A stretch of DNA of 46,289 nt. Origin: Candidatus Poribacteria bacterium. GTDB taxonomy: Bacteria; Poribacteria; WGA-4E; WGA-3G. The stretch spans positions 21,882 through 68,170 of the forward strand of contig PYJE01000068.1 of NCBI GenBank assembly GCA_003635305.1, in the 5' to 3' direction. The position numbers and the translations under genes were made by a program. Below are positions 1-46,289 of this stretch, in pieces. Below the pieces are notes generated by a model, which searched no databases, was not told the DNA's origin, and saw only the letters and a list, made by a program, of their open reading frames with translations. Position 1 is the first letter of the stretch. Each line of letters begins with the position of its first letter.

Positions 1-2
1 AC

Positions 3-539
3 GTGCAACTTAAGTTAGGTCCCTCCTACGGAATCTACCGATTCAAAGCCTTCCCAGCTCCCTATCACGACTTCACCATCACCGTCAAGAACATTGGCAG
101 TGAACAAGCGGATTTCGGCATCACCCTCGGCAAGCGGTTTCCCGAAGTCGTTGATGGAGAGCGGGTGCCCTTTTTCTACGACTTTTTTCCCCATCGCATC
201 GCCGCGCGGCGTTACGGCGAAGGATGGAACGACACATTGCCGCCTGGGTTTCGTGAACCTCGGCACCCAAAAACCGTATGGAAGACTCGGGAACTCCAGG
301 GAATGGCGGTGCATTTCAATCAGGGACATTTTCAACTGTTCGCAGAAGGTGAATTACGCGCCGATTTCCACGACCCGGGCTTTGCCCCCATTGAAATTAT
401 CGGATTTGTGATTGTGGGAACCGAAAATGTTGTCGGCACCGCGTGGGCAGATGCATTCACCCTTTCCGGCCCCGCGCTTGAAGTTTCGCCTAAAGCAAAA
501 TTGGCGACAACCTGGGGGAAACTCAAAAAAGGAAAATGA
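3..539 (+). CDS. Secreted TTWG-tail family protein, 5'-partial
   Basis: Open from the left edge of the window, so the N-terminus and any signal peptide are missing; the GTG at position 3 is probably an internal codon. It aligns throughout with the two following genes: FPAPYHDFTI versus LPRPYHQFIV, FFPHRIAARR versus FFPHQIAATR, GHFQLFAEG versus GHFQLFADG, and a shared WADAFTLSGPALEVSP segment. The pattern of beta-rich strands with a terminal G..WADAFTISGP element resembles concanavalin A/LamG-like jelly-roll proteins, but I cannot name a family. It ends in AKLATTWGKLKKGK, the same tail found in the two paralogs and in the LamG protein at 42021-42776. Probably exported; function unknown. Confidence 0.7.
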   Translation: MQLKLGPSYGIYRFKAFPAPYHDFTITVKNIGSEQADFGITLGKRFPEVVDGERVPFFYDFFPHRIAARRYGEGWNDTLPPGFREPRHPKTVWKTRELQGMAVHFNQGHFQLFAEGELRADFHDPGFAPIEIIGFVIVGTENVVGTAWADAFTLSGPALEVSPKAKLATTWGKLKKGK

Positions 540-820
540 CAGCACTCGTCAATCTGCCTATGAAAACTACCCTCTCATCGGTAAGAGGGAGCTCCTCAGC
601 CGCCGCAATGGAGCGGATATGAAGAACATTGGCGGGACCTTGATGATGAAAACATCATCAGATACATATTATCAAGCGGGCAAACTAGGATCCGTACGGC
701 ATCGGCCAGACAATCCGGAAGCGGTACGATTGCATTCGCTTGAATTAAACCTCAACTCTGCGAGGGGAGGGGAATTCACTCCCCTCGCAGTCTCTCAGCA
801 CCGGTGGAGAATTGTGAAAA
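540..820. other. Intergenic region with a strong hairpin
   Basis: No convincing gene is present in these 281 bases. An open frame that runs through from 412 lacks an RBS and family resemblance. The only clear structure is the inverted repeat at 758-790 (12-bp stem, 9-nt loop), which lies just before the Shine-Dalgarno-like GGTGGAGA at 804-811 of the next gene. It belongs in style to the GC-rich GAGGGG palindromes seen elsewhere in the window. Confidence 0.5.
758..790. repeat. GC-rich inverted repeat (GCGAGGGG type)
   Basis: The arms CTGCGAGGGGAG (758-769) and CTCCCCTCGCAG (779-790) are perfectly complementary over 12 bp. There is no T-run, so this is not a classical terminator. Similar GGGCGAG palindromes lie at 23715-23742 and 39612-39640. 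Confidence 0.6.
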
Positions 821-1531
821 ATGGTTCATATAGCAACTATCTTTTTACTCCTTATATTGACTGCCGCTGTCAGTGTCTCTGCTGAAGCAGGTTGGTGGCG
901 GGATGACTTTCATACAAAAGCGTTAGAAAATTGGTGGATAGAACCCGAAAATTTCGTCCAAGAGTCCGTTTGGCGGGTGCAAGATGGATTTTTAACGGCG
1001 ACGATTCAGACAGAATGGGCCGTGAAATACGAACTCTTCGGATTCAGAGCCCTGCCACGTCCATATCATCAATTCATCGTTCAAGCAGAGAACCTCGGCG
1101 GTGAAGGCGCGAATATCGGCCTCGGACTCGCAAAAATCTTCCCTGACGCACCGGGAGCAAAGTGGTTTTTCTACCTCTTTTTCCCACATCAAATAGCCGC
1201 AACCCGTTTTGATGCAGACCATAAGAATGCCCCCTTTCTGGTTCGCGTTCCGCAGCATCCCGACACCTTCTGGGATACCTGGGAACTTGAGGAACTCGAA
1301 GTGCGTTTCACCGCAGGACACTTTCAACTGTTCGCCGATGGCACGCAGCGCGCAACATTCCAGGATGCCGATTTTTCGTTCATCGACATTATTGGCTTCG
1401 TGATAGAGGGAAACAACCACCGAAAAGGCAGGGTATGGGCAGATGCATTTACTATCTCCGGCCCCGCGCTTGAAGTTTCACCCACCGCCAAAATGACTAC
1501 CACCTGGGGATACCTCAAGAACCAACCCTAA
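821..1531 (+). CDS. Secreted TTWG-tail family protein (tandem copy 2)
   Basis: A 236-aa protein with a clear signal peptide: hydrophobic stretch HIATIFLLLILTAAVSVSA followed by EAGWWRDDF, so it is probably exported. The ATG at 821 has GGTGGAGA at 804-811. The mature part begins W.DDF...WW......VWRVQDGFLTA, typical of a LamG/concanavalin-like beta-sandwich, and ends with ADGTQRATFQD.DFSFIDIIGFV and WADAFTISGPAL. The last residues SPTAKMTTTWGYLKNQP carry the TTWG tail. It is about 95 percent identical at the DNA level to the next gene over 966-1440, which points to recent tandem duplication. No catalytic residues are recognisable. A sugar-binding or cell-surface role is only a guess. Confidence 0.8.
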   Translation: MVHIATIFLLLILTAAVSVSAEAGWWRDDFHTKALENWWIEPENFVQESVWRVQDGFLTATIQTEWAVKYELFGFRALPRPYHQFIVQAENLGGEGANIGLGLAKIFPDAPGAKWFFYLFFPHQIAATRFDADHKNAPFLVRVPQHPDTFWDTWELEELEVRFTAGHFQLFADGTQRATFQDADFSFIDIIGFVIEGNNHRKGRVWADAFTISGPALEVSPTAKMTTTWGYLKNQP

Positions 1532-1565
1532 TGACGAGGGTTTGCCATCGGAGGACCGGAAAAAC

Positions 1566-2270
1566 ATGAAAAGCCGCATACACATCTTGATAGACATTGT
1601 GGTAATTTCTGTGGGTATAGTTTTTTTTACAGCTGCTTTCGCAGGCACCTGGCGGGATGACTTTAACGCAGGAGATGCAGAAAGTTGGTGGATAGCGGCC
1701 GAAGAGTCCGTTTGGCGCGTGCAAGATGGATTTTTAACGGCGACGATTCAGACAGAATGGGCTGTGAAATATGAACTCTTCGGCTTCAGAGCCCTGCCAC
1801 GCCCATATCACCAATTCACCGTTCAAGCAGAGAACCTCGGCGGTGAAGGCGCGAATATCGGACTGGGACTCGCAAAAATCTTCCCTGACGCACCAGGGGC
1901 AAAGTGGTTTTTCTACCTCTTTTTCCCACATCAAATAGCCGCAACTCGTTTCAACGGCGAAAACGGGAATGCCCCCTTTCTGGTTCGCGTTCCACAGCAT
2001 CCAGACACCTTCTGGGATACCTGGGAACTTGAGGAACTCGAAGTGCATTTCACCCCAGGACACTTTCAACTGTTCGCCGATGGCACGCAGCGCGCAGCAT
2101 TCCAGGATGTCGATTTTTCGTTCATTGATATTATTGGCTTCGTGATAGAGGGAAACAACCACCGAAAAGGCAGGGTATGGGCAGATGCATTTACTATCTC
2201 CGGTCCCGCGCTTGATGTCTCGTCCAAAACGAAATTGGCAACGACATGGGGAAAACTCAAGCGTCAATAA
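1566..2270 (+). CDS. Secreted TTWG-tail family protein (tandem copy 3)
   Basis: A 234-aa paralog of the preceding gene, 34 bases downstream. I chose the ATG at 1566 because GGAGG lies at 1550-1554; the upstream TTG at 1542 falls before that site. The signal peptide is MKSRIHILIDIVVISVGIVFFTAAFAG, followed by TWRDDFNAGDAESWW. Compared with copy 2 the first 40 residues have diverged and a short segment (ENFVQE) is missing, while the core is nearly identical. It ends SSKTKLATTWGKLKRQ. The same-strand, close spacing suggests co-transcription of the three paralogs. Function is unknown; the likely fold is concanavalin/LamG-like. Confidence 0.8.
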   Translation: MKSRIHILIDIVVISVGIVFFTAAFAGTWRDDFNAGDAESWWIAAEESVWRVQDGFLTATIQTEWAVKYELFGFRALPRPYHQFTVQAENLGGEGANIGLGLAKIFPDAPGAKWFFYLFFPHQIAATRFNGENGNAPFLVRVPQHPDTFWDTWELEELEVHFTPGHFQLFADGTQRAAFQDVDFSFIDIIGFVIEGNNHRKGRVWADAFTISGPALDVSSKTKLATTWGKLKRQ

Positions 2271-2280
2271 AGCATCTTCT

Positions 2281-2304
2281 GTAGGAGGAACGCCCGGTCC
2301 CGAC
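2281..2304 (+). repeat. Degenerate family-B palindromic element
   Basis: The GTAGGAGGAACGCCCGGTCC start resembles the GTAGGAGAGACATC...GTCTCGAT elements at 40811, 38671 and 7198. It directly follows the stop codon of the third paralog. The stem is poor, so this is a weak call. Confidence 0.35.
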
Positions 2305-2412
2305 GCTTTGGAACCGCAGTAACCGGCAGCTCCTCTCCCGAAACAACTCGTGTTCGTTTTTTGAATCTTCATTAGCGGCTTAATAGCAGTAGAAGGAAGC
2401 ATCACACCTGCG

Positions 2413-2440
2413 ATAGGCGCGCTTCCAAAACGCGCCTACC
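2413..2440. repeat. Family-A palindromic element
   Basis: The arms TAGGCGCG (2414-2421) and CGCGCCTA (2431-2438) enclose the loop CTTCCAAAA. This is one of at least eight copies in the window with the pattern GTAGGCGCG-N8-10-CGCGCCTAC. It sits 24 bases upstream of the rhodanese gene, between two transcription units on the same strand. Confidence 0.75.
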
Positions 2441-2463
2441 CGCAAGTGCTACTGGAGGAAATA

Positions 2464-2946
2464 ATGAAAATCTTTACGGAATCACTCATCATCACGTTTT
2501 GGATAGGTATCGGGGCCTTAGCACTCTGGGGCGCAGAACTTGCCGGACTCCTGCGCACGGATCCCCCCAGCCATCCTCAAAACACGTTTCCCATAGAAAT
2601 CGAGCTGCCGGAAGTGTATCAAGTTTGGCAGCGAGGTGAGGCGGTTTTTGTGGATGCACGCGCCCCTTACCATTTCAACGAGGGACACATCCCCGGTGCC
2701 GTGAATGTCCCTGTCAACCGCATCAAGGAAACCTTGTCCGTATTGCCAACGGATAAGAACGCGCATCTGATTACCTACTGCGGCAGTATCAACTGCCCGA
2801 ATGTGTATCAATTGATGCATTTGCTGTGGGAAGAAGGCTACCGAAACATCCAGTTTTTTCCGAGTGGCATTTTCGGGTGGGAAATGTCCGGCCATCCACT
2901 GGAGGGGGAGTCGGCACTGGAGAGCCCCGGCTCCCGCAAAAAATGA
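2464..2946 (+). CDS. Membrane-anchored rhodanese-domain protein
   Basis: A 160-aa protein starting at ATG 2464, with GGAGG at 2454-2458; the GTG at 2446 is upstream of that site and is rejected. An N-terminal hydrophobic segment (LIITFWIGIGALALWG) is a membrane anchor or signal. The rest is one rhodanese domain: VFVDARAPYHFNEGHIPGAVNVPV is the classic front half, and YCGSINCPNVYQL holds the putative catalytic Cys. The loop is not the usual CxxGxRS, which suggests a sulfur-carrier or redox variant rather than a standard thiosulfate sulfurtransferase. The stop overlaps the start of the next gene (ATGA), so it is translationally coupled with the MauE-like gene. It probably works at or outside the membrane. 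Confidence 0.85.
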   Translation: MKIFTESLIITFWIGIGALALWGAELAGLLRTDPPSHPQNTFPIEIELPEVYQVWQRGEAVFVDARAPYHFNEGHIPGAVNVPVNRIKETLSVLPTDKNAHLITYCGSINCPNVYQLMHLLWEEGYRNIQFFPSGIFGWEMSGHPLEGESALESPGSRKK

Positions 2947-3404
2947 AAACAGCTGCCGCTGTCTTGATGACGCTTCTCCGAGTCGCCCTCGGCGCAATTC
3001 TCTTCTCCTCCGGCATCGCCAAAGTTGATGGCTTCGGCACCTTCGTCGCAGCGGTTGAGAGTTATCATATCTTGCCCGCGGTGCTGAGCCTCCCCGCGAG
3101 CTATCTGCTCCTATCGGCAGAGATAACGCTAGGGATAGCGTTGTGCATCGGCTACCGGCTATCGGGGGCTGGCGTAGTGGCATCGCTGCTCTTCCTCTGC
3201 TTTGCATTCGCACTCGCCTCCGTATTGTGGCGAAACCTGCGGCTCTCCTCGTGCGGGTGTGACAATGTGCTGTTTGAATGGCTGTCGCTCTCACAAGCAC
3301 CAACATGGCAAGCAGTTTGCATCGATGGAATTTTCGCCGCCGCGAGCCTGTTCATCGCCTTCTCCCGCGAACGCGGATATAGTGTAGAGTCCCTCGTCAA
3401 ATGA
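2943..3404 (+). CDS. MauE/DoxX-like membrane protein
   Basis: A 153-aa protein with four predicted membrane segments. The start LRVALGAILFSSGIAKVDGF is typical of DoxX/MauE proteins (R.xLG..F..SG..K). The loop SSCGCDN matches the paired Cys (CGC) of the MauE branch, associated with disulfide or redox handling in the cell envelope. The start at ATG 2943 overlaps the rhodanese stop, and its own stop overlaps the next ATG (3401), giving a tightly coupled three-gene set. I infer a shared role in thiol/sulfur redox chemistry at the membrane. The substrate cannot be told from sequence. Confidence 0.8.
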   Translation: MKTAAAVLMTLLRVALGAILFSSGIAKVDGFGTFVAAVESYHILPAVLSLPASYLLLSAEITLGIALCIGYRLSGAGVVASLLFLCFAFALASVLWRNLRLSSCGCDNVLFEWLSLSQAPTWQAVCIDGIFAAASLFIAFSRERGYSVESLVK

Positions 3405-3931
3405 TCTTTTGTCTTGGCGCAAACCGTTCCGCCATGGCATGTCGCACAACACAGATTGACTTACCAGAAAATTCAGCACAAAAACGGGGAGACACACCTT
3501 TGCACCAGAAATCCCTAGCGAACGCCTTGCGAAATACGAACATCCTCATTCCCGCGCTGTTTCTCCTCGCCATCCTCACCATCTTGGTGAACAATCGGCG
3601 TGAAGGGAACAGCGGCAATGCCGTTCCCAAACCGTTCGCACAACTGAGCACGGACTTATGCGACTTCGGCGATATCCCGCTTAACACAACGCATACGCAG
3701 CAGGTAATCCTCTCCGTAAACGTGCCGATGGATACAGCCAAGATCCGCCTCATGCCGACACACCACCCCGCGTTGAAATGGAAACTCACGCCGACATCAA
3801 AAGGAAACCTCCTCATCACGATTCAGTTAGGAACGCTGAAAGAGCCGGGCATTTTTTCAGCGTTACTCACGGTGGCTTTTCCGAATGAACGGACATTGAC
3901 GCTGCCTGTATTGGCGCGATGCATTCGGTGA
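3401..3931 (+). CDS. Membrane-anchored DUF1573-like protein
   Basis: A 176-aa protein with one membrane segment (ILIPALFLLAILTILV, about residues 49-64) and a C-terminal beta-rich domain starting CDFGDIPLNTTHTQQVILSV. That matches the F.FG.i..G......v.v.N opening of DUF1573/immunoglobulin-like domains. The ATG at 3401 overlaps the MauE-like stop. The first 45 residues are odd and coincide with dispersed repeat DNA (3505-3543), so translation could instead start at an internal codon such as the ATG at 3434. The same neighbours (rhodanese, MauE-like) suggest an envelope redox set. The function of this member is unknown. Confidence 0.65.
   Translation: MIFCLGANRSAMACRTTQIDLPENSAQKRGDTPLHQKSLANALRNTNILIPALFLLAILTILVNNRREGNSGNAVPKPFAQLSTDLCDFGDIPLNTTHTQQVILSVNVPMDTAKIRLMPTHHPALKWKLTPTSKGNLLITIQLGTLKEPGIFSALLTVAFPNERTLTLPVLARCIR
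3505..3543 (+). repeat. Family-D dispersed repeat, copy 1
   Basis: CAGAAATCCCTAGCGAACGC followed by TTGCGAAATACGAAC; the 21 bases at 3520-3540 match 8570-8590 at 20 of 21 positions and resemble 5380-5400. Here it lies inside the start of the DUF1573-like gene and encodes LANALRNTN. I see no palindrome in it. Confidence 0.55.
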
Positions 3932-3947
3932 CGCTCGGAACGCAATT

Positions 3948-4712
3948 TTACGAAAGCCCCATCGCCTGCATGTTACGCAGGCTGATACCGAGACTCTCAA
4001 ACGGGTCGCGTTCATAGCAAGAATCTTGCTCAACGATATACCATTCCACACCAGCATAAACGCACGCGTCCAAAATCGCGGGCCAATTCAGGTTGCCTTC
4101 GCCGACTTCCGCGAAGCGTTGGGTAGAACCCTGCATCGCCATATCCTTGAAATGGATGATTTGGGCGCGGTCCTTCAACTTCCGAATCCATTCGCCCGGG
4201 TCGCCGCCGCCGTGTTGGATCCAGTAGGTATCAAGTTCGCTGAGGAAATAGTTCGCATCGCTCTCTTCGTAGAGGATGGCTAATCCGGTGCGCCCATTAA
4301 AGCGTTCCAACTCAAAACTGTGGTTGTGATAGGAAAAGGTGAGCCCCCCTTCAGCAAGGCGCGCGGCGACTTCGGATGCCTCTTTCGCAAACGTGGCAAA
4401 TCCCGCGGCGTTGCGATATTCGCCGGGGATACCGCCGATGGCAGCATGTTTGCATCCCCACAATTGATGCTCGTCAATGACGGCTTGCGGTTCGTCACGC
4501 ATCCGCGCATAGTCGGTGTGCGTCGCGCAGATGGTGATGCCTTCGCCGTCTACGATATTCTTGAGCTCTGCCGGTGAAATCGGGCCGAGCGCAGAGCATT
4601 GCACCGCTTCATAGCCGAGCTGCCGCACCTTTTTTATCGTTTCGGCAATGTCAGCCTCGGTCTTGGTAAAGTCCCGAACGGTATAGAGTTGCGCTGCAAT
4701 TTGTGTTGTCAT
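3948..4712 (-). CDS. Sugar phosphate isomerase/epimerase (TIM barrel)
   Basis: A 254-aa protein of the xylose isomerase-like TIM-barrel family (AP endonuclease 2 / IolE-like). It starts MTTQIAAQLYTVRD at 4712, with AAAGGA about 8 bases upstream; the longer frame to 4781 runs through a palindrome and has no RBS. Family landmarks in order: QLYTVRD in the first strand, LGYEAVQ, CATHTDY, SYHNHSFELE, SELDTYWIQHGG, IIHFKDM, EVGEGNLNWP and YIVEQD. The Glu/Asp/His residues in these blocks are the usual metal-binding set. The real substrate is unknown; such genes are abundant in planctomycete/poribacterial sugar catabolism. It is convergent with the DUF1573-like gene. Confidence 0.88.
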   Translation of the reverse strand: MTTQIAAQLYTVRDFTKTEADIAETIKKVRQLGYEAVQCSALGPISPAELKNIVDGEGITICATHTDYARMRDEPQAVIDEHQLWGCKHAAIGGIPGEYRNAAGFATFAKEASEVAARLAEGGLTFSYHNHSFELERFNGRTGLAILYEESDANYFLSELDTYWIQHGGGDPGEWIRKLKDRAQIIHFKDMAMQGSTQRFAEVGEGNLNWPAILDACVYAGVEWYIVEQDSCYERDPFESLGISLRNMQAMGLS

Positions 4713-4733
4713 GAATTCTGTCCTTTTTCCTAT

Positions 4734-4758
4734 AAGGGCGGATGTCTGTATCCGCCGC
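4734..4758. repeat. GGCGGAT palindromic element
   Basis: The arms GGCGGAT (4737-4743) and ATCCGCC (4750-4756) enclose TGTCTGT→ a short loop. It lies in the 5' untranslated part of the isomerase gene and belongs to the same general class of small palindromes as family B. Confidence 0.5.
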
Positions 4759-4924
4759 TCTGTGAAACATAGAATTTGCAAACAATTTACCTAAAAATCC
4801 AAAAGATGTCAAGAGAAAAAATGTAGCGCAGGAAACGTAGATATTGACAACGTCGATAGTGGTATAACTCTAGCACTTGCTGCCAAGCGGACAGAGAAAT
4901 TCACATTCATCAGAAAAATTTGAC

Positions 4925-4953
4925 TTGCATAGAAAGAACATTTTTGGTAAACT
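4925..4953 (+). promoter_or_regulatory. Possible promoter of DUF1232 gene (leaderless)
   Basis: TTGCAT (4925-4930), a 17-base spacer and TAAACT (4948-4953) form a plausible sigma-70-type promoter. The ATG at 4962 follows only 8 bases after the -10 box and no Shine-Dalgarno is visible, so the transcript could be leaderless. Weak call. Confidence 0.3.
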
Positions 4954-4961
4954 AATCCATT

Positions 4962-5321
4962 ATGAACACTTTTTTCTTTGGCGGCAACAGCCGTGGCCGC
5001 GGCCGTGGCCGCTTGTTACGCATCTTACTCCATTTCCCGAATTTTATCCGACTGACGTGGCGACTGTTCGGCGACGAGCGCGTGCCTATCTACCGAAAGG
5101 CGATCCTCGTGCTAGCGGAGCTCCTCGCGGTGGCTTTCGCGATTGCCTATTTCGTGAACCCGCTCGATCTGGATTTTCTCCCGATTTTCGGCCACATCGA
5201 TGATCTACTCATCGGCGCGCTAGTTATTCTGGTCCCTGGCGCGTGGCTATTCATTCGGATGTGCCCGCCGCATGTCGTCCGCGAACACGTTGAACGGATC
5301 TCCGGCCGGTCCTTCCGCTAA
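4962..5321 (+). CDS. DUF1232 (YkvA-like) membrane protein
   Basis: A 119-aa protein. The block RLTWRLFGDERVPIYRKAILVLAELLAVAFAIAYFVNPLDLDFLP followed by GHIDDLLIGALVI is the DUF1232/YkvA signature (short helix-loop-helix with the P-D-hydrophobic-P and G..DD motifs). Two hydrophobic helices suggest membrane insertion. The N-terminus has a Gly/Arg-rich run (SRGRGRGR) encoded by GGCCGCGGCC-type repeats. No Shine-Dalgarno is visible before the ATG. The family has no established function. Confidence 0.8.
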   Translation: MNTFFFGGNSRGRGRGRLLRILLHFPNFIRLTWRLFGDERVPIYRKAILVLAELLAVAFAIAYFVNPLDLDFLPIFGHIDDLLIGALVILVPGAWLFIRMCPPHVVREHVERISGRSFR

Positions 5322-5365
5322 TTTTTTGTCAGCCGAAATGCAAGTCTTAACAACGTAATTCGGCT

Positions 5366-5402
5366 CAGAAACCGTTTCCGAACGCATTGCGCAATACAGA
5401 AA
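5366..5402 (+). repeat. Family-D dispersed repeat, copy 2 (intergenic)
   Basis: CAGAAACCGTTTCCGAACGC then ATTGCGCAATACAGAAAT, similar to the copies at 3505 and 8555. This one lies between genes, upstream of the HtrA gene, and so shows that the element is not simply coding sequence. Confidence 0.5.
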
Positions 5403-5408
5403 TTTTTT

Positions 5409-5440
5409 GGAACTTTAAGGGGAAATAGGTGTGTTTTTAA
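5409..5440 (+). promoter_or_regulatory. Possible ECF-type promoter of the HtrA gene
   Basis: GGAACTT at 5409-5415 equals the -35 core used by RpoE-like ECF sigma factors, which often drive htrA/degP. A matching -10 element is not clear in the AT-rich sequence that follows, so only half of the promoter is supported. Confidence 0.3.
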
Positions 5441-5525
5441 AATGTAAATACCAAAATTCGGGTGCCCTCTGAAAGACTATCTCCACAAAACACAGAAGCA
5501 CCCAATCTGAAATGGAGGCTATCCC

Positions 5526-7148
5526 ATGTTTAAATCCAGCACCACTCTACAAAAACGTGTAGGGATGCTTTTACTTTTCGTCGGGCTCATCGCTGTCGCG
5601 GGGCTCGTCATCAACCGGGGCTCAGTCATCTTCGCCCCCGGGAGCGCGGACACTCCCATCAACCGGGGAGGCGAGCACTTCCTGGTGCCAACGGTTCTCG
5701 CGCAAACCAACGAACCTTTTCAGCATTCCGAGGATTTCCAGGCTCTGGCGCGCGCGAATCGAGCGTTTATCGCGCTTGTTGAGCAGACGCGCCCATCCGT
5801 TGTCAAAATCCAGACTGCGAGAGCGATTAACTTCCGCGCAACAGATAGGAATGACAACTTTTTCCGGTTCTTTTTCGACAGCCCGCTGCCCCGAGGCGAT
5901 GAAGAACGCCGTCATCTTCAACGCGGGACCGGCTCCGGCGTGATTGTCAGTGATGACGGCTACATTCTCACGAATAATCACGTCATCGAAGGCGCAGACG
6001 AAATTACCGTTGTCCTCTCAAATGAAAGGCAATACAAGGCGGAACTCATCGGCCGCGATCCGGCCGGCAGCGGTGCCGGCGGCAGTGATCTTGCCGTTCT
6101 CAAAATCGAGGCGGAAGGGCTCCCCGCGATTCCCTTCGGCGATTCGGATGCCCTCGAAGTCGGCGAGTGGGTCATCGCGATTGGGACACCCCTAGAATTC
6201 TCGCAGACTGTCACACGCGGGATTGTCAGCGCGAAAGACAGACCTGGGTTTACCATGAGAGATTACGCGCAATTCATCCAAACTGATGCGCCGATTAATC
6301 GCGGCAACAGCGGCGGCGCGCTGATTAACATCCGAGGCGAACTCGTCGGCATTAATACCTTAATCGCTACCAGCGGTTTCACCACCGGAAACATCGGCAT
6401 CGGGTTCGCCATTCCAAGCAACATGGCACGCAGTATCATGCCGCAACTCATCGAAAACGGGAAGGTAGTGCGCGGATGGCTCGGCATCAGCATGAACCCA
6501 GTCGACTTCGATCTGGCCGAAAAACTCAAAATGGAGAGCCCTCACGGTGCCCTAGTCACGCAAGTCGGCAAAGGCAGCCCGGCGGAAAAAGGCGGCATCC
6601 AACGCGGCGATGTTATCATTGCATTTGACGGTGTGAAAATCCGGAACTTCGCGCACCTGAAGCACGTTGTCGGCGCGGCAGGTGTCGGAAAATCGGTTGA
6701 CGTGACAGTCCTCCGAGCCGGAAAAGAAAAACGGCTCACCATAAAATTAGGCAAGCGGACAGAAGCAGTCTTAGAGAGACTCGAGGACTCGCCGCACACC
6801 GTTCCCGACACGGCAGAACCTCAAACCGATTTTGCCGGGCTTCGCGTGCAGGCACTGACACCGGCCTTTATTGAACGCTACGGCTACGCACCAGACGAAA
6901 CCGGTGTCATCGTCACGCACGTCGAGAAGGGGAGCAATGCCGAGAAGAAGGGCATCACCCCCGGAACCCTCATCCAAGAGATGGAATACACACCTATTGA
7001 CAAACTGGAGACATATTCCGCTTTGGCCCAGCGGTTGGCAGCGAGTGAGGAAAAGCGCATCCTCCTCTACGTTAAATTCCCAAACGGAGAGGGAGCCGGT
7101 TACGTTACCTTAAACCTTGCCCTAGACGACGAAAAATCCGAACGGTAA
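5526..7148 (+). CDS. HtrA/DegQ-family serine endoprotease with two PDZ domains
   Basis: A 540-aa periplasmic/envelope protease. ATG 5526 is preceded by GGAGG at 5514-5518. The N-terminal hydrophobic segment (MLLLFVGLIAVAGLVI) is a signal anchor. The trypsin-like domain has the full triad: His152 (TNNHVIEG), Asp188 (SDLAVLKI) and Ser262 (RGNSGGAL). Two PDZ domains follow, the first from about 318 (RGWLGISM) and the second from about 430 (FAGLRVQAL). A small GSGAGG insertion lies just before the catalytic Asp, in GRDPAGSGAGGSDLAVL, where relatives have a two- or three-residue loop. It degrades or refolds misfolded exported proteins. A possible ECF promoter lies upstream. Confidence 0.95.
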   Translation: MFKSSTTLQKRVGMLLLFVGLIAVAGLVINRGSVIFAPGSADTPINRGGEHFLVPTVLAQTNEPFQHSEDFQALARANRAFIALVEQTRPSVVKIQTARAINFRATDRNDNFFRFFFDSPLPRGDEERRHLQRGTGSGVIVSDDGYILTNNHVIEGADEITVVLSNERQYKAELIGRDPAGSGAGGSDLAVLKIEAEGLPAIPFGDSDALEVGEWVIAIGTPLEFSQTVTRGIVSAKDRPGFTMRDYAQFIQTDAPINRGNSGGALINIRGELVGINTLIATSGFTTGNIGIGFAIPSNMARSIMPQLIENGKVVRGWLGISMNPVDFDLAEKLKMESPHGALVTQVGKGSPAEKGGIQRGDVIIAFDGVKIRNFAHLKHVVGAAGVGKSVDVTVLRAGKEKRLTIKLGKRTEAVLERLEDSPHTVPDTAEPQTDFAGLRVQALTPAFIERYGYAPDETGVIVTHVEKGSNAEKKGITPGTLIQEMEYTPIDKLETYSALAQRLAASEEKRILLYVKFPNGEGAGYVTLNLALDDEKSER

Positions 7149-7197
7149 TTTCGGAGGTAGGGCTCAAATGAACATCCGAAGATAACCGGAGCATTTC

Positions 7198-7223
7198 GGT
7201 AGGCGGGACATCCCTGTCCCGAT
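7198..7223 (+). repeat. Family-B palindromic element
   Basis: GGTAGGCGGGACATCCCTGT then CCCGAT; GGGACA pairs with TGTCCC. It forms a head-to-head pair with the copy 10 bases downstream. Confidence 0.65.
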
Positions 7224-7233
7224 ACCCTTCGTG

Positions 7234-7257
7234 TCGAGACAGGGAGCTCTCTCCTAT
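7234..7257 (-). repeat. Family-B palindromic element, inverted
   Basis: TCGAGACAGGGAGCTCTCTC then CTAT is the reverse complement of ATAGGAGAGAG...CTGTCTCGA, the family-B pattern. It lies inverted relative to 7198-7223. Confidence 0.6.
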
Positions 7258-7353
7258 CGGGAAACCTCCGGTAGTCGGAAATGGTTCGTTTTAACAACGT
7301 CGATATCGGATATACGGCAAGAGACGTTCATGAACCAGAAACCGTTATTGAAT

Positions 7354-7399
7354 GGTTACGCAGACAGAAACGTGAAAGCGTCTTCTACCTTTCGCGAAA
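7354..7399 (+). repeat. Family-E direct repeat, left copy
   Basis: GGTTACGCAGACAGAAACGT GAAAGCG followed by TTCTACCTTTCGCGAAA recurs at 8450-8511 as GGTTACGCCGACAGAAAACG ... with TTTTCTACCTTTTCGC. The two copies directly flank the dehydrogenase gene. Confidence 0.6.
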
Positions 7400-7409
7400 C
7401 GAGGAAAAT

Positions 7410-8420
7410 ATGAGCGGAAAACGGGTTGTTTGGCCAGAACGTGCCAAAGTTGACATCGAAGATTTTGAAATCCCCTCCATCGGCGATGACGAGGTGCTTG
7501 TGGAAACCGAATGCAGCCTCATCAGCCCCGGCACGGAACGCGCCTTTTTATTAGGGCTCCCCAACGCCACAGGCGGCTTCCCCTCGCGTCCCGGCTACAG
7601 CAATATCGGGAAAGTCATCGCCATCGGGAAAGCCGTCACAGGATGGGAGGTAGGCGAACGCGTTGCCTCTACACGCGGACACACCAGCCACTTCGCCACT
7701 GAACCCAATCGGTTGCTTAAGTTGGAAGCACCTGATTCCAACACCTCCACCGCGCTCGCCGAGGAAGCTGTCTTTTTTCAACTCGGCGCAATCGCTTTGC
7801 AAGGCATCCGGAAGGCGCGCATAGAATTAGGCGAAGCAACGTTGGTGCTTGGACAAGGGCTCATCGGTTTGCTCGCGCTGCAACTCGCCAGACTGAACGG
7901 CGCAATCCCAGCCATCGCAGCAGATTTGACAGATAGCCGCCTTGAGGTATCCAAACACATCGGCGCAGACTGCACACTCAACCCCGAAAATGCCGACTTC
8001 TCCGAACAATTGGCAGCAGCGACAAGTGGGAAAGGAACGACGGTTGTCATCGAGGCGACAGGACATCCCGACGCAATCAGCACCGCGTTAGACGTAGCAG
8101 GATGGGGCGCGCGGGTTATCCTCCTCTCAAGCACGCGCGGCGAAACACCCAAGGTCAACTTCTACCGAGATGTCCACAAAAAGGGACTCATCCTCTATGG
8201 CGCGCACAATTCCATCCGGCCCCGCCATGAGTCCTCATCGCATTTCTGGACGCTGGAAGATGACAGTAGATTGATGCTCAAACTCATCGCACAGAAACGG
8301 TTCACCGTCGCGCCGCTCATCACGCATCGCATGCGCGGCGAGGAGGCACCGAAGGCGTATCAACTGCTAATGGCATGGAACCCTGGCCTGCTCGGTGTAG
8401 TCCTCCAATGGAACACATAG
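7410..8420 (+). CDS. Medium-chain dehydrogenase/reductase family protein
   Basis: A 336-aa protein. I place the start at ATG 7410 (MSGKRVVWPERAKV), with GAGG at 7401-7404; the longer frame from 7281 would add repeat-derived codons. The first half is a GroES-like domain (DDEVLVETECSLISPGTER, PGYSNIGKVIAIGK, VGERVAS), and the second a Rossmann fold with the glycine motif VLGQGLIGLLALQLA. It lacks the Cys/His catalytic zinc pattern (GHE) and the four structural-zinc cysteines of classical alcohol dehydrogenases. It is therefore a zinc-poor MDR, similar to the SPGTE branch often found in sugar or polyketide contexts. Probably an NAD(P)-dependent cytosolic oxidoreductase of unknown substrate. Confidence 0.85.
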   Translation: MSGKRVVWPERAKVDIEDFEIPSIGDDEVLVETECSLISPGTERAFLLGLPNATGGFPSRPGYSNIGKVIAIGKAVTGWEVGERVASTRGHTSHFATEPNRLLKLEAPDSNTSTALAEEAVFFQLGAIALQGIRKARIELGEATLVLGQGLIGLLALQLARLNGAIPAIAADLTDSRLEVSKHIGADCTLNPENADFSEQLAAATSGKGTTVVIEATGHPDAISTALDVAGWGARVILLSSTRGETPKVNFYRDVHKKGLILYGAHNSIRPRHESSSHFWTLEDDSRLMLKLIAQKRFTVAPLITHRMRGEEAPKAYQLLMAWNPGLLGVVLQWNT

Positions 8421-8449
8421 CTATCTCCAGGAACCTCGTCATCGACAAA

Positions 8450-8511
8450 GGTTACGCCGACAGAAAACGTGAAAGCGTTGCTTCGCGAAAATTTTCTACC
8501 TTTTCGCAAAA
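8450..8511 (+). repeat. Family-E direct repeat, right copy
   Basis: The second copy of the 7354-7399 repeat, enlarged by an internal GTTGCTTCGCGAAAAT segment. It lies between the dehydrogenase stop and the EF-G ribosome binding site. Confidence 0.6.
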
Positions 8512-8550
8512 GCACGCTGCCTTTAATGACATATAGACGGAGAGAGGTTC

Positions 8551-10707
8551 ATGCACAGAAACTCTGATCGAACGCGTTGCGAAATACGAAATATTGGGAT
8601 TGCGGCGCACATCGATGCCGGCAAGACGACGACAACCGAACGGATTCTCTTCTATACCGGCAAAAAACATAAAATCGGCGCGGTTGATGACGGCACCGCC
8701 GAGATGGATTGGATGGTGCAGGAGCGCGAGCGCGGCGTAACTATCACCGCCGCTGCAACAACCTGCTTCTGGAAGGATTGCGCCATTCATCTCATTGATA
8801 CACCCGGGCACGTCGATTTTACCGTGGAGGTAGAACGTTCGCTGCGCGTGCTAGACGGTGCCATCGCGCTCTTCTGTGCTGTCGGCGGCGTGGAACCGCA
8901 GTCCGAAACAGTCTGGCATCAGGCGGAACGCTACGGTGTCCCGCGCATCGCATTCGTCAATAAGATGGATAGAATCGGCGCGAATTTCACGCGCACCATC
9001 GAGATGATGAAGGAACGCCTCGATGCAAATCCGCTGCCGCTTCAACTGCCCATCGGTGAGGGAAACGAATTCACCGGTATCATTGAGCTCCTCACACAAA
9101 AGGCACTCTATTGGAACACGGAAGATTTCGGGCAAACCTATCGTGAATCCGATATCCCATCTGAATTTCATGCCGAAGTCAGTCTCGCGCGGGAAACCCT
9201 CTTTGAAACCGTCGCCGCCGAAGATGACGCGCTCCTCGAAAAATATCTAGAAGGTGAAGAATTAACGCCTGCCGAATTGCTCCCTGTCATCCGCGAAGCA
9301 ACACTGAAGGGAACGTTAGTACCGGTGCTGTGCGGCAGCGCCTTAAAGAATACCGGCGTTCAACCGTTGTTGGATGCAGTCGTCAATTTTCTGCCATCGC
9401 CTGTCGACGTGCCCCCCATACAAGGGACAATACCCGATACCCCATCGCAAAAAAATAGCACCCAAAACGTAGTCATCAACAACGTTGATGACGGCCCTGG
9501 TAAGCCAACCGTCACATCACCGAAGATGCACGCCGAACGCATTGCGAACGACAAAGAACCCTTTTCAGCACTCGCCTTTAAAGTCGCCAGCCATCCCACC
9601 GTCGATAAATTAGTATATTGCCGCGTCTATTCCGGCACGCTCAAGCGCGGCGATGTCGTGCTGAACGTCGGCACCGAAAAACGGGAACGGGTGAATCGCA
9701 TTCTTCAGATGCACGCCAATAAAGAGGCGGTGTGCGATGCCGCCTACGCAGGCGACATCGTCGCGCTGGTTGGACTGAAACAGACGAAAACAGGGGATAC
9801 CTTGACAGCCCCGGAGCACCCTATCTTGCTCGCGCCCATCGATTTTCCACCCCCGGTCATCTCCATCGCCATTGAACCGGAACGCGCTAGCGATGCAGAC
9901 GCGTTGGAGGAAACCCTCCAAAAACTGATGGACGAAGATCCGACGTTTACCGTCGGTATTGACAAGGAAACCGGACAGCGCATCATTTCCGGGATGGGAG
10001 AACTCCACTTGGAAGTGCTTACGGATAGAATGATTCGCGAATTTGGCGTAAACGCACGGGTGAGCAAGTTGCAGGTGGCGTATCGTGAAACCATCGGCAC
10101 CTCGGCGGCGGCGCGCGGCACACATATCCATAAGACAGACGAAGAAGGCATCTATGGCGATGTCACCCTCAACGTTGAACCGCTAGCACGCGGCGAAGGA
10201 TTCCAATTTGCGGACAACACCGACGAAACGCAGATTCCACGTCCCTACATTCCATCTATCCAGAACGCGCTGCACCGCGCGATGGGGACAGGCGCGCTCA
10301 TCGGCTCACCCTTGCAGGATATCAAGGTGACGCTCACCGGCGGTTCCACGCACCCGACAGATGCATCGGAGATAGGGTATGAAGCCGCCGCCGTCCTCGC
10401 CTTTGAAAACGCAGTGAAAAAGGCGAACCCACTGCTCCTTGAACCGATGATGCAGATACATGTCACCGTGCCGGATGAACACGTCGGAAAGGTTATTGGC
10501 GAACTGAATAGCCGCCGCGCGCAAATTCATGAAAGCGGAAGCCCGCGCGAGAATGTCTCCTTTATCAACGCGCTCATTCCTCTGGCAGAAACGTTCCAGT
10601 ATACAACGTCGCTTCGTTCAATGACGCAAGGACGCGGCACGTTTACGTTGGAGTTTTCGCATTACGATGTAGTCCCAAAATCTTTGATGCCCGGGCATCG
10701 CGTTTAA
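8551..10707 (+). CDS. fusA: Translation elongation factor G with in-frame insertion
   Basis: A 718-aa GTPase that catalyses ribosomal translocation. ATG 8551 follows GGAGAGAG at 8539-8546. All G motifs are present: [14 protein letters not shown] (G1), DTPGHVDF (G3), NKMDR (G4) and GSALKN (G5). Domain II begins [21 protein letters not shown], and domains III-V follow ([10 protein letters not shown], ending with [16 protein letters not shown]). Between PPIQGTIPD and EPFSALAFK about 23-25 extra residues occur, including [13 protein letters not shown]. They are encoded by a dispersed repeat (9466-9504) also found upstream of lon. The first codons lie in family-D repeat DNA. The 3' end overlaps the convergent peptidase gene by the palindrome TTAA. 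Whether it is the only EF-G of the genome cannot be told. Confidence 0.96.
8555..8593 (+). repeat. Family-D dispersed repeat, copy 3 (inside fusA start)
   Basis: CAGAAACTCTGATCGAACGC followed by GTTGCGAAATACGAAAT, matching the copies at 3505-3543 and 5366-5402. It encodes EF-G residues 3-14, just before the conserved [13 protein letters not shown]. Confidence 0.55.
9466..9504 (+). repeat. Family-C palindromic repeat inside fusA
   Basis: A 39-base element containing the perfect palindrome GTCATCAAC-AAC-GTTGATGAC (9472-9492) and ending GGCCCTGGTAAG. It matches the element at 31647-31685 at all but a few positions. Here it is in frame and codes for [13 protein letters not shown]. Confidence 0.8.
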
Positions 10708-11849
10708 CGCCCATATTTCTCCATCACCTGTTGCAACCGGTCCAACGGCATCGCGAATATCGTTCTTCCATCGCGGCCGACAGTTGTCGTCGCCATCGTC
10801 ATGGAATTGACGACAGCCTCCTCTGTCGCCTCAATCGTTGCCTCAAAAAGCGCGCTGAGCCGCCAATTTTCCACCATACGAATCTGAAACGTGCCATTTT
10901 CCGTATCATCGGGAATCACATTCGCCGTGGAAAAGGCGATGACGAACTCGCCGCTGCCATCCGTGCTAGGCGTGCCGGTGCGTGCAAGTCCATGTGTGGC
11001 GCGCACCGCCACCTGCTTCAACTGGCGGTGCGTCAACGGCGCGTCCGTCGCGATAACGATGATGAACGAACCGTCTCTGCCGCGCTTCGCGCGAAAATCG
11101 GTGATTTCTTGCCCCACTGGCACGCCGTTAATCCGAAGTTGATGCCGACGGCCGCCGTTGGAATTGACGAGCACGCCGACTGTCCAACCGCCGCGTTCAG
11201 CAGGTAGCACCCGCGAGGCAGTGCCAATCCCGGCTTTGAAGCCGTAGCACCGCATCCCCGTGCCAGCCCCGACACATCCCTCCGCGACCGGGCCGACGGT
11301 AGCCCTCTCTATCGCTTGGATGGCGTGCTCCGCCGTTACATGGAGCCCATCAATGTCGTTCAAACCCCCATCGTAACACTCGGCGACGATTGGCAGAACG
11401 ATGTTGTTATCGGGATACCGCTTCACGATATACCGGACAACGCCATCGTGGACAGGGCCGACGCTCAACGTATTCGTCAACAAGATAGGCGATTCAATCC
11501 AGCCAGCTTGGTTTATCCTTGCAATACCAGTTGCTTCGCCGTTGCCGTGGATGACATGCGCCGCGCCAAACAGCCGCGCCTCCCATATATCATCGCGCGG
11601 CACGATAGCGGTGACACCGGTGCGGATGGACTCGCCTTCATTCAGCGTGACATGTCCTACCTTCACGCCTTGCACATCGGTGATAGCGTTGTGTTCTCCC
11701 GATGGAAAGAGCCCTATCTGAATGCCGAGTTCACGGGCGCGGGCGCGAGGCATCTCTGTCTCTTGAGAGACTGCAGGAGATGTCGCGAATAAGATTGCGA
11801 AAAAGAGTGATAGCGCGAAAACGAGAAAATTGCGGGGTGTTGTGTTCAT
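10704..11849 (-). CDS. P1 family peptidase (DmpA-like), exported
   Basis: A 381-aa protein of the DmpA / L-aminopeptidase D-esterase family (S58). Residues 1-29 form a signal peptide ([23 protein letters not shown]). Family blocks: [62 protein letters not shown] and [23 protein letters not shown]. The autoprocessing site that frees the nucleophile should be Gly260-Ser261 in [15 protein letters not shown]. It hydrolyses N-terminal amino acids of small peptides or amides; export suggests a periplasmic role. The ATG overlaps the stop of the upstream DUF4416 gene (ATGA), so the two are coupled. It converges on fusA with a 4-base overlap. Confidence 0.92.
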
Positions 11850-12373
11850 ACCAGTTGCTCCCGATAGATGGCGCGGATGTGATTAAAGAGCTCAATATAC
11901 GTTTGCGAGCGGTAATCCGGATATGTCCACGCCCACGGTTGGAACGTTTTGCGATGGAAACGGAGTGTAATTTCGGCATAGATACCCTCACCGAGATAAA
12001 TGCGATGCGCGTGGTCCTTCGTGGAAGCGAGGACTAACTTCGCCGAGTCAACATACCCGGCATCTAAATTGACGCGCCGACAGTGTGTCCCTTCGCGCGC
12101 AAACGTCTCTTCCACTTGGTTCGTGAACCCCTTCATCGCTGCCAAAGCACCAGCATCCATCAGCCGCTCAAAACTGATGAATTGCCGTTGCAGATTCTCC
12201 CCCATCTCCGCCGCGTAGTAGGTAGTGCTGGTGAAGGGCAACAGCGCGCTCTGCCAGTCAACCGGCCCGAGGCGGCGTGTTAACCTCTGATAAACAGACG
12301 ACAGCAGCAGCGGCTCCGCCGTCAACACACCGATAATAGGTTTGACCGGGAGTGGTGCCCGAATTGTGCCCAT
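11846..12373 (-). CDS. DUF4416 family protein
   Basis: A 175-aa protein matching DUF4416: PVKPIIGVLTAEPLLLSSV, LGPVDWQSALLPFTSTTYYAAEMG, RQFISFERLMDAG, RRVNLDAGYVDSAKLVLASTKD, HRIYLGEGIYAEITLRF and WAWTYPDYRSQTYIELFN. The start is MGTIRAP at 12373, with GGAGGAGA about 6 bases upstream; the frame to 12424 has no RBS. It is cytosolic and of unknown function. It is translationally coupled with the P1 peptidase and divergent from rpoB. Confidence 0.88.
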   Translation of the reverse strand: MGTIRAPLPVKPIIGVLTAEPLLLSSVYQRLTRRLGPVDWQSALLPFTSTTYYAAEMGENLQRQFISFERLMDAGALAAMKGFTNQVEETFAREGTHCRRVNLDAGYVDSAKLVLASTKDHAHRIYLGEGIYAEITLRFHRKTFQPWAWTYPDYRSQTYIELFNHIRAIYREQLV

Positions 12374-12512
12374 TTCTGTCTCCTCCGCGATAATTTGCAC
12401 CGAATTCCTCATAAATGATACCATTTTTTTTCGTTAAAAATCAAAAATGTCCTATTTTCAACCGAATTTTGTAAAAAAATCTGCAAAAAAGACCGTTTTT
12501 TGCATTTTTAAT

Positions 12513-12541
12513 TTGACTTTTTATCTTTTTTAAGGTATAAT
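12513..12541 (+). promoter_or_regulatory. Strong sigma-70-type promoter of rpoB
   Basis: TTGACT (12513-12518), a 17-base spacer and TATAAT (12536-12541) sit in a very AT-rich region full of A and T runs, which would act as an UP-like element. Transcription should start near 12548, leaving a leader of about 165 nt before the GTG at 12713. Confidence 0.8.
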
Positions 12542-12653
12542 TTTACGTTATGCGATGCTTGCATGAATTAAGACAGAAACCGACAAGTTTTTTGTCACCA
12601 GAAATTGTTGTTTGTTTTCGGCCCGTTTAGAAACACGCTAAAAAATCACTACG

Positions 12654-12703
12654 CCTCTCTGGCAAATGTCTGTGCCCGCACCTCGCGCGCGCCAGACAGG
12701 AGA
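12654..12703 (+). promoter_or_regulatory. rpoB leader hairpin overlapping the ribosome binding site
   Basis: CCTCTCTGGC (12654-12663) pairs with GCCAGACAGG (12691-12700) with one mismatch. The 3' arm includes the first bases of the Shine-Dalgarno AGGAGA (12698-12703). This could limit rpoB translation and allow feedback control. It is a visual call and no folding was run. Confidence 0.4.
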
Positions 12704-12712
12704 AGAACCTAC

Positions 12713-15700
12713 GTGAAGAAACGCATATCTTTCGCCAAAACAGACGTTCGCACACCCCTACCGAATTTGATTGAGACGCAGCAGCGCGCTTACGATGCCT
12801 TTTTGCAGCGCGACACGTTTCCGCACAAGGACAGCGGCCTGGCGGCAGTCTTCAACGAAGTCTTCCCTATCGCTGACTTCAACGAAGTCTCGCGCCTTGA
12901 ATTCGTCCATTACCAACTCGGCGAACCGAAATATACCCTTGACGAATGCCTCGCCCGCGGGGTTACCTACCAGGTCTCCCTCACCGCGCGGCTCCGCCTC
13001 GTCGTCTGTGAGAAAAACGCAGAAGACGAAGAACCGCACGTCGTTGATATCCGCGAGTCCGAAGTCTATTTCGGCGAAGTACCGCTGATGACTGAAAACG
13101 CCAGCTTCATCATCAACGGCAGCGAACGCGTCATCGTTAACCAATTGCACCGCTCACCCGGTGTCATCTTCCTCAATAAAACGCTCCCAGGCGGACATCG
13201 CTCCCCCACGGCGCAAATCATTCCTTACCGCGGGGCATGGATAGAATTCGAGGCGGACTCTAAAGATACCCTTTCCGTCCGGTTAAACAAACGTCGCAAG
13301 ATACCCGCCACCGTCCTGCTCCGCGCACTCGGGTGGGAGACGGATGCCGACATCTTGAAACTGTTCGCCGAACCAACGCGCGTGATGCTCTCCGGGTGGC
13401 GCGTCACTGAAGTAGCACTACCCGAATGTCCAACCCAAATCGATGCACTCTTAACCGCGGCGGAACATCGAAAGTTGGATGCCGACTACCCCGGCGCGGT
13501 AGCTGAGCTTTTCTATGAAGTCGTCTCCGCGTCCGATGATGCAACGTGCCCTGTCGCCGTCGGCGACAGGCTCACGCCTAACGAGTGGGCAAGGCACCGC
13601 AAAACGTGGAAAGATACCACCTTTGCACGCATCTGGCGTATCGCCAAGCATTACCGCCCCGACTATCCTTACCCCATCGGCGACATCGTGGCCGATGCAA
13701 CCTATCAGAAGGCACGGAAGGATTACCCGGGGATTGAGATAGAACCGTGCTATCGCGTCACAGCTGTCACTGACAAAGGGTGTCCGCTGGAAGAAGGACA
13801 GATGCTGACATCCAAGGAGCGCACCCGCGCACGCCGGAAGTGGAGAGGATTCACGACAGAACGACTCCTGCGCGTCACGAAACTCCTCAATACCGGATGC
13901 CCCTTGAACGTCGGCCAGCACCTCACGCCTACCGAATACACCGAAATGCTCGGAAAGCATCCTGACGCTTTCAAGGCAGAACGGATTGAATCGACAGACA
14001 TCGCCGAAACTATCGGCAGCGTCTGCGCTGAACCTATCGCCGACCCGAGGACTGACGAACTGCTAGTGACAGCGAATACGCTACTCACCGAAACAGAAGT
14101 CGAACGGCTGAGGGGTGCCGGTGTGGAGATGCTCACGGTGTTGACACCCGAATCCGCCAAAGCTCTCCGTTTTTTACGCAATACCCTCGAACGCGACAAA
14201 GAATCGGACTACGAGGCCCGCATCCAGGCCACCGGACGGCAAAGCGAAACACCCATTCAAGATGTCGCCCTGCTCAATATCCACTCTGTCCTCAGACCGG
14301 GGGAACCGGTGAGTATTGAGGCGGCGCACCGGCAACTCGCTTGGCACTTCTTCGACGCGCACCGCTATGACTTGGGGACTGTGGGACGCTACAAAGTGAA
14401 CTCAAAACTGCGACACCTCTCCGTATACGGTGAGCCGCCCGATGAGAAACACCGAACGTTGCGCCCGGAGGACATCGCGGCGACACTCCGGCACCTGCTT
14501 GATGTCCATAACGATCCTTCGTTGATAGACGACTTGGACCATCTCAGTAACCGTCGTGTACGCGGTATCGGCGAATTATTGGAGAACCAGTTCCGCATCG
14601 GCCTATTCCAGATCCGGCGCGCCACGCGCGAACGCATCTCCTCCGCCGATATGAGCAACTGCATGCCGCCAATGCTGATTAACCCGAAGCCGCTCATGGT
14701 TTCACTCCGCGAGTTCTTCGGTTCAAACCAACTCTCGCAGTTCATGCAGCAGGTAAATCCGCTCGATGAATTGACGCACAAGCGGCGTATCTCTGCCATC
14801 GGCCCCGGCGGACTCTCGCGCGATAGAGCCACCGCCGCCGTTCGCGATGTGCATCACACACACTACGGACGCGTCTGTCCCTTGGAGACACCGGAAGGCC
14901 CTTCTATTGGCCTCCTCGTATCGCTGGCGTGTTATGCGCGTATCAATCCTTACGGGTTCATTGAGACTCCTTATCACAGAGTGGTGCCCGGCAAGTCGAT
15001 GGCTGATATGGAAATTGAATACCTCACCGCCGATAAGGAAGACAAGGCCCGCATCGCCGCCAAAACGATACCGCGCGACGCGAAAAGGGGAGAAACGCCT
15101 GACACGGGCATCCAGCTGCCCGCCCGAAAAGGCGAAGATGTGCTTGCCTTACCCCTGTCCGAGGTAGACTACGTCGGCATCTCGCCATCACAGATTGTCG
15201 GTGTTTCCGCAGCACTCGTGCCTTTTTTAGAACATGAAGACGCGAACCGCGCCCTCATGGGCGCGAACCATCAACGACAAGCAGTGCCGCTCATCAAGCC
15301 CGAAGCACCACTCGTCGGCACCGGCATGGAAGCACGCGTCGCCCGGGACTCAGGGGCACTGTGCATCGCCAAACGCAGCGGCACCGTCGAAAGCGTCTCC
15401 GCCGCGGACATCATCATCCATACCGATGAACCCCTGCACGCAGACATCGGCGAACAACACAAGAGTGAGATGGGCTACGACCGGTATGAACTCCACACTT
15501 TCAAGCGGAGCAACAGCGGCACCTGCATCCATCAGCGGCCCATCGTCTCCGTCGGCGACACAGTGGAAGCAGGCGACATCATCGCCGACGGCACTTCTAC
15601 CGATGAAGGCGAACTCGCGCTCGGCAGGAACGTCCTGTGCGCCTATATGCCGTGGGGCGGACACAACTATGAGGACTCCATACTCATCAGCGAAAGCCTT

Positions 15701-17260
15701 GTCCAAGACGACACTTTCAGTTCCATTCATATCGAGGAATTCGAGGTGGAAGCCCGCGAAACGAAAATGGGACCGGAGGAAATTACGCGCGATATTCCCG
15801 ATGCAAGCCAACAGCGACTCTCACAACTGGACGAAGAAGGAATCATCCGTGTCGGAAGCCTTGTCAGCGCAGGCAGCATCCTCGTCGGTAAGATTTCACC
15901 CAAAGGCGAAAGTGAATACGGACCGGAGGAGAAACTCCTGCACGTTATCTTCGGTGAAAAGGTGCGCGAAGTCCGAGACGCATCCACATACGTCAAACCC
16001 GGCATTGAAGGCATCGTGATTGATGTCAAAGTCTTCTCACGAAAACAGGAACCAAGCCGGCACTCGCTGCAAAGCCTCGTTGACGCAGACCAGCTCCGTT
16101 ACGATGCCAAGAAGAAGGCCATCGAGGAGAAGTTCCACGAACACCTCCTGGCCATCCGCCGCCGCCGAGACGAAGAAATTCGGAACGCGCTCATCGGATG
16201 CGAATTGGCACAGCCACTCTTCAGAGGTATCGACACCGAAGCACCCCTTTCGCGCACAAGCAATGCCGAAGAACTGGACGAGTTGGACCATATCGGGGAA
16301 CTGCTGGCAGAAAGCGGCGACATCGTGACGCACGAACTCCTGCACACACCCGGCCTTGTGCTCAACGAGATTCACGTCACCGCCTCAAACGTCATGGCAT
16401 ACATCCAACGCGTTCAGGAAATCGCCGAGGAGCGCATCGCCGCCTATACCGAAGAAAAATCAAGCCAGCTCGAACAGATGGAACTCGGGGACGAACTCAA
16501 ATCCGGCGTGCTTAAACTGGTGAAAGTCTATATCGCGACGACGCGCCACATCTCCATCGGCGATAAAATGGCAGGCCGCTACGGCAACAAAGGGGTGGTA
16601 GCAGAAATTTTGCCCAAAGAGGATATGCCCTATCTCCCCGATGGAACACCGGTGGATATCGTGCTGAACCCCCTCGGCGTGCCATCACGGATGAACGTCG
16701 GGCAAATCCTTGAAATTCACCTCGGCTGGGCATGCCACGCACTGGGCATCCATGTTGAATCGCCTGTCTTTGACGGCGCAACCGAAAAGGAAATCTTCAC
16801 GATGCTCGACAAAACCGGCTTGCCGGAACGCAGCAAGAAAACCGGGAAAAGCATCCTTTACGACGGCAGAACCGGAGAAGCGTTCGGACAGGAAGTCACC
16901 GTGGGATATGTCTACTTCCTCAAACTGAACCATCTCGTCGCCGACAAGATGCACGCCCGTTCTACCGGGCCCTACTCGCTTGTTACGCAGCAGCCGTTGG
17001 GCGGCAAGGCGCAACATGGCGGACAGCGGCTCGGCGAAATGGAGGTGTGGGCATTAGAGGCATACGGTGCCGCGCATACCTTACAAGAAATGCTCACGCT
17101 CAAATCCGACGATTTCATGGGCAGAGCCAAAATTTATGAGTCGATGGTGAAAGGGCTCAACCCCGAATCCCCCGGCACACCGGAGTCGTTCAACGTTCTC
17201 GTGCGCGAATTGCAGGGCCTCGGCCTCAGCGTTTCCTTGAATCCGCCTGAAGAAAAATAG
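12713..17260 (+). CDS. rpoB: RNA polymerase beta subunit with lobe repeat insertion
   Basis: About 1515 aa, against 1342 in E. coli. The start is GTG 12713 (VKKRISFAKTDVRTPLPNLIETQ), with AGGAGA at 12698-12703; the 36 upstream in-frame codons have no similarity. Conserved blocks: INGSERVIVNQLHRSPGV, GSNQLSQFMQQVNPLDELTHKRR (rifampicin region), HYGRVCPLETPEGPSIGL, NYEDSILISE, GDKMAGRYGNKGVV, VPSRMNVGQILE and GGKAQHGGQRLGEMEVWALEAYGA. After RKIPATVLLRALGW, five tandem repeats of about 40 residues (230-424) are inserted in the lobe, near the place of E. coli SI1. Position 516 (E. coli numbering) of the rifampicin pocket is Gln instead of Asp. It forms the catalytic core with RpoC, 168 bases downstream. 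Confidence 0.97.
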   Translation: MKKRISFAKTDVRTPLPNLIETQQRAYDAFLQRDTFPHKDSGLAAVFNEVFPIADFNEVSRLEFVHYQLGEPKYTLDECLARGVTYQVSLTARLRLVVCEKNAEDEEPHVVDIRESEVYFGEVPLMTENASFIINGSERVIVNQLHRSPGVIFLNKTLPGGHRSPTAQIIPYRGAWIEFEADSKDTLSVRLNKRRKIPATVLLRALGWETDADILKLFAEPTRVMLSGWRVTEVALPECPTQIDALLTAAEHRKLDADYPGAVAELFYEVVSASDDATCPVAVGDRLTPNEWARHRKTWKDTTFARIWRIAKHYRPDYPYPIGDIVADATYQKARKDYPGIEIEPCYRVTAVTDKGCPLEEGQMLTSKERTRARRKWRGFTTERLLRVTKLLNTGCPLNVGQHLTPTEYTEMLGKHPDAFKAERIESTDIAETIGSVCAEPIADPRTDELLVTANTLLTETEVERLRGAGVEMLTVLTPESAKALRFLRNTLERDKESDYEARIQATGRQSETPIQDVALLNIHSVLRPGEPVSIEAAHRQLAWHFFDAHRYDLGTVGRYKVNSKLRHLSVYGEPPDEKHRTLRPEDIAATLRHLLDVHNDPSLIDDLDHLSNRRVRGIGELLENQFRIGLFQIRRATRERISSADMSNCMPPMLINPKPLMVSLREFFGSNQLSQFMQQVNPLDELTHKRRISAIGPGGLSRDRATAAVRDVHHTHYGRVCPLETPEGPSIGLLVSLACYARINPYGFIETPYHRVVPGKSMADMEIEYLTADKEDKARIAAKTIPRDAKRGETPDTGIQLPARKGEDVLALPLSEVDYVGISPSQIVGVSAALVPFLEHEDANRALMGANHQRQAVPLIKPEAPLVGTGMEARVARDSGALCIAKRSGTVESVSAADIIIHTDEPLHADIGEQHKSEMGYDRYELHTFKRSNSGTCIHQRPIVSVGDTVEAGDIIADGTSTDEGELALGRNVLCAYMPWGGHNYEDSILISESLVQDDTFSSIHIEEFEVEARETKMGPEEITRDIPDASQQRLSQLDEEGIIRVGSLVSAGSILVGKISPKGESEYGPEEKLLHVIFGEKVREVRDASTYVKPGIEGIVIDVKVFSRKQEPSRHSLQSLVDADQLRYDAKKKAIEEKFHEHLLAIRRRRDEEIRNALIGCELAQPLFRGIDTEAPLSRTSNAEELDELDHIGELLAESGDIVTHELLHTPGLVLNEIHVTASNVMAYIQRVQEIAEERIAAYTEEKSSQLEQMELGDELKSGVLKLVKVYIATTRHISIGDKMAGRYGNKGVVAEILPKEDMPYLPDGTPVDIVLNPLGVPSRMNVGQILEIHLGWACHALGIHVESPVFDGATEKEIFTMLDKTGLPERSKKTGKSILYDGRTGEAFGQEVTVGYVYFLKLNHLVADKMHARSTGPYSLVTQQPLGGKAQHGGQRLGEMEVWALEAYGAAHTLQEMLTLKSDDFMGRAKIYESMVKGLNPESPGTPESFNVLVRELQGLGLSVSLNPPEEK
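13400..13984 (+). repeat. RpoB lobe array: five ~40-residue repeats
   Basis: Residues 230-424 of RpoB divide into five units starting RVTEVALPECP, YEVVSASDDATCP, WRIAKHYRPDYPYPIG, YRVTAVTDKGCPLEEG and LRVTKLLNTGCPLNVG. Each continues with a [LM]T..E....R...[YW].GF-like second half. The same motif makes up the RpoC array at 20636-22744. The DNA copies are strongly diverged, so the array is old. Confidence 0.85.
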
Positions 17261-17316
17261 CATCCCTACTCCGGCCCATAGGCCAAGGGCCAGACTATCG
17301 CCAGGCCGCGTTCACC

Positions 17317-17345
17317 GGTAGGCACAGTTCCAAACCGCGCCTATC
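17317..17345. repeat. Family-A palindromic element between rpoB and rpoC
   Basis: GGTAGGCACAGTTCCAAACC then GCGCCTATC, a partly decayed copy. It sits in the 168-base rpoB-rpoC gap with other GC-rich inverted repeats (GGCTGGC/GCCAGCC near 17369-17386). Confidence 0.65.
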
Positions 17346-17428
17346 AACCGCAGTCCGTAGGGCGAGGGGCTGGCCCACGCCAGCCCAAGGGCTAAACATA
17401 CGTCCGAATCTATAGGAGAAAACCCGCA

Positions 17429-20400
17429 ATGGCAACCCCATTTGACAGTATCTCCCTCAAAATCGCTTCGCCGGACGAAATCAAAGCGTTGGCGAAGCGC
17501 ACCTGCTGCAAACGCAGAAGCAGCACCGTCAACCCCGGTGAACCCTTCTCCTGCCCAGAAATGCACACCTGCAACTGCGGCGAAGTGAAGAAGGCAGAGA
17601 CGATTAACTACCGCTCCTTCCGGCCCGAACTCGAAGGCCTCTTCTGTGAGGCAATTTTCGGGCCTTCCAAGGACTGGGAGTGTAACTGCGGAAAATATAA
17701 GCGGATTAAGCACAAAGGCGTTATCTGCGACCGGTGCGGCGTGGAAGTCACACGCCAGCACGTCCGCAGGGAACGGATGGGCTACATCCAACTCGCGTCC
17801 CCTGTCTCGCATATCTGGTTCTTCAAGGGGGCCCCATCGCGCATCGGAGCCTTCTGTGACTTCTCCGCACGGCAGATTGAGAACATTCTCTACTTTGACG
17901 CGTTCCTGGTGACTGAAGCGGACGAGGAACTTCAAGCACAAGGTATCCTCAAGCCCAACCAACTCATCAGCGAGGCAGAATTCGATACCTACAAAGTCCA
18001 ATACCGAGGCCGATTTAAGGCAGGTGCCGGCGGCGAAATACTTGCCAAACACCTCGCGAGCTTGGACCTCGAGGCAGAATGCGAGCAACTCGCTAAGGAA
18101 CTAGAGGAAACGCGCAGCCATCAGAAAAAGGTGAAACTCGCCAAGCAGCTCCGCATGAGGGAAGACTTTCTGAGGTCTGGACAACGTCCCGAATGGATGA
18201 TCATCGATGTGCTTCCCGTAATTCCCCCGGATTTGCGGCCCCTCGTCACCTTAGATGGCGGACGATTCGCCACCAGCGATCTGAACGATTTGTATCGGCG
18301 GCTCATCCATCGAAACAACCGCCTAGCCAAACTCATCCAGATGCGCTCGCCCGAAGTCATCTTGCGCAACGAAAAACGGATGCTGCAAGAAGCCGTTGAC
18401 GCATTCTTTGATAACGGCCGACACGGCAGAAGCGTAACAGGACCCGGGAATCGCGAACTCAAATCGCTCTCGCACGTCCTCAAAGGGAAAGTCGGACGCT
18501 TCCGACAGAATCTGCTCGGCAAACGGGTCGACTACTCCGGCCGCAGCGTCATCGTCGTCGGACCTGAACTAGCACTACACCAATGCGGCATCCCGAAACA
18601 GATGGCAGTGGAGTTGTTCAAGCCATTTATTATCGAACGGCTGCAAGCCTATGGCTACTCCAGCACCATCAAGCGCGCCAAGTCTTATGTCGAGAATATC
18701 GATTCTGGTAGCCCAGTGTGGGACGTGCTCGAAGAAGTCATCGAAGAACACCCAGTGTTGCTCAACCGGCCACCGACACTGCACCGGCTCGGCATTCAAG
18801 CATTCATGCCGGTCTTGGTGGAAGGAAAATCTATCCGAATCCCACCACTTGTCTGCAAAGCGTTCAACGCCGATTTTGATGGAGACCAGATGGCAGTGCA
18901 TGTGCCGTTAACCGCCGAAGCTCAGGCAGAAGCGAAACTGCTGATGCTCAGCAGCCATAACATCTTGAAGCCTTCGCACGGCGGACCGATTGCCGTCCCC
19001 GAACTGGATATGGTGCTCGGACCGAGTTACCTTACCAAGACGCTACCAGAACACGATGCGGACGCGCAACTGCTTCACAAGGTCTATACCCATCAAAACA
19101 GCGATACCTCTCTCTTTGATGAGATTCGCAGGAAACCGTGGTATCACCGCCGCTACGCGCATCCGGAAGAAGTCATCGCCGCGCACGGTGCAGGGCAACT
19201 CAAACTACACGACAGCGTCCAGTTGTTTTTCCCGGAAAATGGCAGGCAGCGCGAACCAATCCTCACCACCGTTGGCCGAGTGATTTTTAACGAGGTCCTC
19301 CCAGCCGAATTGGACTGGGAGGACGAGCACTCCGGACAGCAACTCCCGTTTTTCAACGGCGAAGCAGGGGGGAGGCAGCTCTCTGAAATCGTTGAAGACT
19401 GTTTCAACACTCCCGACCTCGGCACGCGGGCGACTGTAGAACTGCTGCAGCGACTTCAAAAACTCGCGTTCGAGTATGCAACGCAAAGCGGGATTTCGCC
19501 CAGCATTAATGATTACATCAAACCGCCGCAGCGGCAGGAACTGTTGGAAAAGACAGAGGAAACTATTGCCGAACTCATCGCCGCATCCGCCGCAGGTGCC
19601 GATACCGAAGAACTGGAGAACGAGCAAATCCACCTATGGTTCCAAGCACTGCGAGAGATGGAAGGCCTCATGTTTGCTAGACTCCCAGAATTGGAAACCC
19701 GCCTCGTTGACAGGGACGAACATGTCAAAGGGTTCAGTCCGGTGCATATCATGGCAGATAGCGGCGCACGGGCCCGGAAAAATCCGTTCATGCAAATCAG
19801 TGCCGTCCTCGGGCTGAAAGCGAAGCAGAGCGGTGAAATTCTGCTGCCGCCGATTACCACCTCCTATCGCGACGGATTGGACGTAATCGACTACTTCAAC
19901 TCCACCTACGGCTCCCGAAAAGGATTGGTGGATACGGCGATGAAGACAGCGGCATCGGGTTACTTGACGCGGAAACTCGTTGATGTCGCGCAAGACGTGC
20001 GCGTCACTGAAACGGATTGCGGCACCCTCCACGGCATCAAGAAATTTGCCACTGAAGGAGGAGAACTCGCTTTTAAAATCCGCGGACGCACCGCGACAGA
20101 GGATATCCTACATCCCAATACCGGTGAAGTCCTCGTCAAAGCCGATGAACTCATCTCAGCCGAAGCAGCGGCACTGCTTGAAAAGAGTAAGGTAAAAATT
20201 GTCACCGTCCGTTCGATGCTCACCTGCGAGACCGAGGAAGGTGTCTGCGCCAAATGCTACGGACACGATTTGACGACGAACAGGCTTGTCAGTGTCGGTG
20301 AAGCTGTTGGCATTATCGCCGCGCAATCCATCGGGGAACCCGGTACGCAACTCACGATGCGGACGTTCCACACCGGTGGTGCGGTTGAGGAAGTCTCCGA

Positions 20401-23400
20401 TGCACGCCAGCGTAAAATCCTAGCAAAAACGAGTGGCACTGTGAGGTTCCGCGATTTCCATCCCGGCATCACTGTCCGCCAAGAAGGCGCTCTCTGGATA
20501 TCCACAGGGCCCGGCACTTCTCCAATCGGCACAACTTCCTGGGCCGATAATCAGGCTGCTCTGAGGCGGGATCCAATAAACACGGAATCCGCTGAAAAGA
20601 AAGAATTCGGCAGCCGGGCCAATCTGGACGCTCCCGCCTACAAGGTCACGCGCGTCATTCACGCCGATTGCAAATTACAAAAAGGCGACTTGCTGAGCGA
20701 GAAACAGTTCTCTGAAAACGCGCAGCGTTACAAAGGCTTTGAGACAGTCCCATGGCAGCATCGCGTCACCACCGTTCACGATGATGCCTGTCCCTTGAAA
20801 GAGGGAGACCGGCTTTCTGCCGCGCAGTTGCATCAAGCCAGAAGGGCATACGGCTTCACGCGCTTTGCAACCGAGAAGCGCGAGATAGAACACGTCCGCC
20901 TTTCTACTGTGAACGTTCACCCCGGCGATTTGCTCACCGAAGAAGAAATCGCGCAGCGCAAAGCAGAGATTCGGAACAAATTTGATGGCGAATGGTGTTA
21001 CCGCATCCCAAAAACCGGCGAAATTTTCAAGTCGGCTCAGGAATTGTTGCCCTTGGGCATCCCTGTGGAGCCCCTTGAAGATATTGCGGATACAGCAATG
21101 CCAGGAGACACGTCTGCTGAAATGGCGGAAGCCCTGACTTCTGCGGATACATCGCTAGCGGGACGCACGTCTTTTGAACGGGTTTACCGCATCACCGCGC
21201 GGACACATCGGGATTTCCCTTATGCTGTCGGGGATATCGTGACCGCGGAGGAGATTGCGCCGTGGTTCACGCCTTTTGAGGAGGCAAAGAACCCCGTCTA
21301 TGTCATTGATGCAGACGCACCCTTGCATGCAGGCGAGACGTTGACACGCTACCAATACGAGGAAGTGTGTCGCGATTATCAGCCGTTTGAATCCGAAAGA
21401 GCGTCGGAAGTGTTGCACCACGTTACGGCAGTGCATCATCCCAGCTGCCCACTCAAGCCGGGTGAAGATTTAACCACAGCGGACAAGGATGCGATGCTCG
21501 CTCGCTGGATGGGTTTTGAAGCGCAGAAACTGCGGCACCGGGTTACGCACATCTATCATCCGGATTTTCCATACAAACCGGGCTATTTGATGAGCGATGC
21601 AGAGGCCAAAAAGTGGGCAAGCGAATTCCCCGGCATTGAAGTCCGGCATTCCGGCGTGTTTAGAACAACCCCTATCAATCGCATCACCGCCGTTCATTTC
21701 CCAGACAGCCCCTTGCAGAAGGGTGAACTGATGACGCGCAGCGAGGCATCGACATACCGCAAGACGTTCAAAGGGTTGGATGTCGAATCCTTCTACGAGG
21801 TTACTGAAGGACACTACTATCGGGCAACCGAAGGCAAGCCAGGCTTCACTGCAGAAGCGTTAACAGGGCCCGCTTTTACCGGGAAGGGTTCCAAGAACGT
21901 CTGGCGCGTTACCGAAGTGTTCCATCCCGCGTGCAAACTTGAGGTTGGACAGGATATTTCCAACGCCGCTTACAAGAAAGCGCAAAAGGACTTTCCAAGC
22001 GTCAAGCCGGGCGATATCCTAACGCAGGCGGAATTGGAAACGTGGCACCCCTTAGCCGCTGAGCAGGTCCAGCAACTCACCGAAGCGGAGTATGAGGCAC
22101 GACGCAAATGGGAGGCGAAAAACAAAACGCGGGGTAAAACGGATCTGAAAATCCAAGAGAAGGTCACACCCCAACACCGCGTGCTGGATGTCCATCACCC
22201 CCAACTCGCCATTGAAATCGGCGAAGAACTGGCGGATAAGGACTACAAGAAGCTCAAGCAAAAATACAGAGGGTTTGACGTTGAAACCCTCCATGGTGTC
22301 ATCCTAGATGAACCAGAGCTGGAGGAGCCCGACATCCCAGAAAGTGAGCTCGCTCAAGCGAAGCCGGACTCCACTGTGGTAGAGCACTATAAGCACGTCG
22401 TCAACAATCTAGAACTTCCTGTAGCGCAGTGGGAAAAGCCGCGCCTCGAGAAATTCTGGCGCGTTAAGGCTGTTCTTCCCAATCTAGAGTGTGAGTTTTC
22501 GGTAGGACAGAATCTTTCTGAAACCGAATATCAGGAGGCCTGCAAGAAGTATCAGGTCCACCTCGAAAAACCGAAGAGGCGTTTTCCCATTGATAAGGCA
22601 GAAATCTTTACAGCGGATGAATACCGCGCCCGCTGGAAGTATACCGTCACGGCTGTCCATCATCCGAATTGTCCGTATGAGGTAGGGACAGAATTATCCG
22701 AATCGGAATACCAAAGCGCGCTCAAGCATTACCCCGGCTTTGATAGGGACGATCCGGCACTGCAGATGAACATTGAGGTAGAGACAGCCGATGGCCGTCG
22801 GGTGCCGCATCAGATCAAGGCAGATTACTCCTTCTCCATCAAGGAGGGCGATACCGTCAAAGAGGAAGAAACCCTCGCTGAACTCCACGAGAAGACAGCG
22901 AACAGGGATATCGTTGCAGGTATCCCTCGCGTGACAGATCTTTTTGAGGCGCGCCAGCCTAAACGCGAAGACGCAGCGGAAATCGCGGAAATCGAAGGAT
23001 ACATTGAATCGGCAGGATCCAAATCAGGTGTTCCGACATACCGCATCGTTCACGAGGGGCACGAAAGCCGCCTCTACGCCATTCCGGACGAAAAACGGCG
23101 CGTCACCGAAGGCGACTTGGTAGAAGCAGGACAGCCGCTCACGGATGGATACCTCAACCCGCACGATATCCTCAAAATCGGGCGCGTCTTCATTGAAGAT
23201 GTCCCAATTGAAGGCGCAGAGGCCATTTGGACATACCTCATTGAGGAAATCCAAAAGGTTTACGGCGCACGCGCCATCAACGACAAGCACCTCGAAGCCA
23301 TCGTCCGGCAAATGATGAGGAAGGTGCGAGTGCTGAAACCCGGCGATACGCAGTTCCCCCATAACAGTGAGGTGACGCGACAGAAATTCGCTGAGGTGAA

Positions 23401-23698
23401 CGCGAAGGTTATTGACAGCGGCGGTGAACCTGCCACCGGCGAACCGATTCTGCAAGGCATCAGCCGTGCATCGCTCAGCACAGAAAGTTTCATCTCTGCC
23501 GCCTCGTTCCAGCAGACGACGAAGGTGCTGACAGATGCCGCTGTCAAAGGGCAGACAGACAAACTCTCCGGGCTGAAGGAAAACGTCATCCTCGGTCGCC
23601 TCATCCCTGCAGGAAGTGGACTTCCGGATTTACAGCAACTGGAAATCACGGAGGTTGACACTGACGAAGAGATGGAGGCACCGGAACCCGCCGAGTAA
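17429..23698 (+). CDS. rpoC: RNA polymerase beta' subunit with giant trigger-loop insertion
   Basis: 2089 aa, against 1407 in E. coli. ATG 17429 is preceded by AGGAG at 17414-17418. Landmarks: zinc ribbon Cys85, 87, 100, 103 (ECNCGKYKR...CDRCGVE); catalytic NADFDGD at 480-486; second zinc site CETEEGVCAKCYGHDL; bridge-helix/trigger-loop start GEPGTQLTMRTFHTGG (Met977); and trigger-loop end GIPRVTDLFEARQPK (from 1831). Between these two trigger-loop halves lie about 840 residues, in the position of the 188-residue E. coli SI3. About 700 of them are tandem repeats of the type found in RpoB. A further Cys-rich insertion occupies residues 23-50. Both catalytic centres look intact. Confidence 0.97.
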   Translation: MATPFDSISLKIASPDEIKALAKRTCCKRRSSTVNPGEPFSCPEMHTCNCGEVKKAETINYRSFRPELEGLFCEAIFGPSKDWECNCGKYKRIKHKGVICDRCGVEVTRQHVRRERMGYIQLASPVSHIWFFKGAPSRIGAFCDFSARQIENILYFDAFLVTEADEELQAQGILKPNQLISEAEFDTYKVQYRGRFKAGAGGEILAKHLASLDLEAECEQLAKELEETRSHQKKVKLAKQLRMREDFLRSGQRPEWMIIDVLPVIPPDLRPLVTLDGGRFATSDLNDLYRRLIHRNNRLAKLIQMRSPEVILRNEKRMLQEAVDAFFDNGRHGRSVTGPGNRELKSLSHVLKGKVGRFRQNLLGKRVDYSGRSVIVVGPELALHQCGIPKQMAVELFKPFIIERLQAYGYSSTIKRAKSYVENIDSGSPVWDVLEEVIEEHPVLLNRPPTLHRLGIQAFMPVLVEGKSIRIPPLVCKAFNADFDGDQMAVHVPLTAEAQAEAKLLMLSSHNILKPSHGGPIAVPELDMVLGPSYLTKTLPEHDADAQLLHKVYTHQNSDTSLFDEIRRKPWYHRRYAHPEEVIAAHGAGQLKLHDSVQLFFPENGRQREPILTTVGRVIFNEVLPAELDWEDEHSGQQLPFFNGEAGGRQLSEIVEDCFNTPDLGTRATVELLQRLQKLAFEYATQSGISPSINDYIKPPQRQELLEKTEETIAELIAASAAGADTEELENEQIHLWFQALREMEGLMFARLPELETRLVDRDEHVKGFSPVHIMADSGARARKNPFMQISAVLGLKAKQSGEILLPPITTSYRDGLDVIDYFNSTYGSRKGLVDTAMKTAASGYLTRKLVDVAQDVRVTETDCGTLHGIKKFATEGGELAFKIRGRTATEDILHPNTGEVLVKADELISAEAAALLEKSKVKIVTVRSMLTCETEEGVCAKCYGHDLTTNRLVSVGEAVGIIAAQSIGEPGTQLTMRTFHTGGAVEEVSDARQRKILAKTSGTVRFRDFHPGITVRQEGALWISTGPGTSPIGTTSWADNQAALRRDPINTESAEKKEFGSRANLDAPAYKVTRVIHADCKLQKGDLLSEKQFSENAQRYKGFETVPWQHRVTTVHDDACPLKEGDRLSAAQLHQARRAYGFTRFATEKREIEHVRLSTVNVHPGDLLTEEEIAQRKAEIRNKFDGEWCYRIPKTGEIFKSAQELLPLGIPVEPLEDIADTAMPGDTSAEMAEALTSADTSLAGRTSFERVYRITARTHRDFPYAVGDIVTAEEIAPWFTPFEEAKNPVYVIDADAPLHAGETLTRYQYEEVCRDYQPFESERASEVLHHVTAVHHPSCPLKPGEDLTTADKDAMLARWMGFEAQKLRHRVTHIYHPDFPYKPGYLMSDAEAKKWASEFPGIEVRHSGVFRTTPINRITAVHFPDSPLQKGELMTRSEASTYRKTFKGLDVESFYEVTEGHYYRATEGKPGFTAEALTGPAFTGKGSKNVWRVTEVFHPACKLEVGQDISNAAYKKAQKDFPSVKPGDILTQAELETWHPLAAEQVQQLTEAEYEARRKWEAKNKTRGKTDLKIQEKVTPQHRVLDVHHPQLAIEIGEELADKDYKKLKQKYRGFDVETLHGVILDEPELEEPDIPESELAQAKPDSTVVEHYKHVVNNLELPVAQWEKPRLEKFWRVKAVLPNLECEFSVGQNLSETEYQEACKKYQVHLEKPKRRFPIDKAEIFTADEYRARWKYTVTAVHHPNCPYEVGTELSESEYQSALKHYPGFDRDDPALQMNIEVETADGRRVPHQIKADYSFSIKEGDTVKEEETLAELHEKTANRDIVAGIPRVTDLFEARQPKREDAAEIAEIEGYIESAGSKSGVPTYRIVHEGHESRLYAIPDEKRRVTEGDLVEAGQPLTDGYLNPHDILKIGRVFIEDVPIEGAEAIWTYLIEEIQKVYGARAINDKHLEAIVRQMMRKVRVLKPGDTQFPHNSEVTRQKFAEVNAKVIDSGGEPATGEPILQGISRASLSTESFISAASFQQTTKVLTDAAVKGQTDKLSGLKENVILGRLIPAGSGLPDLQQLEITEVDTDEEMEAPEPAE
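17495..17578 (+). other. Cys-rich insertion near the RpoC N-terminus
   Basis: Residues 23-50 (KRTCCKRRSST...CPEMHTCNC) lie between DEIKALA and GEVKKAETINYR, which are adjacent in E. coli RpoC apart from a few residues. The segment holds Cys26, 27, 42, 48, 50 and His46, enough for an additional zinc site ahead of the canonical zinc ribbon (85-103). No metal binding is shown; this is inference. Confidence 0.6.
20636..22744 (+). repeat. RpoC trigger-loop array of ~40-residue repeats
   Basis: Residues 1070-1772. Clear units begin YKVTRVIHADCKLQKG, HRVTTVHDDACPLKEG, YRITARTHRDFPYAVG, YVIDADAPLHAG, HHVTAVHHPSCPLKPG, HRVTHIYHPDFPYKPG, NRITAVHFPDSPLQKG, WRVTEVFHPACKLEVG, HRVLDVHHPQLAIEIG, WRVKAVLPNLECEFSVG and YTVTAVHHPNCPYEVG. 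Most then have a hydrophobic-[ST]..E....RK.Y.GF second half. Degenerate units and acidic linkers lie between them. Repeat period is 38-45 residues where regular. Confidence 0.88.
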
Positions 23699-23714
23699 TC
23701 GTCTGCAGTTCTGT

Positions 23715-23742
23715 AAGGCGAGGGACATCTATCCCTCGCCTT
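23715..23742. terminator. rpoC 3' hairpin
   Basis: AAGGCGAGGGA (23715-23725) and TCCCTCGCCTT (23732-23742) form a perfect 11-bp stem with a 6-nt loop, 17 bases after the rpoC stop. No U-tract follows, so termination is uncertain. It also belongs to the dispersed GGGCGAGGGA palindrome type (compare 39612-39640). Confidence 0.5.
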
Positions 23743-23764
23743 GTCATGAGCGCGGAGGCACCCC

Positions 23765-25228
23765 ATGCTCAAACTTCCCGAACTCAACAGTTTACATTAC
23801 GGCGATTGCCTAGAAGTCATGCAACAATGGCCCGATGAAACCATAGACCTCGGCTACTTCGATCCTCCTTTCAACAGCAACGCCAAATATCACCAACTCT
23901 ATGATACAAAGGACGACAACCGCGGCACACGCGACGCACAACTGCAAGCATTTGACGACGCATGGAGATGGAATACCACCGCCGCCGAACGCGTCGCAAA
24001 TCTGCTCGATGCACCCGCACATCCGGCGCATCAGGTGATAGAAGCGTTCGCTAAATGGCCCGGAGAAGGCGGCATGCTCGCCTATCTCAGCTACATGGCA
24101 GAACGCATCGCGGGCCTACACCGGCTGCTCAAACCCACAGGCAGCGTCTACCTCCACTGCGATGCAACCGCCGCGCATCCCCTCAAACTCCTCATGGACT
24201 GTATCTTCGGACCGGAAAACTTTCGCCGTGAGATTGTGTGGCAGATGAAATCGCGTTCCGGTTTCAAAAGCCGAGCCGCGAATTGGATCCGCGACCACGA
24301 CACTATCCTCTATTACGCCAAATCAGACCGGGCGACGTTCAACAAGCAGTTTGAACCCTATTCCGAGGAATATGTGGCACGAAGTTTCACGCAAAAGGAT
24401 GCGGACGGACGGCGGTATCGTCAACGCGGGAATAAACGCTACTACGAAGATGAAGGCGGCATCCCCTACGGCGACGTATGGGACGACATCCACTCCTTTC
24501 AGACAGCGACGCGGAGCCAAGAGTATCTTGGGTATCCTACCCAAAAACCGTTGAAACTTCTGGAACGCATCATTCAGGCATCCTCTAATGAAGGCGACAT
24601 CGTGCTGGACCCGTTTTGTGGCTGTGGGACAACAGTTGCCGCAGCGGATAAACTGAATCGAAAGTGGCTCGGCATCGATATCTCACTGCACGCGTTGGAA
24701 GTCATCAAGCTAAACCGCTTTCCGGGGCGCGCTATTCCCACGAGCGGCATTCCTGCAGACTTCGCCGCAGCAGCGCAGCTAGCCAAGCAAAATCCACGAC
24801 ACTTCGAAGTCTGGGCACTGAATTGCGCCTCGCAAGGACTCGCACCAAACGATGTCCAAACCGGTGATGGCGGCATCGATGGAAGAGGCCACACGCTCCT
24901 GCAGCCCGATGAAAGCAACTCCAAACTGGTGCTTGCGCAGGTGAAAGGTGGGAAATTCCAATTGAGCCAACTCCGTGACTTCTTGTGGACGCTGGAACGG
25001 GAGAAAGCGGCGATGGGAGTGTTTATCACGCTGAACCCTGTCACCTCGCGGAACGCACAAGCGGAACTGCTGCGACTCGGCACCGTCACCGTCGGCACGG
25101 AAACATATCCGCGCGTGCAAACCTGGTCACTCCAGGAACATTTCAAGGGACAGCGGCTACGGATGCCAGATATGAAGAACCCTTATACCGGCAAACCGCT
25201 CCAACCCTCGCTGCAATTGATGTTGTAG
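23765..25228 (+). CDS. DNA methyltransferase fused to Mrr-like nuclease domain
   Basis: A 487-aa protein; ATG 23765 with GGAGG at 23754-23758. Motif IV DPPF (33-36, in GYFDPPFNSNAK) precedes motif I DPFCGCGTT (282-290), the order of beta-class N4-cytosine/N6-adenine methyltransferases. YPTQKPLKLLERII before motif I is typical. After the methylase fold, residues about 347-440 (FEVWALNCASQG, TGDGGIDG, LVLAQVKGG) carry the D372...Q392-V-K394 pattern of Mrr/PD-(D/E)xK restriction endonucleases. The protein therefore probably both modifies and cleaves DNA, a single-chain restriction-modification enzyme. There is no separate specificity or nuclease gene nearby. It lies 66 bases after rpoC with no sign of mobile flanks. 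Confidence 0.88.
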   Translation: MLKLPELNSLHYGDCLEVMQQWPDETIDLGYFDPPFNSNAKYHQLYDTKDDNRGTRDAQLQAFDDAWRWNTTAAERVANLLDAPAHPAHQVIEAFAKWPGEGGMLAYLSYMAERIAGLHRLLKPTGSVYLHCDATAAHPLKLLMDCIFGPENFRREIVWQMKSRSGFKSRAANWIRDHDTILYYAKSDRATFNKQFEPYSEEYVARSFTQKDADGRRYRQRGNKRYYEDEGGIPYGDVWDDIHSFQTATRSQEYLGYPTQKPLKLLERIIQASSNEGDIVLDPFCGCGTTVAAADKLNRKWLGIDISLHALEVIKLNRFPGRAIPTSGIPADFAAAAQLAKQNPRHFEVWALNCASQGLAPNDVQTGDGGIDGRGHTLLQPDESNSKLVLAQVKGGKFQLSQLRDFLWTLEREKAAMGVFITLNPVTSRNAQAELLRLGTVTVGTETYPRVQTWSLQEHFKGQRLRMPDMKNPYTGKPLQPSLQLML

Positions 25229-25260
25229 GGAAATCGGAACGGTGCTCAATTAACCCGGCA

Positions 25261-26649
25261 CTACAAATTGGGCTTCGTCATCGCCGCCGGTACGACGTGC
25301 GTATCAAATTCAGCGGCGGGTAACACCGCCAGCGCAACAGCCGCCTCCCGGAGGGTACAGCCGTGTTCATGCGCATATTGTGCGACTTTCGCTGCACTAT
25401 CATAACCGATATGGGGTGCTAACGCTGTCACCAACATCAGCGATTCGGAGAGGTGCTGCGCAATCTTCTCGCGGTTCGGCACAATGCCCTCCACGCAGTG
25501 TTTGCGGAACGAATCGCAAGCGTCGCCGAGAAGCTGGATGGATTGCAAAGCGTTATAGGCAATCACCGGCATGAAGACGTTCAATTGCAACGCGCCACTC
25601 GCATTCGCAAACGTCAACGTCGTATCGTTTCCCATCACCTGCGCGCACACCATCGTCACCGCCTCGCACTGCGTCGGATTCACTTTGCCCGGCATAATTG
25701 AACTGCCCGGTTCATTCGGTGGGAGCTGCAATTCGCCGAGCCCACACCGCGGGCCCGAAGCCAGCCAGCGGATGTCGTTCGCAATCTTAAACAATGCCGT
25801 GGCCAGCGTCTTCAACGCCGCACTCGCATAGAGAACAGCATCTCTGCACGCTAACGCCTCAAATGCATTCGGGGCACGCCGGAGCGGATACCCCGTCTCC
25901 GATGCCAGCCGCGCCACCACCTTGCCGGTATAGTCGGGATGCGTGTTTAATCCTGTGCCAACAGCCGTGCCGCCAATCGGCAATTCGCAGAGGCCCGGCA
26001 CCGCCGCTTCAACCCGCGCTTCCGCCGCAGTGAGCTGCTGCGTCCAGGCACCGAACTCTTGCCCAAGCGTGAGCGGTGTCGCGTCCATCAGATGTGTCCT
26101 ACCGATTTTGACAATCTCGGTAAACGTGTCCGCTTTTGCAGCGAACGCATCACGGAGCGCAGACAGCCGCGGCTTGAGGTGCTCTTGCAACTGCCGAATC
26201 ATCGCCAGATGGATAGCTGTCGGGAACACATCGTTCGTTGACTGAGATTTATTGACATGGTCATTCGGGTGGACAGGGTGTTTGCTCCCTATCTCCCCGC
26301 CGAGCATCTCAATAGCACGATTCGCGATGACTTCGTTGACGTTCATGTTCGTCTGCGTGCCACTGCCGGTCTGCCAGACCGGGAGCGGGAAGTGCGCGTC
26401 CAGCGTGCCATCAATCACCTCCCGCGCGGCAGCACCGATAGTCTCCGCAAGACGCGGTTCCAGCAAACCGAGCTCGGCGTTGACATGCGCGACGGCCCGT
26501 TTAATCGTGCCGAGTGCCCACAAAGCCGGGCGCGGGACGCGTTCGTCACCGATATGAAAATTCTGAAGGGCGCGCTGCGTCTGCGCACCCCAATACTTAT
26601 CCGATGGAACATGGAGTGTGCCCATGCTATCTGTTTCTATTCTTGTCAT
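25261..26649 (-). CDS. fumC: Fumarate hydratase class II
   Basis: A 462-aa class II fumarase (fumarate to L-malate, TCA cycle). Start MTRIETDSMGTLHVPSDKYWGAQTQRA at 26649 by family length; an ATG at 26667 would add MVNEKN. Landmarks: PVWQTGSGTQTNMNVNEVIANRA, HPNDHVNKSQSTNDVFPTAIH, KIGRTHLMDATPLTLGQEF, GGTAVGTGLN and the catalytic signature SSIMPGKVNPTQCE. It is complete, cytosolic and tetrameric by family. It is convergent with the methyltransferase gene (32-base gap) and divergent from the aldolase-like gene. Confidence 0.97.
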   Translation of the reverse strand: MTRIETDSMGTLHVPSDKYWGAQTQRALQNFHIGDERVPRPALWALGTIKRAVAHVNAELGLLEPRLAETIGAAAREVIDGTLDAHFPLPVWQTGSGTQTNMNVNEVIANRAIEMLGGEIGSKHPVHPNDHVNKSQSTNDVFPTAIHLAMIRQLQEHLKPRLSALRDAFAAKADTFTEIVKIGRTHLMDATPLTLGQEFGAWTQQLTAAEARVEAAVPGLCELPIGGTAVGTGLNTHPDYTGKVVARLASETGYPLRRAPNAFEALACRDAVLYASAALKTLATALFKIANDIRWLASGPRCGLGELQLPPNEPGSSIMPGKVNPTQCEAVTMVCAQVMGNDTTLTFANASGALQLNVFMPVIAYNALQSIQLLGDACDSFRKHCVEGIVPNREKIAQHLSESLMLVTALAPHIGYDSAAKVAQYAHEHGCTLREAAVALAVLPAAEFDTHVVPAAMTKPNL

Positions 26650-26699
26650 ATTTTTCTCGTTCACCATGCGTTAATCGACTCCTCTAGGGCTGATATCGT

Positions 26700-26751
26700 C
26701 AACTTTTCAGCACATCTTGATGTTGTCAAGACTTGCACCACGGAAAAGTTG
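26700..26751. repeat. Inverted repeat in fumC/aldolase divergent region
   Basis: CAACTTTTC (26700-26708) and GAAAAGTTG (26743-26751) are complementary, with a smaller CTTGA/TCAAG hairpin inside (26716-26730). It could be an operator or a structured fumC leader. Confidence 0.35.
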
Positions 26752-26801
26752 AACGTTCAGAGGCAATTTTACCCTATTCAGGCGAAAATTGCAAAGAAAA
26801 C

Positions 26802-26831
26802 TTGACAAATACCAAACAGATAGGGTATAAT
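26802..26831 (+). promoter_or_regulatory. Consensus sigma-70 promoter of aldolase operon
   Basis: TTGACA (26802-26807), an 18-base spacer and TATAAT (26826-26831). Both hexamers are perfect. Transcription should start near 26838, about 25 bases before the TTG at 26862. Confidence 0.85.
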
Positions 26832-26861
26832 AGAATTAAATTTAACGACTAAGGAAATCCA

Positions 26862-27920
26862 TTGCAAGTGCAGTTCACGTTGGCAAATCCTTATTTAACA
26901 AACGCCTTGACAGCACCCTCACCACAGAGTTATCGCGAGGCACGGTGGTGCGAACGCGGCTATCAGCCCTCCCTCCAGCCGATTTCGCCCGACAGCGAAG
27001 CCGGCACCCTCATCGGGCAGATGGGTTGGGTAGGCGCGCACGCACATGCACACCACTATCTCTGGGCATCGGCAGGCAACATGGGCGCGATTTTATCTCA
27101 ACCAGTGGAAGAGGCATGCCTCCTCCCTTTCAACGCAGCACCGCGCTACGCACTCCCGCCGAAGATTGTCGTGAAGGGACTCGCAGGGAAACATGTGCTG
27201 CTCACGAAATCCGGCGCGCGCCTAGACATGATAGGCAGCGAGCATCCCGCACTCAACCTTACACTGATAGAGGTAGAACCGGACGGGACACACTACCGGA
27301 TGCGCTTCGGCACACCGGCACAAGCCGCGTTAACGCAAAACGAAACCGCACCCAAACCCACGAGTGAGATGTTCCACTACCTCCTCATCTTTGAAAAACT
27401 CGCGGCACAGGGATTCCACGCGCTCGTCCACTTGCAACCGAAATTTTTGAACCTTATCTCGCGCACGGAGCATGGACATCCCGACCGGTTTTACGAATTC
27501 CTGCGCGGCTATGAACCAGAAACGCCGATTATTTACGACGCATCCGGCGGCATCGGGTTTGTGCAGGAACGGGCACCCGGCATCCCAGAACTCTCCTACG
27601 AGAGCCTGCGGCTGTTTGAGAACGCGCCGAATTCGCCACGCCATATACTCTATTGGGTAGGCCACGGCACCTTCTCGCGCGGCGAAGACCCGCTCGATGC
27701 CTACAAGCATGCCGAATACTTTGAAGCAGCAGCGCGCATGGCATGGGAGGCAAACCAACAGCAAATCAACGCACAGGCATACACCGAAGAGATTATCCGT
27801 TGCATCCTGCGCGAATTTGAAGCGAATCGCACCGAAACCCGCGCAGCAGAAAACGGCACCTACGGGACAGAAATCCCCCATGCCGAAACGGAACCGGAAA
27901 ATCTCTATAATTATCCATAG
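26862..27920 (+). CDS. Class II aldolase/adducin-like protein
   Basis: A 352-aa protein. AAGGAAAT at 26851-26858 serves either TTG 26862 or GTG 26868. The second half (ALVHLQPKFLNLIS, PETPIIYDASGGIGFVQERAPGIPELSYESLRLF, ILYWVGHGTFSRGEDPLDAYKHAEYFEAAARM) matches the C-terminal part of class II aldolase/adducin enzymes such as rhamnulose-1-phosphate aldolase. HGTFSRG.D...AY.H.E corresponds to the conserved metal-site region. HAHAHHYLWASAGNMGAIL in the N-terminal half would be the substrate-binding GN loop. The sugar substrate is unknown. It has its own strong promoter and is followed by a family-A palindrome before the next gene. Confidence 0.65.
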   Translation: MQVQFTLANPYLTNALTAPSPQSYREARWCERGYQPSLQPISPDSEAGTLIGQMGWVGAHAHAHHYLWASAGNMGAILSQPVEEACLLPFNAAPRYALPPKIVVKGLAGKHVLLTKSGARLDMIGSEHPALNLTLIEVEPDGTHYRMRFGTPAQAALTQNETAPKPTSEMFHYLLIFEKLAAQGFHALVHLQPKFLNLISRTEHGHPDRFYEFLRGYEPETPIIYDASGGIGFVQERAPGIPELSYESLRLFENAPNSPRHILYWVGHGTFSRGEDPLDAYKHAEYFEAAARMAWEANQQQINAQAYTEEIIRCILREFEANRTETRAAENGTYGTEIPHAETEPENLYNYP

Positions 27921-27930
27921 CAACGTCACC

Positions 27931-27959
27931 GGTAGACGCGCTTCCAAACCGCACCTACC
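27931..27959. repeat. Family-A palindromic element
   Basis: GGTAGACGCGCTTCCAAACC then GCACCTACC, near-palindromic, 10 bases after the aldolase-like stop. It is followed by GTAGAGCGAGGGGAGG, a truncated GCGAGGGG-type element that supplies the next gene's ribosome binding site. Confidence 0.7.
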
Positions 27960-27997
27960 GTCCGCATAAGTAGAGCGAGGGGAGGCAAAATAGGACT

Positions 27998-28609
27998 ATG
28001 CAAACACCGATAACGCCACCGGAAACTACTGAAACGCAGAACACACCTGCAACCCGGCAAAACGAACTCGATGCCTACCTGCGCGAGAGCATCATCGGCA
28101 GTTACATCCGCAGCGTTAACAAGCGACTGCGGACGCTGAGCCGCGAAGTAGAAGAAAGCGAGCAGCGCGTCGATGAAAAAATCGCCGCGCTAGAAACACA
28201 ATTCCAAACCGAACTGGAGGCACTGAAGGCAGAGATTCGGAACCTGCCGCAGGGGTTGGAGTCGCTCATTGATACACGGATTGACGCAAAACTCAACGGC
28301 ATCACACACCAAGGCGAAGATGACTTACAGAAGTTGTCCAGCCTCATCAACGACTTCGCCCGCGAGTTCCAAGCACAACTGGACCGGCTCCGCACCGAAA
28401 CGCAGCGGATACGCGAGCAGACGCAACGCACGAACGAGGCACTTCGCGCAGAACTCACCGCTGAAACCGAGACGCTGGACATCGGCAAAGTAGATAGGCT
28501 CACACTCGCCGACGCACTCATTACCCTCGGCACGCAGCTTAAGGAAGAACACCCGAGCGACGTAGATCTGGACGAAGTCCTCGCGCTATCAGAAGAGCCC
28601 GAAGCGTAA
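27998..28609 (+). CDS. Coiled-coil protein of unknown function
   Basis: A 203-aa, highly charged protein. From about residue 40 to 160 it is helical heptad sequence (RLRTLSREVEESEQRVDEKIAALETQF..., FQAQLDRLRTETQRIREQTQRTNEALRAEL), with Gln/Glu/Arg-rich coiled coil and no membrane segment. The N-terminus is Thr/Pro-rich and the C-terminus acidic. ATG 27998 has GGAGG at 27981-27985. It lies 13 bases before the CapA-like gene, so it is likely co-transcribed. I do not recognise the family; a structural or adaptor role is possible. Confidence 0.75.
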   Translation: MQTPITPPETTETQNTPATRQNELDAYLRESIIGSYIRSVNKRLRTLSREVEESEQRVDEKIAALETQFQTELEALKAEIRNLPQGLESLIDTRIDAKLNGITHQGEDDLQKLSSLINDFAREFQAQLDRLRTETQRIREQTQRTNEALRAELTAETETLDIGKVDRLTLADALITLGTQLKEEHPSDVDLDEVLALSEEPEA

Positions 28610-28622
28610 CGGAGGCACCCGC

Positions 28623-29681
28623 ATGCGCCATTTAACCAGCAGCTATAGAAATCTGTCCTTACAGTCCCTCGCAATGCTATGGCTCATTGTCGCATTACCT
28701 CCTGTTGCCGCCGAGGAAATAACCGTCCTCGCTGTCGGCGATATTACCATCGGCACGCGGTTGACACACCTCATTGAAACGGAAGGCGCGCGCGTCTTTT
28801 TTCAGGGAACCGCGAAACTCATTCAGTCCGCAGACATCGCCACCGCCTCGCTCAACACCAGCATCTCTGAGAGAGGCGAACCGCGCCACGGCATTGAGCA
28901 TCCGTTTCGGGCGGCACCGGGACTTGGCCGCGCCCTCGCCAACGCAGGATTCGATGCCATCACACTCGCTACGCCGCACAGCATGGACTTCGGCGTAGAA
29001 GCACTCCACGACAGCCTCGCCGAACTCAAGGCGTTCAACGTCACGCCAATCGGTGCAGGGCTGACAGCAGCGGCGGCGCGGCAACCGGCATGGGTAACCG
29101 TGAAAGGCACGGAAAAACAGGTGGCGTTGCTCGGCTATTATCGGCAAAGCGACTTCGCGCAATATACCGAAGACCCGGTCGCGTATGCCGTTTACAGCGA
29201 CATGGTAAACGCTGTCAAACAAGCACGCCACAAGGCAGCACTCGTCATCGTCTGGTTGCACTGGGGCACCGCCGCATCCGATGAAGCGCAGCGAGAAACG
29301 GCTCGCGGCAGACAGCAACTCTTCGCGCAAATCCTAATTGACGCAGGCGCAGACATGGTGCTTTGTCAACAGTTGCATACCCTCGGCGGAATGGAAATTT
29401 ATCGCGGGAAACCGATTGTCTACAGTCTCGCCGATTTCCTTTACGACGCTTACGCCAAACAGCACGCGCGCATCGTCATCCCGAAGGCAACGTTCGTCAA
29501 CAGCACGCTGGTATCCATAGAACTGATTCCAATCGCGACAGAGACACCGGATACCCCCTATCAACCGCAACTCCTCCACGGTGCAGCCGCCGTTGAGACG
29601 TTGCAAGACTATCAACAGCAGTGCGAGAAGTTCAACACGGAGGTAACCCTTGAAGGAGAACGTGGATGGATTCGGCCCTAA
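28623..29681 (+). CDS. CapA-like (PGA_cap) metallophosphatase-fold protein, exported
   Basis: A 352-aa protein with a signal peptide (LQSLAMLWLIVALPPVAAEE). It belongs to the CapA/poly-gamma-glutamate capsule family: VLAVGDITIGTRL, ADIATASLNTSIS (normally NLE), FDAITLATPHSMDFG (normally ANNH..D.G), IVWLHWGTAASDE and LCQQLHTLGGMEIYRGKPIVYSLADF (normally G.HPH...E.Y.GK.I.YSLGNF). Several usual metal ligands are replaced, for example NNH to TPH, so catalysis may be altered. ATG 28623 follows GGAGG at 28611-28615. Its 3' end overlaps the next gene by 32 bases. Confidence 0.85.
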   Translation: MRHLTSSYRNLSLQSLAMLWLIVALPPVAAEEITVLAVGDITIGTRLTHLIETEGARVFFQGTAKLIQSADIATASLNTSISERGEPRHGIEHPFRAAPGLGRALANAGFDAITLATPHSMDFGVEALHDSLAELKAFNVTPIGAGLTAAAARQPAWVTVKGTEKQVALLGYYRQSDFAQYTEDPVAYAVYSDMVNAVKQARHKAALVIVWLHWGTAASDEAQRETARGRQQLFAQILIDAGADMVLCQQLHTLGGMEIYRGKPIVYSLADFLYDAYAKQHARIVIPKATFVNSTLVSIELIPIATETPDTPYQPQLLHGAAAVETLQDYQQQCEKFNTEVTLEGERGWIRP

Positions 29682-31587
29682 TACCCTGCACCGTGGATTC
29701 ACGCCGAAAGTGGTCATCGCTGCCCTCATCCTCATACCCCTCAACGTCTTCTGGATTATTCAACTGGAGGTAGTCCGCTATACACACCCAACGCTCATCC
29801 ATCCGCTGTCCAACGTTATCTTCATCCTCTTTTGGCTGATGGTGCTCAGCGCGATGCTCAGTGCATTTTCAAAGCACTTGCGACTGTCAGGTGCCGAATT
29901 GCTCACACTCTATGTCATCTTGTGCATCGTCTCATCGCTCTGCTCGCACGATATGATGGAGATACTCGTCACAATCCTAGGACATCCGTTTCGGTTCGCA
30001 ACACCCGAAAACGAGTGGGCGCAACTCTTCTGGAAAGAACTGCCGACGTGGCTGACAGTGCAGGATGCAAGCGTCTTGTCCGGTTATTATGAAGGGAATT
30101 CTACGTTTTACGAAAAGGCACACCTCCGCGCGTGGGCCGGACCCGCCGCATGGTGGACGCTCTTCATCCTCGTGTTGATGGGCGTTATGCTCTGCATCAA
30201 CACGCTCCTCCGGCTCCAATGGACAGAACGCGAACGGTTGACATACCCGATTATCCAACTGCCGCTCGCAATGACGGAGGGACAAACAAGTTTCTTTAAA
30301 AACAAATTGATGTGGATAGGTTTCAGCATCGCCGCTGGCATCAGCATCCTGAATCTGTTGAACTCGATTTACCCGGCGGTGCCGTATCTCCCCATCAAAC
30401 GGCAAAACATTCACCAATATTTTACCGGCAGACCTTGGAATGCGATGGGCGGCGTGCGGCTCTCGTTTTATCCGTTCGCCATCGGCATTAGCTATCTCAT
30501 TCCGCTGGACCTGCTGTTTTCCTGCTGGGTCTTCTATTGGCTATATAAGTTTGAACTCATGGGCGGCAGCATCATCGGCGTGCGAAGCCTACCCGGCTTT
30601 CCGTATGCCGATGCACAAGCACTCGGCGCATATCTCGCGCTCCTCGGCAGCGCAGCGTGGATAGGCCGCTCGCACTTGAGATACATCGCCGCCTGCATGC
30701 GTGACAGCGGTGCGGACATGCGACACGAACCGATGCCCTATCGTATCGCTATCCTCGGCATTGTCGTCGGCATGCTCTTTTTGACGGTATTTTCGTATCA
30801 GGCAGGCATGTCGCTCTGGGTAATTCCCCTTTTCTTCGGGATTTACTTCCTACTGGCGACGATGATTGCACGGTTGCGCGCCGAGTTGGGGTTTCTTGTC
30901 CACGATTTGCACCAGATCGACCCGCACGGGACACTCGTTACGCTGTTTGGCACACAGCGGTTGACACCGGGAACCAAGGCGGTCTTCTCACTTTACATGT
31001 TCTTTAACCGTGCCTACCGCGCGCATCCGATGCCGCAGCAGTTGGAGGCATTCAAAATCGCCGAACGAAGGCAAATCAATCCGCGTCATACCGTCGCCGC
31101 CGTCTTCTTCGCTACTGCTATCGGTGCAGTCGTCGTCTTCTGGTTGCTGTTAGACAGTTACTATCGGCACGGTGCCGAGACCGGCTATTACGGCCCGTGG
31201 GCATTAGGCTTCGGCAGAGGTGTGTATCGGCAACTCGAAAACTGGCTGAACTATCCGCAAGGCACGGATGTCCCTGCGCTGGCGTTCGTGGGCGGCGGCT
31301 GCGCCTTTGCTGTCGGGATGATGGTGTTGCGCACCCGATTTTTGTGGTGGCCCCTGCATCCACTCGGCTATGCCATGGCGAACAGCTGGGGGATGTACAA
31401 CCTCTGGAGCTGCATCTTTGTCGCGTGGATAGCCAAGGCACTCGTGCTGCATCAAGGCGGGCTGAAGGCGTATCGACGGACAGTGCCACTCTTTCTCGGG
31501 CTCGCCCTCGGTGACTATCTCTGCGGCAGCCTGTGGAGCATCGGCAGCATCATCGCGAACACGACGCTCTATCAATTTTGGCCGTAA
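29650..31587 (+). CDS. Multi-pass membrane protein (DUF6785/OPT-like)
   Basis: A 645-aa integral membrane protein with about 12-14 hydrophobic segments (VVIAALILIPLNVFWII, VIFILFWLMVLSAMLSA, WWTLFILVLMGVMLCI, ALALGDYLCGSLWSIGSI and others). The TTG at 29650 is the likely start because GGAGGT (29639-29644) lies 5-6 bases ahead; GTG 29662 is too close to the inner AAGGAG. The order of segments and blocks such as LTYPIIQLPLAM and WPLHPLGYAMANSW resembles the DUF6785/6784 membrane proteins, distantly like oligopeptide transporters. It overlaps the CapA-like gene, so the two are coupled. Substrate is unknown. Confidence 0.75.
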   Translation: MKENVDGFGPNTLHRGFTPKVVIAALILIPLNVFWIIQLEVVRYTHPTLIHPLSNVIFILFWLMVLSAMLSAFSKHLRLSGAELLTLYVILCIVSSLCSHDMMEILVTILGHPFRFATPENEWAQLFWKELPTWLTVQDASVLSGYYEGNSTFYEKAHLRAWAGPAAWWTLFILVLMGVMLCINTLLRLQWTERERLTYPIIQLPLAMTEGQTSFFKNKLMWIGFSIAAGISILNLLNSIYPAVPYLPIKRQNIHQYFTGRPWNAMGGVRLSFYPFAIGISYLIPLDLLFSCWVFYWLYKFELMGGSIIGVRSLPGFPYADAQALGAYLALLGSAAWIGRSHLRYIAACMRDSGADMRHEPMPYRIAILGIVVGMLFLTVFSYQAGMSLWVIPLFFGIYFLLATMIARLRAELGFLVHDLHQIDPHGTLVTLFGTQRLTPGTKAVFSLYMFFNRAYRAHPMPQQLEAFKIAERRQINPRHTVAAVFFATAIGAVVVFWLLLDSYYRHGAETGYYGPWALGFGRGVYRQLENWLNYPQGTDVPALAFVGGGCAFAVGMMVLRTRFLWWPLHPLGYAMANSWGMYNLWSCIFVAWIAKALVLHQGGLKAYRRTVPLFLGLALGDYLCGSLWSIGSIIANTTLYQFWP

Positions 31588-31646
31588 TTAGAATGGAATT
31601 TTCATAGCGACGTTGTGAAAACTGACTAAAAAAACTTACCCTCAGG

Positions 31647-31685
31647 AACGTAGTCACCGACAACGTCGATGACAGCCCTGGTAAG
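31647..31685 (+). repeat. Family-C palindromic repeat upstream of lon
   Basis: AACGTAGTCACCGACAACGT then CGATGACAGCCCTGGTAAG. It is 39 bases long and matches the element inside fusA (9466-9504), here in non-coding DNA 56 bases before lon. One stem mismatch. Confidence 0.8.
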
Positions 31686-31740
31686 GGACGCTTCTACATA
31701 CAATGAAAGCTGCCCGAAGGCTTTGCGCCAGGAGGAAAAC

Positions 31741-34281
31741 ATGGAAACGCAAGAAAGAGCACACTCACAAAACGAACAGCAGCGCGAACCTCGCGCAACC
31801 GAAAAAAAACCGAACCGCGAGTTCCCAGTGCTTCCACTAGATGACTTGGTGGTTTTTCCGCATATGCCGCCCGTTCCGCCGTTTCCGCCGCACCACGTCG
31901 CGCTCTCCGGCGAAATGGCAACAGCCGCCTTGGAAGCCACGACGCGGAGCGAACGCGGGCTTTGCATCTTCCGGCCCAACCCCGACATCACCTATGACGG
32001 GATACCAAACATCACCAAGGCAGACCTGAGTCCTATCGGGAGCCTCGTCCACATCCTACGCTTTAAAAAAGACGATGGCGATGTCCTCTTCCTCGCGCAC
32101 GGACGCGAACGCGTCAAGATTGAGGAGATTCTCTCCACCGAACCCTTTATCTCCGCGCGCGTCGCTATCGTCAACAGCGAAGCCGAGATAGTCGATGGAC
32201 TTCACCAGAATTTGGAACTCGAAGCACTCGTTCGCAGCAACGAGGAAATGTTCCAGCGGATTGTCGCAATGTCCGGCCGCTACCAAGAAGAATACGGCGC
32301 GATTACCAAAACGATAGAACAGCCCGGCCGCCTCGCCGATTATATCGCCGCCGTGCTTGACTTAAAATCCACCGATAAGCAGCGGATTTTAGAGGCCGTG
32401 TCCGTCACGAAACGGTTGAATTCCCTCGCCATCATCCTCGCACGGGAACTCGATTTGCACGAATTGGAGAATAAAATCCAGCACAGCGCGCAATCCGTCA
32501 TTAACAAAGGCCAGCGCGAATACTATCTCCGAGAACAACTCAAAGCCATTCAGACAGAACTCGGCGAAGCGGAAGACCTCGGGCTGGAAATCGATGAACT
32601 CCGCGAACAACTCCGCACCACCGTCATGCCCGAAAAGGCGAAACAGACAGCAGAGAAGGAACTCAACCGCCTCGCGAAAATGCAGTCCTTCTCACCCGAA
32701 TCCACCGTCTCGCGGAATTACCTCGATTGGCTTCTCAACCTACCCTGGGAAGTCAGCACCGAAGATAGTTTAAACCTGCGTGCTGCAAAAACCGTTCTTG
32801 ACGAAGACCACTACGGCTTAGAGAAAGTAAAAGAGCGGATTGTCGAACACCTCGCCGTGCGAATGCTCCACACGCGGCGCGCAAAGGATAACAGTGACAC
32901 CGAACGCGACCGGCACGCCGAAACCAGCGCGGACGTTCCCGCGCAAAAGCCCGCGGCTTTTCTCACGTATGAGATGAAAAGCCCCATTTTCTGCTTTGTC
33001 GGGCCACCGGGTGTCGGCAAAACGTCCCTCGGCCGCTCCATCGCCCGCGCCATGGATAGGAAGTTCGTCCGCGTATCCCTCGGCGGTATGCACGATGAAG
33101 CAGAAATCCGCGGGCATCGCCGCACCTACATCGGCTCAATGCCGGGGCGCATTCTGAAAGGACTCCGCACCGCCGAATCCAACAATCCCATCTTCATGCT
33201 TGATGAGATTGACAAACTCGGCACCGATTTCCGCGGCGACCCGGGTGCAGCCCTGCTTGAAGTGTTGGATCCGGAGCAGAACCACGCCTTCACCGACAAC
33301 TACCTCGATGTCCCGTTCGATCTTTCCAAGGTGATGTTCATCACCACGGCGAATCAATTGGACACGATTCCCATCGCGCTGCGCGACCGGATGGAGACGC
33401 TTGAACTCGCCGGCTATACCACCAACGAGAAACTGCAGATTGCCAAGCAGTATCTCCTCCCGCGCCAACTCACCGCGAACGGCCTGACAGCGGAACAGCT
33501 GCACATTGACGACGCGGCAATTGATACCGTCATCAGCGCGTATACCCGGGAAGCAGGCGTGCGGAATTTGGAGCGTGAACTCGGCACCCTCTGCAGGAAA
33601 GAAGCACGCCGTATCGCTGAAGGCATGACAGCCGGAACAACGAAGATTTCGGCGAAAAGCATCCCCGATTACCTCGGGCCAGAAAAGTTCACCGCCGAAG
33701 TCGCCGGCCGCAAGGCGGAAATCGGCATCGCCACCGGGCTCTCTGTCACCCCCGCAGGCGGCGAAATCCTGTTCGTGGAGGTAGCCACCTATTCCCGCAC
33801 CGCTGGTGAGAGAGAACGCGCGCAGCCATCACAACTCCGCATCACCGGACAACTCGGAAATGTGATGCAGGAATCGGCGCAGACCGCGCTCAGCTACGTC
33901 AAATCGCAAGCGGCCGCACTACACTTTAACCCGGGCGCGTTGGATACCGACATCCACATCCATGTGCCCGCCGGCGCGATTCCAAAGGACGGGCCCTCTG
34001 CAGGCATTACGATTGCTACCGCACTCGCTTCCATCGCCACGGGGAAAAGCATCAGTCCGGATATCGCGATGACCGGCGAACTCACACTGCGAGGCAGAGT
34101 CTTGCCCATCGGCGGACTCAAGGAGAAAATCCTCGCCGCCAAACAAGCAGGCATCAAGAAGATTATCGTCCCGCGCGGCAACGAAAACCATTTTGTCGAC
34201 ATCCCGGAAGACATTCAATCCGGGATAACGTTCCGCTTCGTGGAATTTATGAGCGAAGTTTTCCAGGAGATATTCTCATGA
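31741..34281 (+). CDS. lon: ATP-dependent Lon protease
   Basis: 846 aa. ATG 31741 follows AGGAGG at 31730-31735; the frame further upstream runs through the family-C element. The LON substrate domain comes first (FPVLPLDDLVVFPHMPP). The coiled coil (REYYLREQLKAIQTELGEAED) and the AAA+ module with Walker A GPPGVGKT (421-428) and IFMLDEIDKLG follow. The protease domain carries the Ser753/Lys796 dyad (KDGPSAG, GGLKEKI). An extra charged segment of about 30 residues (DNSDTERDRHAETSADVPAQ) precedes Walker A. It degrades misfolded and regulatory proteins in the cytosol. The stop overlaps the next ATG (ATGA). Confidence 0.97.
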   Translation: METQERAHSQNEQQREPRATEKKPNREFPVLPLDDLVVFPHMPPVPPFPPHHVALSGEMATAALEATTRSERGLCIFRPNPDITYDGIPNITKADLSPIGSLVHILRFKKDDGDVLFLAHGRERVKIEEILSTEPFISARVAIVNSEAEIVDGLHQNLELEALVRSNEEMFQRIVAMSGRYQEEYGAITKTIEQPGRLADYIAAVLDLKSTDKQRILEAVSVTKRLNSLAIILARELDLHELENKIQHSAQSVINKGQREYYLREQLKAIQTELGEAEDLGLEIDELREQLRTTVMPEKAKQTAEKELNRLAKMQSFSPESTVSRNYLDWLLNLPWEVSTEDSLNLRAAKTVLDEDHYGLEKVKERIVEHLAVRMLHTRRAKDNSDTERDRHAETSADVPAQKPAAFLTYEMKSPIFCFVGPPGVGKTSLGRSIARAMDRKFVRVSLGGMHDEAEIRGHRRTYIGSMPGRILKGLRTAESNNPIFMLDEIDKLGTDFRGDPGAALLEVLDPEQNHAFTDNYLDVPFDLSKVMFITTANQLDTIPIALRDRMETLELAGYTTNEKLQIAKQYLLPRQLTANGLTAEQLHIDDAAIDTVISAYTREAGVRNLERELGTLCRKEARRIAEGMTAGTTKISAKSIPDYLGPEKFTAEVAGRKAEIGIATGLSVTPAGGEILFVEVATYSRTAGERERAQPSQLRITGQLGNVMQESAQTALSYVKSQAAALHFNPGALDTDIHIHVPAGAIPKDGPSAGITIATALASIATGKSISPDIAMTGELTLRGRVLPIGGLKEKILAAKQAGIKKIIVPRGNENHFVDIPEDIQSGITFRFVEFMSEVFQEIFS

Positions 34282-36518
34282 GAAAGCACACAGGCCCCAA
34301 CCACACAGGAGGCGCGCTTTCAAAGCGCGCACACCGCAACGTCATCACACTGCTCGTGCTGTTCACGGTGATGCTGACATCCGCGCACGCAAACATCATG
34401 ACAAGCGAAACGCCGCAGTTCCTCAAAGATGTCGCCCCGATTTTGGATAAACAGGGATGCTCCATCGGAATGTGTCACGGCAAATTCGGTGGGCAAGGCG
34501 GGTTCAACCTCTCGCTGCTCACGCTCAACCCCGAATCTGATTACAAACCGATTGTCCATCACAACCGCGGCAGACGTATCAACCTGCTTGAACCGGAACA
34601 AAGCCTCTTCCTGCTCAAGCCGACCGGGCAGGTGCCGCATGAAGGCGGCCTGCGGTTTGAGCCGGGCTCTGATGAGGCGTTAACGATTCTGCTCTGGATT
34701 GAAGCCGGTGCTCCGTTTCCCACCGATGCACCACGCCTCGCAAAATTGGAAATTCAGCCCAACGAACTCGTGCTGACATCGCCCAACGCGCCTGCACAAC
34801 TGGAAGTGCTCGCGCACTGGACAGATGGGAGTGTAGAAGATGTCACAGCGCAAGTTGTCTATGAATCGAAGGACCCGGCCATCGCCGAAGTCAGCGAGAC
34901 AGGTGAAGTTACGCGTCTCCGCTGGGGTGGCACCGCCATTCTCGCGCGCTACCTCGGCGAGGTAACCGCGGCGTTCATCACGCTGCCACGCGAGACAGCC
35001 ATCGCAGACACAGATTTCCCCGCGACAGCGAACTACATTGACGAACGCGTCTTCGCAAAACTGAAGAAATTGAACGTTCAACCCTCGGCACTCATCACCG
35101 ATACCGAGTTCCTCCGCCGAGTTTATCAGGATACCATCGGTAGGTTACCGACACCGGCAGAAATCCGCGCGTTCCTTGCCGATACGCATCCAGACAAACG
35201 CGCGCGGTGCATCGACAAACTGCTCGATACTTCGGCGTGGATAGATGTGCGCACGCTCGCGCTCGCCGATATGCTGCGTATTCATCCCCGCGACTTGGGC
35301 AACGGCGCGTTCGGCGAACGCGGCGCGACGCTCTTTCACGAATGGGTGCGCGATACCGTCGCGCAGAACAAACCTTACGACGCATTCGTGCACGAACTCA
35401 TCACCGCACGCGGCAGCACTTATCAGCACGGCCCGACGAACTACTACCGCATCGAACGGCAACCCGCAGGTAGAGCCGAAACAACCGCACAAGTGTTCCT
35501 TGGCATTCGTCTCAGCTGCGCGCGATGCCATAAACATCCGTTCGACCGGTGGACAACCGACGATTACTGGAATTTCGCCGCATTCACGGGGAAAGTCGGC
35601 ACCCGCACCGGTGAACTCTACAACGAACAGGTTGTCTACTACAATCCGACAGGGCGCGTCATCAACCAATCCGTTCAGGGGAACCGCGGCGAAGTCGCGC
35701 AGCCGACATTCCTCGCCGGCACAACACTCCCCGCAAACTATCAAGGCGATGTGCTACACCGCCTCGCCGATTGGATGACCTCGGGGACGAACCCTTACTT
35801 CGCCAAAGCCACCGTCAACCGCATCTGGAGCCACTATTTCGGACGCGGCATCGTGGAACCGGTGGACGACATGCGCGCCACAACGCCACCGAGTGTGGAC
35901 GGATTGCTGGAAGCACTCGCCGCTGCTTTTGTCGCAAGCGGGTTTGATACCAAGCACATCATCCGGCAGATACTCAATTCGCGCACATACCAACTCTCCG
36001 CCGTGCCGAACGAGACGAATGAACTCGATGACAGGTTCTTCTCGCGATTCACACCGCGCCCAATGAACGCGCACATCTTGCTCGATGTGCTTAACGATGT
36101 AACTGGCACACAGGAGAAATATGGGCGGTATCCGATAGGCACGCGCACAGTGCAACTGCCGCTGCCTGTCAGTTCCCGCTTCTTGTCGCTGTTCGGCCGT
36201 TCCCAGCGGGAGTTCCTCGGCAACCTCGCACCGAAACTAGAACCGACGTTGACGCAGGCACTCCATCTCATTAACGCGCCGTATGTGCAGAAAAAATTGC
36301 GGAGTCGGGACGGGGCCCTCACGCGCTTATTGAAAACGCATCATGAGAATAGGGAACTCATTACCGAACTGTATCTGCGCACGTTGAGCCGTTTCCCGAC
36401 AGAAAAGGAACTTGCAACGGCGGAAGCCTACCTTGCCGAGAGCCCGAAACGGCGCGAAGGAAGCGAAGACTTGCTGTGGGCCCTCATCTCCTCGCGTGCG
36501 TTCCTTTTCGTCCAATGA
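34278..36518 (+). CDS. DUF1549/DUF1553 cytochrome-like secreted protein
   Basis: 746 aa, with a signal peptide around residues 22-38 (VITLLVLFTVMLTSAHAN). The N-terminal part FLKDVAPILDKQGCSIGMCHGKFGGQGGFNLSLL has the C....CHG pattern of the planctomycete-type DUF1549 proteins, followed by an Ig-like (BIG2-type) segment (TDGSVEDVTAQVVYESKDPAIAEV). DUF1549 has FLRRVYQDTIGRLPTPAEIRAFL, the haem-like CARCHKHPFDRWT motif follows, and DUF1553 has NPYFAKATVNRIWSHYFGRGIVEPVDD. The usual partner DUF1501 gene is not adjacent. The first codons (GGALSKRAHR) come from a family-A palindrome. It overlaps lon by 4 bases. Function unproven. Confidence 0.9.
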   Translation: MRKHTGPNHTGGALSKRAHRNVITLLVLFTVMLTSAHANIMTSETPQFLKDVAPILDKQGCSIGMCHGKFGGQGGFNLSLLTLNPESDYKPIVHHNRGRRINLLEPEQSLFLLKPTGQVPHEGGLRFEPGSDEALTILLWIEAGAPFPTDAPRLAKLEIQPNELVLTSPNAPAQLEVLAHWTDGSVEDVTAQVVYESKDPAIAEVSETGEVTRLRWGGTAILARYLGEVTAAFITLPRETAIADTDFPATANYIDERVFAKLKKLNVQPSALITDTEFLRRVYQDTIGRLPTPAEIRAFLADTHPDKRARCIDKLLDTSAWIDVRTLALADMLRIHPRDLGNGAFGERGATLFHEWVRDTVAQNKPYDAFVHELITARGSTYQHGPTNYYRIERQPAGRAETTAQVFLGIRLSCARCHKHPFDRWTTDDYWNFAAFTGKVGTRTGELYNEQVVYYNPTGRVINQSVQGNRGEVAQPTFLAGTTLPANYQGDVLHRLADWMTSGTNPYFAKATVNRIWSHYFGRGIVEPVDDMRATTPPSVDGLLEALAAAFVASGFDTKHIIRQILNSRTYQLSAVPNETNELDDRFFSRFTPRPMNAHILLDVLNDVTGTQEKYGRYPIGTRTVQLPLPVSSRFLSLFGRSQREFLGNLAPKLEPTLTQALHLINAPYVQKKLRSRDGALTRLLKTHHENRELITELYLRTLSRFPTEKELATAEAYLAESPKRREGSEDLLWALISSRAFLFVQ
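34307..34335. repeat. Family-A palindromic element inside a signal-peptide region
   Basis: GCGCGCTTT (34312-34320) and AAAGCGCGC (34322-34330) form a perfect 9-bp stem. The element is in frame within codons 11-19 of the DUF1549 gene, making the positively charged start of its signal peptide. Confidence 0.7.
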
Positions 36519-36588
36519 AGCTCTTTCGTATTGGCGCAAAGCGTTCGGCGAGCATCTCCTGCTTTATCGGGCACTCTCGCCGTAATCC

Positions 36589-36609
36589 GTCATCGTCGTT
36601 GACGATGAC
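36589..36609. repeat. Perfect GTCATCGTC palindrome
   Basis: GTCATCGTC-GTT-GACGATGAC, a 9-bp stem with a 3-nt loop, in the 183-base gap before the TPR gene. It has the same architecture as the family-C core but without its flanks. Confidence 0.5.
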
Positions 36610-36701
36610 TCCGCGCTTGATGCAATTTTCTTGAAAAATTCAGGATTTGGGTTTACTCGAGGCAACCCCCACAGTTGTTTCGGCGTAACGGAGGAAAACC
36701 G

Positions 36702-39596
36702 ATGAAAGGCACACAGAATTGGCTCGTGGTATCGCTACTCATTTTCACGCTCGCGATGCCAGGACTCGCCGCAGAAAAATGGCAAACGGACATGCAAAAG
36801 GATTTCGCGAAGGTGCTGCGTGAGAAGAAAAAACCCGCCGAAAAACATCGCGACTTCATCGTGAAATGGGAAAAACGGGGGCATTTGGAAGCACTGCGGA
36901 CGCTGTATCGCGAAGAGAAAGCGAATCGCAAAACAGACGCGGCCTTCTTTTACGGCCTCGGCTATGCGCACGCGCTGCAAGCCACCGAAACGGCGTTGGA
37001 GACAGCTGTCACCGCTTTTCAACGCGCGCTGGAAATCGAGCCGAATCTGTTTTGGGCGCGCTTTAACCTCGGCGGTGTATATCACCGGCAAAACGAGCAC
37101 GCTGACGCGCTGGCGCAATTCGAGGCGTGCGTCCAACTCAATCCGAACTACTATCCTGTCTACTACCGCATTGGCGAAATTCATTTGAAAGAGGGGAATA
37201 CTGCCGAGGCGCGCACGGCATTTGAGACAGCGCATCAGTTAAACCGGAAGTGGGAATACCCGCGCTATGGACTTGGCTTAGTCGCCTTCGCCGAAGGGAA
37301 TTTGAACGGCGCGCGGGAAGCGTTCGAGAGACTTATCCAGCAGAAAAAGAAGTTCGCGCCTGCCTATTTCAAATTGGGACAGGTGCTGGCGGCGGAAGGC
37401 TTCTTTGACGCGGCACTGGAAGAGTATGCCAAAGGCGCAAAGTATAAGCCGTATTCGGCACAGGTGGTTGCGGAACTCGCAGCGATTTTCAGAACCGGTG
37501 GGAATACCGATGGCGCGATTACCTTATATCAACGTGCGCTAGAAATCGAACAGGACAACGCGTCCATCCAATTTGCCCTCGCAGACATGCTCTATGCGGA
37601 AGGCGACACGGCGACAGCTGTCCACCACTATCGACAGGCTCTCGCGCTGATGCCGAGCCTGGAGGTGGAGCTGTTTAAGCCGCTGCGTTCCTATTTTGAA
37701 GGCGAACTGTCAGTAGACGCGGCGAAGGCACACGTCGACAAAGCGATGGCGGTGCTACCCGATGACGCGCGCGTCGCCTTTTATGCTGGCACGTTGGAGG
37801 CAGACGCTGGAAACGTTGAAGGCGCAATCGAGCACTACGAGAAAACGCTTGAAATCATCGCAACGGAACCTCGCTATCTGGAAATGGAATTGCCAGTAGG
37901 GCATTTCAACGACGTTTACCTCAAACTCGGCGAACTCTACCATCAACAAGGAGATGCCGTGACAGCAAACTCCTACTTTCAACGCGCCATAGAATTGAAC
38001 CCTGCCTTGGCGGATATGTTCATTGAACTGGGACAAGACGCTTTTGCCGCGGAAGATTTCCAAAGTGCGATTGAACTGCTCAATACGCATCTCCTGCTCT
38101 ATCCAGAAGATATCGCCGCCACTTATCTGCTTGGACAGAGTTACGAGGCACTCAGTGACATGGAAAACGCGCTCCGTTTTTATGAACGCACACTCGCATT
38201 AGACGCAGCACGTCCTGACGTGCTTTTTAGAACGGTTCATATTTACCGGCAACAAGGCGCGCATCAGGCCGTTGTAGATGCCTTGCAGAAAATCATCGCG
38301 CTGGAACCGGATAACGCCGAAGCACACTTTCTCGCCGCACAGTCCTATCTGGCACTCAACGAACCCGAAGCAGCACTCGCCGCCTTTTTGGAGACGACAC
38401 GGATAACGCCAGATAACGTCACGGCGCACTACCAAGCCGGCATCCTGTTTGAACAGAAAGGCGACATCGACAACGCCATAGCGCAGTATGAAAACACGAT
38501 TGCGCTTGACAAAACTAACCCCGAACCCTTTTTCCGCCTCGGGGCCATCTATCGCAAGCGCAACGATGAAGAGAACCTCATCCGTGTCTATCCGCCAGCG
38601 TTAGAATTGGAACCGAACCACCCGGAAATCCACTATTTGCTTGCCGGTATTTTTCAGAAACGGGGAGAACATCGGGACAGGGATGTCTCTCCTACTGGAA
38701 CAGCGGAGGCATGGGTGAGGGCACTGCATCACTACCAATTGGCGAATCACTACGCGCCCGATAACTTTGCGTGGCACTATCAGTATGCACGCCTGCTGGA
38801 TAGGCACGCGGAAACCCTCGGGGACGCTTACCATGAACCGGCGGCGTTGGCGGTGACAGAGTATACGACGACGCTGGCACTGAATGAGGCGTATGTGGAT
38901 GCCTACTACTACCGTGGCATGTTGACGCTGCGCTACCGGCAAATCGGCGAGACACTCTACCGCTACAGCCAGATTCTGGAGGATTTCAAGCAGGTGGTGG
39001 AGCTGCAGCCGAGAAACCTAGAAGCACACTACACAGTGGGGGTTATCTACTTGGAGATAGACAGGCACCGATTGGCGAAAGCGGCGTTTAAAAAGGTGCT
39101 GTCTCTCTCCCCGAACTACCGCGGCGCGCACCTGCAACTCGGCAAAATTGCGGAATGGGAGCAGGATTGGAAGGATGCAATCGCGCAGTATGAGAAGGAA
39201 GCAGCACTGATTCAGGGGGCCACCGATGACATCGCCATCGGCACGTATCAAAACCTCGGCGAACTCTACTATGCGCACGCATTGGATTACAACGCCGCCA
39301 AAGAGACGCTGGAGAAGGCACTTGCGTTAGACGAGAAGCACGTGACGACGCTGCTCAATTACGGCAATACGCTCTTCAGCATGGACGTGCTCGGCGCAGC
39401 GACAGAGCAGTTTGAACGCGTCATCCAACTAGAACCGAGGAACTTGACGGCGAACTACAACCTCGCATTGATGTATGAATACCGCGAAAAGACAGAACAA
39501 GCGCGCGCGCAGTGGAAACGGTTCCTCGCGCTCAATCCACCGGAACAGTGGAAGCGAGAGGCGGAGGAACATCTGCGGGAACTCGGCGTTCAGTAG
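36702..39596 (+). CDS. Large exported TPR-repeat protein
   Basis: 964 aa. ATG 36702 has GGAGG at 36690-36694. The signal peptide is WLVVSLLIFTLAMPGLAA, then the whole protein is TPR repeats (many A...F..AL...P patterns, e.g. ALEIEPNLFWARFNLGGVYH and ARTAFETAHQLNRKWEYPRYGLG), roughly 20 units. One spacer between TPRs (EHRDRDVSPTGTAEAW) is encoded by a family-B palindromic element at 38671-38696. It probably scaffolds protein contacts in the periplasm or outer envelope. No enzymatic domain is visible. Confidence 0.9.
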   Translation: MKGTQNWLVVSLLIFTLAMPGLAAEKWQTDMQKDFAKVLREKKKPAEKHRDFIVKWEKRGHLEALRTLYREEKANRKTDAAFFYGLGYAHALQATETALETAVTAFQRALEIEPNLFWARFNLGGVYHRQNEHADALAQFEACVQLNPNYYPVYYRIGEIHLKEGNTAEARTAFETAHQLNRKWEYPRYGLGLVAFAEGNLNGAREAFERLIQQKKKFAPAYFKLGQVLAAEGFFDAALEEYAKGAKYKPYSAQVVAELAAIFRTGGNTDGAITLYQRALEIEQDNASIQFALADMLYAEGDTATAVHHYRQALALMPSLEVELFKPLRSYFEGELSVDAAKAHVDKAMAVLPDDARVAFYAGTLEADAGNVEGAIEHYEKTLEIIATEPRYLEMELPVGHFNDVYLKLGELYHQQGDAVTANSYFQRAIELNPALADMFIELGQDAFAAEDFQSAIELLNTHLLLYPEDIAATYLLGQSYEALSDMENALRFYERTLALDAARPDVLFRTVHIYRQQGAHQAVVDALQKIIALEPDNAEAHFLAAQSYLALNEPEAALAAFLETTRITPDNVTAHYQAGILFEQKGDIDNAIAQYENTIALDKTNPEPFFRLGAIYRKRNDEENLIRVYPPALELEPNHPEIHYLLAGIFQKRGEHRDRDVSPTGTAEAWVRALHHYQLANHYAPDNFAWHYQYARLLDRHAETLGDAYHEPAALAVTEYTTTLALNEAYVDAYYYRGMLTLRYRQIGETLYRYSQILEDFKQVVELQPRNLEAHYTVGVIYLEIDRHRLAKAAFKKVLSLSPNYRGAHLQLGKIAEWEQDWKDAIAQYEKEAALIQGATDDIAIGTYQNLGELYYAHALDYNAAKETLEKALALDEKHVTTLLNYGNTLFSMDVLGAATEQFERVIQLEPRNLTANYNLALMYEYREKTEQARAQWKRFLALNPPEQWKREAEEHLRELGVQ
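38671..38696 (-). repeat. Family-B palindromic element inside the TPR gene
   Basis: The reverse complement of AGTAGGAGAGACATCCCTGT CCCGAT. It is in frame and sits between two TPR units, coding for HRDRDVSPT. Copies elsewhere (40811, 7198) are outside or at the end of genes. Confidence 0.75.
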
Positions 39597-39611
39597 GACA
39601 TTCTGTGTCAC

Positions 39612-39640
39612 GTAGGGCGAGAGACTGTCCCTCGCCGTGA
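39612..39640. repeat. GGGCGAG palindromic element after the TPR gene
   Basis: GGCGAG (39616-39621) and CTCGCC (39631-39636) flank AGACTGTCC, 15 bases after the TPR stop. Same type as the hairpin after rpoC. It may end transcription, but has no T-run. Confidence 0.5.
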
Positions 39641-39659
39641 TGCACCTTCGCAACACACT

Positions 39660-40289
39660 ATGATGCATTTTCAGATTGAACGCCACGCCGAAGTCGCATC
39701 AACAAACGATCTTGCACTGGCACGCGGGAAGGCTGGCGCGCCAGAAGGAACGCTCATCCTCGCGGAATATCAAACCGCTGGAAGAGGCAGATATGGGCGG
39801 CACTGGACAGCACCGCACGGGAAGTGCATCCTCGCCTCCGTTATCCTGAGACATCGGTTGCTGCGCGATGAGATTGCACTGCCGAATCTCATCGGTGCCC
39901 TCAGCATCGCGCAAGCGATTCACGCGACGACGCGCCTAGCAGCCCGCATCAAAATGCCCAACGATGTCCGAATCCGAAAAAAGAAAATCGCCGGTGCCCT
40001 CACCGAATTAGCGGCAGACCGGCAACGTCAACCCTTTTTTGTCCTCGGCTTCGGGGTGAACGTAAATATCACGGAAGAAGAATTCCCACCAGAATTGCGC
40101 GATACGGCGACTTCGGTGCGGATAGAATCAAACGCCGATGCAGAGATGTGCCGCGGCGCGCTCCTGCAGTCCATATTACATCGCCTTGAGGATACCTACC
40201 TGCTGCTGAAATCGGGCAAAACCGACTGTATCCTGAAACAAGTCAATACATGGAAAGAGCGAGAAAAAGAGCCAAGAACCAATTTCTGA
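39660..40289 (+). CDS. birA: Biotin-[acetyl-CoA-carboxylase] ligase, C-terminally truncated
   Basis: A 209-aa BirA/BPL catalytic domain: AEYQTAGRGRYGRHWTAPHGKCILASVIL (biotinyl-AMP loop GRGRxGR), KMPNDVRIRKKKIAGALTEL (K.PNDV...KK.aG.L.E) and FFVLGFGVNVN. There is no N-terminal helix-turn-helix, so it is not a repressor. The end is odd: after LKQVNTWKEREKEPRTNF it stops, and the usual C-terminal SH3-like domain is absent. The stop codon is the first part of a dispersed repeat (40287-40306). It may have lost its tail by repeat insertion, and activity is uncertain. No good Shine-Dalgarno precedes ATG 39660 (or 39663). Confidence 0.8.
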   Translation: MMHFQIERHAEVASTNDLALARGKAGAPEGTLILAEYQTAGRGRYGRHWTAPHGKCILASVILRHRLLRDEIALPNLIGALSIAQAIHATTRLAARIKMPNDVRIRKKKIAGALTELAADRQRQPFFVLGFGVNVNITEEEFPPELRDTATSVRIESNADAEMCRGALLQSILHRLEDTYLLLKSGKTDCILKQVNTWKEREKEPRTNF

Positions 40290-40306
40290 AGCAGGATTTA
40301 CAAGAT
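40288..40306 (+). repeat. AAGCAGGATTTACAAGAT repeat at the birA stop
   Basis: GAAGCAGGATTTACAAGAT resembles the left arm GAAGCAAGATTCACAAGATT of the inverted repeat at 41918-42022. It starts within the birA stop codon. Confidence 0.5.
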
Positions 40307-40377
40307 GAGGGGATATCTAGCGACAGAATCTCTTTTTACGCCCGTTGAACCTAAATTCAATAGATTGGTTATTCATC

Positions 40378-40815
40378 ATGAAGACACTTATTAGCGCATG
40401 TCTGCTCGGTGTCCGGTGCCGTTATGACGGTGGACATAGCCGAAGCACTGCCGCCATAAAACACCACGAAACGGAGCCGCTCATCTCAATCTGCCCGGAA
40501 CAACTCGGCGGTTTGCCCACACCGCGGCCGCCAGCCGAAATTGTCGGCGGCGATGGCGAGGATGTGCTCGCCAACAAAGCAAAAGTCATAACAGAGGCAG
40601 GGGAGGACGTGACAGACGCATATCTGCTAGGCGCGCTTGATACCTTGCGCATTGCCCAATCGCACGGCGCGACGCAGGTTATCCTGAAAGCGCGGAGTCC
40701 ATCTTGTGGCTGTGGCGCGATTTATGATGGGACATTCTCCGGCACGCTGAAAACAGGCGATGGGGTAACAACGGCTCTGTTGAAACAGCACGGGATTGAG
40801 GTAATTTCCCGGTAG
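40378..40815 (+). CDS. DUF523 family protein
   Basis: A 145-aa protein starting MKTLISACLLGVRCRYDGG. The ACLLG..CRYDG motif, ICPEQLGGLPTPRPPAEI and ARSPSCGCG are the DUF523 signature, with four conserved Cys that may bind metal or an Fe-S cluster. The stop codon TAG lies inside a family-B palindrome (40811-40836). Small cytosolic protein; family function not established. Confidence 0.88.
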   Translation: MKTLISACLLGVRCRYDGGHSRSTAAIKHHETEPLISICPEQLGGLPTPRPPAEIVGGDGEDVLANKAKVITEAGEDVTDAYLLGALDTLRIAQSHGATQVILKARSPSCGCGAIYDGTFSGTLKTGDGVTTALLKQHGIEVISR

Positions 40816-40836
40816 GAGAGACATCTCTGTCTCGAT
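40811..40836 (+). repeat. Family-B palindromic element at the DUF523 stop
   Basis: GGTAGGAGAGACATCTCTGT CTCGAT; AGAGACA pairs with TGTCTC. It supplies the TAG stop of the DUF523 gene. Confidence 0.7.
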
Positions 40837-40876
40837 GGGGTGATGCAGCACTGCTGAAACGAAACGGCGCAGATGG

Positions 40877-41863
40877 CTATATCCGCCCTACCGCATCGCG
40901 ATAGGGCCCGTGGACAGCGAAAGCCAGCACAGTCTTCAGCAATTCCTGCGGATTGCCTGTATCGTAACGCCGCCCTGCAACGCGATAACCTCCCATTCCT
41001 TCGCGCCGAATCAGTTCCGCCATTGCATCGCGCAGTTGGATTTCACCGTGCGTCACGATATTGTCTCGGTAGTGATGCTCCAAGATGTCAAACAGGAGCG
41101 GTGTGAGCAGATCGATGCCGAAATTACAGAGGTACTGCTGCGACGAAAGCCCTTCCACGCGTAGTGTTTCCCGCGCAACGTCTACCGTCGGTTTTTCGGC
41201 GATGTGGGTTAAGTGGAAAAGTCTATTCTCGGCGGTTCCGGTAGGCGCGGTTTGTAACCGCGCACGTTGATGCCCATTTTCATCGGTTCCGGTAGGCGCG
41301 GTTTCCAACCGCGCACCACGATGCCCATGCACAATTCCGTTGAGATGCAGTTCGCTCTCATCGCAAATGTCAAGGCTAGTGACAGATGTGCCTATCTGCG
41401 CATAAATGTCAACCAATTGTTTCGCGCAGGAAACATCTGTCTCTGATAAATAGAGATGATCTCCGAGCAGAATCATGACTGGCTCGCCATCGGCGAATGC
41501 TTTGGCGCAGTAGATGGCGTGCCCGAAGCCTTGCGGTTCGGCCTGAATCGCGAAGTGCAACCGTTCGCCGATTTCTGCTAACCTATCCGCCTGCATCGCC
41601 AATGCCGCTTTCTCGCGAATGGCGGCGGGAACGACACCGGAAAAATAGTCGGCAATCGGCTCAACTTGGTGCGGCTGCGCGACGAGGCACACCTCCTCTA
41701 TCCTTGCCGTTAACGCCTCCTCAATAATGAGTTGGATAATCGGTTTCGCGAAGCCATCCTGCGCGATAATCGGAAAGAGTGCTTTTGGCACGGCTTTGGT
41801 GGCAGGAAAAAGACGCGTGCCGTAGCCGGCGATGGGAATAATAGCCTTTTTAATTCGGCGCAC
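40877..41863 (-). CDS. galU: UTP-glucose-1-phosphate uridylyltransferase with repeat insertion
   Basis: About 328 aa. I place the start at GTG 41863 (VRRIKKAIIPIAGYGTRLFPATK) with GAGGAA at 41873-41878; the open frame to 41974 runs through two repeat elements. Signature blocks: IPIAGYGTRLFPATKAVPKALFPI (nucleotide binding), PIIQLIIEEA, GFGHAIYCAKAFADGEPVMILLGDHLY and YLCNFGIDLLTPLLFDIL. It makes UDP-glucose for cell-surface sugars. Between HLNGIV and RLFHLTHIAEKP, two 17-residue copies (ending ETAPTGTDEN and QTAPTGTAEN) are inserted. They come from tandem family-A palindromes (41231-41328). Activity with this extra loop cannot be judged. Confidence 0.92.
   Translation of the reverse strand: MRRIKKAIIPIAGYGTRLFPATKAVPKALFPIIAQDGFAKPIIQLIIEEALTARIEEVCLVAQPHQVEPIADYFSGVVPAAIREKAALAMQADRLAEIGERLHFAIQAEPQGFGHAIYCAKAFADGEPVMILLGDHLYLSETDVSCAKQLVDIYAQIGTSVTSLDICDESELHLNGIVHGHRGARLETAPTGTDENGHQRARLQTAPTGTAENRLFHLTHIAEKPTVDVARETLRVEGLSSQQYLCNFGIDLLTPLLFDILEHHYRDNIVTHGEIQLRDAMAELIRREGMGGYRVAGRRYDTGNPQELLKTVLAFAVHGPYRDAVGRI
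41231..41328. repeat. 51-bp tandem repeat carrying family-A palindromes inside galU
   Basis: Two direct copies with a period of 51 bp (41231 and 41282). Each contains GGTAGGCGCGGTTT.AACCGCGCAC (41240-41265, 41291-41316). Each has the palindrome GGCGCGGTT/AACCGCGC, flanked by CGGTTCC and TGATGCCCAT. Because 51 is divisible by 3, the frame is kept and adds 34 residues. Confidence 0.85.
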
Positions 41864-41878
41864 GGTTCTGAATTCCTC

Positions 41879-41906
41879 GTAGGCGCGCTTGAAAAGCACG
41901 CCTACC
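41879..41906. repeat. Family-A palindromic element upstream of galU
   Basis: GTAGGCGCGCTTGAAAAGCA CGCCTACC, palindromic. It lies 16 bases upstream of the galU GTG on the minus strand and accounts for part of the misleading 5' open frame. Confidence 0.7.
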
Positions 41907-41917
41907 AGAGGGAAACG

Positions 41918-42022
41918 GAAGCAAGATTCACAAGATTCACAAGATTTCCAGGATAACCTCACTTGTTTCGACAACGGCCCCTATAATCCTGCGAATCTTG
42001 GAAGTCCCGCAAATCTTGCTTC
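41918..42022. repeat. Imperfect 37-bp inverted repeat (AAGATTCAC type)
   Basis: The left arm 41918-41954 contains the internal direct repeat CAAGATTCA/CAAGATTCA. The right arm 41986-42022 (ATCCTGCGAATCTTGG then AAGTCCCGCAAATCTTGC) is its imperfect complement. The arms flank 31 bases between the LamG gene and galU; the right arm touches the LamG stop. Possible miniature mobile element or terminator. Confidence 0.55.
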
Positions 42023-42776
42023 AGTCGCGCAACCCCTTGAGGTAGCCCCAGGTGGTTGAGAGTTTGCCGGCAGGTTCCACAGGCAAAGAATCGCTTTCGG
42101 ATTCAAAGTTCTGCTTCACCTCGGCTTCATCCAAGATCCTGTCGTAGATGCGAACATTGTCGATCATCCCGATAAGGTATCTGCCATCGTGTTCACTGCC
42201 GATGCGGCGTTCGTCCATGTTTTCAGGCGTGCCGCCCGCGGTGCCTTCGTCCATCAACTCGCCATCAACGTAGAGTTTGAGCTCATCCTCTTTGGTATCG
42301 CTGGTGTAAATGATGTGATACCAGGTCTCCGTCTCGGCGTTCATGCGAATCTTGACACCATCGTTTTTATGCACCTGAATCTGGTTGCCTTCAAACTTAA
42401 AATGGACTTTCCCAGCGGCCCACTGCCACGTGGAGACGATGCCTTGGATGCCGCCAAACTGGCCCTCCAGGGCCCAGCACTCAATAGACACCTTCTCAAA
42501 CGAACCGAGCGCGGGGATTTCAACGTAGTTCTCCGCATCGCCTTCAAACTCCATTGCATCCCCCATCGGGCCTTCGACGAACTTGAGTTTGCCTATCATT
42601 TCGGCATCGTTCTCGCCGAGGGCATCCTTAACGGTTTTGCCATCCAGATCAGCCTCATTGAGCGTATACATGGCGACGAGGCCGTCGGTGACGAAGTCTT
42701 GTGCATTCGCCGCGGTGACATAGCAAAGTGCCGTCAAGAGCAGGCAAAACGCACAGACTACGATATTTCTATTCAT
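42021..42776 (-). CDS. Secreted LamG-domain protein with TTWG tail
   Basis: A 251-aa protein. ATG 42776 (MNRNIVVCAF) has AAGGAG 7 bases upstream; the ATG at 42782 is too close to it. The signal peptide runs to TAANAQ. A single LamG/concanavalin domain follows: GLVAMYTLNEADLDGKTVKDALG, AMEFEGDAENYVEIP, SIECWALEG, WYHIIYTSD, LKLYVDGELMDEG and GMIDNVRIYDRILDEAEVKQNF. The last residues VEPAGKLSTTWGYLKGLRD carry the same tail as the three paralogs at 3-2270, though the domain differs. Probably binds glycans or sits at the surface. Distant from those genes, so the tail suggests a shared export or anchoring route. Confidence 0.88.
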   Translation of the reverse strand: MNRNIVVCAFCLLLTALCYVTAANAQDFVTDGLVAMYTLNEADLDGKTVKDALGENDAEMIGKLKFVEGPMGDAMEFEGDAENYVEIPALGSFEKVSIECWALEGQFGGIQGIVSTWQWAAGKVHFKFEGNQIQVHKNDGVKIRMNAETETWYHIIYTSDTKEDELKLYVDGELMDEGTAGGTPENMDERRIGSEHDGRYLIGMIDNVRIYDRILDEAEVKQNFESESDSLPVEPAGKLSTTWGYLKGLRD

Positions 42777-42898
42777 TTTCATTCTCCTTCTGATTGCCAG
42801 AAAGTTAAGTTTGAATATAGTTTAACACATTGAATTCAGGATGTCAAGGTAAAAATCAACAGCAGTGCGAGGAAGATGTTCCTTTATCCACAAAAGCG

Positions 42899-43225
42899 TT
42901 AACCAAAAAAGTGTTTGCCGACATACCCGACAATGAAACCCACGCTCACGACAATCGCCACGATCAGCGTCCAACGACGTTGAAGTTTCCAATACCGTGG
43001 GAACTTTCGCGCTATCACGTAGAGCTGGGAAATGCCCTGTTCCGTATAGTTTGTCCAAATGAGCATCAACCACAACGTAAGCATCATCAAAACGCTCTCC
43101 AGAATGTCTTGGCCCTTCACGTAGTACCGGAAGACCACGAAGAGAAAACCGGACAGCGCGAGGCCCCAGAGGACGAGTTTCGCAGCCGTCCCTCGTATCG
43201 GTGTCTGTTCTTTATCTGCAAGCAT
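42899..43225 (-). CDS. Small three-helix membrane protein
   Basis: A 108-aa protein with AAAGGAG about 8 bases before the ATG (43225). Hydrophobic helices: LVLWGLALSGFLFVVF, ESVLMMLTLWLMLIW and TLIVAIVVSVGFIVGYVG. A basic stretch (RKFPRYWKLQRRW) lies between helices two and three. I do not recognise a family. It is in the same direction as the next small membrane gene upstream. Confidence 0.7.
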   Translation of the reverse strand: MLADKEQTPIRGTAAKLVLWGLALSGFLFVVFRYYVKGQDILESVLMMLTLWLMLIWTNYTEQGISQLYVIARKFPRYWKLQRRWTLIVAIVVSVGFIVGYVGKHFFG

Positions 43226-43313
43226 CTGTTTGCTCCTTTGACGAGAATTGTTAAATAGTATATCCGCTGTTCCGAAAAAAAATCAAGAGAATTTGAGGTT
43301 TTGGCAGAGGTAT

Positions 43314-43586
43314 CTAGTTTTCGGTTTTCGCTTCGGATGCAGCCTTCTCTCCTTTCGCCCCCTCCTGCTGGCTCGGGAAAACAGTTCCATATCTCTTTAT
43401 CGGTGCCTTTTGCTTCGGGGGCATCAGGCGGAGATCAAACACGAAAAAGAGCACGAAAGAAATGAGAAGAGAGACACCAAACAAAGCCCAACCAACATAT
43501 CTAAGCCGTTGAACTATCTGCTTTAACCGGTTTTTAAACCGCGCGAGTTCTGACTCTGGACGATGCCGTAATTGACGCAGATCCAT
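43314..43586 (-). CDS. Small single-helix membrane protein
   Basis: A 90-aa protein with AAGGAGG close before ATG 43586. The basic N-terminus (RQLRHRPESELARFKNRLKQIVQRLR) precedes one membrane helix (WALFGVSLLISFVLFFVF) and a soluble, charged tail. No family is recognised. It is probably co-transcribed with the gene at 42899-43225, 88 bases downstream. Confidence 0.65.
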   Translation of the reverse strand: MDLRQLRHRPESELARFKNRLKQIVQRLRYVGWALFGVSLLISFVLFFVFDLRLMPPKQKAPIKRYGTVFPSQQEGAKGEKAASEAKTEN

Positions 43587-43627
43587 TTTGTCCTCCTTGT
43601 GTTCAGGACTGACACAAGATGATGGTG

Positions 43628-43651
43628 TTAGGCGCGGTTTGCAACCGCTCC
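43628..43651. repeat. Decayed family-A palindromic element
   Basis: TTAGGCGCGGTTTGCAACCG then CTCC: the right arm is incomplete. It is upstream (minus strand) of the 43314-43586 gene. Confidence 0.5.
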
Positions 43652-43982
43652 TTCTGAAAGTGATAGAGTTTGCGTAAGTGCTCTGTTTTTGGAACGATAC
43701 TTAGCATTGCCTCCGCTGCGTCGTATCTCAAAAGACTTTGAGAAACCTGACGAGCGACTAACCGCCTAAAGCCATTTTACCACCACCTGCAGCGGTTCCG
43801 AGACCTGTCCACCCGGTGGTTGCGACGACACCCGCCTAAATATATGCGTTGATGGCGATTTTTTTTGTTTTCGGAAAAAACGTTAGGATTCGGATCTGAA
43901 CCGAAGAGAGAATCGCAAGGACATCAGTGCGCTGATGAGGATGCTGATGACTCTATTCCTAAGCATGGAGACCTTCCAAAGA

Positions 43983-44012
43983 AAACCCCACGGCTCGGAG
44001 GTCGCGGGGTTT
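43983..44012. terminator. Terminator-like hairpin AAACCCC/GGGGTTT
   Basis: Arms 43983-43989 and 44006-44012 are perfectly complementary, with extra inner pairs (CG/CG). The A/T flanks make it usable in both directions. Function is a guess. Confidence 0.35.
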
Positions 44013-44041
44013 GTTATTGCGCGTCAGGGCCGCGTGATGAG

Positions 44042-44073
44042 CGAAAACCTGTGTGACTGGGCGTAGGTTTTCG
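44042..44073 (-). terminator. Hairpin downstream of the small secreted protein gene
   Basis: CGAAAACCT (44042-44050) and AGGTTTTCG (44065-44073), a 9-bp stem, 17 bases past the stop of the minus-strand gene. No long T-run. Confidence 0.45.
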
Positions 44074-44090
44074 TTGGGAGGGTTGGCTTT

Positions 44091-44429
44091 CTAGTCAAAG
44101 ACAACCGCGTGTCGTGTGATCGTCTTCTCGATTTGGATGAGGATACTGTGATCTGGATGCGACCAGTAGTCGATTACACTACCACTCGTCCAGTCATGAT
44201 ACCTCCCGTAGTGTGAACTACTGTGTGGGTGCACATCCTCGAGATCGATCGTTGGTGGGCGTACGTTGCCGGTACGCCACTCTAAGACGTAGGTTACTAT
44301 CTGTGTAGCCCCCTCTTCATCGTAGCTGCTCTGTGCAGTCTGGGTCGGCGAAATCGTGAGGACCGCCGAGAGAACTGCGAGAACTGTGAGAGCCACTAAG
44401 GTGGCCTTGTGGATCAGTCTTCTTAACAT
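44091..44429 (-). CDS. Small secreted protein, HYGRYHDW family (copy A)
   Basis: A 112-aa protein. It starts at ATG 44429 (MLRRLIHKATLVALTVLAVLS), with AAAGGAG 11 bases upstream, the same arrangement as in copy B. The signal peptide ends near SPTQTAQ. After SSYDEEG comes a divergent middle, then the block HYGRYHDWTSGSVIDYW plus SHPDH, identical in copy B (45232-45573). DNA identity over this block is almost complete (one difference in about 67 bases), while the rest has diverged. Aromatic and His/Asp-rich, so it may bind a ligand or metal. No known family recognised. Confidence 0.75.
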   Translation of the reverse strand: MLRRLIHKATLVALTVLAVLSAVLTISPTQTAQSSYDEEGATQIVTYVLEWRTGNVRPPTIDLEDVHPHSSSHYGRYHDWTSGSVIDYWSHPDHSILIQIEKTITRHAVVFD

Positions 44430-44474
44430 GAGTCTTAACTCTCCTTTAACAAGTGTCACTCGCGCGGGGTCTCG

Positions 44475-45152
44475 CTAGTGTGAATGCGAGGACTCATCAT
44501 GCGAGTGTGATGGGTGAGCAACAGGGGCCTCCGGCCCATAAAGTGCGTCGGGGCCATACTTCCGGACGAGTGACCGAGCGTACTCCAGAAACTCGTCGTT
44601 CCTTTGATGTGGAACGAGCTGCGCCTGAAGTTCCGCGTGCCTTAATCGGTCTGCGGCCGTGTAAACGGGTGCAGTCGCGATTCTCAGTTCTAAATCCAGA
44701 AACTCTTCAACTTCTGGAATATCGCCGTTCATGGCGATGAGTGCAGGTCTCATCATCTCCACGCGTTTGTAGGGATCGTTGAAATCCTCTGGGCGATACT
44801 TGCGCCTCGGTTTTTCTGCCTCTGTTGCTACCTCGTCTGAAGGTGTCGTTTCTGCGTTTGACACCGTTTCGGTTGTCCTCTCAGTCACTGAGAGCTCACC
44901 CTCATCGGTTTCTACCGTGGAGAGAGGTTCATGAACGTGAGTTTGTTCATGAGTCTCTTCGTGGTGAGGAATCGGTTCTTCGTGGGCATGTCCAGAGTTG
45001 CTGTGCTCATGCTCAGCAGGGACGTGCACCGCGGGCGTGGGTGGTTTTGGTAGTGCTTCGTCAAACTGTTTTTTCTGCCATTCGGCATAAAAGAAAATGC
45101 CTGTGCAGAAAGCAATAAGGAGCACTATGCTGGTAACTAGGTATTTTGACAT
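44475..45152 (-). CDS. His-rich membrane-anchored protein
   Basis: A 225-aa protein starting MSKYLVTSIVLLIAFCTGIFFYAEWQKK at 45152, with AAAGGAA upstream. One N-terminal membrane helix would place the rest outside the cytosol. Residues about 42-77 are His/Glu-rich (VPAEHEHSNSGHAHEEPIPHHEE, THVHEP), and the C-terminus is HPSHSHDESSHSH, typical of Zn/Ni/Cu-binding sequences. The middle (RPEDFNDPYKRVEMMRPALIAMNGDIPEVEEF) is helical and acidic. It lies between the two HYGRYHDW proteins on the same strand. No family recognised; metal binding is inference from composition. Confidence 0.75.
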   Translation of the reverse strand: MSKYLVTSIVLLIAFCTGIFFYAEWQKKQFDEALPKPPTPAVHVPAEHEHSNSGHAHEEPIPHHEETHEQTHVHEPLSTVETDEGELSVTERTTETVSNAETTPSDEVATEAEKPRRKYRPEDFNDPYKRVEMMRPALIAMNGDIPEVEEFLDLELRIATAPVYTAADRLRHAELQAQLVPHQRNDEFLEYARSLVRKYGPDALYGPEAPVAHPSHSHDESSHSH

Positions 45153-45231
45153 AGTAATTTCCTTTAGACGCGCGCAGGACGCTGAACTCATTGTCCTGCA
45201 CTGTCAAGGAGTCGAGGTCTGCGTGGAAGAC

Positions 45232-45573
45232 TTAAGCTACGAGGGTATAGTGAATATACTCAACTCGATACACAGTCCTCTCCGCGAAGTAGAGCGTCTC
45301 GTGATCTGGATGCGACCAGTAGTCGATTACACTACCACTCGTCCAGTCATGATACCTCCCATAGTGTGAGGTAATATGTCCGTGCAGATCCTCCGGATGG
45401 ATGGTTGTACGGGCATGAGACCCGGGATATGGACCGTCTATATAATAATAGTCCGTGACAACCAGGGTAAATCCACCCTCATCGTAGCTGCTCCGTGCAG
45501 TCTTGTTTGGCGTAATCGTGAAGACCGCGCAGATACAAGCGATGATCAGGAAGAGGATAAGTTTCTTGAACAT
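45232..45573 (-). CDS. Small secreted protein, HYGRYHDW family (copy B)
   Basis: A 113-aa paralog of copy A: signal MFKKLILFLIIACICAVFTI, SSYDEGG, then HITSHYGRYHDW and SGSVIDYWSHPDH, then a different tail (ETLYFAERTVYRVEYIHYTLVA). The 5' region (AAAGGAGAATTTACGCTC before ATG) also resembles copy A. It is first in a probable three-gene unit with the His-rich protein and copy A. Function unknown. Confidence 0.75.
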   Translation of the reverse strand: MFKKLILFLIIACICAVFTITPNKTARSSYDEGGFTLVVTDYYYIDGPYPGSHARTTIHPEDLHGHITSHYGRYHDWTSGSVIDYWSHPDHETLYFAERTVYRVEYIHYTLVA

Positions 45574-45905
45574 GAGCGTAAATTCTCCTTTCGGACTCCC
45601 TTTTTAGGTATCCGAATAAACTTGAAAAATTTTCCTAACGGACGCGGCTTGTTGGTATAGCAAACCGAGCCTATCTTAAATGCCCCTTCTTCAGTGCCGC
45701 CCAGCGAGCCGGACAGTTGGGAAGGTTCGAGAAGATTTGTGCGAACAAGCTGCGAGACTAGGAAAACTAAACGTTTGCAGGAGACGTGTCTAATGATAAC
45801 ACGCCCACTGCATGAAATCAACAACTAAACAACAATCGTGGTATCTACCTTTTCGTTTCCAAAAACGGACAGATACCCCGTAGCGGACTGAAATGTGGGC
45901 TAGGG
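45574..45905. other. Non-coding region with one hairpin
   Basis: 332 bases with no supported gene. The one clear structure is the GGTATCT/AGATACC hairpin (45840-45877), which lies downstream of the minus-strand sigma factor gene and may be its terminator. The promoter of the HYGRYHDW unit should lie near 45600-45750, but no convincing hexamers are seen. Confidence 0.45.
45840..45877 (-). terminator. Hairpin after the sigma factor gene
   Basis: GGTATCT (45840-45846) and AGATACC (45871-45877) with an inner CGTTT/AAACG pairing, about 30 bases past the stop at 45906. Confidence 0.4.
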
Positions 45906-46289
45906 CTACTTCTCCGGCGGCGAAAGTTCACGGAGTGCCTCGGAAAGTCGCTTTCTTATCGTCGTCTTCCGCGACTTCACCGTGTTCTCGGGAATGCCGA
46001 GTCTCTCCCCTATCTCCGCCGACGTGTAACCCGCCTCCCACAACTTCAGCACGTCTACATATTTGGCATCCAACCCCTCAAGGAACATCATCGCCGCGTC
46101 ACTTAGGGAACCGCCGGCGCGGCCCCTGCGCGATTGTTCAGCGGCTGCCCGCTGGATGTCTGCGGCGAGTGCCACGGCCTGCTGGTGTTTCTGGGCGGCG
46201 CGTCCAAAGTCGGCGCATTTGTTGCGCGCGACTTGCTTGAGCCACTTGTCCACCTCGCGGATAGCGGTGGGGTCTTTGCGCACCTGCTT
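45906..46289 (-). CDS. ECF-type sigma factor, N-terminally cut by window edge
   Basis: 128 codons are visible and the frame stays open to the window end. VDKWLKQVARNKCADFGR resembles the end of sigma region 2 in planctomycete-type ECF factors (W L..IARNK..D..R). After a linker, LDAKYVDVLKLWEAGYTSAEIGERLGIPENTVKSRKTTIRKRLSEAL is region 4, with a helix-turn-helix (AEIGERLGIPENTVKSR). It would direct RNA polymerase to extracytoplasmic-stress or similar promoters. No anti-sigma gene is visible downstream. The N-terminal part lies outside the window. Confidence 0.88.
   Translation of the reverse strand, partial: KQVRKDPTAIREVDKWLKQVARNKCADFGRAAQKHQQAVALAADIQRAAAEQSRRGRAGGSLSDAAMMFLEGLDAKYVDVLKLWEAGYTSAEIGERLGIPENTVKSRKTTIRKRLSEALRELSPPEK

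Follow-up and report, generated by a model that had tools for sequence, protein, structure and literature searches.

The locus and its tail-bearing genes

The DNA analyzed here, referred to as the window, is a stretch of 46,289 nucleotides of the Candidatus Poribacteria assembly GCA_003635305.1 (contig PYJE01000068.1, positions 21,882 to 68,170). At one end of it, three tandem open reading frames on the forward strand, 3-539, 821-1531 and 1542-2270, end with KLATTWGKLKKGK, KMTTTWGYLKNQP and KLATTWGKLKRQ, and a LamG protein encoded on the reverse strand at 42021-42782 ends with VEPAGKLSTTWGYLKGLRD. The earlier note, which had described a shared C-terminal TTWG tail on three tandem paralogs and on a LamG protein 40 kb away, was correct about this observation, and the tail proved to be far more widespread than it had reported. 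The first paralog carries the tail LEVSPKAKLATTWGKLK at 477-527, but it lacks residues 1-61 of the family, including the signal peptide, and because these residues were not found upstream in any frame it looks like an N-terminally truncated copy. The second (821-1531, 236 aa) has a predicted signal peptide at about 821-886 and the tail LEVSPTAKMTTTWGYLK at 1469-1519, in which W229 and K233 are invariant in 60 relatives. The third encodes 234 aa from the ATG at 1566 (1566-2270), is 80% identical to the previous one, and has a predicted signal peptide at about 1566-1643 and the tail LDVSSKTKLATTWGKLK at 2211-2261. The LamG protein (253 aa) has a predicted signal peptide at about 42702-42782, a match to Laminin_G_3 at residues 84-223 (E 7.7e-18), and the tail LPVEPAGKLSTTWGYLK at 42036-42086 on the reverse strand, with W245 as the only invariant column in 90 relatives. 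The note had treated the tandem paralogs and the LamG protein as unrelated. They are unrelated in sequence, but the paralogs, of which the second has no Pfam match, are also predicted to fold as a ConA-like jelly roll, so this pair alone is weak proof of different domains, and that proof comes instead from other cargo described below.

Elsewhere in the window, two related small proteins with signal-like N-termini (44091-44459 and 45232-45573) share the motif SHYGRYHDWTSGSVIDYWSHPDH but lack the tail. The beta and beta-prime RNA polymerase subunits (12605-17260 and 17429-23698) seem, from their translations, to carry repeated inserts of a similar module (V.HP..P...G..LT..E.......GF).

Extent and conservation of the tail

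A search of the source genome (4.35 Mb, 213 contigs, 87% complete) with the 19-aa tail gave 79 matches, most of them in ORFs of 210-310 aa. In the stretches read around these matches, 87 ORFs carry the tail, a lower bound for the genome, and 82 were long enough to study. The note had presented a shorter motif, but information rises sharply 12 residues before the W and the core runs to 4 residues after it, giving a 17-residue tail, L[AP]V[ED][PA]x[GD]KL[AT]TTWGx[LI]K, followed by 1-9 residues and the stop. The W is invariant and lies 5-13 residues from the end, at exactly 7 in 40 of 82. With a profile HMM of the tail, every real match lies within 10 residues of the C-terminus and a score gap separates matches from background. 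The same holds for 205 matches in loci of other genomes, none of which is internal. A chance origin is rejected by these data, by the distribution across the phylum, and by the absence of any match in 41 of 43 genomes of another order. A DNA repeat or recombination site is also rejected, since synonymous entropy in the tail equals that in the rest of the genes, so selection acts on the protein and not on the DNA.

Signal peptides and cargo

By a home-made rule, 81 of the 82 proteins have a signal peptide. With a stricter rule that considered the first ATG only, 64 of 77 tail genes pass, compared with 59 of 322 neighboring gene proxies and 14 of 126 of similar size. Pfam assigns LamG to 39 of the 82, and 3-keto-disaccharide hydrolase, PD40 propeller, CBM9, NPCBM, CBM4/9, LTD, F5/8C, PA14 and DUF4960 to smaller numbers, while many have no match. 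The families listed for these proteins (25 of 29 for Pfam) describe the bodies, and none is a Pfam or NCBIfam model of a C-terminal tail or sorting signal. Among 198 tail proteins of other genomes compared without their last 30 residues, 112 are LamG-like, 7 resemble the window paralogs and 72 fall into 18 other clusters, a few of these from a Pseudomonadota metagenome-assembled genome. CBM9, F5/8C, PD40, HmuY, CBM4/9 and other families were found among them by Pfam, and over 62 such proteins the only invariant columns are V, W and K of the tail.

The best single test is a natural one. In four genomes, WD40 proteins are fused to two copies of a domain related to the window paralogs; the single-domain relatives end in the tail, whereas in the fusions the inner copy lacks it and the outer one ends with KAAVLWGELKKQ or similar. 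On these data the reading of the tail as part of the LamG fold is rejected. Relatives of the window paralog in 59 of 85 genomes mostly align up to the tail. Two outcomes had been named in advance as capable of overturning the note's reading, absence of the motif from other exported proteins and its placement inside a domain, and neither was observed, as at least 80 proteins with predicted signal peptides carry it in this genome and only the last copy of a duplicated domain bears it. It could also be hypothesized that the tail is merely the end of one LamG or ConA-like family that spread by duplication, as suggested by the many LamG paralogs and tandem arrays and by the LamG-like majority in relatives. 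However, unrelated folds carry the tail, the internal copies lack it, synonymous sites are randomized, and a second phylum has it on other folds, so this explanation is largely refuted and remains only a remote possibility.

Distribution

All 85 genomes of the phylum that were searched have the tail, with 28 to at least 105 matches each. A degenerate DNA pattern with a stop codon at the commonest distance gave at least 116 stretches in GTDB contigs, and 114 of these 116 are named Poribacteria. Of the two others, one, on a short contig named Deltaproteobacteria, has the tail in a shifted frame directly after a gene that reads, from its translation, as esterase-like. The other led to a Pseudomonadota metagenome-assembled genome (G085) and, within its order, to a 3.1-Mb genome with a 2.84-Mb contig (G111), whereas the other 41 of 43 genomes of that order have no match at E 0.001. 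Misbinning is an unlikely source of these hits, because G111, a relative with so long a contig, has them too and on other folds. In the 1.6 Mb of G111 that were read, about half of the genome, eight tail proteins were found, all with terminal tails, on two kinds of body not seen among the Poribacteria cargo: a Pfam-less paralog family, and three proteins with ankyrin repeats, an HExxH zincin-like motif and a lipobox-like signal. Each of these three zincin-ankyrin proteins lies directly next to a large ORF of about 580-680 aa with a type IV prepilin-like N-terminus (FSLVELMVA...), forming a duplicated two-gene cassette (contig C1, 12631-15714, 480543-483703 and 797320-800195). In addition, a viral contig (IMGVR_UViG_3300031801_000694) ends at its very edge, at positions 6454-6558 of the locus examined, in what reads as the end of a LamG protein plus the tail (GLKVEPKLKLTTTWGEVKR), which could be an assembly chimera or phage-borne cargo.

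Predicted structure

AlphaFold models of the second paralog and of the LamG protein, built from alignments of relatives, give jelly rolls (mean pLDDT 82 and 87), and a fold search places the window paralog among ConA-like lectins, calreticulins and GH16-type enzymes. In the models the tail lies outside the folded domain, after a poorly ordered stretch, and is drawn as a helix with block pLDDT of about 49-74. However, a hydrophobic-moment test gave no significant amphipathicity, so an amphipathic helix is not claimed and only a terminal element outside the domain is a safe description. A short, helix-less and poorly ordered C-terminal extension on exported proteins would also fit a propeptide trimmed by a soluble carboxyl-terminal protease for maturation or quality control, as CtpA trims the D1 protein. 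This seems very unlikely, since the whole 17-residue core with invariant W and K is conserved, more than such trimming is known to need.

Comparison with known C-terminal signals and candidate machinery

Sortase (PF04203) was found in none of the 85 genomes and is rejected as the reader. Exosortase (PF09721) was found in 3 of 85 (G003, G015 and G017, with strong scores that could reflect rare acquisition or contamination) and is rejected for at least 82. Clustering of gene neighbors returned only generic families such as TPR proteins and oxidoreductases, with no recurrent partner gene. Tripartite sorting signals are described as a motif, a helix and a basic cluster (PMC3237569). Like PEP-CTERM/exosortase (PMC1569441), LPXTG/sortase and GlyGly-CTERM/rhombosortase (PMC3237569) signals, the tail is a short motif at the extreme C-terminus, shared by otherwise unrelated proteins with predicted signal peptides in many copies per genome, and its end is basic, with a positive net charge from K(-5) to the end in all 82 proteins (mean +3.1). 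However, the motif is different, and in none of the 82 does a 19-residue window of the last 50 residues reach a Kyte-Doolittle value of 1.6, so there is no membrane helix. With two of three features present, the tail is not a member of this group, though the suffix logic is the same. TTWG also bears an apparent resemblance to the IPTL-CTERM motif. The MYXO-CTERM/myxosortase tag (PMC11980579) is likewise universal in one phylum, present on dozens of proteins per genome and thought of as a surface-sorting label, but it has an invariant Cys and a tripartite build with a helix, whereas the Poribacteria tail has neither a conserved Cys nor a helix and has also reached another phylum.

The T9SS C-terminal domain (CTD; TIGR04183, Por_Secre_tail) is also a C-terminal signal on Sec-exported proteins, and both kinds of tail coexist in every Poribacteria genome. 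The CTD, however, is a domain of about 72 model positions on mostly larger proteins; no TIGR04183 match was obtained among the 82 tail proteins at E 0.01, and none of 12 CTD proteins read carries the tail. All 85 genomes have CTD proteins (9-59 or more each) and 8-24 PorV-family matches, and 84 of 85 have an ORF that matches SprA, the outer-membrane translocon of T9SS, mostly below the curated cut-off. This ORF, of about 2150-2300 aa, matches in two blocks (E down to 1e-65) at loci such as L207, 2619-9375 (contig C86 of genome G000), L208, 6202-13026, and L209, 5611-12096, while a PDB sequence search with a Poribacteria SprA-like ORF found nothing. Together these data suggest a divergent T9SS-like system, whereas the 2014 single-cell study found CTDs but no Por structural genes. 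A T9SS link is thus thinkable, in which the tail would be a short second type of cargo signal read by PorV-family or SprA-like proteins. It is considered doubtful, because tail proteins do not match the CTD model, the CTD proteins read lack the tail, and the half of G111 that was read has eight tail proteins but no hit to local PorV, SprA or CTD models.

A proposed portable C-terminal signal

Altogether, the tail is best explained, with moderate confidence, as a portable C-terminal targeting signal for exported proteins. In this view, the protein would leave the cytoplasm by an N-terminal Sec signal peptide, which has strong sequence support; the tail, joined to the folded body by a poorly ordered linker, would be recognized by one dedicated factor in the envelope, as inferred from one shared motif fixed at the terminus of many folds; and that factor would send or fix the protein to the outside of the cell, where LamG, CBM, discoidin-type and propeller domains could bind glycans or host matrix, as inferred from the cargo. 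Because it has the motif and basic end of sortase- or exosortase-type signals but no membrane helix, the tail is unlikely to be held in the inner membrane for an intramembrane enzyme. The analysis establishes a phylum-wide, strictly terminal and fold-independent tail under protein-level selection on exported proteins, with a second home in a Pseudomonadota order, whereas its reading by one factor after Sec export, the resulting surface display or release, and the localization of the proteins are inferred. The note's interpretation of a sorting, anchoring or processing signal, similar in logic to PEP-CTERM or Por tails but without a membrane helix, is accordingly only partly supported: the pattern is that of PEP-CTERM or LPXTG signals minus the helix, but no reader or processing enzyme was found in the searches described above. 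Moreover, the lipobox-like signal of three cargo proteins in G111 means that anchoring cannot be the sole role there, and the dominance of small beta-rich domains among the cargo could reflect another shared need such as assembly.

The strongest rival, though still unlikely, is a docking peptide, a short ligand that would plug many binding modules into a common surface scaffold, as dockerin does with cohesin, and so would assemble proteins outside the cell rather than sort them. The mostly small glycan- or matrix-binding-type cargo, the short fixed motif after a flexible hinge and the lack of a detected cleavage enzyme are consistent with this idea. However, no scaffold was identified, the cargo also includes propellers, a HmuY-like protein and, in another phylum, the zincin-ankyrin putative lipoproteins, and a position within 5-13 residues of the end would be unusually strict for a docking module. 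It is possible, though this remains tentative, that Poribacteria run a previously unknown post-Sec sorting route, with a helix-less 17-residue C-terminal code read by a dedicated factor that is neither sortase, exosortase nor T9SS, with about a hundred clients per genome, and that the code has also passed to a Pseudomonadota lineage. No description of this tail was found in the open-licence literature searched.

Poribacteria are best known as abundant sponge symbionts, rich in eukaryote-like and lectin-like proteins, and a secretion pathway for their CTD-bearing proteins was said to remain to be revealed (Kamke et al. 2014, PMC3909097). A single, easily searched tail that marks about a hundred exported proteins per genome, a set largely separate from the CTD proteins, looks like an address label for the cell surface. 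It gives a list of candidate surface or secreted symbiosis proteins, a peptide bait for the putative reader, and a second lineage that makes phylogenetic profiling possible.

What the first reader, a model, noticed from the sequence alone, without database searches (positions are those of the whole stretch)
20636..22744. Giant repeat array inside the RpoC trigger loop
About 840 residues lie between TMRTFHTGG (Met977) and GIPRVTDLFEARQPK (from 1831), the two halves of the trigger loop. This is the site of the E. coli SI3 insertion (188 aa). At least ten units of about 40 residues share [YHW]RVT.V.HP.CPL..G and a following [LM]T..E....RK.Y.GF. A repeat of this length in the most mobile catalytic element of RNA polymerase should affect elongation, pausing or factor binding. 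Established: bacterial polymerases carry lineage-specific insertions of SBHM and beta-beta' module types. Whether this repeat is one of those or new is open.
Basis: partly seen in the sequence, partly recalled or inferred. Interest (0 to 1): 0.9.

Follow-up and report, generated by a model that had tools for sequence, protein, structure and literature searches.

The report
RNA polymerase arm of clamp copies
In one family of sponge-associated bacteria (Poribacteria) the moving active-site loop of RNA polymerase carries a huge arm made of a dozen copies of a small domain from the enzyme's own clamp, and in some relatives DNA-cutting domains are embedded in the same kind of inserts, which matters because it suggests how such polymerase insertions grow and spread.

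Summary
Confirmed and extended. RpoC (window 17429-23698) has 846 residues between the two halves of the trigger loop, carrying 11 clear and about 3 degenerate units of 34-40 aa. The same unit occurs five times in RpoB (13400-13954). All 52 assembled genomes of this Poribacteria family have the giant insert (617-926 aa by direct measurement in 48). Other families of the phylum have ordinary SI3s (183-262 aa, or 373-392 without units).

The units are not SBHM and not BBM2/BEAN. They are copies of the polymerase's own clamp element beta'-bD2 ("small left claw"): hhalign 97.8% (E 8e-13) against bD2 of array-less relatives, at most 8.4% for every other domain tested. The first SI3 SBHM is lost; the second is kept and split by the array. 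The array is under purifying selection. GreA/GreB are undetected in the whole phylum, so their absence appears older than the giant insert.

Unexpected: in six relatives, private in-frame RpoB/RpoC inserts carry nuclease domains (HNH like ZorE; MTES_1575 like Hhe/PDC-S37; HsdR-like), two at the same loop of array unit 2. This is a new variant of a known kind. Its function, and whether nucleases drove the insertions, remain unproven.

The parts
17429..23698 (+). rpoC, RNA polymerase beta' subunit, 2089 aa
17894..18028 (+). native beta'-bD2 (small left claw) element of the clamp, aa 156-200; here diverged with a short insertion
   Evidence: unit profile hits aa 174-194; phmmer alignment to PDB beta' chains
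20354..20380 (+). first half of the trigger loop, TMRTFHTGG, aa 976-984
20381..20617 (+). N-terminal flank of the insert: first strands of the retained second SI3 SBHM (KILAKTSGTVRFRDFHPGITV) and linker; the first SI3 SBHM is missing
   Evidence: alignment with E. coli SI3 and ordinary Poribacteria SI3s
20642..22744 (+). array of 11 clear plus about 3 degenerate sLC units, aa 1072-1772
   Evidence: model m7105f0d8ca7c
20642..20743 (+). unit 1, the most conserved unit of the array across the family
   Evidence: 43.6 bits; invariant columns
20762..20857 (+). unit 2; its loop holds a nuclease domain in relatives G028 and G053
   Evidence: 35.0 bits
20912..20956 (+). unit 3, degenerate here, complete in relatives
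   Evidence: 5.6 bits; alignment
21188..21253 (+). unit 4, partial
   Evidence: 7.5 bits
21302..21391 (+). unit 5
   Evidence: 17.6 bits
21419..21520 (+). unit 6
   Evidence: 44.1 bits
21539..21640 (+). unit 7
   Evidence: 37.6 bits
21680..21781 (+). unit 8
   Evidence: 35.8 bits
21905..21997 (+). unit 9, followed by weak remnants at 22001-22048 and 22070-22105
   Evidence: 36.2 bits; remnants 7.4 and 2.9 bits
22178..22279 (+). unit 10
   Evidence: 34.9 bits
22487..22552 (+). unit 11, partial
   Evidence: 20.6 bits
22643..22744 (+). unit 12, best match to the family consensus
   Evidence: 58.5 bits
22745..22918 (+). C-terminal half of the retained SI3 SBHM (MNIEVETADGRRVPHQIKADYSFSIKEGDTVKEEETLAELHEK), aa 1773-1830
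   Evidence: weak Foldseek matches to cytochrome f and cyanobacterial SI3-tail 8h02
22919..22963 (+). second half of the trigger loop, GIPRVTDLFEARQPK, aa 1831-1845
12605..17260 (+). rpoB, RNA polymerase beta subunit (start codon uncertain)
13400..13954 (+). five sLC units in RpoB at the betai4/SI1 site, just before the retained BEAN domain

Best explanation
The insert is an overgrown SI3 of a new composition. In the common ancestor of this Poribacteria family the second SBHM of SI3 received, inside one of its loops, tandem copies of the polymerase's own clamp domain beta'-bD2 (small left claw), and the first SBHM was lost. The copies now form a chain of beta-loop-beta-alpha-beta beads joined by shared strands. 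The same module was also copied into RpoB (SI1 site) and, in some species, further sites. Mechanically I propose it works like the cyanobacterial Si3: the retained SBHM ties the chain to the trigger loop, the chain lies outside the active site over the secondary-channel and lobe face, moves when the loop folds, and serves as an external brace or docking surface (sigma, DNA or an unknown factor) rather than changing chemistry. It is tolerated because the factors that enter the secondary channel (GreA/B, DksA) were already missing. Shown here by sequence: position, homology to bD2, retained split SBHM, family-wide vertical inheritance, purifying selection, absence of Gre/DksA hits. Inferred: how the chain lies on the enzyme and what it binds.
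For: The unit profile built only from trigger-loop units hits array-less Poribacteria RpoC only at native bD2 (aa ~157-220; best 1.6e-11; the one other hit in the set, a BEAN in an RpoB, has E 0.02) and no reversed decoy. hhalign of units vs outgroup bD2 97.8%, E 7.6e-13; bD7 2.2%, BEAN 0.6%, bD6 HABAS 8.4%, SI3 0.2%, controls 0.1%. Of 177,635 PDB sequences the top four are RNAP beta' at bD2, E 0.02-0.08. The bD2 of the nearest array-less families f2/f3 resembles the units most (24-39 bits, median 36-39, vs 1.5-18 in f4, f5, f7, f10). In G000 all 16 unit hits outside native bD2 lie in rpoB/rpoC. SI3 flanks align with the second SBHM of E. coli SI3. All 52 assembled family genomes carry it; other families do not. 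Where assignment is clear, units match the same position in other genera better than their own neighbours. dN/dS of the array 0.04-0.31, core 0.04-0.11. AF2: better units pLDDT ~80-90. GreA/GreB 0/85 over the cut-off; DksA none in the order except one contaminated bin.
Against: No experiment and no model of the assembled enzyme. AF2 pTM is 0.38 and 0.46, so the arrangement of the units is unknown, and Foldseek gives no significant match. bD7, said to be homologous to bD2 (PMC11515920), is not detected by the units. Purifying selection could only reflect avoidance of misfolding. Binding partners are pure inference.
Confidence: 0.62

Rival explanations
1. The arrays and extra inserts are the work of nuclease-bearing, non-splicing in-frame elements. 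A cassette of short YKVT-x-VPDG repeats, a nuclease and sLC units enters loops of rpoB/rpoC, spreads by cutting empty alleles (homing), then loses the nuclease and leaves the units behind as a permanent domain.
For: Sister species G039 and G040 (RpoC 96-99% identical) each carry a private nuclease cassette in a different subunit, at a place that is empty in the other. Six such inserts with three nuclease types: HNH in G028 RpoC and G039 RpoB; MTES_1575 in G040, G050, G053 RpoC (E 1e-20 to 1e-24); HsdR-like in G072 RpoB. In two genera two unrelated nucleases sit in the same loop of array unit 2. The g4 RpoB insert, aligned in five species, has lost the catalytic ExK (xMHK, xLYA, xLCA) while the recent G072 insert and the G083 protein keep ECK/EFK. 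The G083 cassette lies in an unrelated protein. No intein domain found.
Against: Most species have arrays without nuclease. Related nucleases also exist as free ORFs in the same genomes, so they may have been captured rather than be drivers. Junctions show no target-site signature. Cutting of an empty allele is untested; active-site intactness was read from motifs only.
Confidence: 0.25
2. RNA polymerase-embedded defence. Some species fused anti-phage nuclease domains into RNAP so that they are delivered to transcribed foreign DNA; the sLC chain is the holder.
For: The inserted HNH domains match ZorE models of type II Zorya (E 1e-18 and 1e-24) and the MTES_1575 domains match PDC-S37 (E 1e-19 to 1e-27) and Hhe.
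Against: These domains are widespread outside defence: the HNH also matches phage HNH families and, weakly, a homing endonuclease model. Only a minority of species have them, sites differ, and none is in the window's own polymerase (PADLOC: no hit for the window insert).
Confidence: 0.08
3. Constructive neutral growth. With Gre and DksA gone, the SI3 tip became a tolerant site and unit duplications accumulated by unequal recombination; the array has no job beyond folding harmlessly.
For: Gre undetected in the phylum and DksA in the order, including families without the expansion; array sequence evolves faster than the core in most pairs and unit number varies 9-15; in-place bD2 expansion in G058.
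Against: dN/dS well below 1 and near-constant length within genus g3 (617-618 aa in the 11 measured species); unit 1 strongly conserved; retention in all assembled family members.
Confidence: 0.3
4. The units are a known SI3-type SBHM (HABAS) or BBM2 (BEAN) repeat that diverged.
For: Trigger-loop location; the flanks are SBHM.
Against: hhalign 0.2-8.4% against HABAS and 0.6% against BEAN, versus 97.8% for bD2; predicted beta-loop-beta-alpha-beta units rather than a sandwich barrel.
Confidence: 0.03

Closest known systems
Cyanobacterial/chloroplast Si3 (trigger-loop insert, 645 aa, eight SBHMs; PMC10802570, PMC10120043)
   Same: Giant array at the same site in the trigger loop, made by multiplying a module already in the polymerase, in a lineage without Gre factors (PMC7026648)
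   Different: Built of bD2/sLC units instead of SBHM; up to 926 aa (617-926 by direct measurement, 846 in the window); beta' not split; the same module also in beta; here Gre absence appears to predate the growth
Gracilicutes SI3 (type 4 beta', two HABAS domains; E. coli SI3)
   Same: Same site; second HABAS retained at both ends of the array
   Different: First HABAS lost; array nested inside the second
beta'-bD2 and bD7 'sLC' domains (Alvarez-Carreno 2024, PMC11515920)
   Same: Unit profile matches bD2
   Different: bD2 is single copy in the clamp of ordinary RNAPs; here 12 copies in the trigger loop and 5 in beta. sLC inserts are reported there as rare variants in bD2, bD4, bD5, bD7, not in the trigger loop
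betai4/SI1 with one to six tandem BBM2 (BEAN) repeats (PMC2939025)
   Same: Tandem repeats in a beta insertion site; the window's RpoB array sits there next to a retained BEAN
   Different: Units are sLC, not BBM2
Inteins and homing endonuclease elements
   Same: Some relatives' RNAP inserts are in-frame, sporadic, and carry nucleases, one class of which is decayed where the insert is older
   Different: No splicing (Hint) domain; the insert appears to stay in the protein; mobility not shown

Membership tests
sLC / beta'-bD2 domain (CATH 3.30.60.280) | sequence profile similarity to bD2 | tested here: met
   hhalign 97.8%, E 7.6e-13; HMM 1.6e-11 at bD2; PDB search top four
sLC / beta'-bD2 domain (CATH 3.30.60.280) | fold of bD2 | tested here: inconclusive
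   predicted beta-loop-beta-alpha-beta, pLDDT ~80-90; Foldseek hits to RNAP beta' dominate (best local 7ckq_D prob 0.82, 2.0 A over 41 columns) but E > 1
sLC / beta'-bD2 domain (CATH 3.30.60.280) | similarity to the second sLC, bD7 | tested here: not met
   hhalign 2.2%; the two native sLCs are grouped by structure and may be too diverged for this test, so it weighs little against bD2 origin
SBHM / HABAS (SI3-type) | located between the two trigger-loop halves | tested here: met
SBHM / HABAS (SI3-type) | array units are SBHM domains | tested here: not met
   hhalign 0.2% and 8.4%
SBHM / HABAS (SI3-type) | flanks of the insert are SBHM | tested here: met
   alignment with E. coli SI3 and SI3s of six other Poribacteria families
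BEAN / BBM2 | units match BEAN (bD5) | tested here: not met
   hhalign 0.6%
BBM1 (Iyer 2004) | match to the original BBM1 definition | not testable with these tools
   paper not held; bD2 may or may not be BBM1
Intein | Hint/splicing domain in the inserts of relatives | tested here: not met
   no intein or Hint model in Pfam or NCBIfam
Homing element | nuclease with intact catalytic motif in recent inserts | tested here: met
   by motif only: HNH motifs, ECK/EFK, MTES_1575 over cut-off; window itself has none
Homing element | cuts and converts empty alleles | not testable with these tools
   needs biochemistry or population data

The most novel reading that the evidence does not exclude
Lineage-specific insertions in RNA polymerase can be created by nuclease-bearing, non-splicing in-frame elements: nuclease cassettes enter loops of sLC and BEAN domains in rpoB/rpoC, some remain as polymerase-embedded active nucleases, others decay and leave tandem sLC arrays such as the one in this window. 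This would supply the missing mechanism for RNAP domain insertions, which a 2024 survey calls unclear (PMC11515920).
Probability: 0.27. Interest if true: 0.93.

Novelty: new variant of a known kind. Interest (0 to 1): 0.76.

Why it matters
[quoted passage not shown] It shows that a trigger loop tolerates very large unrelated cargo, provides a case independent of cyanobacteria in which giant SI3 and absent Gre factors go together, and here suggests the order (Gre missing first), which bears on the suggestion in PMC7026648 that a giant SI3 helped drive Gre loss. The private nuclease-bearing inserts in close relatives give a concrete, testable route by which RNAP insertions could arise.

Tried and rejected
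SBHM and BBM2 identity of the units: rejected by profile comparison. Recent homogenised amplification: rejected for most units, which are orthologous by position across genera; units 3, 7 and 9 in the numbering are ambiguous. Genome-wide repeat family: rejected, units occur only in rpoB/rpoC in G000 and, apart from one G083 protein, in the relatives searched. Assembly artefact: unlikely, the insert is in single-contig genomes (G080, G082, G083, G084) and the HNH case in a two-contig genome. Intein: no splicing domain. Nuclease remnant in the window's own array: none found in Pfam or PADLOC. Viral origin: no relative in 2.9 million viral contigs with the patterns used. Gre loss caused by the array: not supported, Gre is undetected in all families. 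Foldseek as proof of fold: no significant hit.

Full report
1. Observation. The window lies in a Poribacteria genome; relatives found by sequence are all records titled Poribacteria. RpoC is one 2089-aa frame at 17429-23698 and RpoB lies just upstream at 12605-17260. Between TMRTFHTGG (aa 976) and GIPRVTDLFEAR (aa 1831) there are 846 residues. A profile of the units finds nine clear and two partial units plus three remnants from nt 20642 to 22744. A profile made only from the five RpoB units detects the RpoC units, while 1000 shuffles give nothing. The RpoB units lie at 13400-13954, at the betai4/SI1 site, next to a retained BEAN domain.

2. What the units are. The profile built only from trigger-loop units was run on RpoB/RpoC of relatives that lack the array. 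In RpoC it finds one place per protein, the native bD2 element of the clamp (for example VLEVSDPNCPLKVKQLLTEEEYNEHLSQFP, E 1.6e-11). The only other hit was one weak BEAN in an RpoB (E 0.02), and reversed decoys gave none. Profile-profile comparison gives 97.8% (E 7.6e-13) to bD2 and 0.1-8.4% to bD7, BEAN, the HABAS of beta'-bD6, SI3 and two control stretches. Searching all PDB sequences with the units ranks four RNAP beta' chains first, all at bD2 (E 0.02-0.08, modest, but the position is the same each time). Among array-less families the bD2 of the nearest ones, f2 and f3, is by far the most similar (median 36-39 bits versus 10-15 in families further away). So the unit derives from the polymerase's own clamp domain, called small left claw in PMC11515920. 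AlphaFold2 predicts beta-loop-beta-alpha-beta beads joined by long shared strands, with pLDDT of about 80-90 in the better units. Foldseek returns mostly RNAP beta' chains but no significant E-value, so the fold is consistent with bD2, not proven.

3. Where exactly it sits. Alignment with E. coli SI3 and with the ordinary SI3s of other Poribacteria shows that the first SBHM of SI3 is missing and that the second is present but split: KILAKTSGTVRFRDF...ITV before the array and NIEVETADGRRVPHQIKADYSFSIKEGDTVKEEETLAELHEK after it. The order is therefore trigger loop, half SBHM, sLC array, half SBHM, trigger loop.

4. Distribution and age. In 85 genomes of the phylum, all 52 members of the window's family with an assembled locus have the giant insert. 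It was measured directly in 48 (617-926 aa); in four more the end motif was missed but flank spacing gives the same size. Other families have 183-262 aa, or 373-392 aa without units in G025 and G026. In the numbering (which skips the degenerate units), units 1, 2, 5, 6, 8 and 10 of the window's array match the corresponding position in other genera clearly better than any neighbour in their own array, so the array predates the genera. dN/dS of the array is 0.04-0.17 in nine pairs and 0.31 between the window and its sister species; the core is 0.04-0.11. The array is under purifying selection.

5. Surroundings of the enzyme. GreA/GreB are undetected in all 85 genomes with both Gre models, apart from one sub-threshold match. 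DksA/TraR is undetected in the whole order except one contaminated bin. Cyanobacteria also lack Gre and have a giant Si3 (PMC7026648, PMC10802570). In Poribacteria the families with small SI3s also lack Gre, so absence most simply came before growth. This is the opposite direction to the suggestion in PMC7026648 that the large SI3 may have sped Gre loss.

6. Nuclease-bearing inserts in relatives. Six species carry private in-frame inserts with nuclease domains: HNH in G028 RpoC (inside array unit 2) and G039 RpoB; MTES_1575 in G040 RpoC (in the BEAN of bD5), G050 RpoC (in bD7) and G053 RpoC (inside array unit 2); and an HsdR-like domain in G072 RpoB. sLC units accompany the nuclease inside the insert or surround it; short YKVT-x-VP repeats precede the nuclease in several. 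G039 and G040 are 96-99% identical in RpoC yet each has its own cassette in a different subunit, which implies recent insertion. Two unrelated nucleases occupy the same loop of unit 2 in two genera. A larger RpoB insert in genus g4 contains an HsdR-like domain; in the five species aligned its catalytic ExK is lost, while the recent G072 insert and a G083 protein of similar architecture keep it. PADLOC and NCBIfam relate the HNH domains to ZorE and the MTES_1575 domains to PDC-S37, Hhe and ProA. No splicing domain was found. The window's own polymerase has no recognisable nuclease.

7. Interpretation. Shown by sequence: an SI3 overgrown by copies of the clamp domain, vertically inherited, selected, in an order apparently without secondary-channel factors. 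Inferred: an external brace or adaptor that rides on the trigger loop, as in cyanobacteria where Si3 swings 24 degrees on loop folding with little effect on catalysis (PMC10802570) and forms an arch with sigma (PMC10120043). Open: whether nuclease-bearing elements created the array or merely use its loops as landing sites.

8. Limits. The genomes are metagenome assemblies. No search with the unit profile could be run outside the phylum. The paper defining BBM1 was not available. No assembled-complex model was made. Absence of Gre and DksA is absence of hits to three Pfam models. Family identity as the sponge-associated Entoporibacteria is my inference from record titles and NCBI class names.

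Noticed in passing
   Followed up: yes
L034 (G028) RpoC aa ~1170-1290; L056 (G053) RpoC aa ~1130-1310: Two different nuclease families (HNH, MTES_1575) inserted in the same loop of array unit 2 in two genera.
   Followed up: partly
L042 (G039) RpoB aa ~570-1042; L043 (G040) RpoC aa ~887-1307; L053 (G050) RpoC aa ~1844-2241; L072 (G072) RpoB aa ~178-684: Species-specific in-frame inserts with nuclease domains and sLC-like units in beta or beta'.
   Followed up: partly
L050, L060, L067, L075, L080 and other g4 RpoB, near the C-terminal third: RpoB insert of genus g4 (seen in RpoBs of ~1770 aa) holding an HsdR-like domain whose catalytic ExK is lost in the five species aligned, plus sLC units.
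   Followed up: partly
G000-G084, whole genomes: GreA/GreB undetected in the whole phylum and DksA nearly absent from the order, including families with ordinary SI3.
   Followed up: yes
L120, - strand, 851-aa ORF (G083 C1 ~807000-809000): The only non-RNAP protein with units in the genomes searched: short repeats, two HsdR-like nuclease domains, two sLC units, then a membrane helix and TPR-like repeats.
   Followed up: partly
L061 (G058) RpoC aa 150-290: Native bD2 itself expanded in place with an extra unit.
   Followed up: partly
L046 (G043) RpoC aa ~715-1163: A 435-aa helical, coiled-coil-like insert without sLC units in another part of beta'.
   Followed up: no
L096, L097 (G025, G026) RpoC trigger loop: SI3 of 373-392 aa in another family with no detectable sLC units.
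   Followed up: no
23765-25225: An N6/N4 DNA methylase gene directly downstream of rpoC; upstream are minus-strand DUF4416 and peptidase S58 genes and EF-G, so rpoBC is not next to the usual ribosomal protein genes.
   Followed up: no
G082 C1:6380972-6381793 and G002 C261:31537-32124: Extra RNA polymerase beta'-like ORFs (1076 and 2246 aa) besides the normal rpoC.
   Followed up: no
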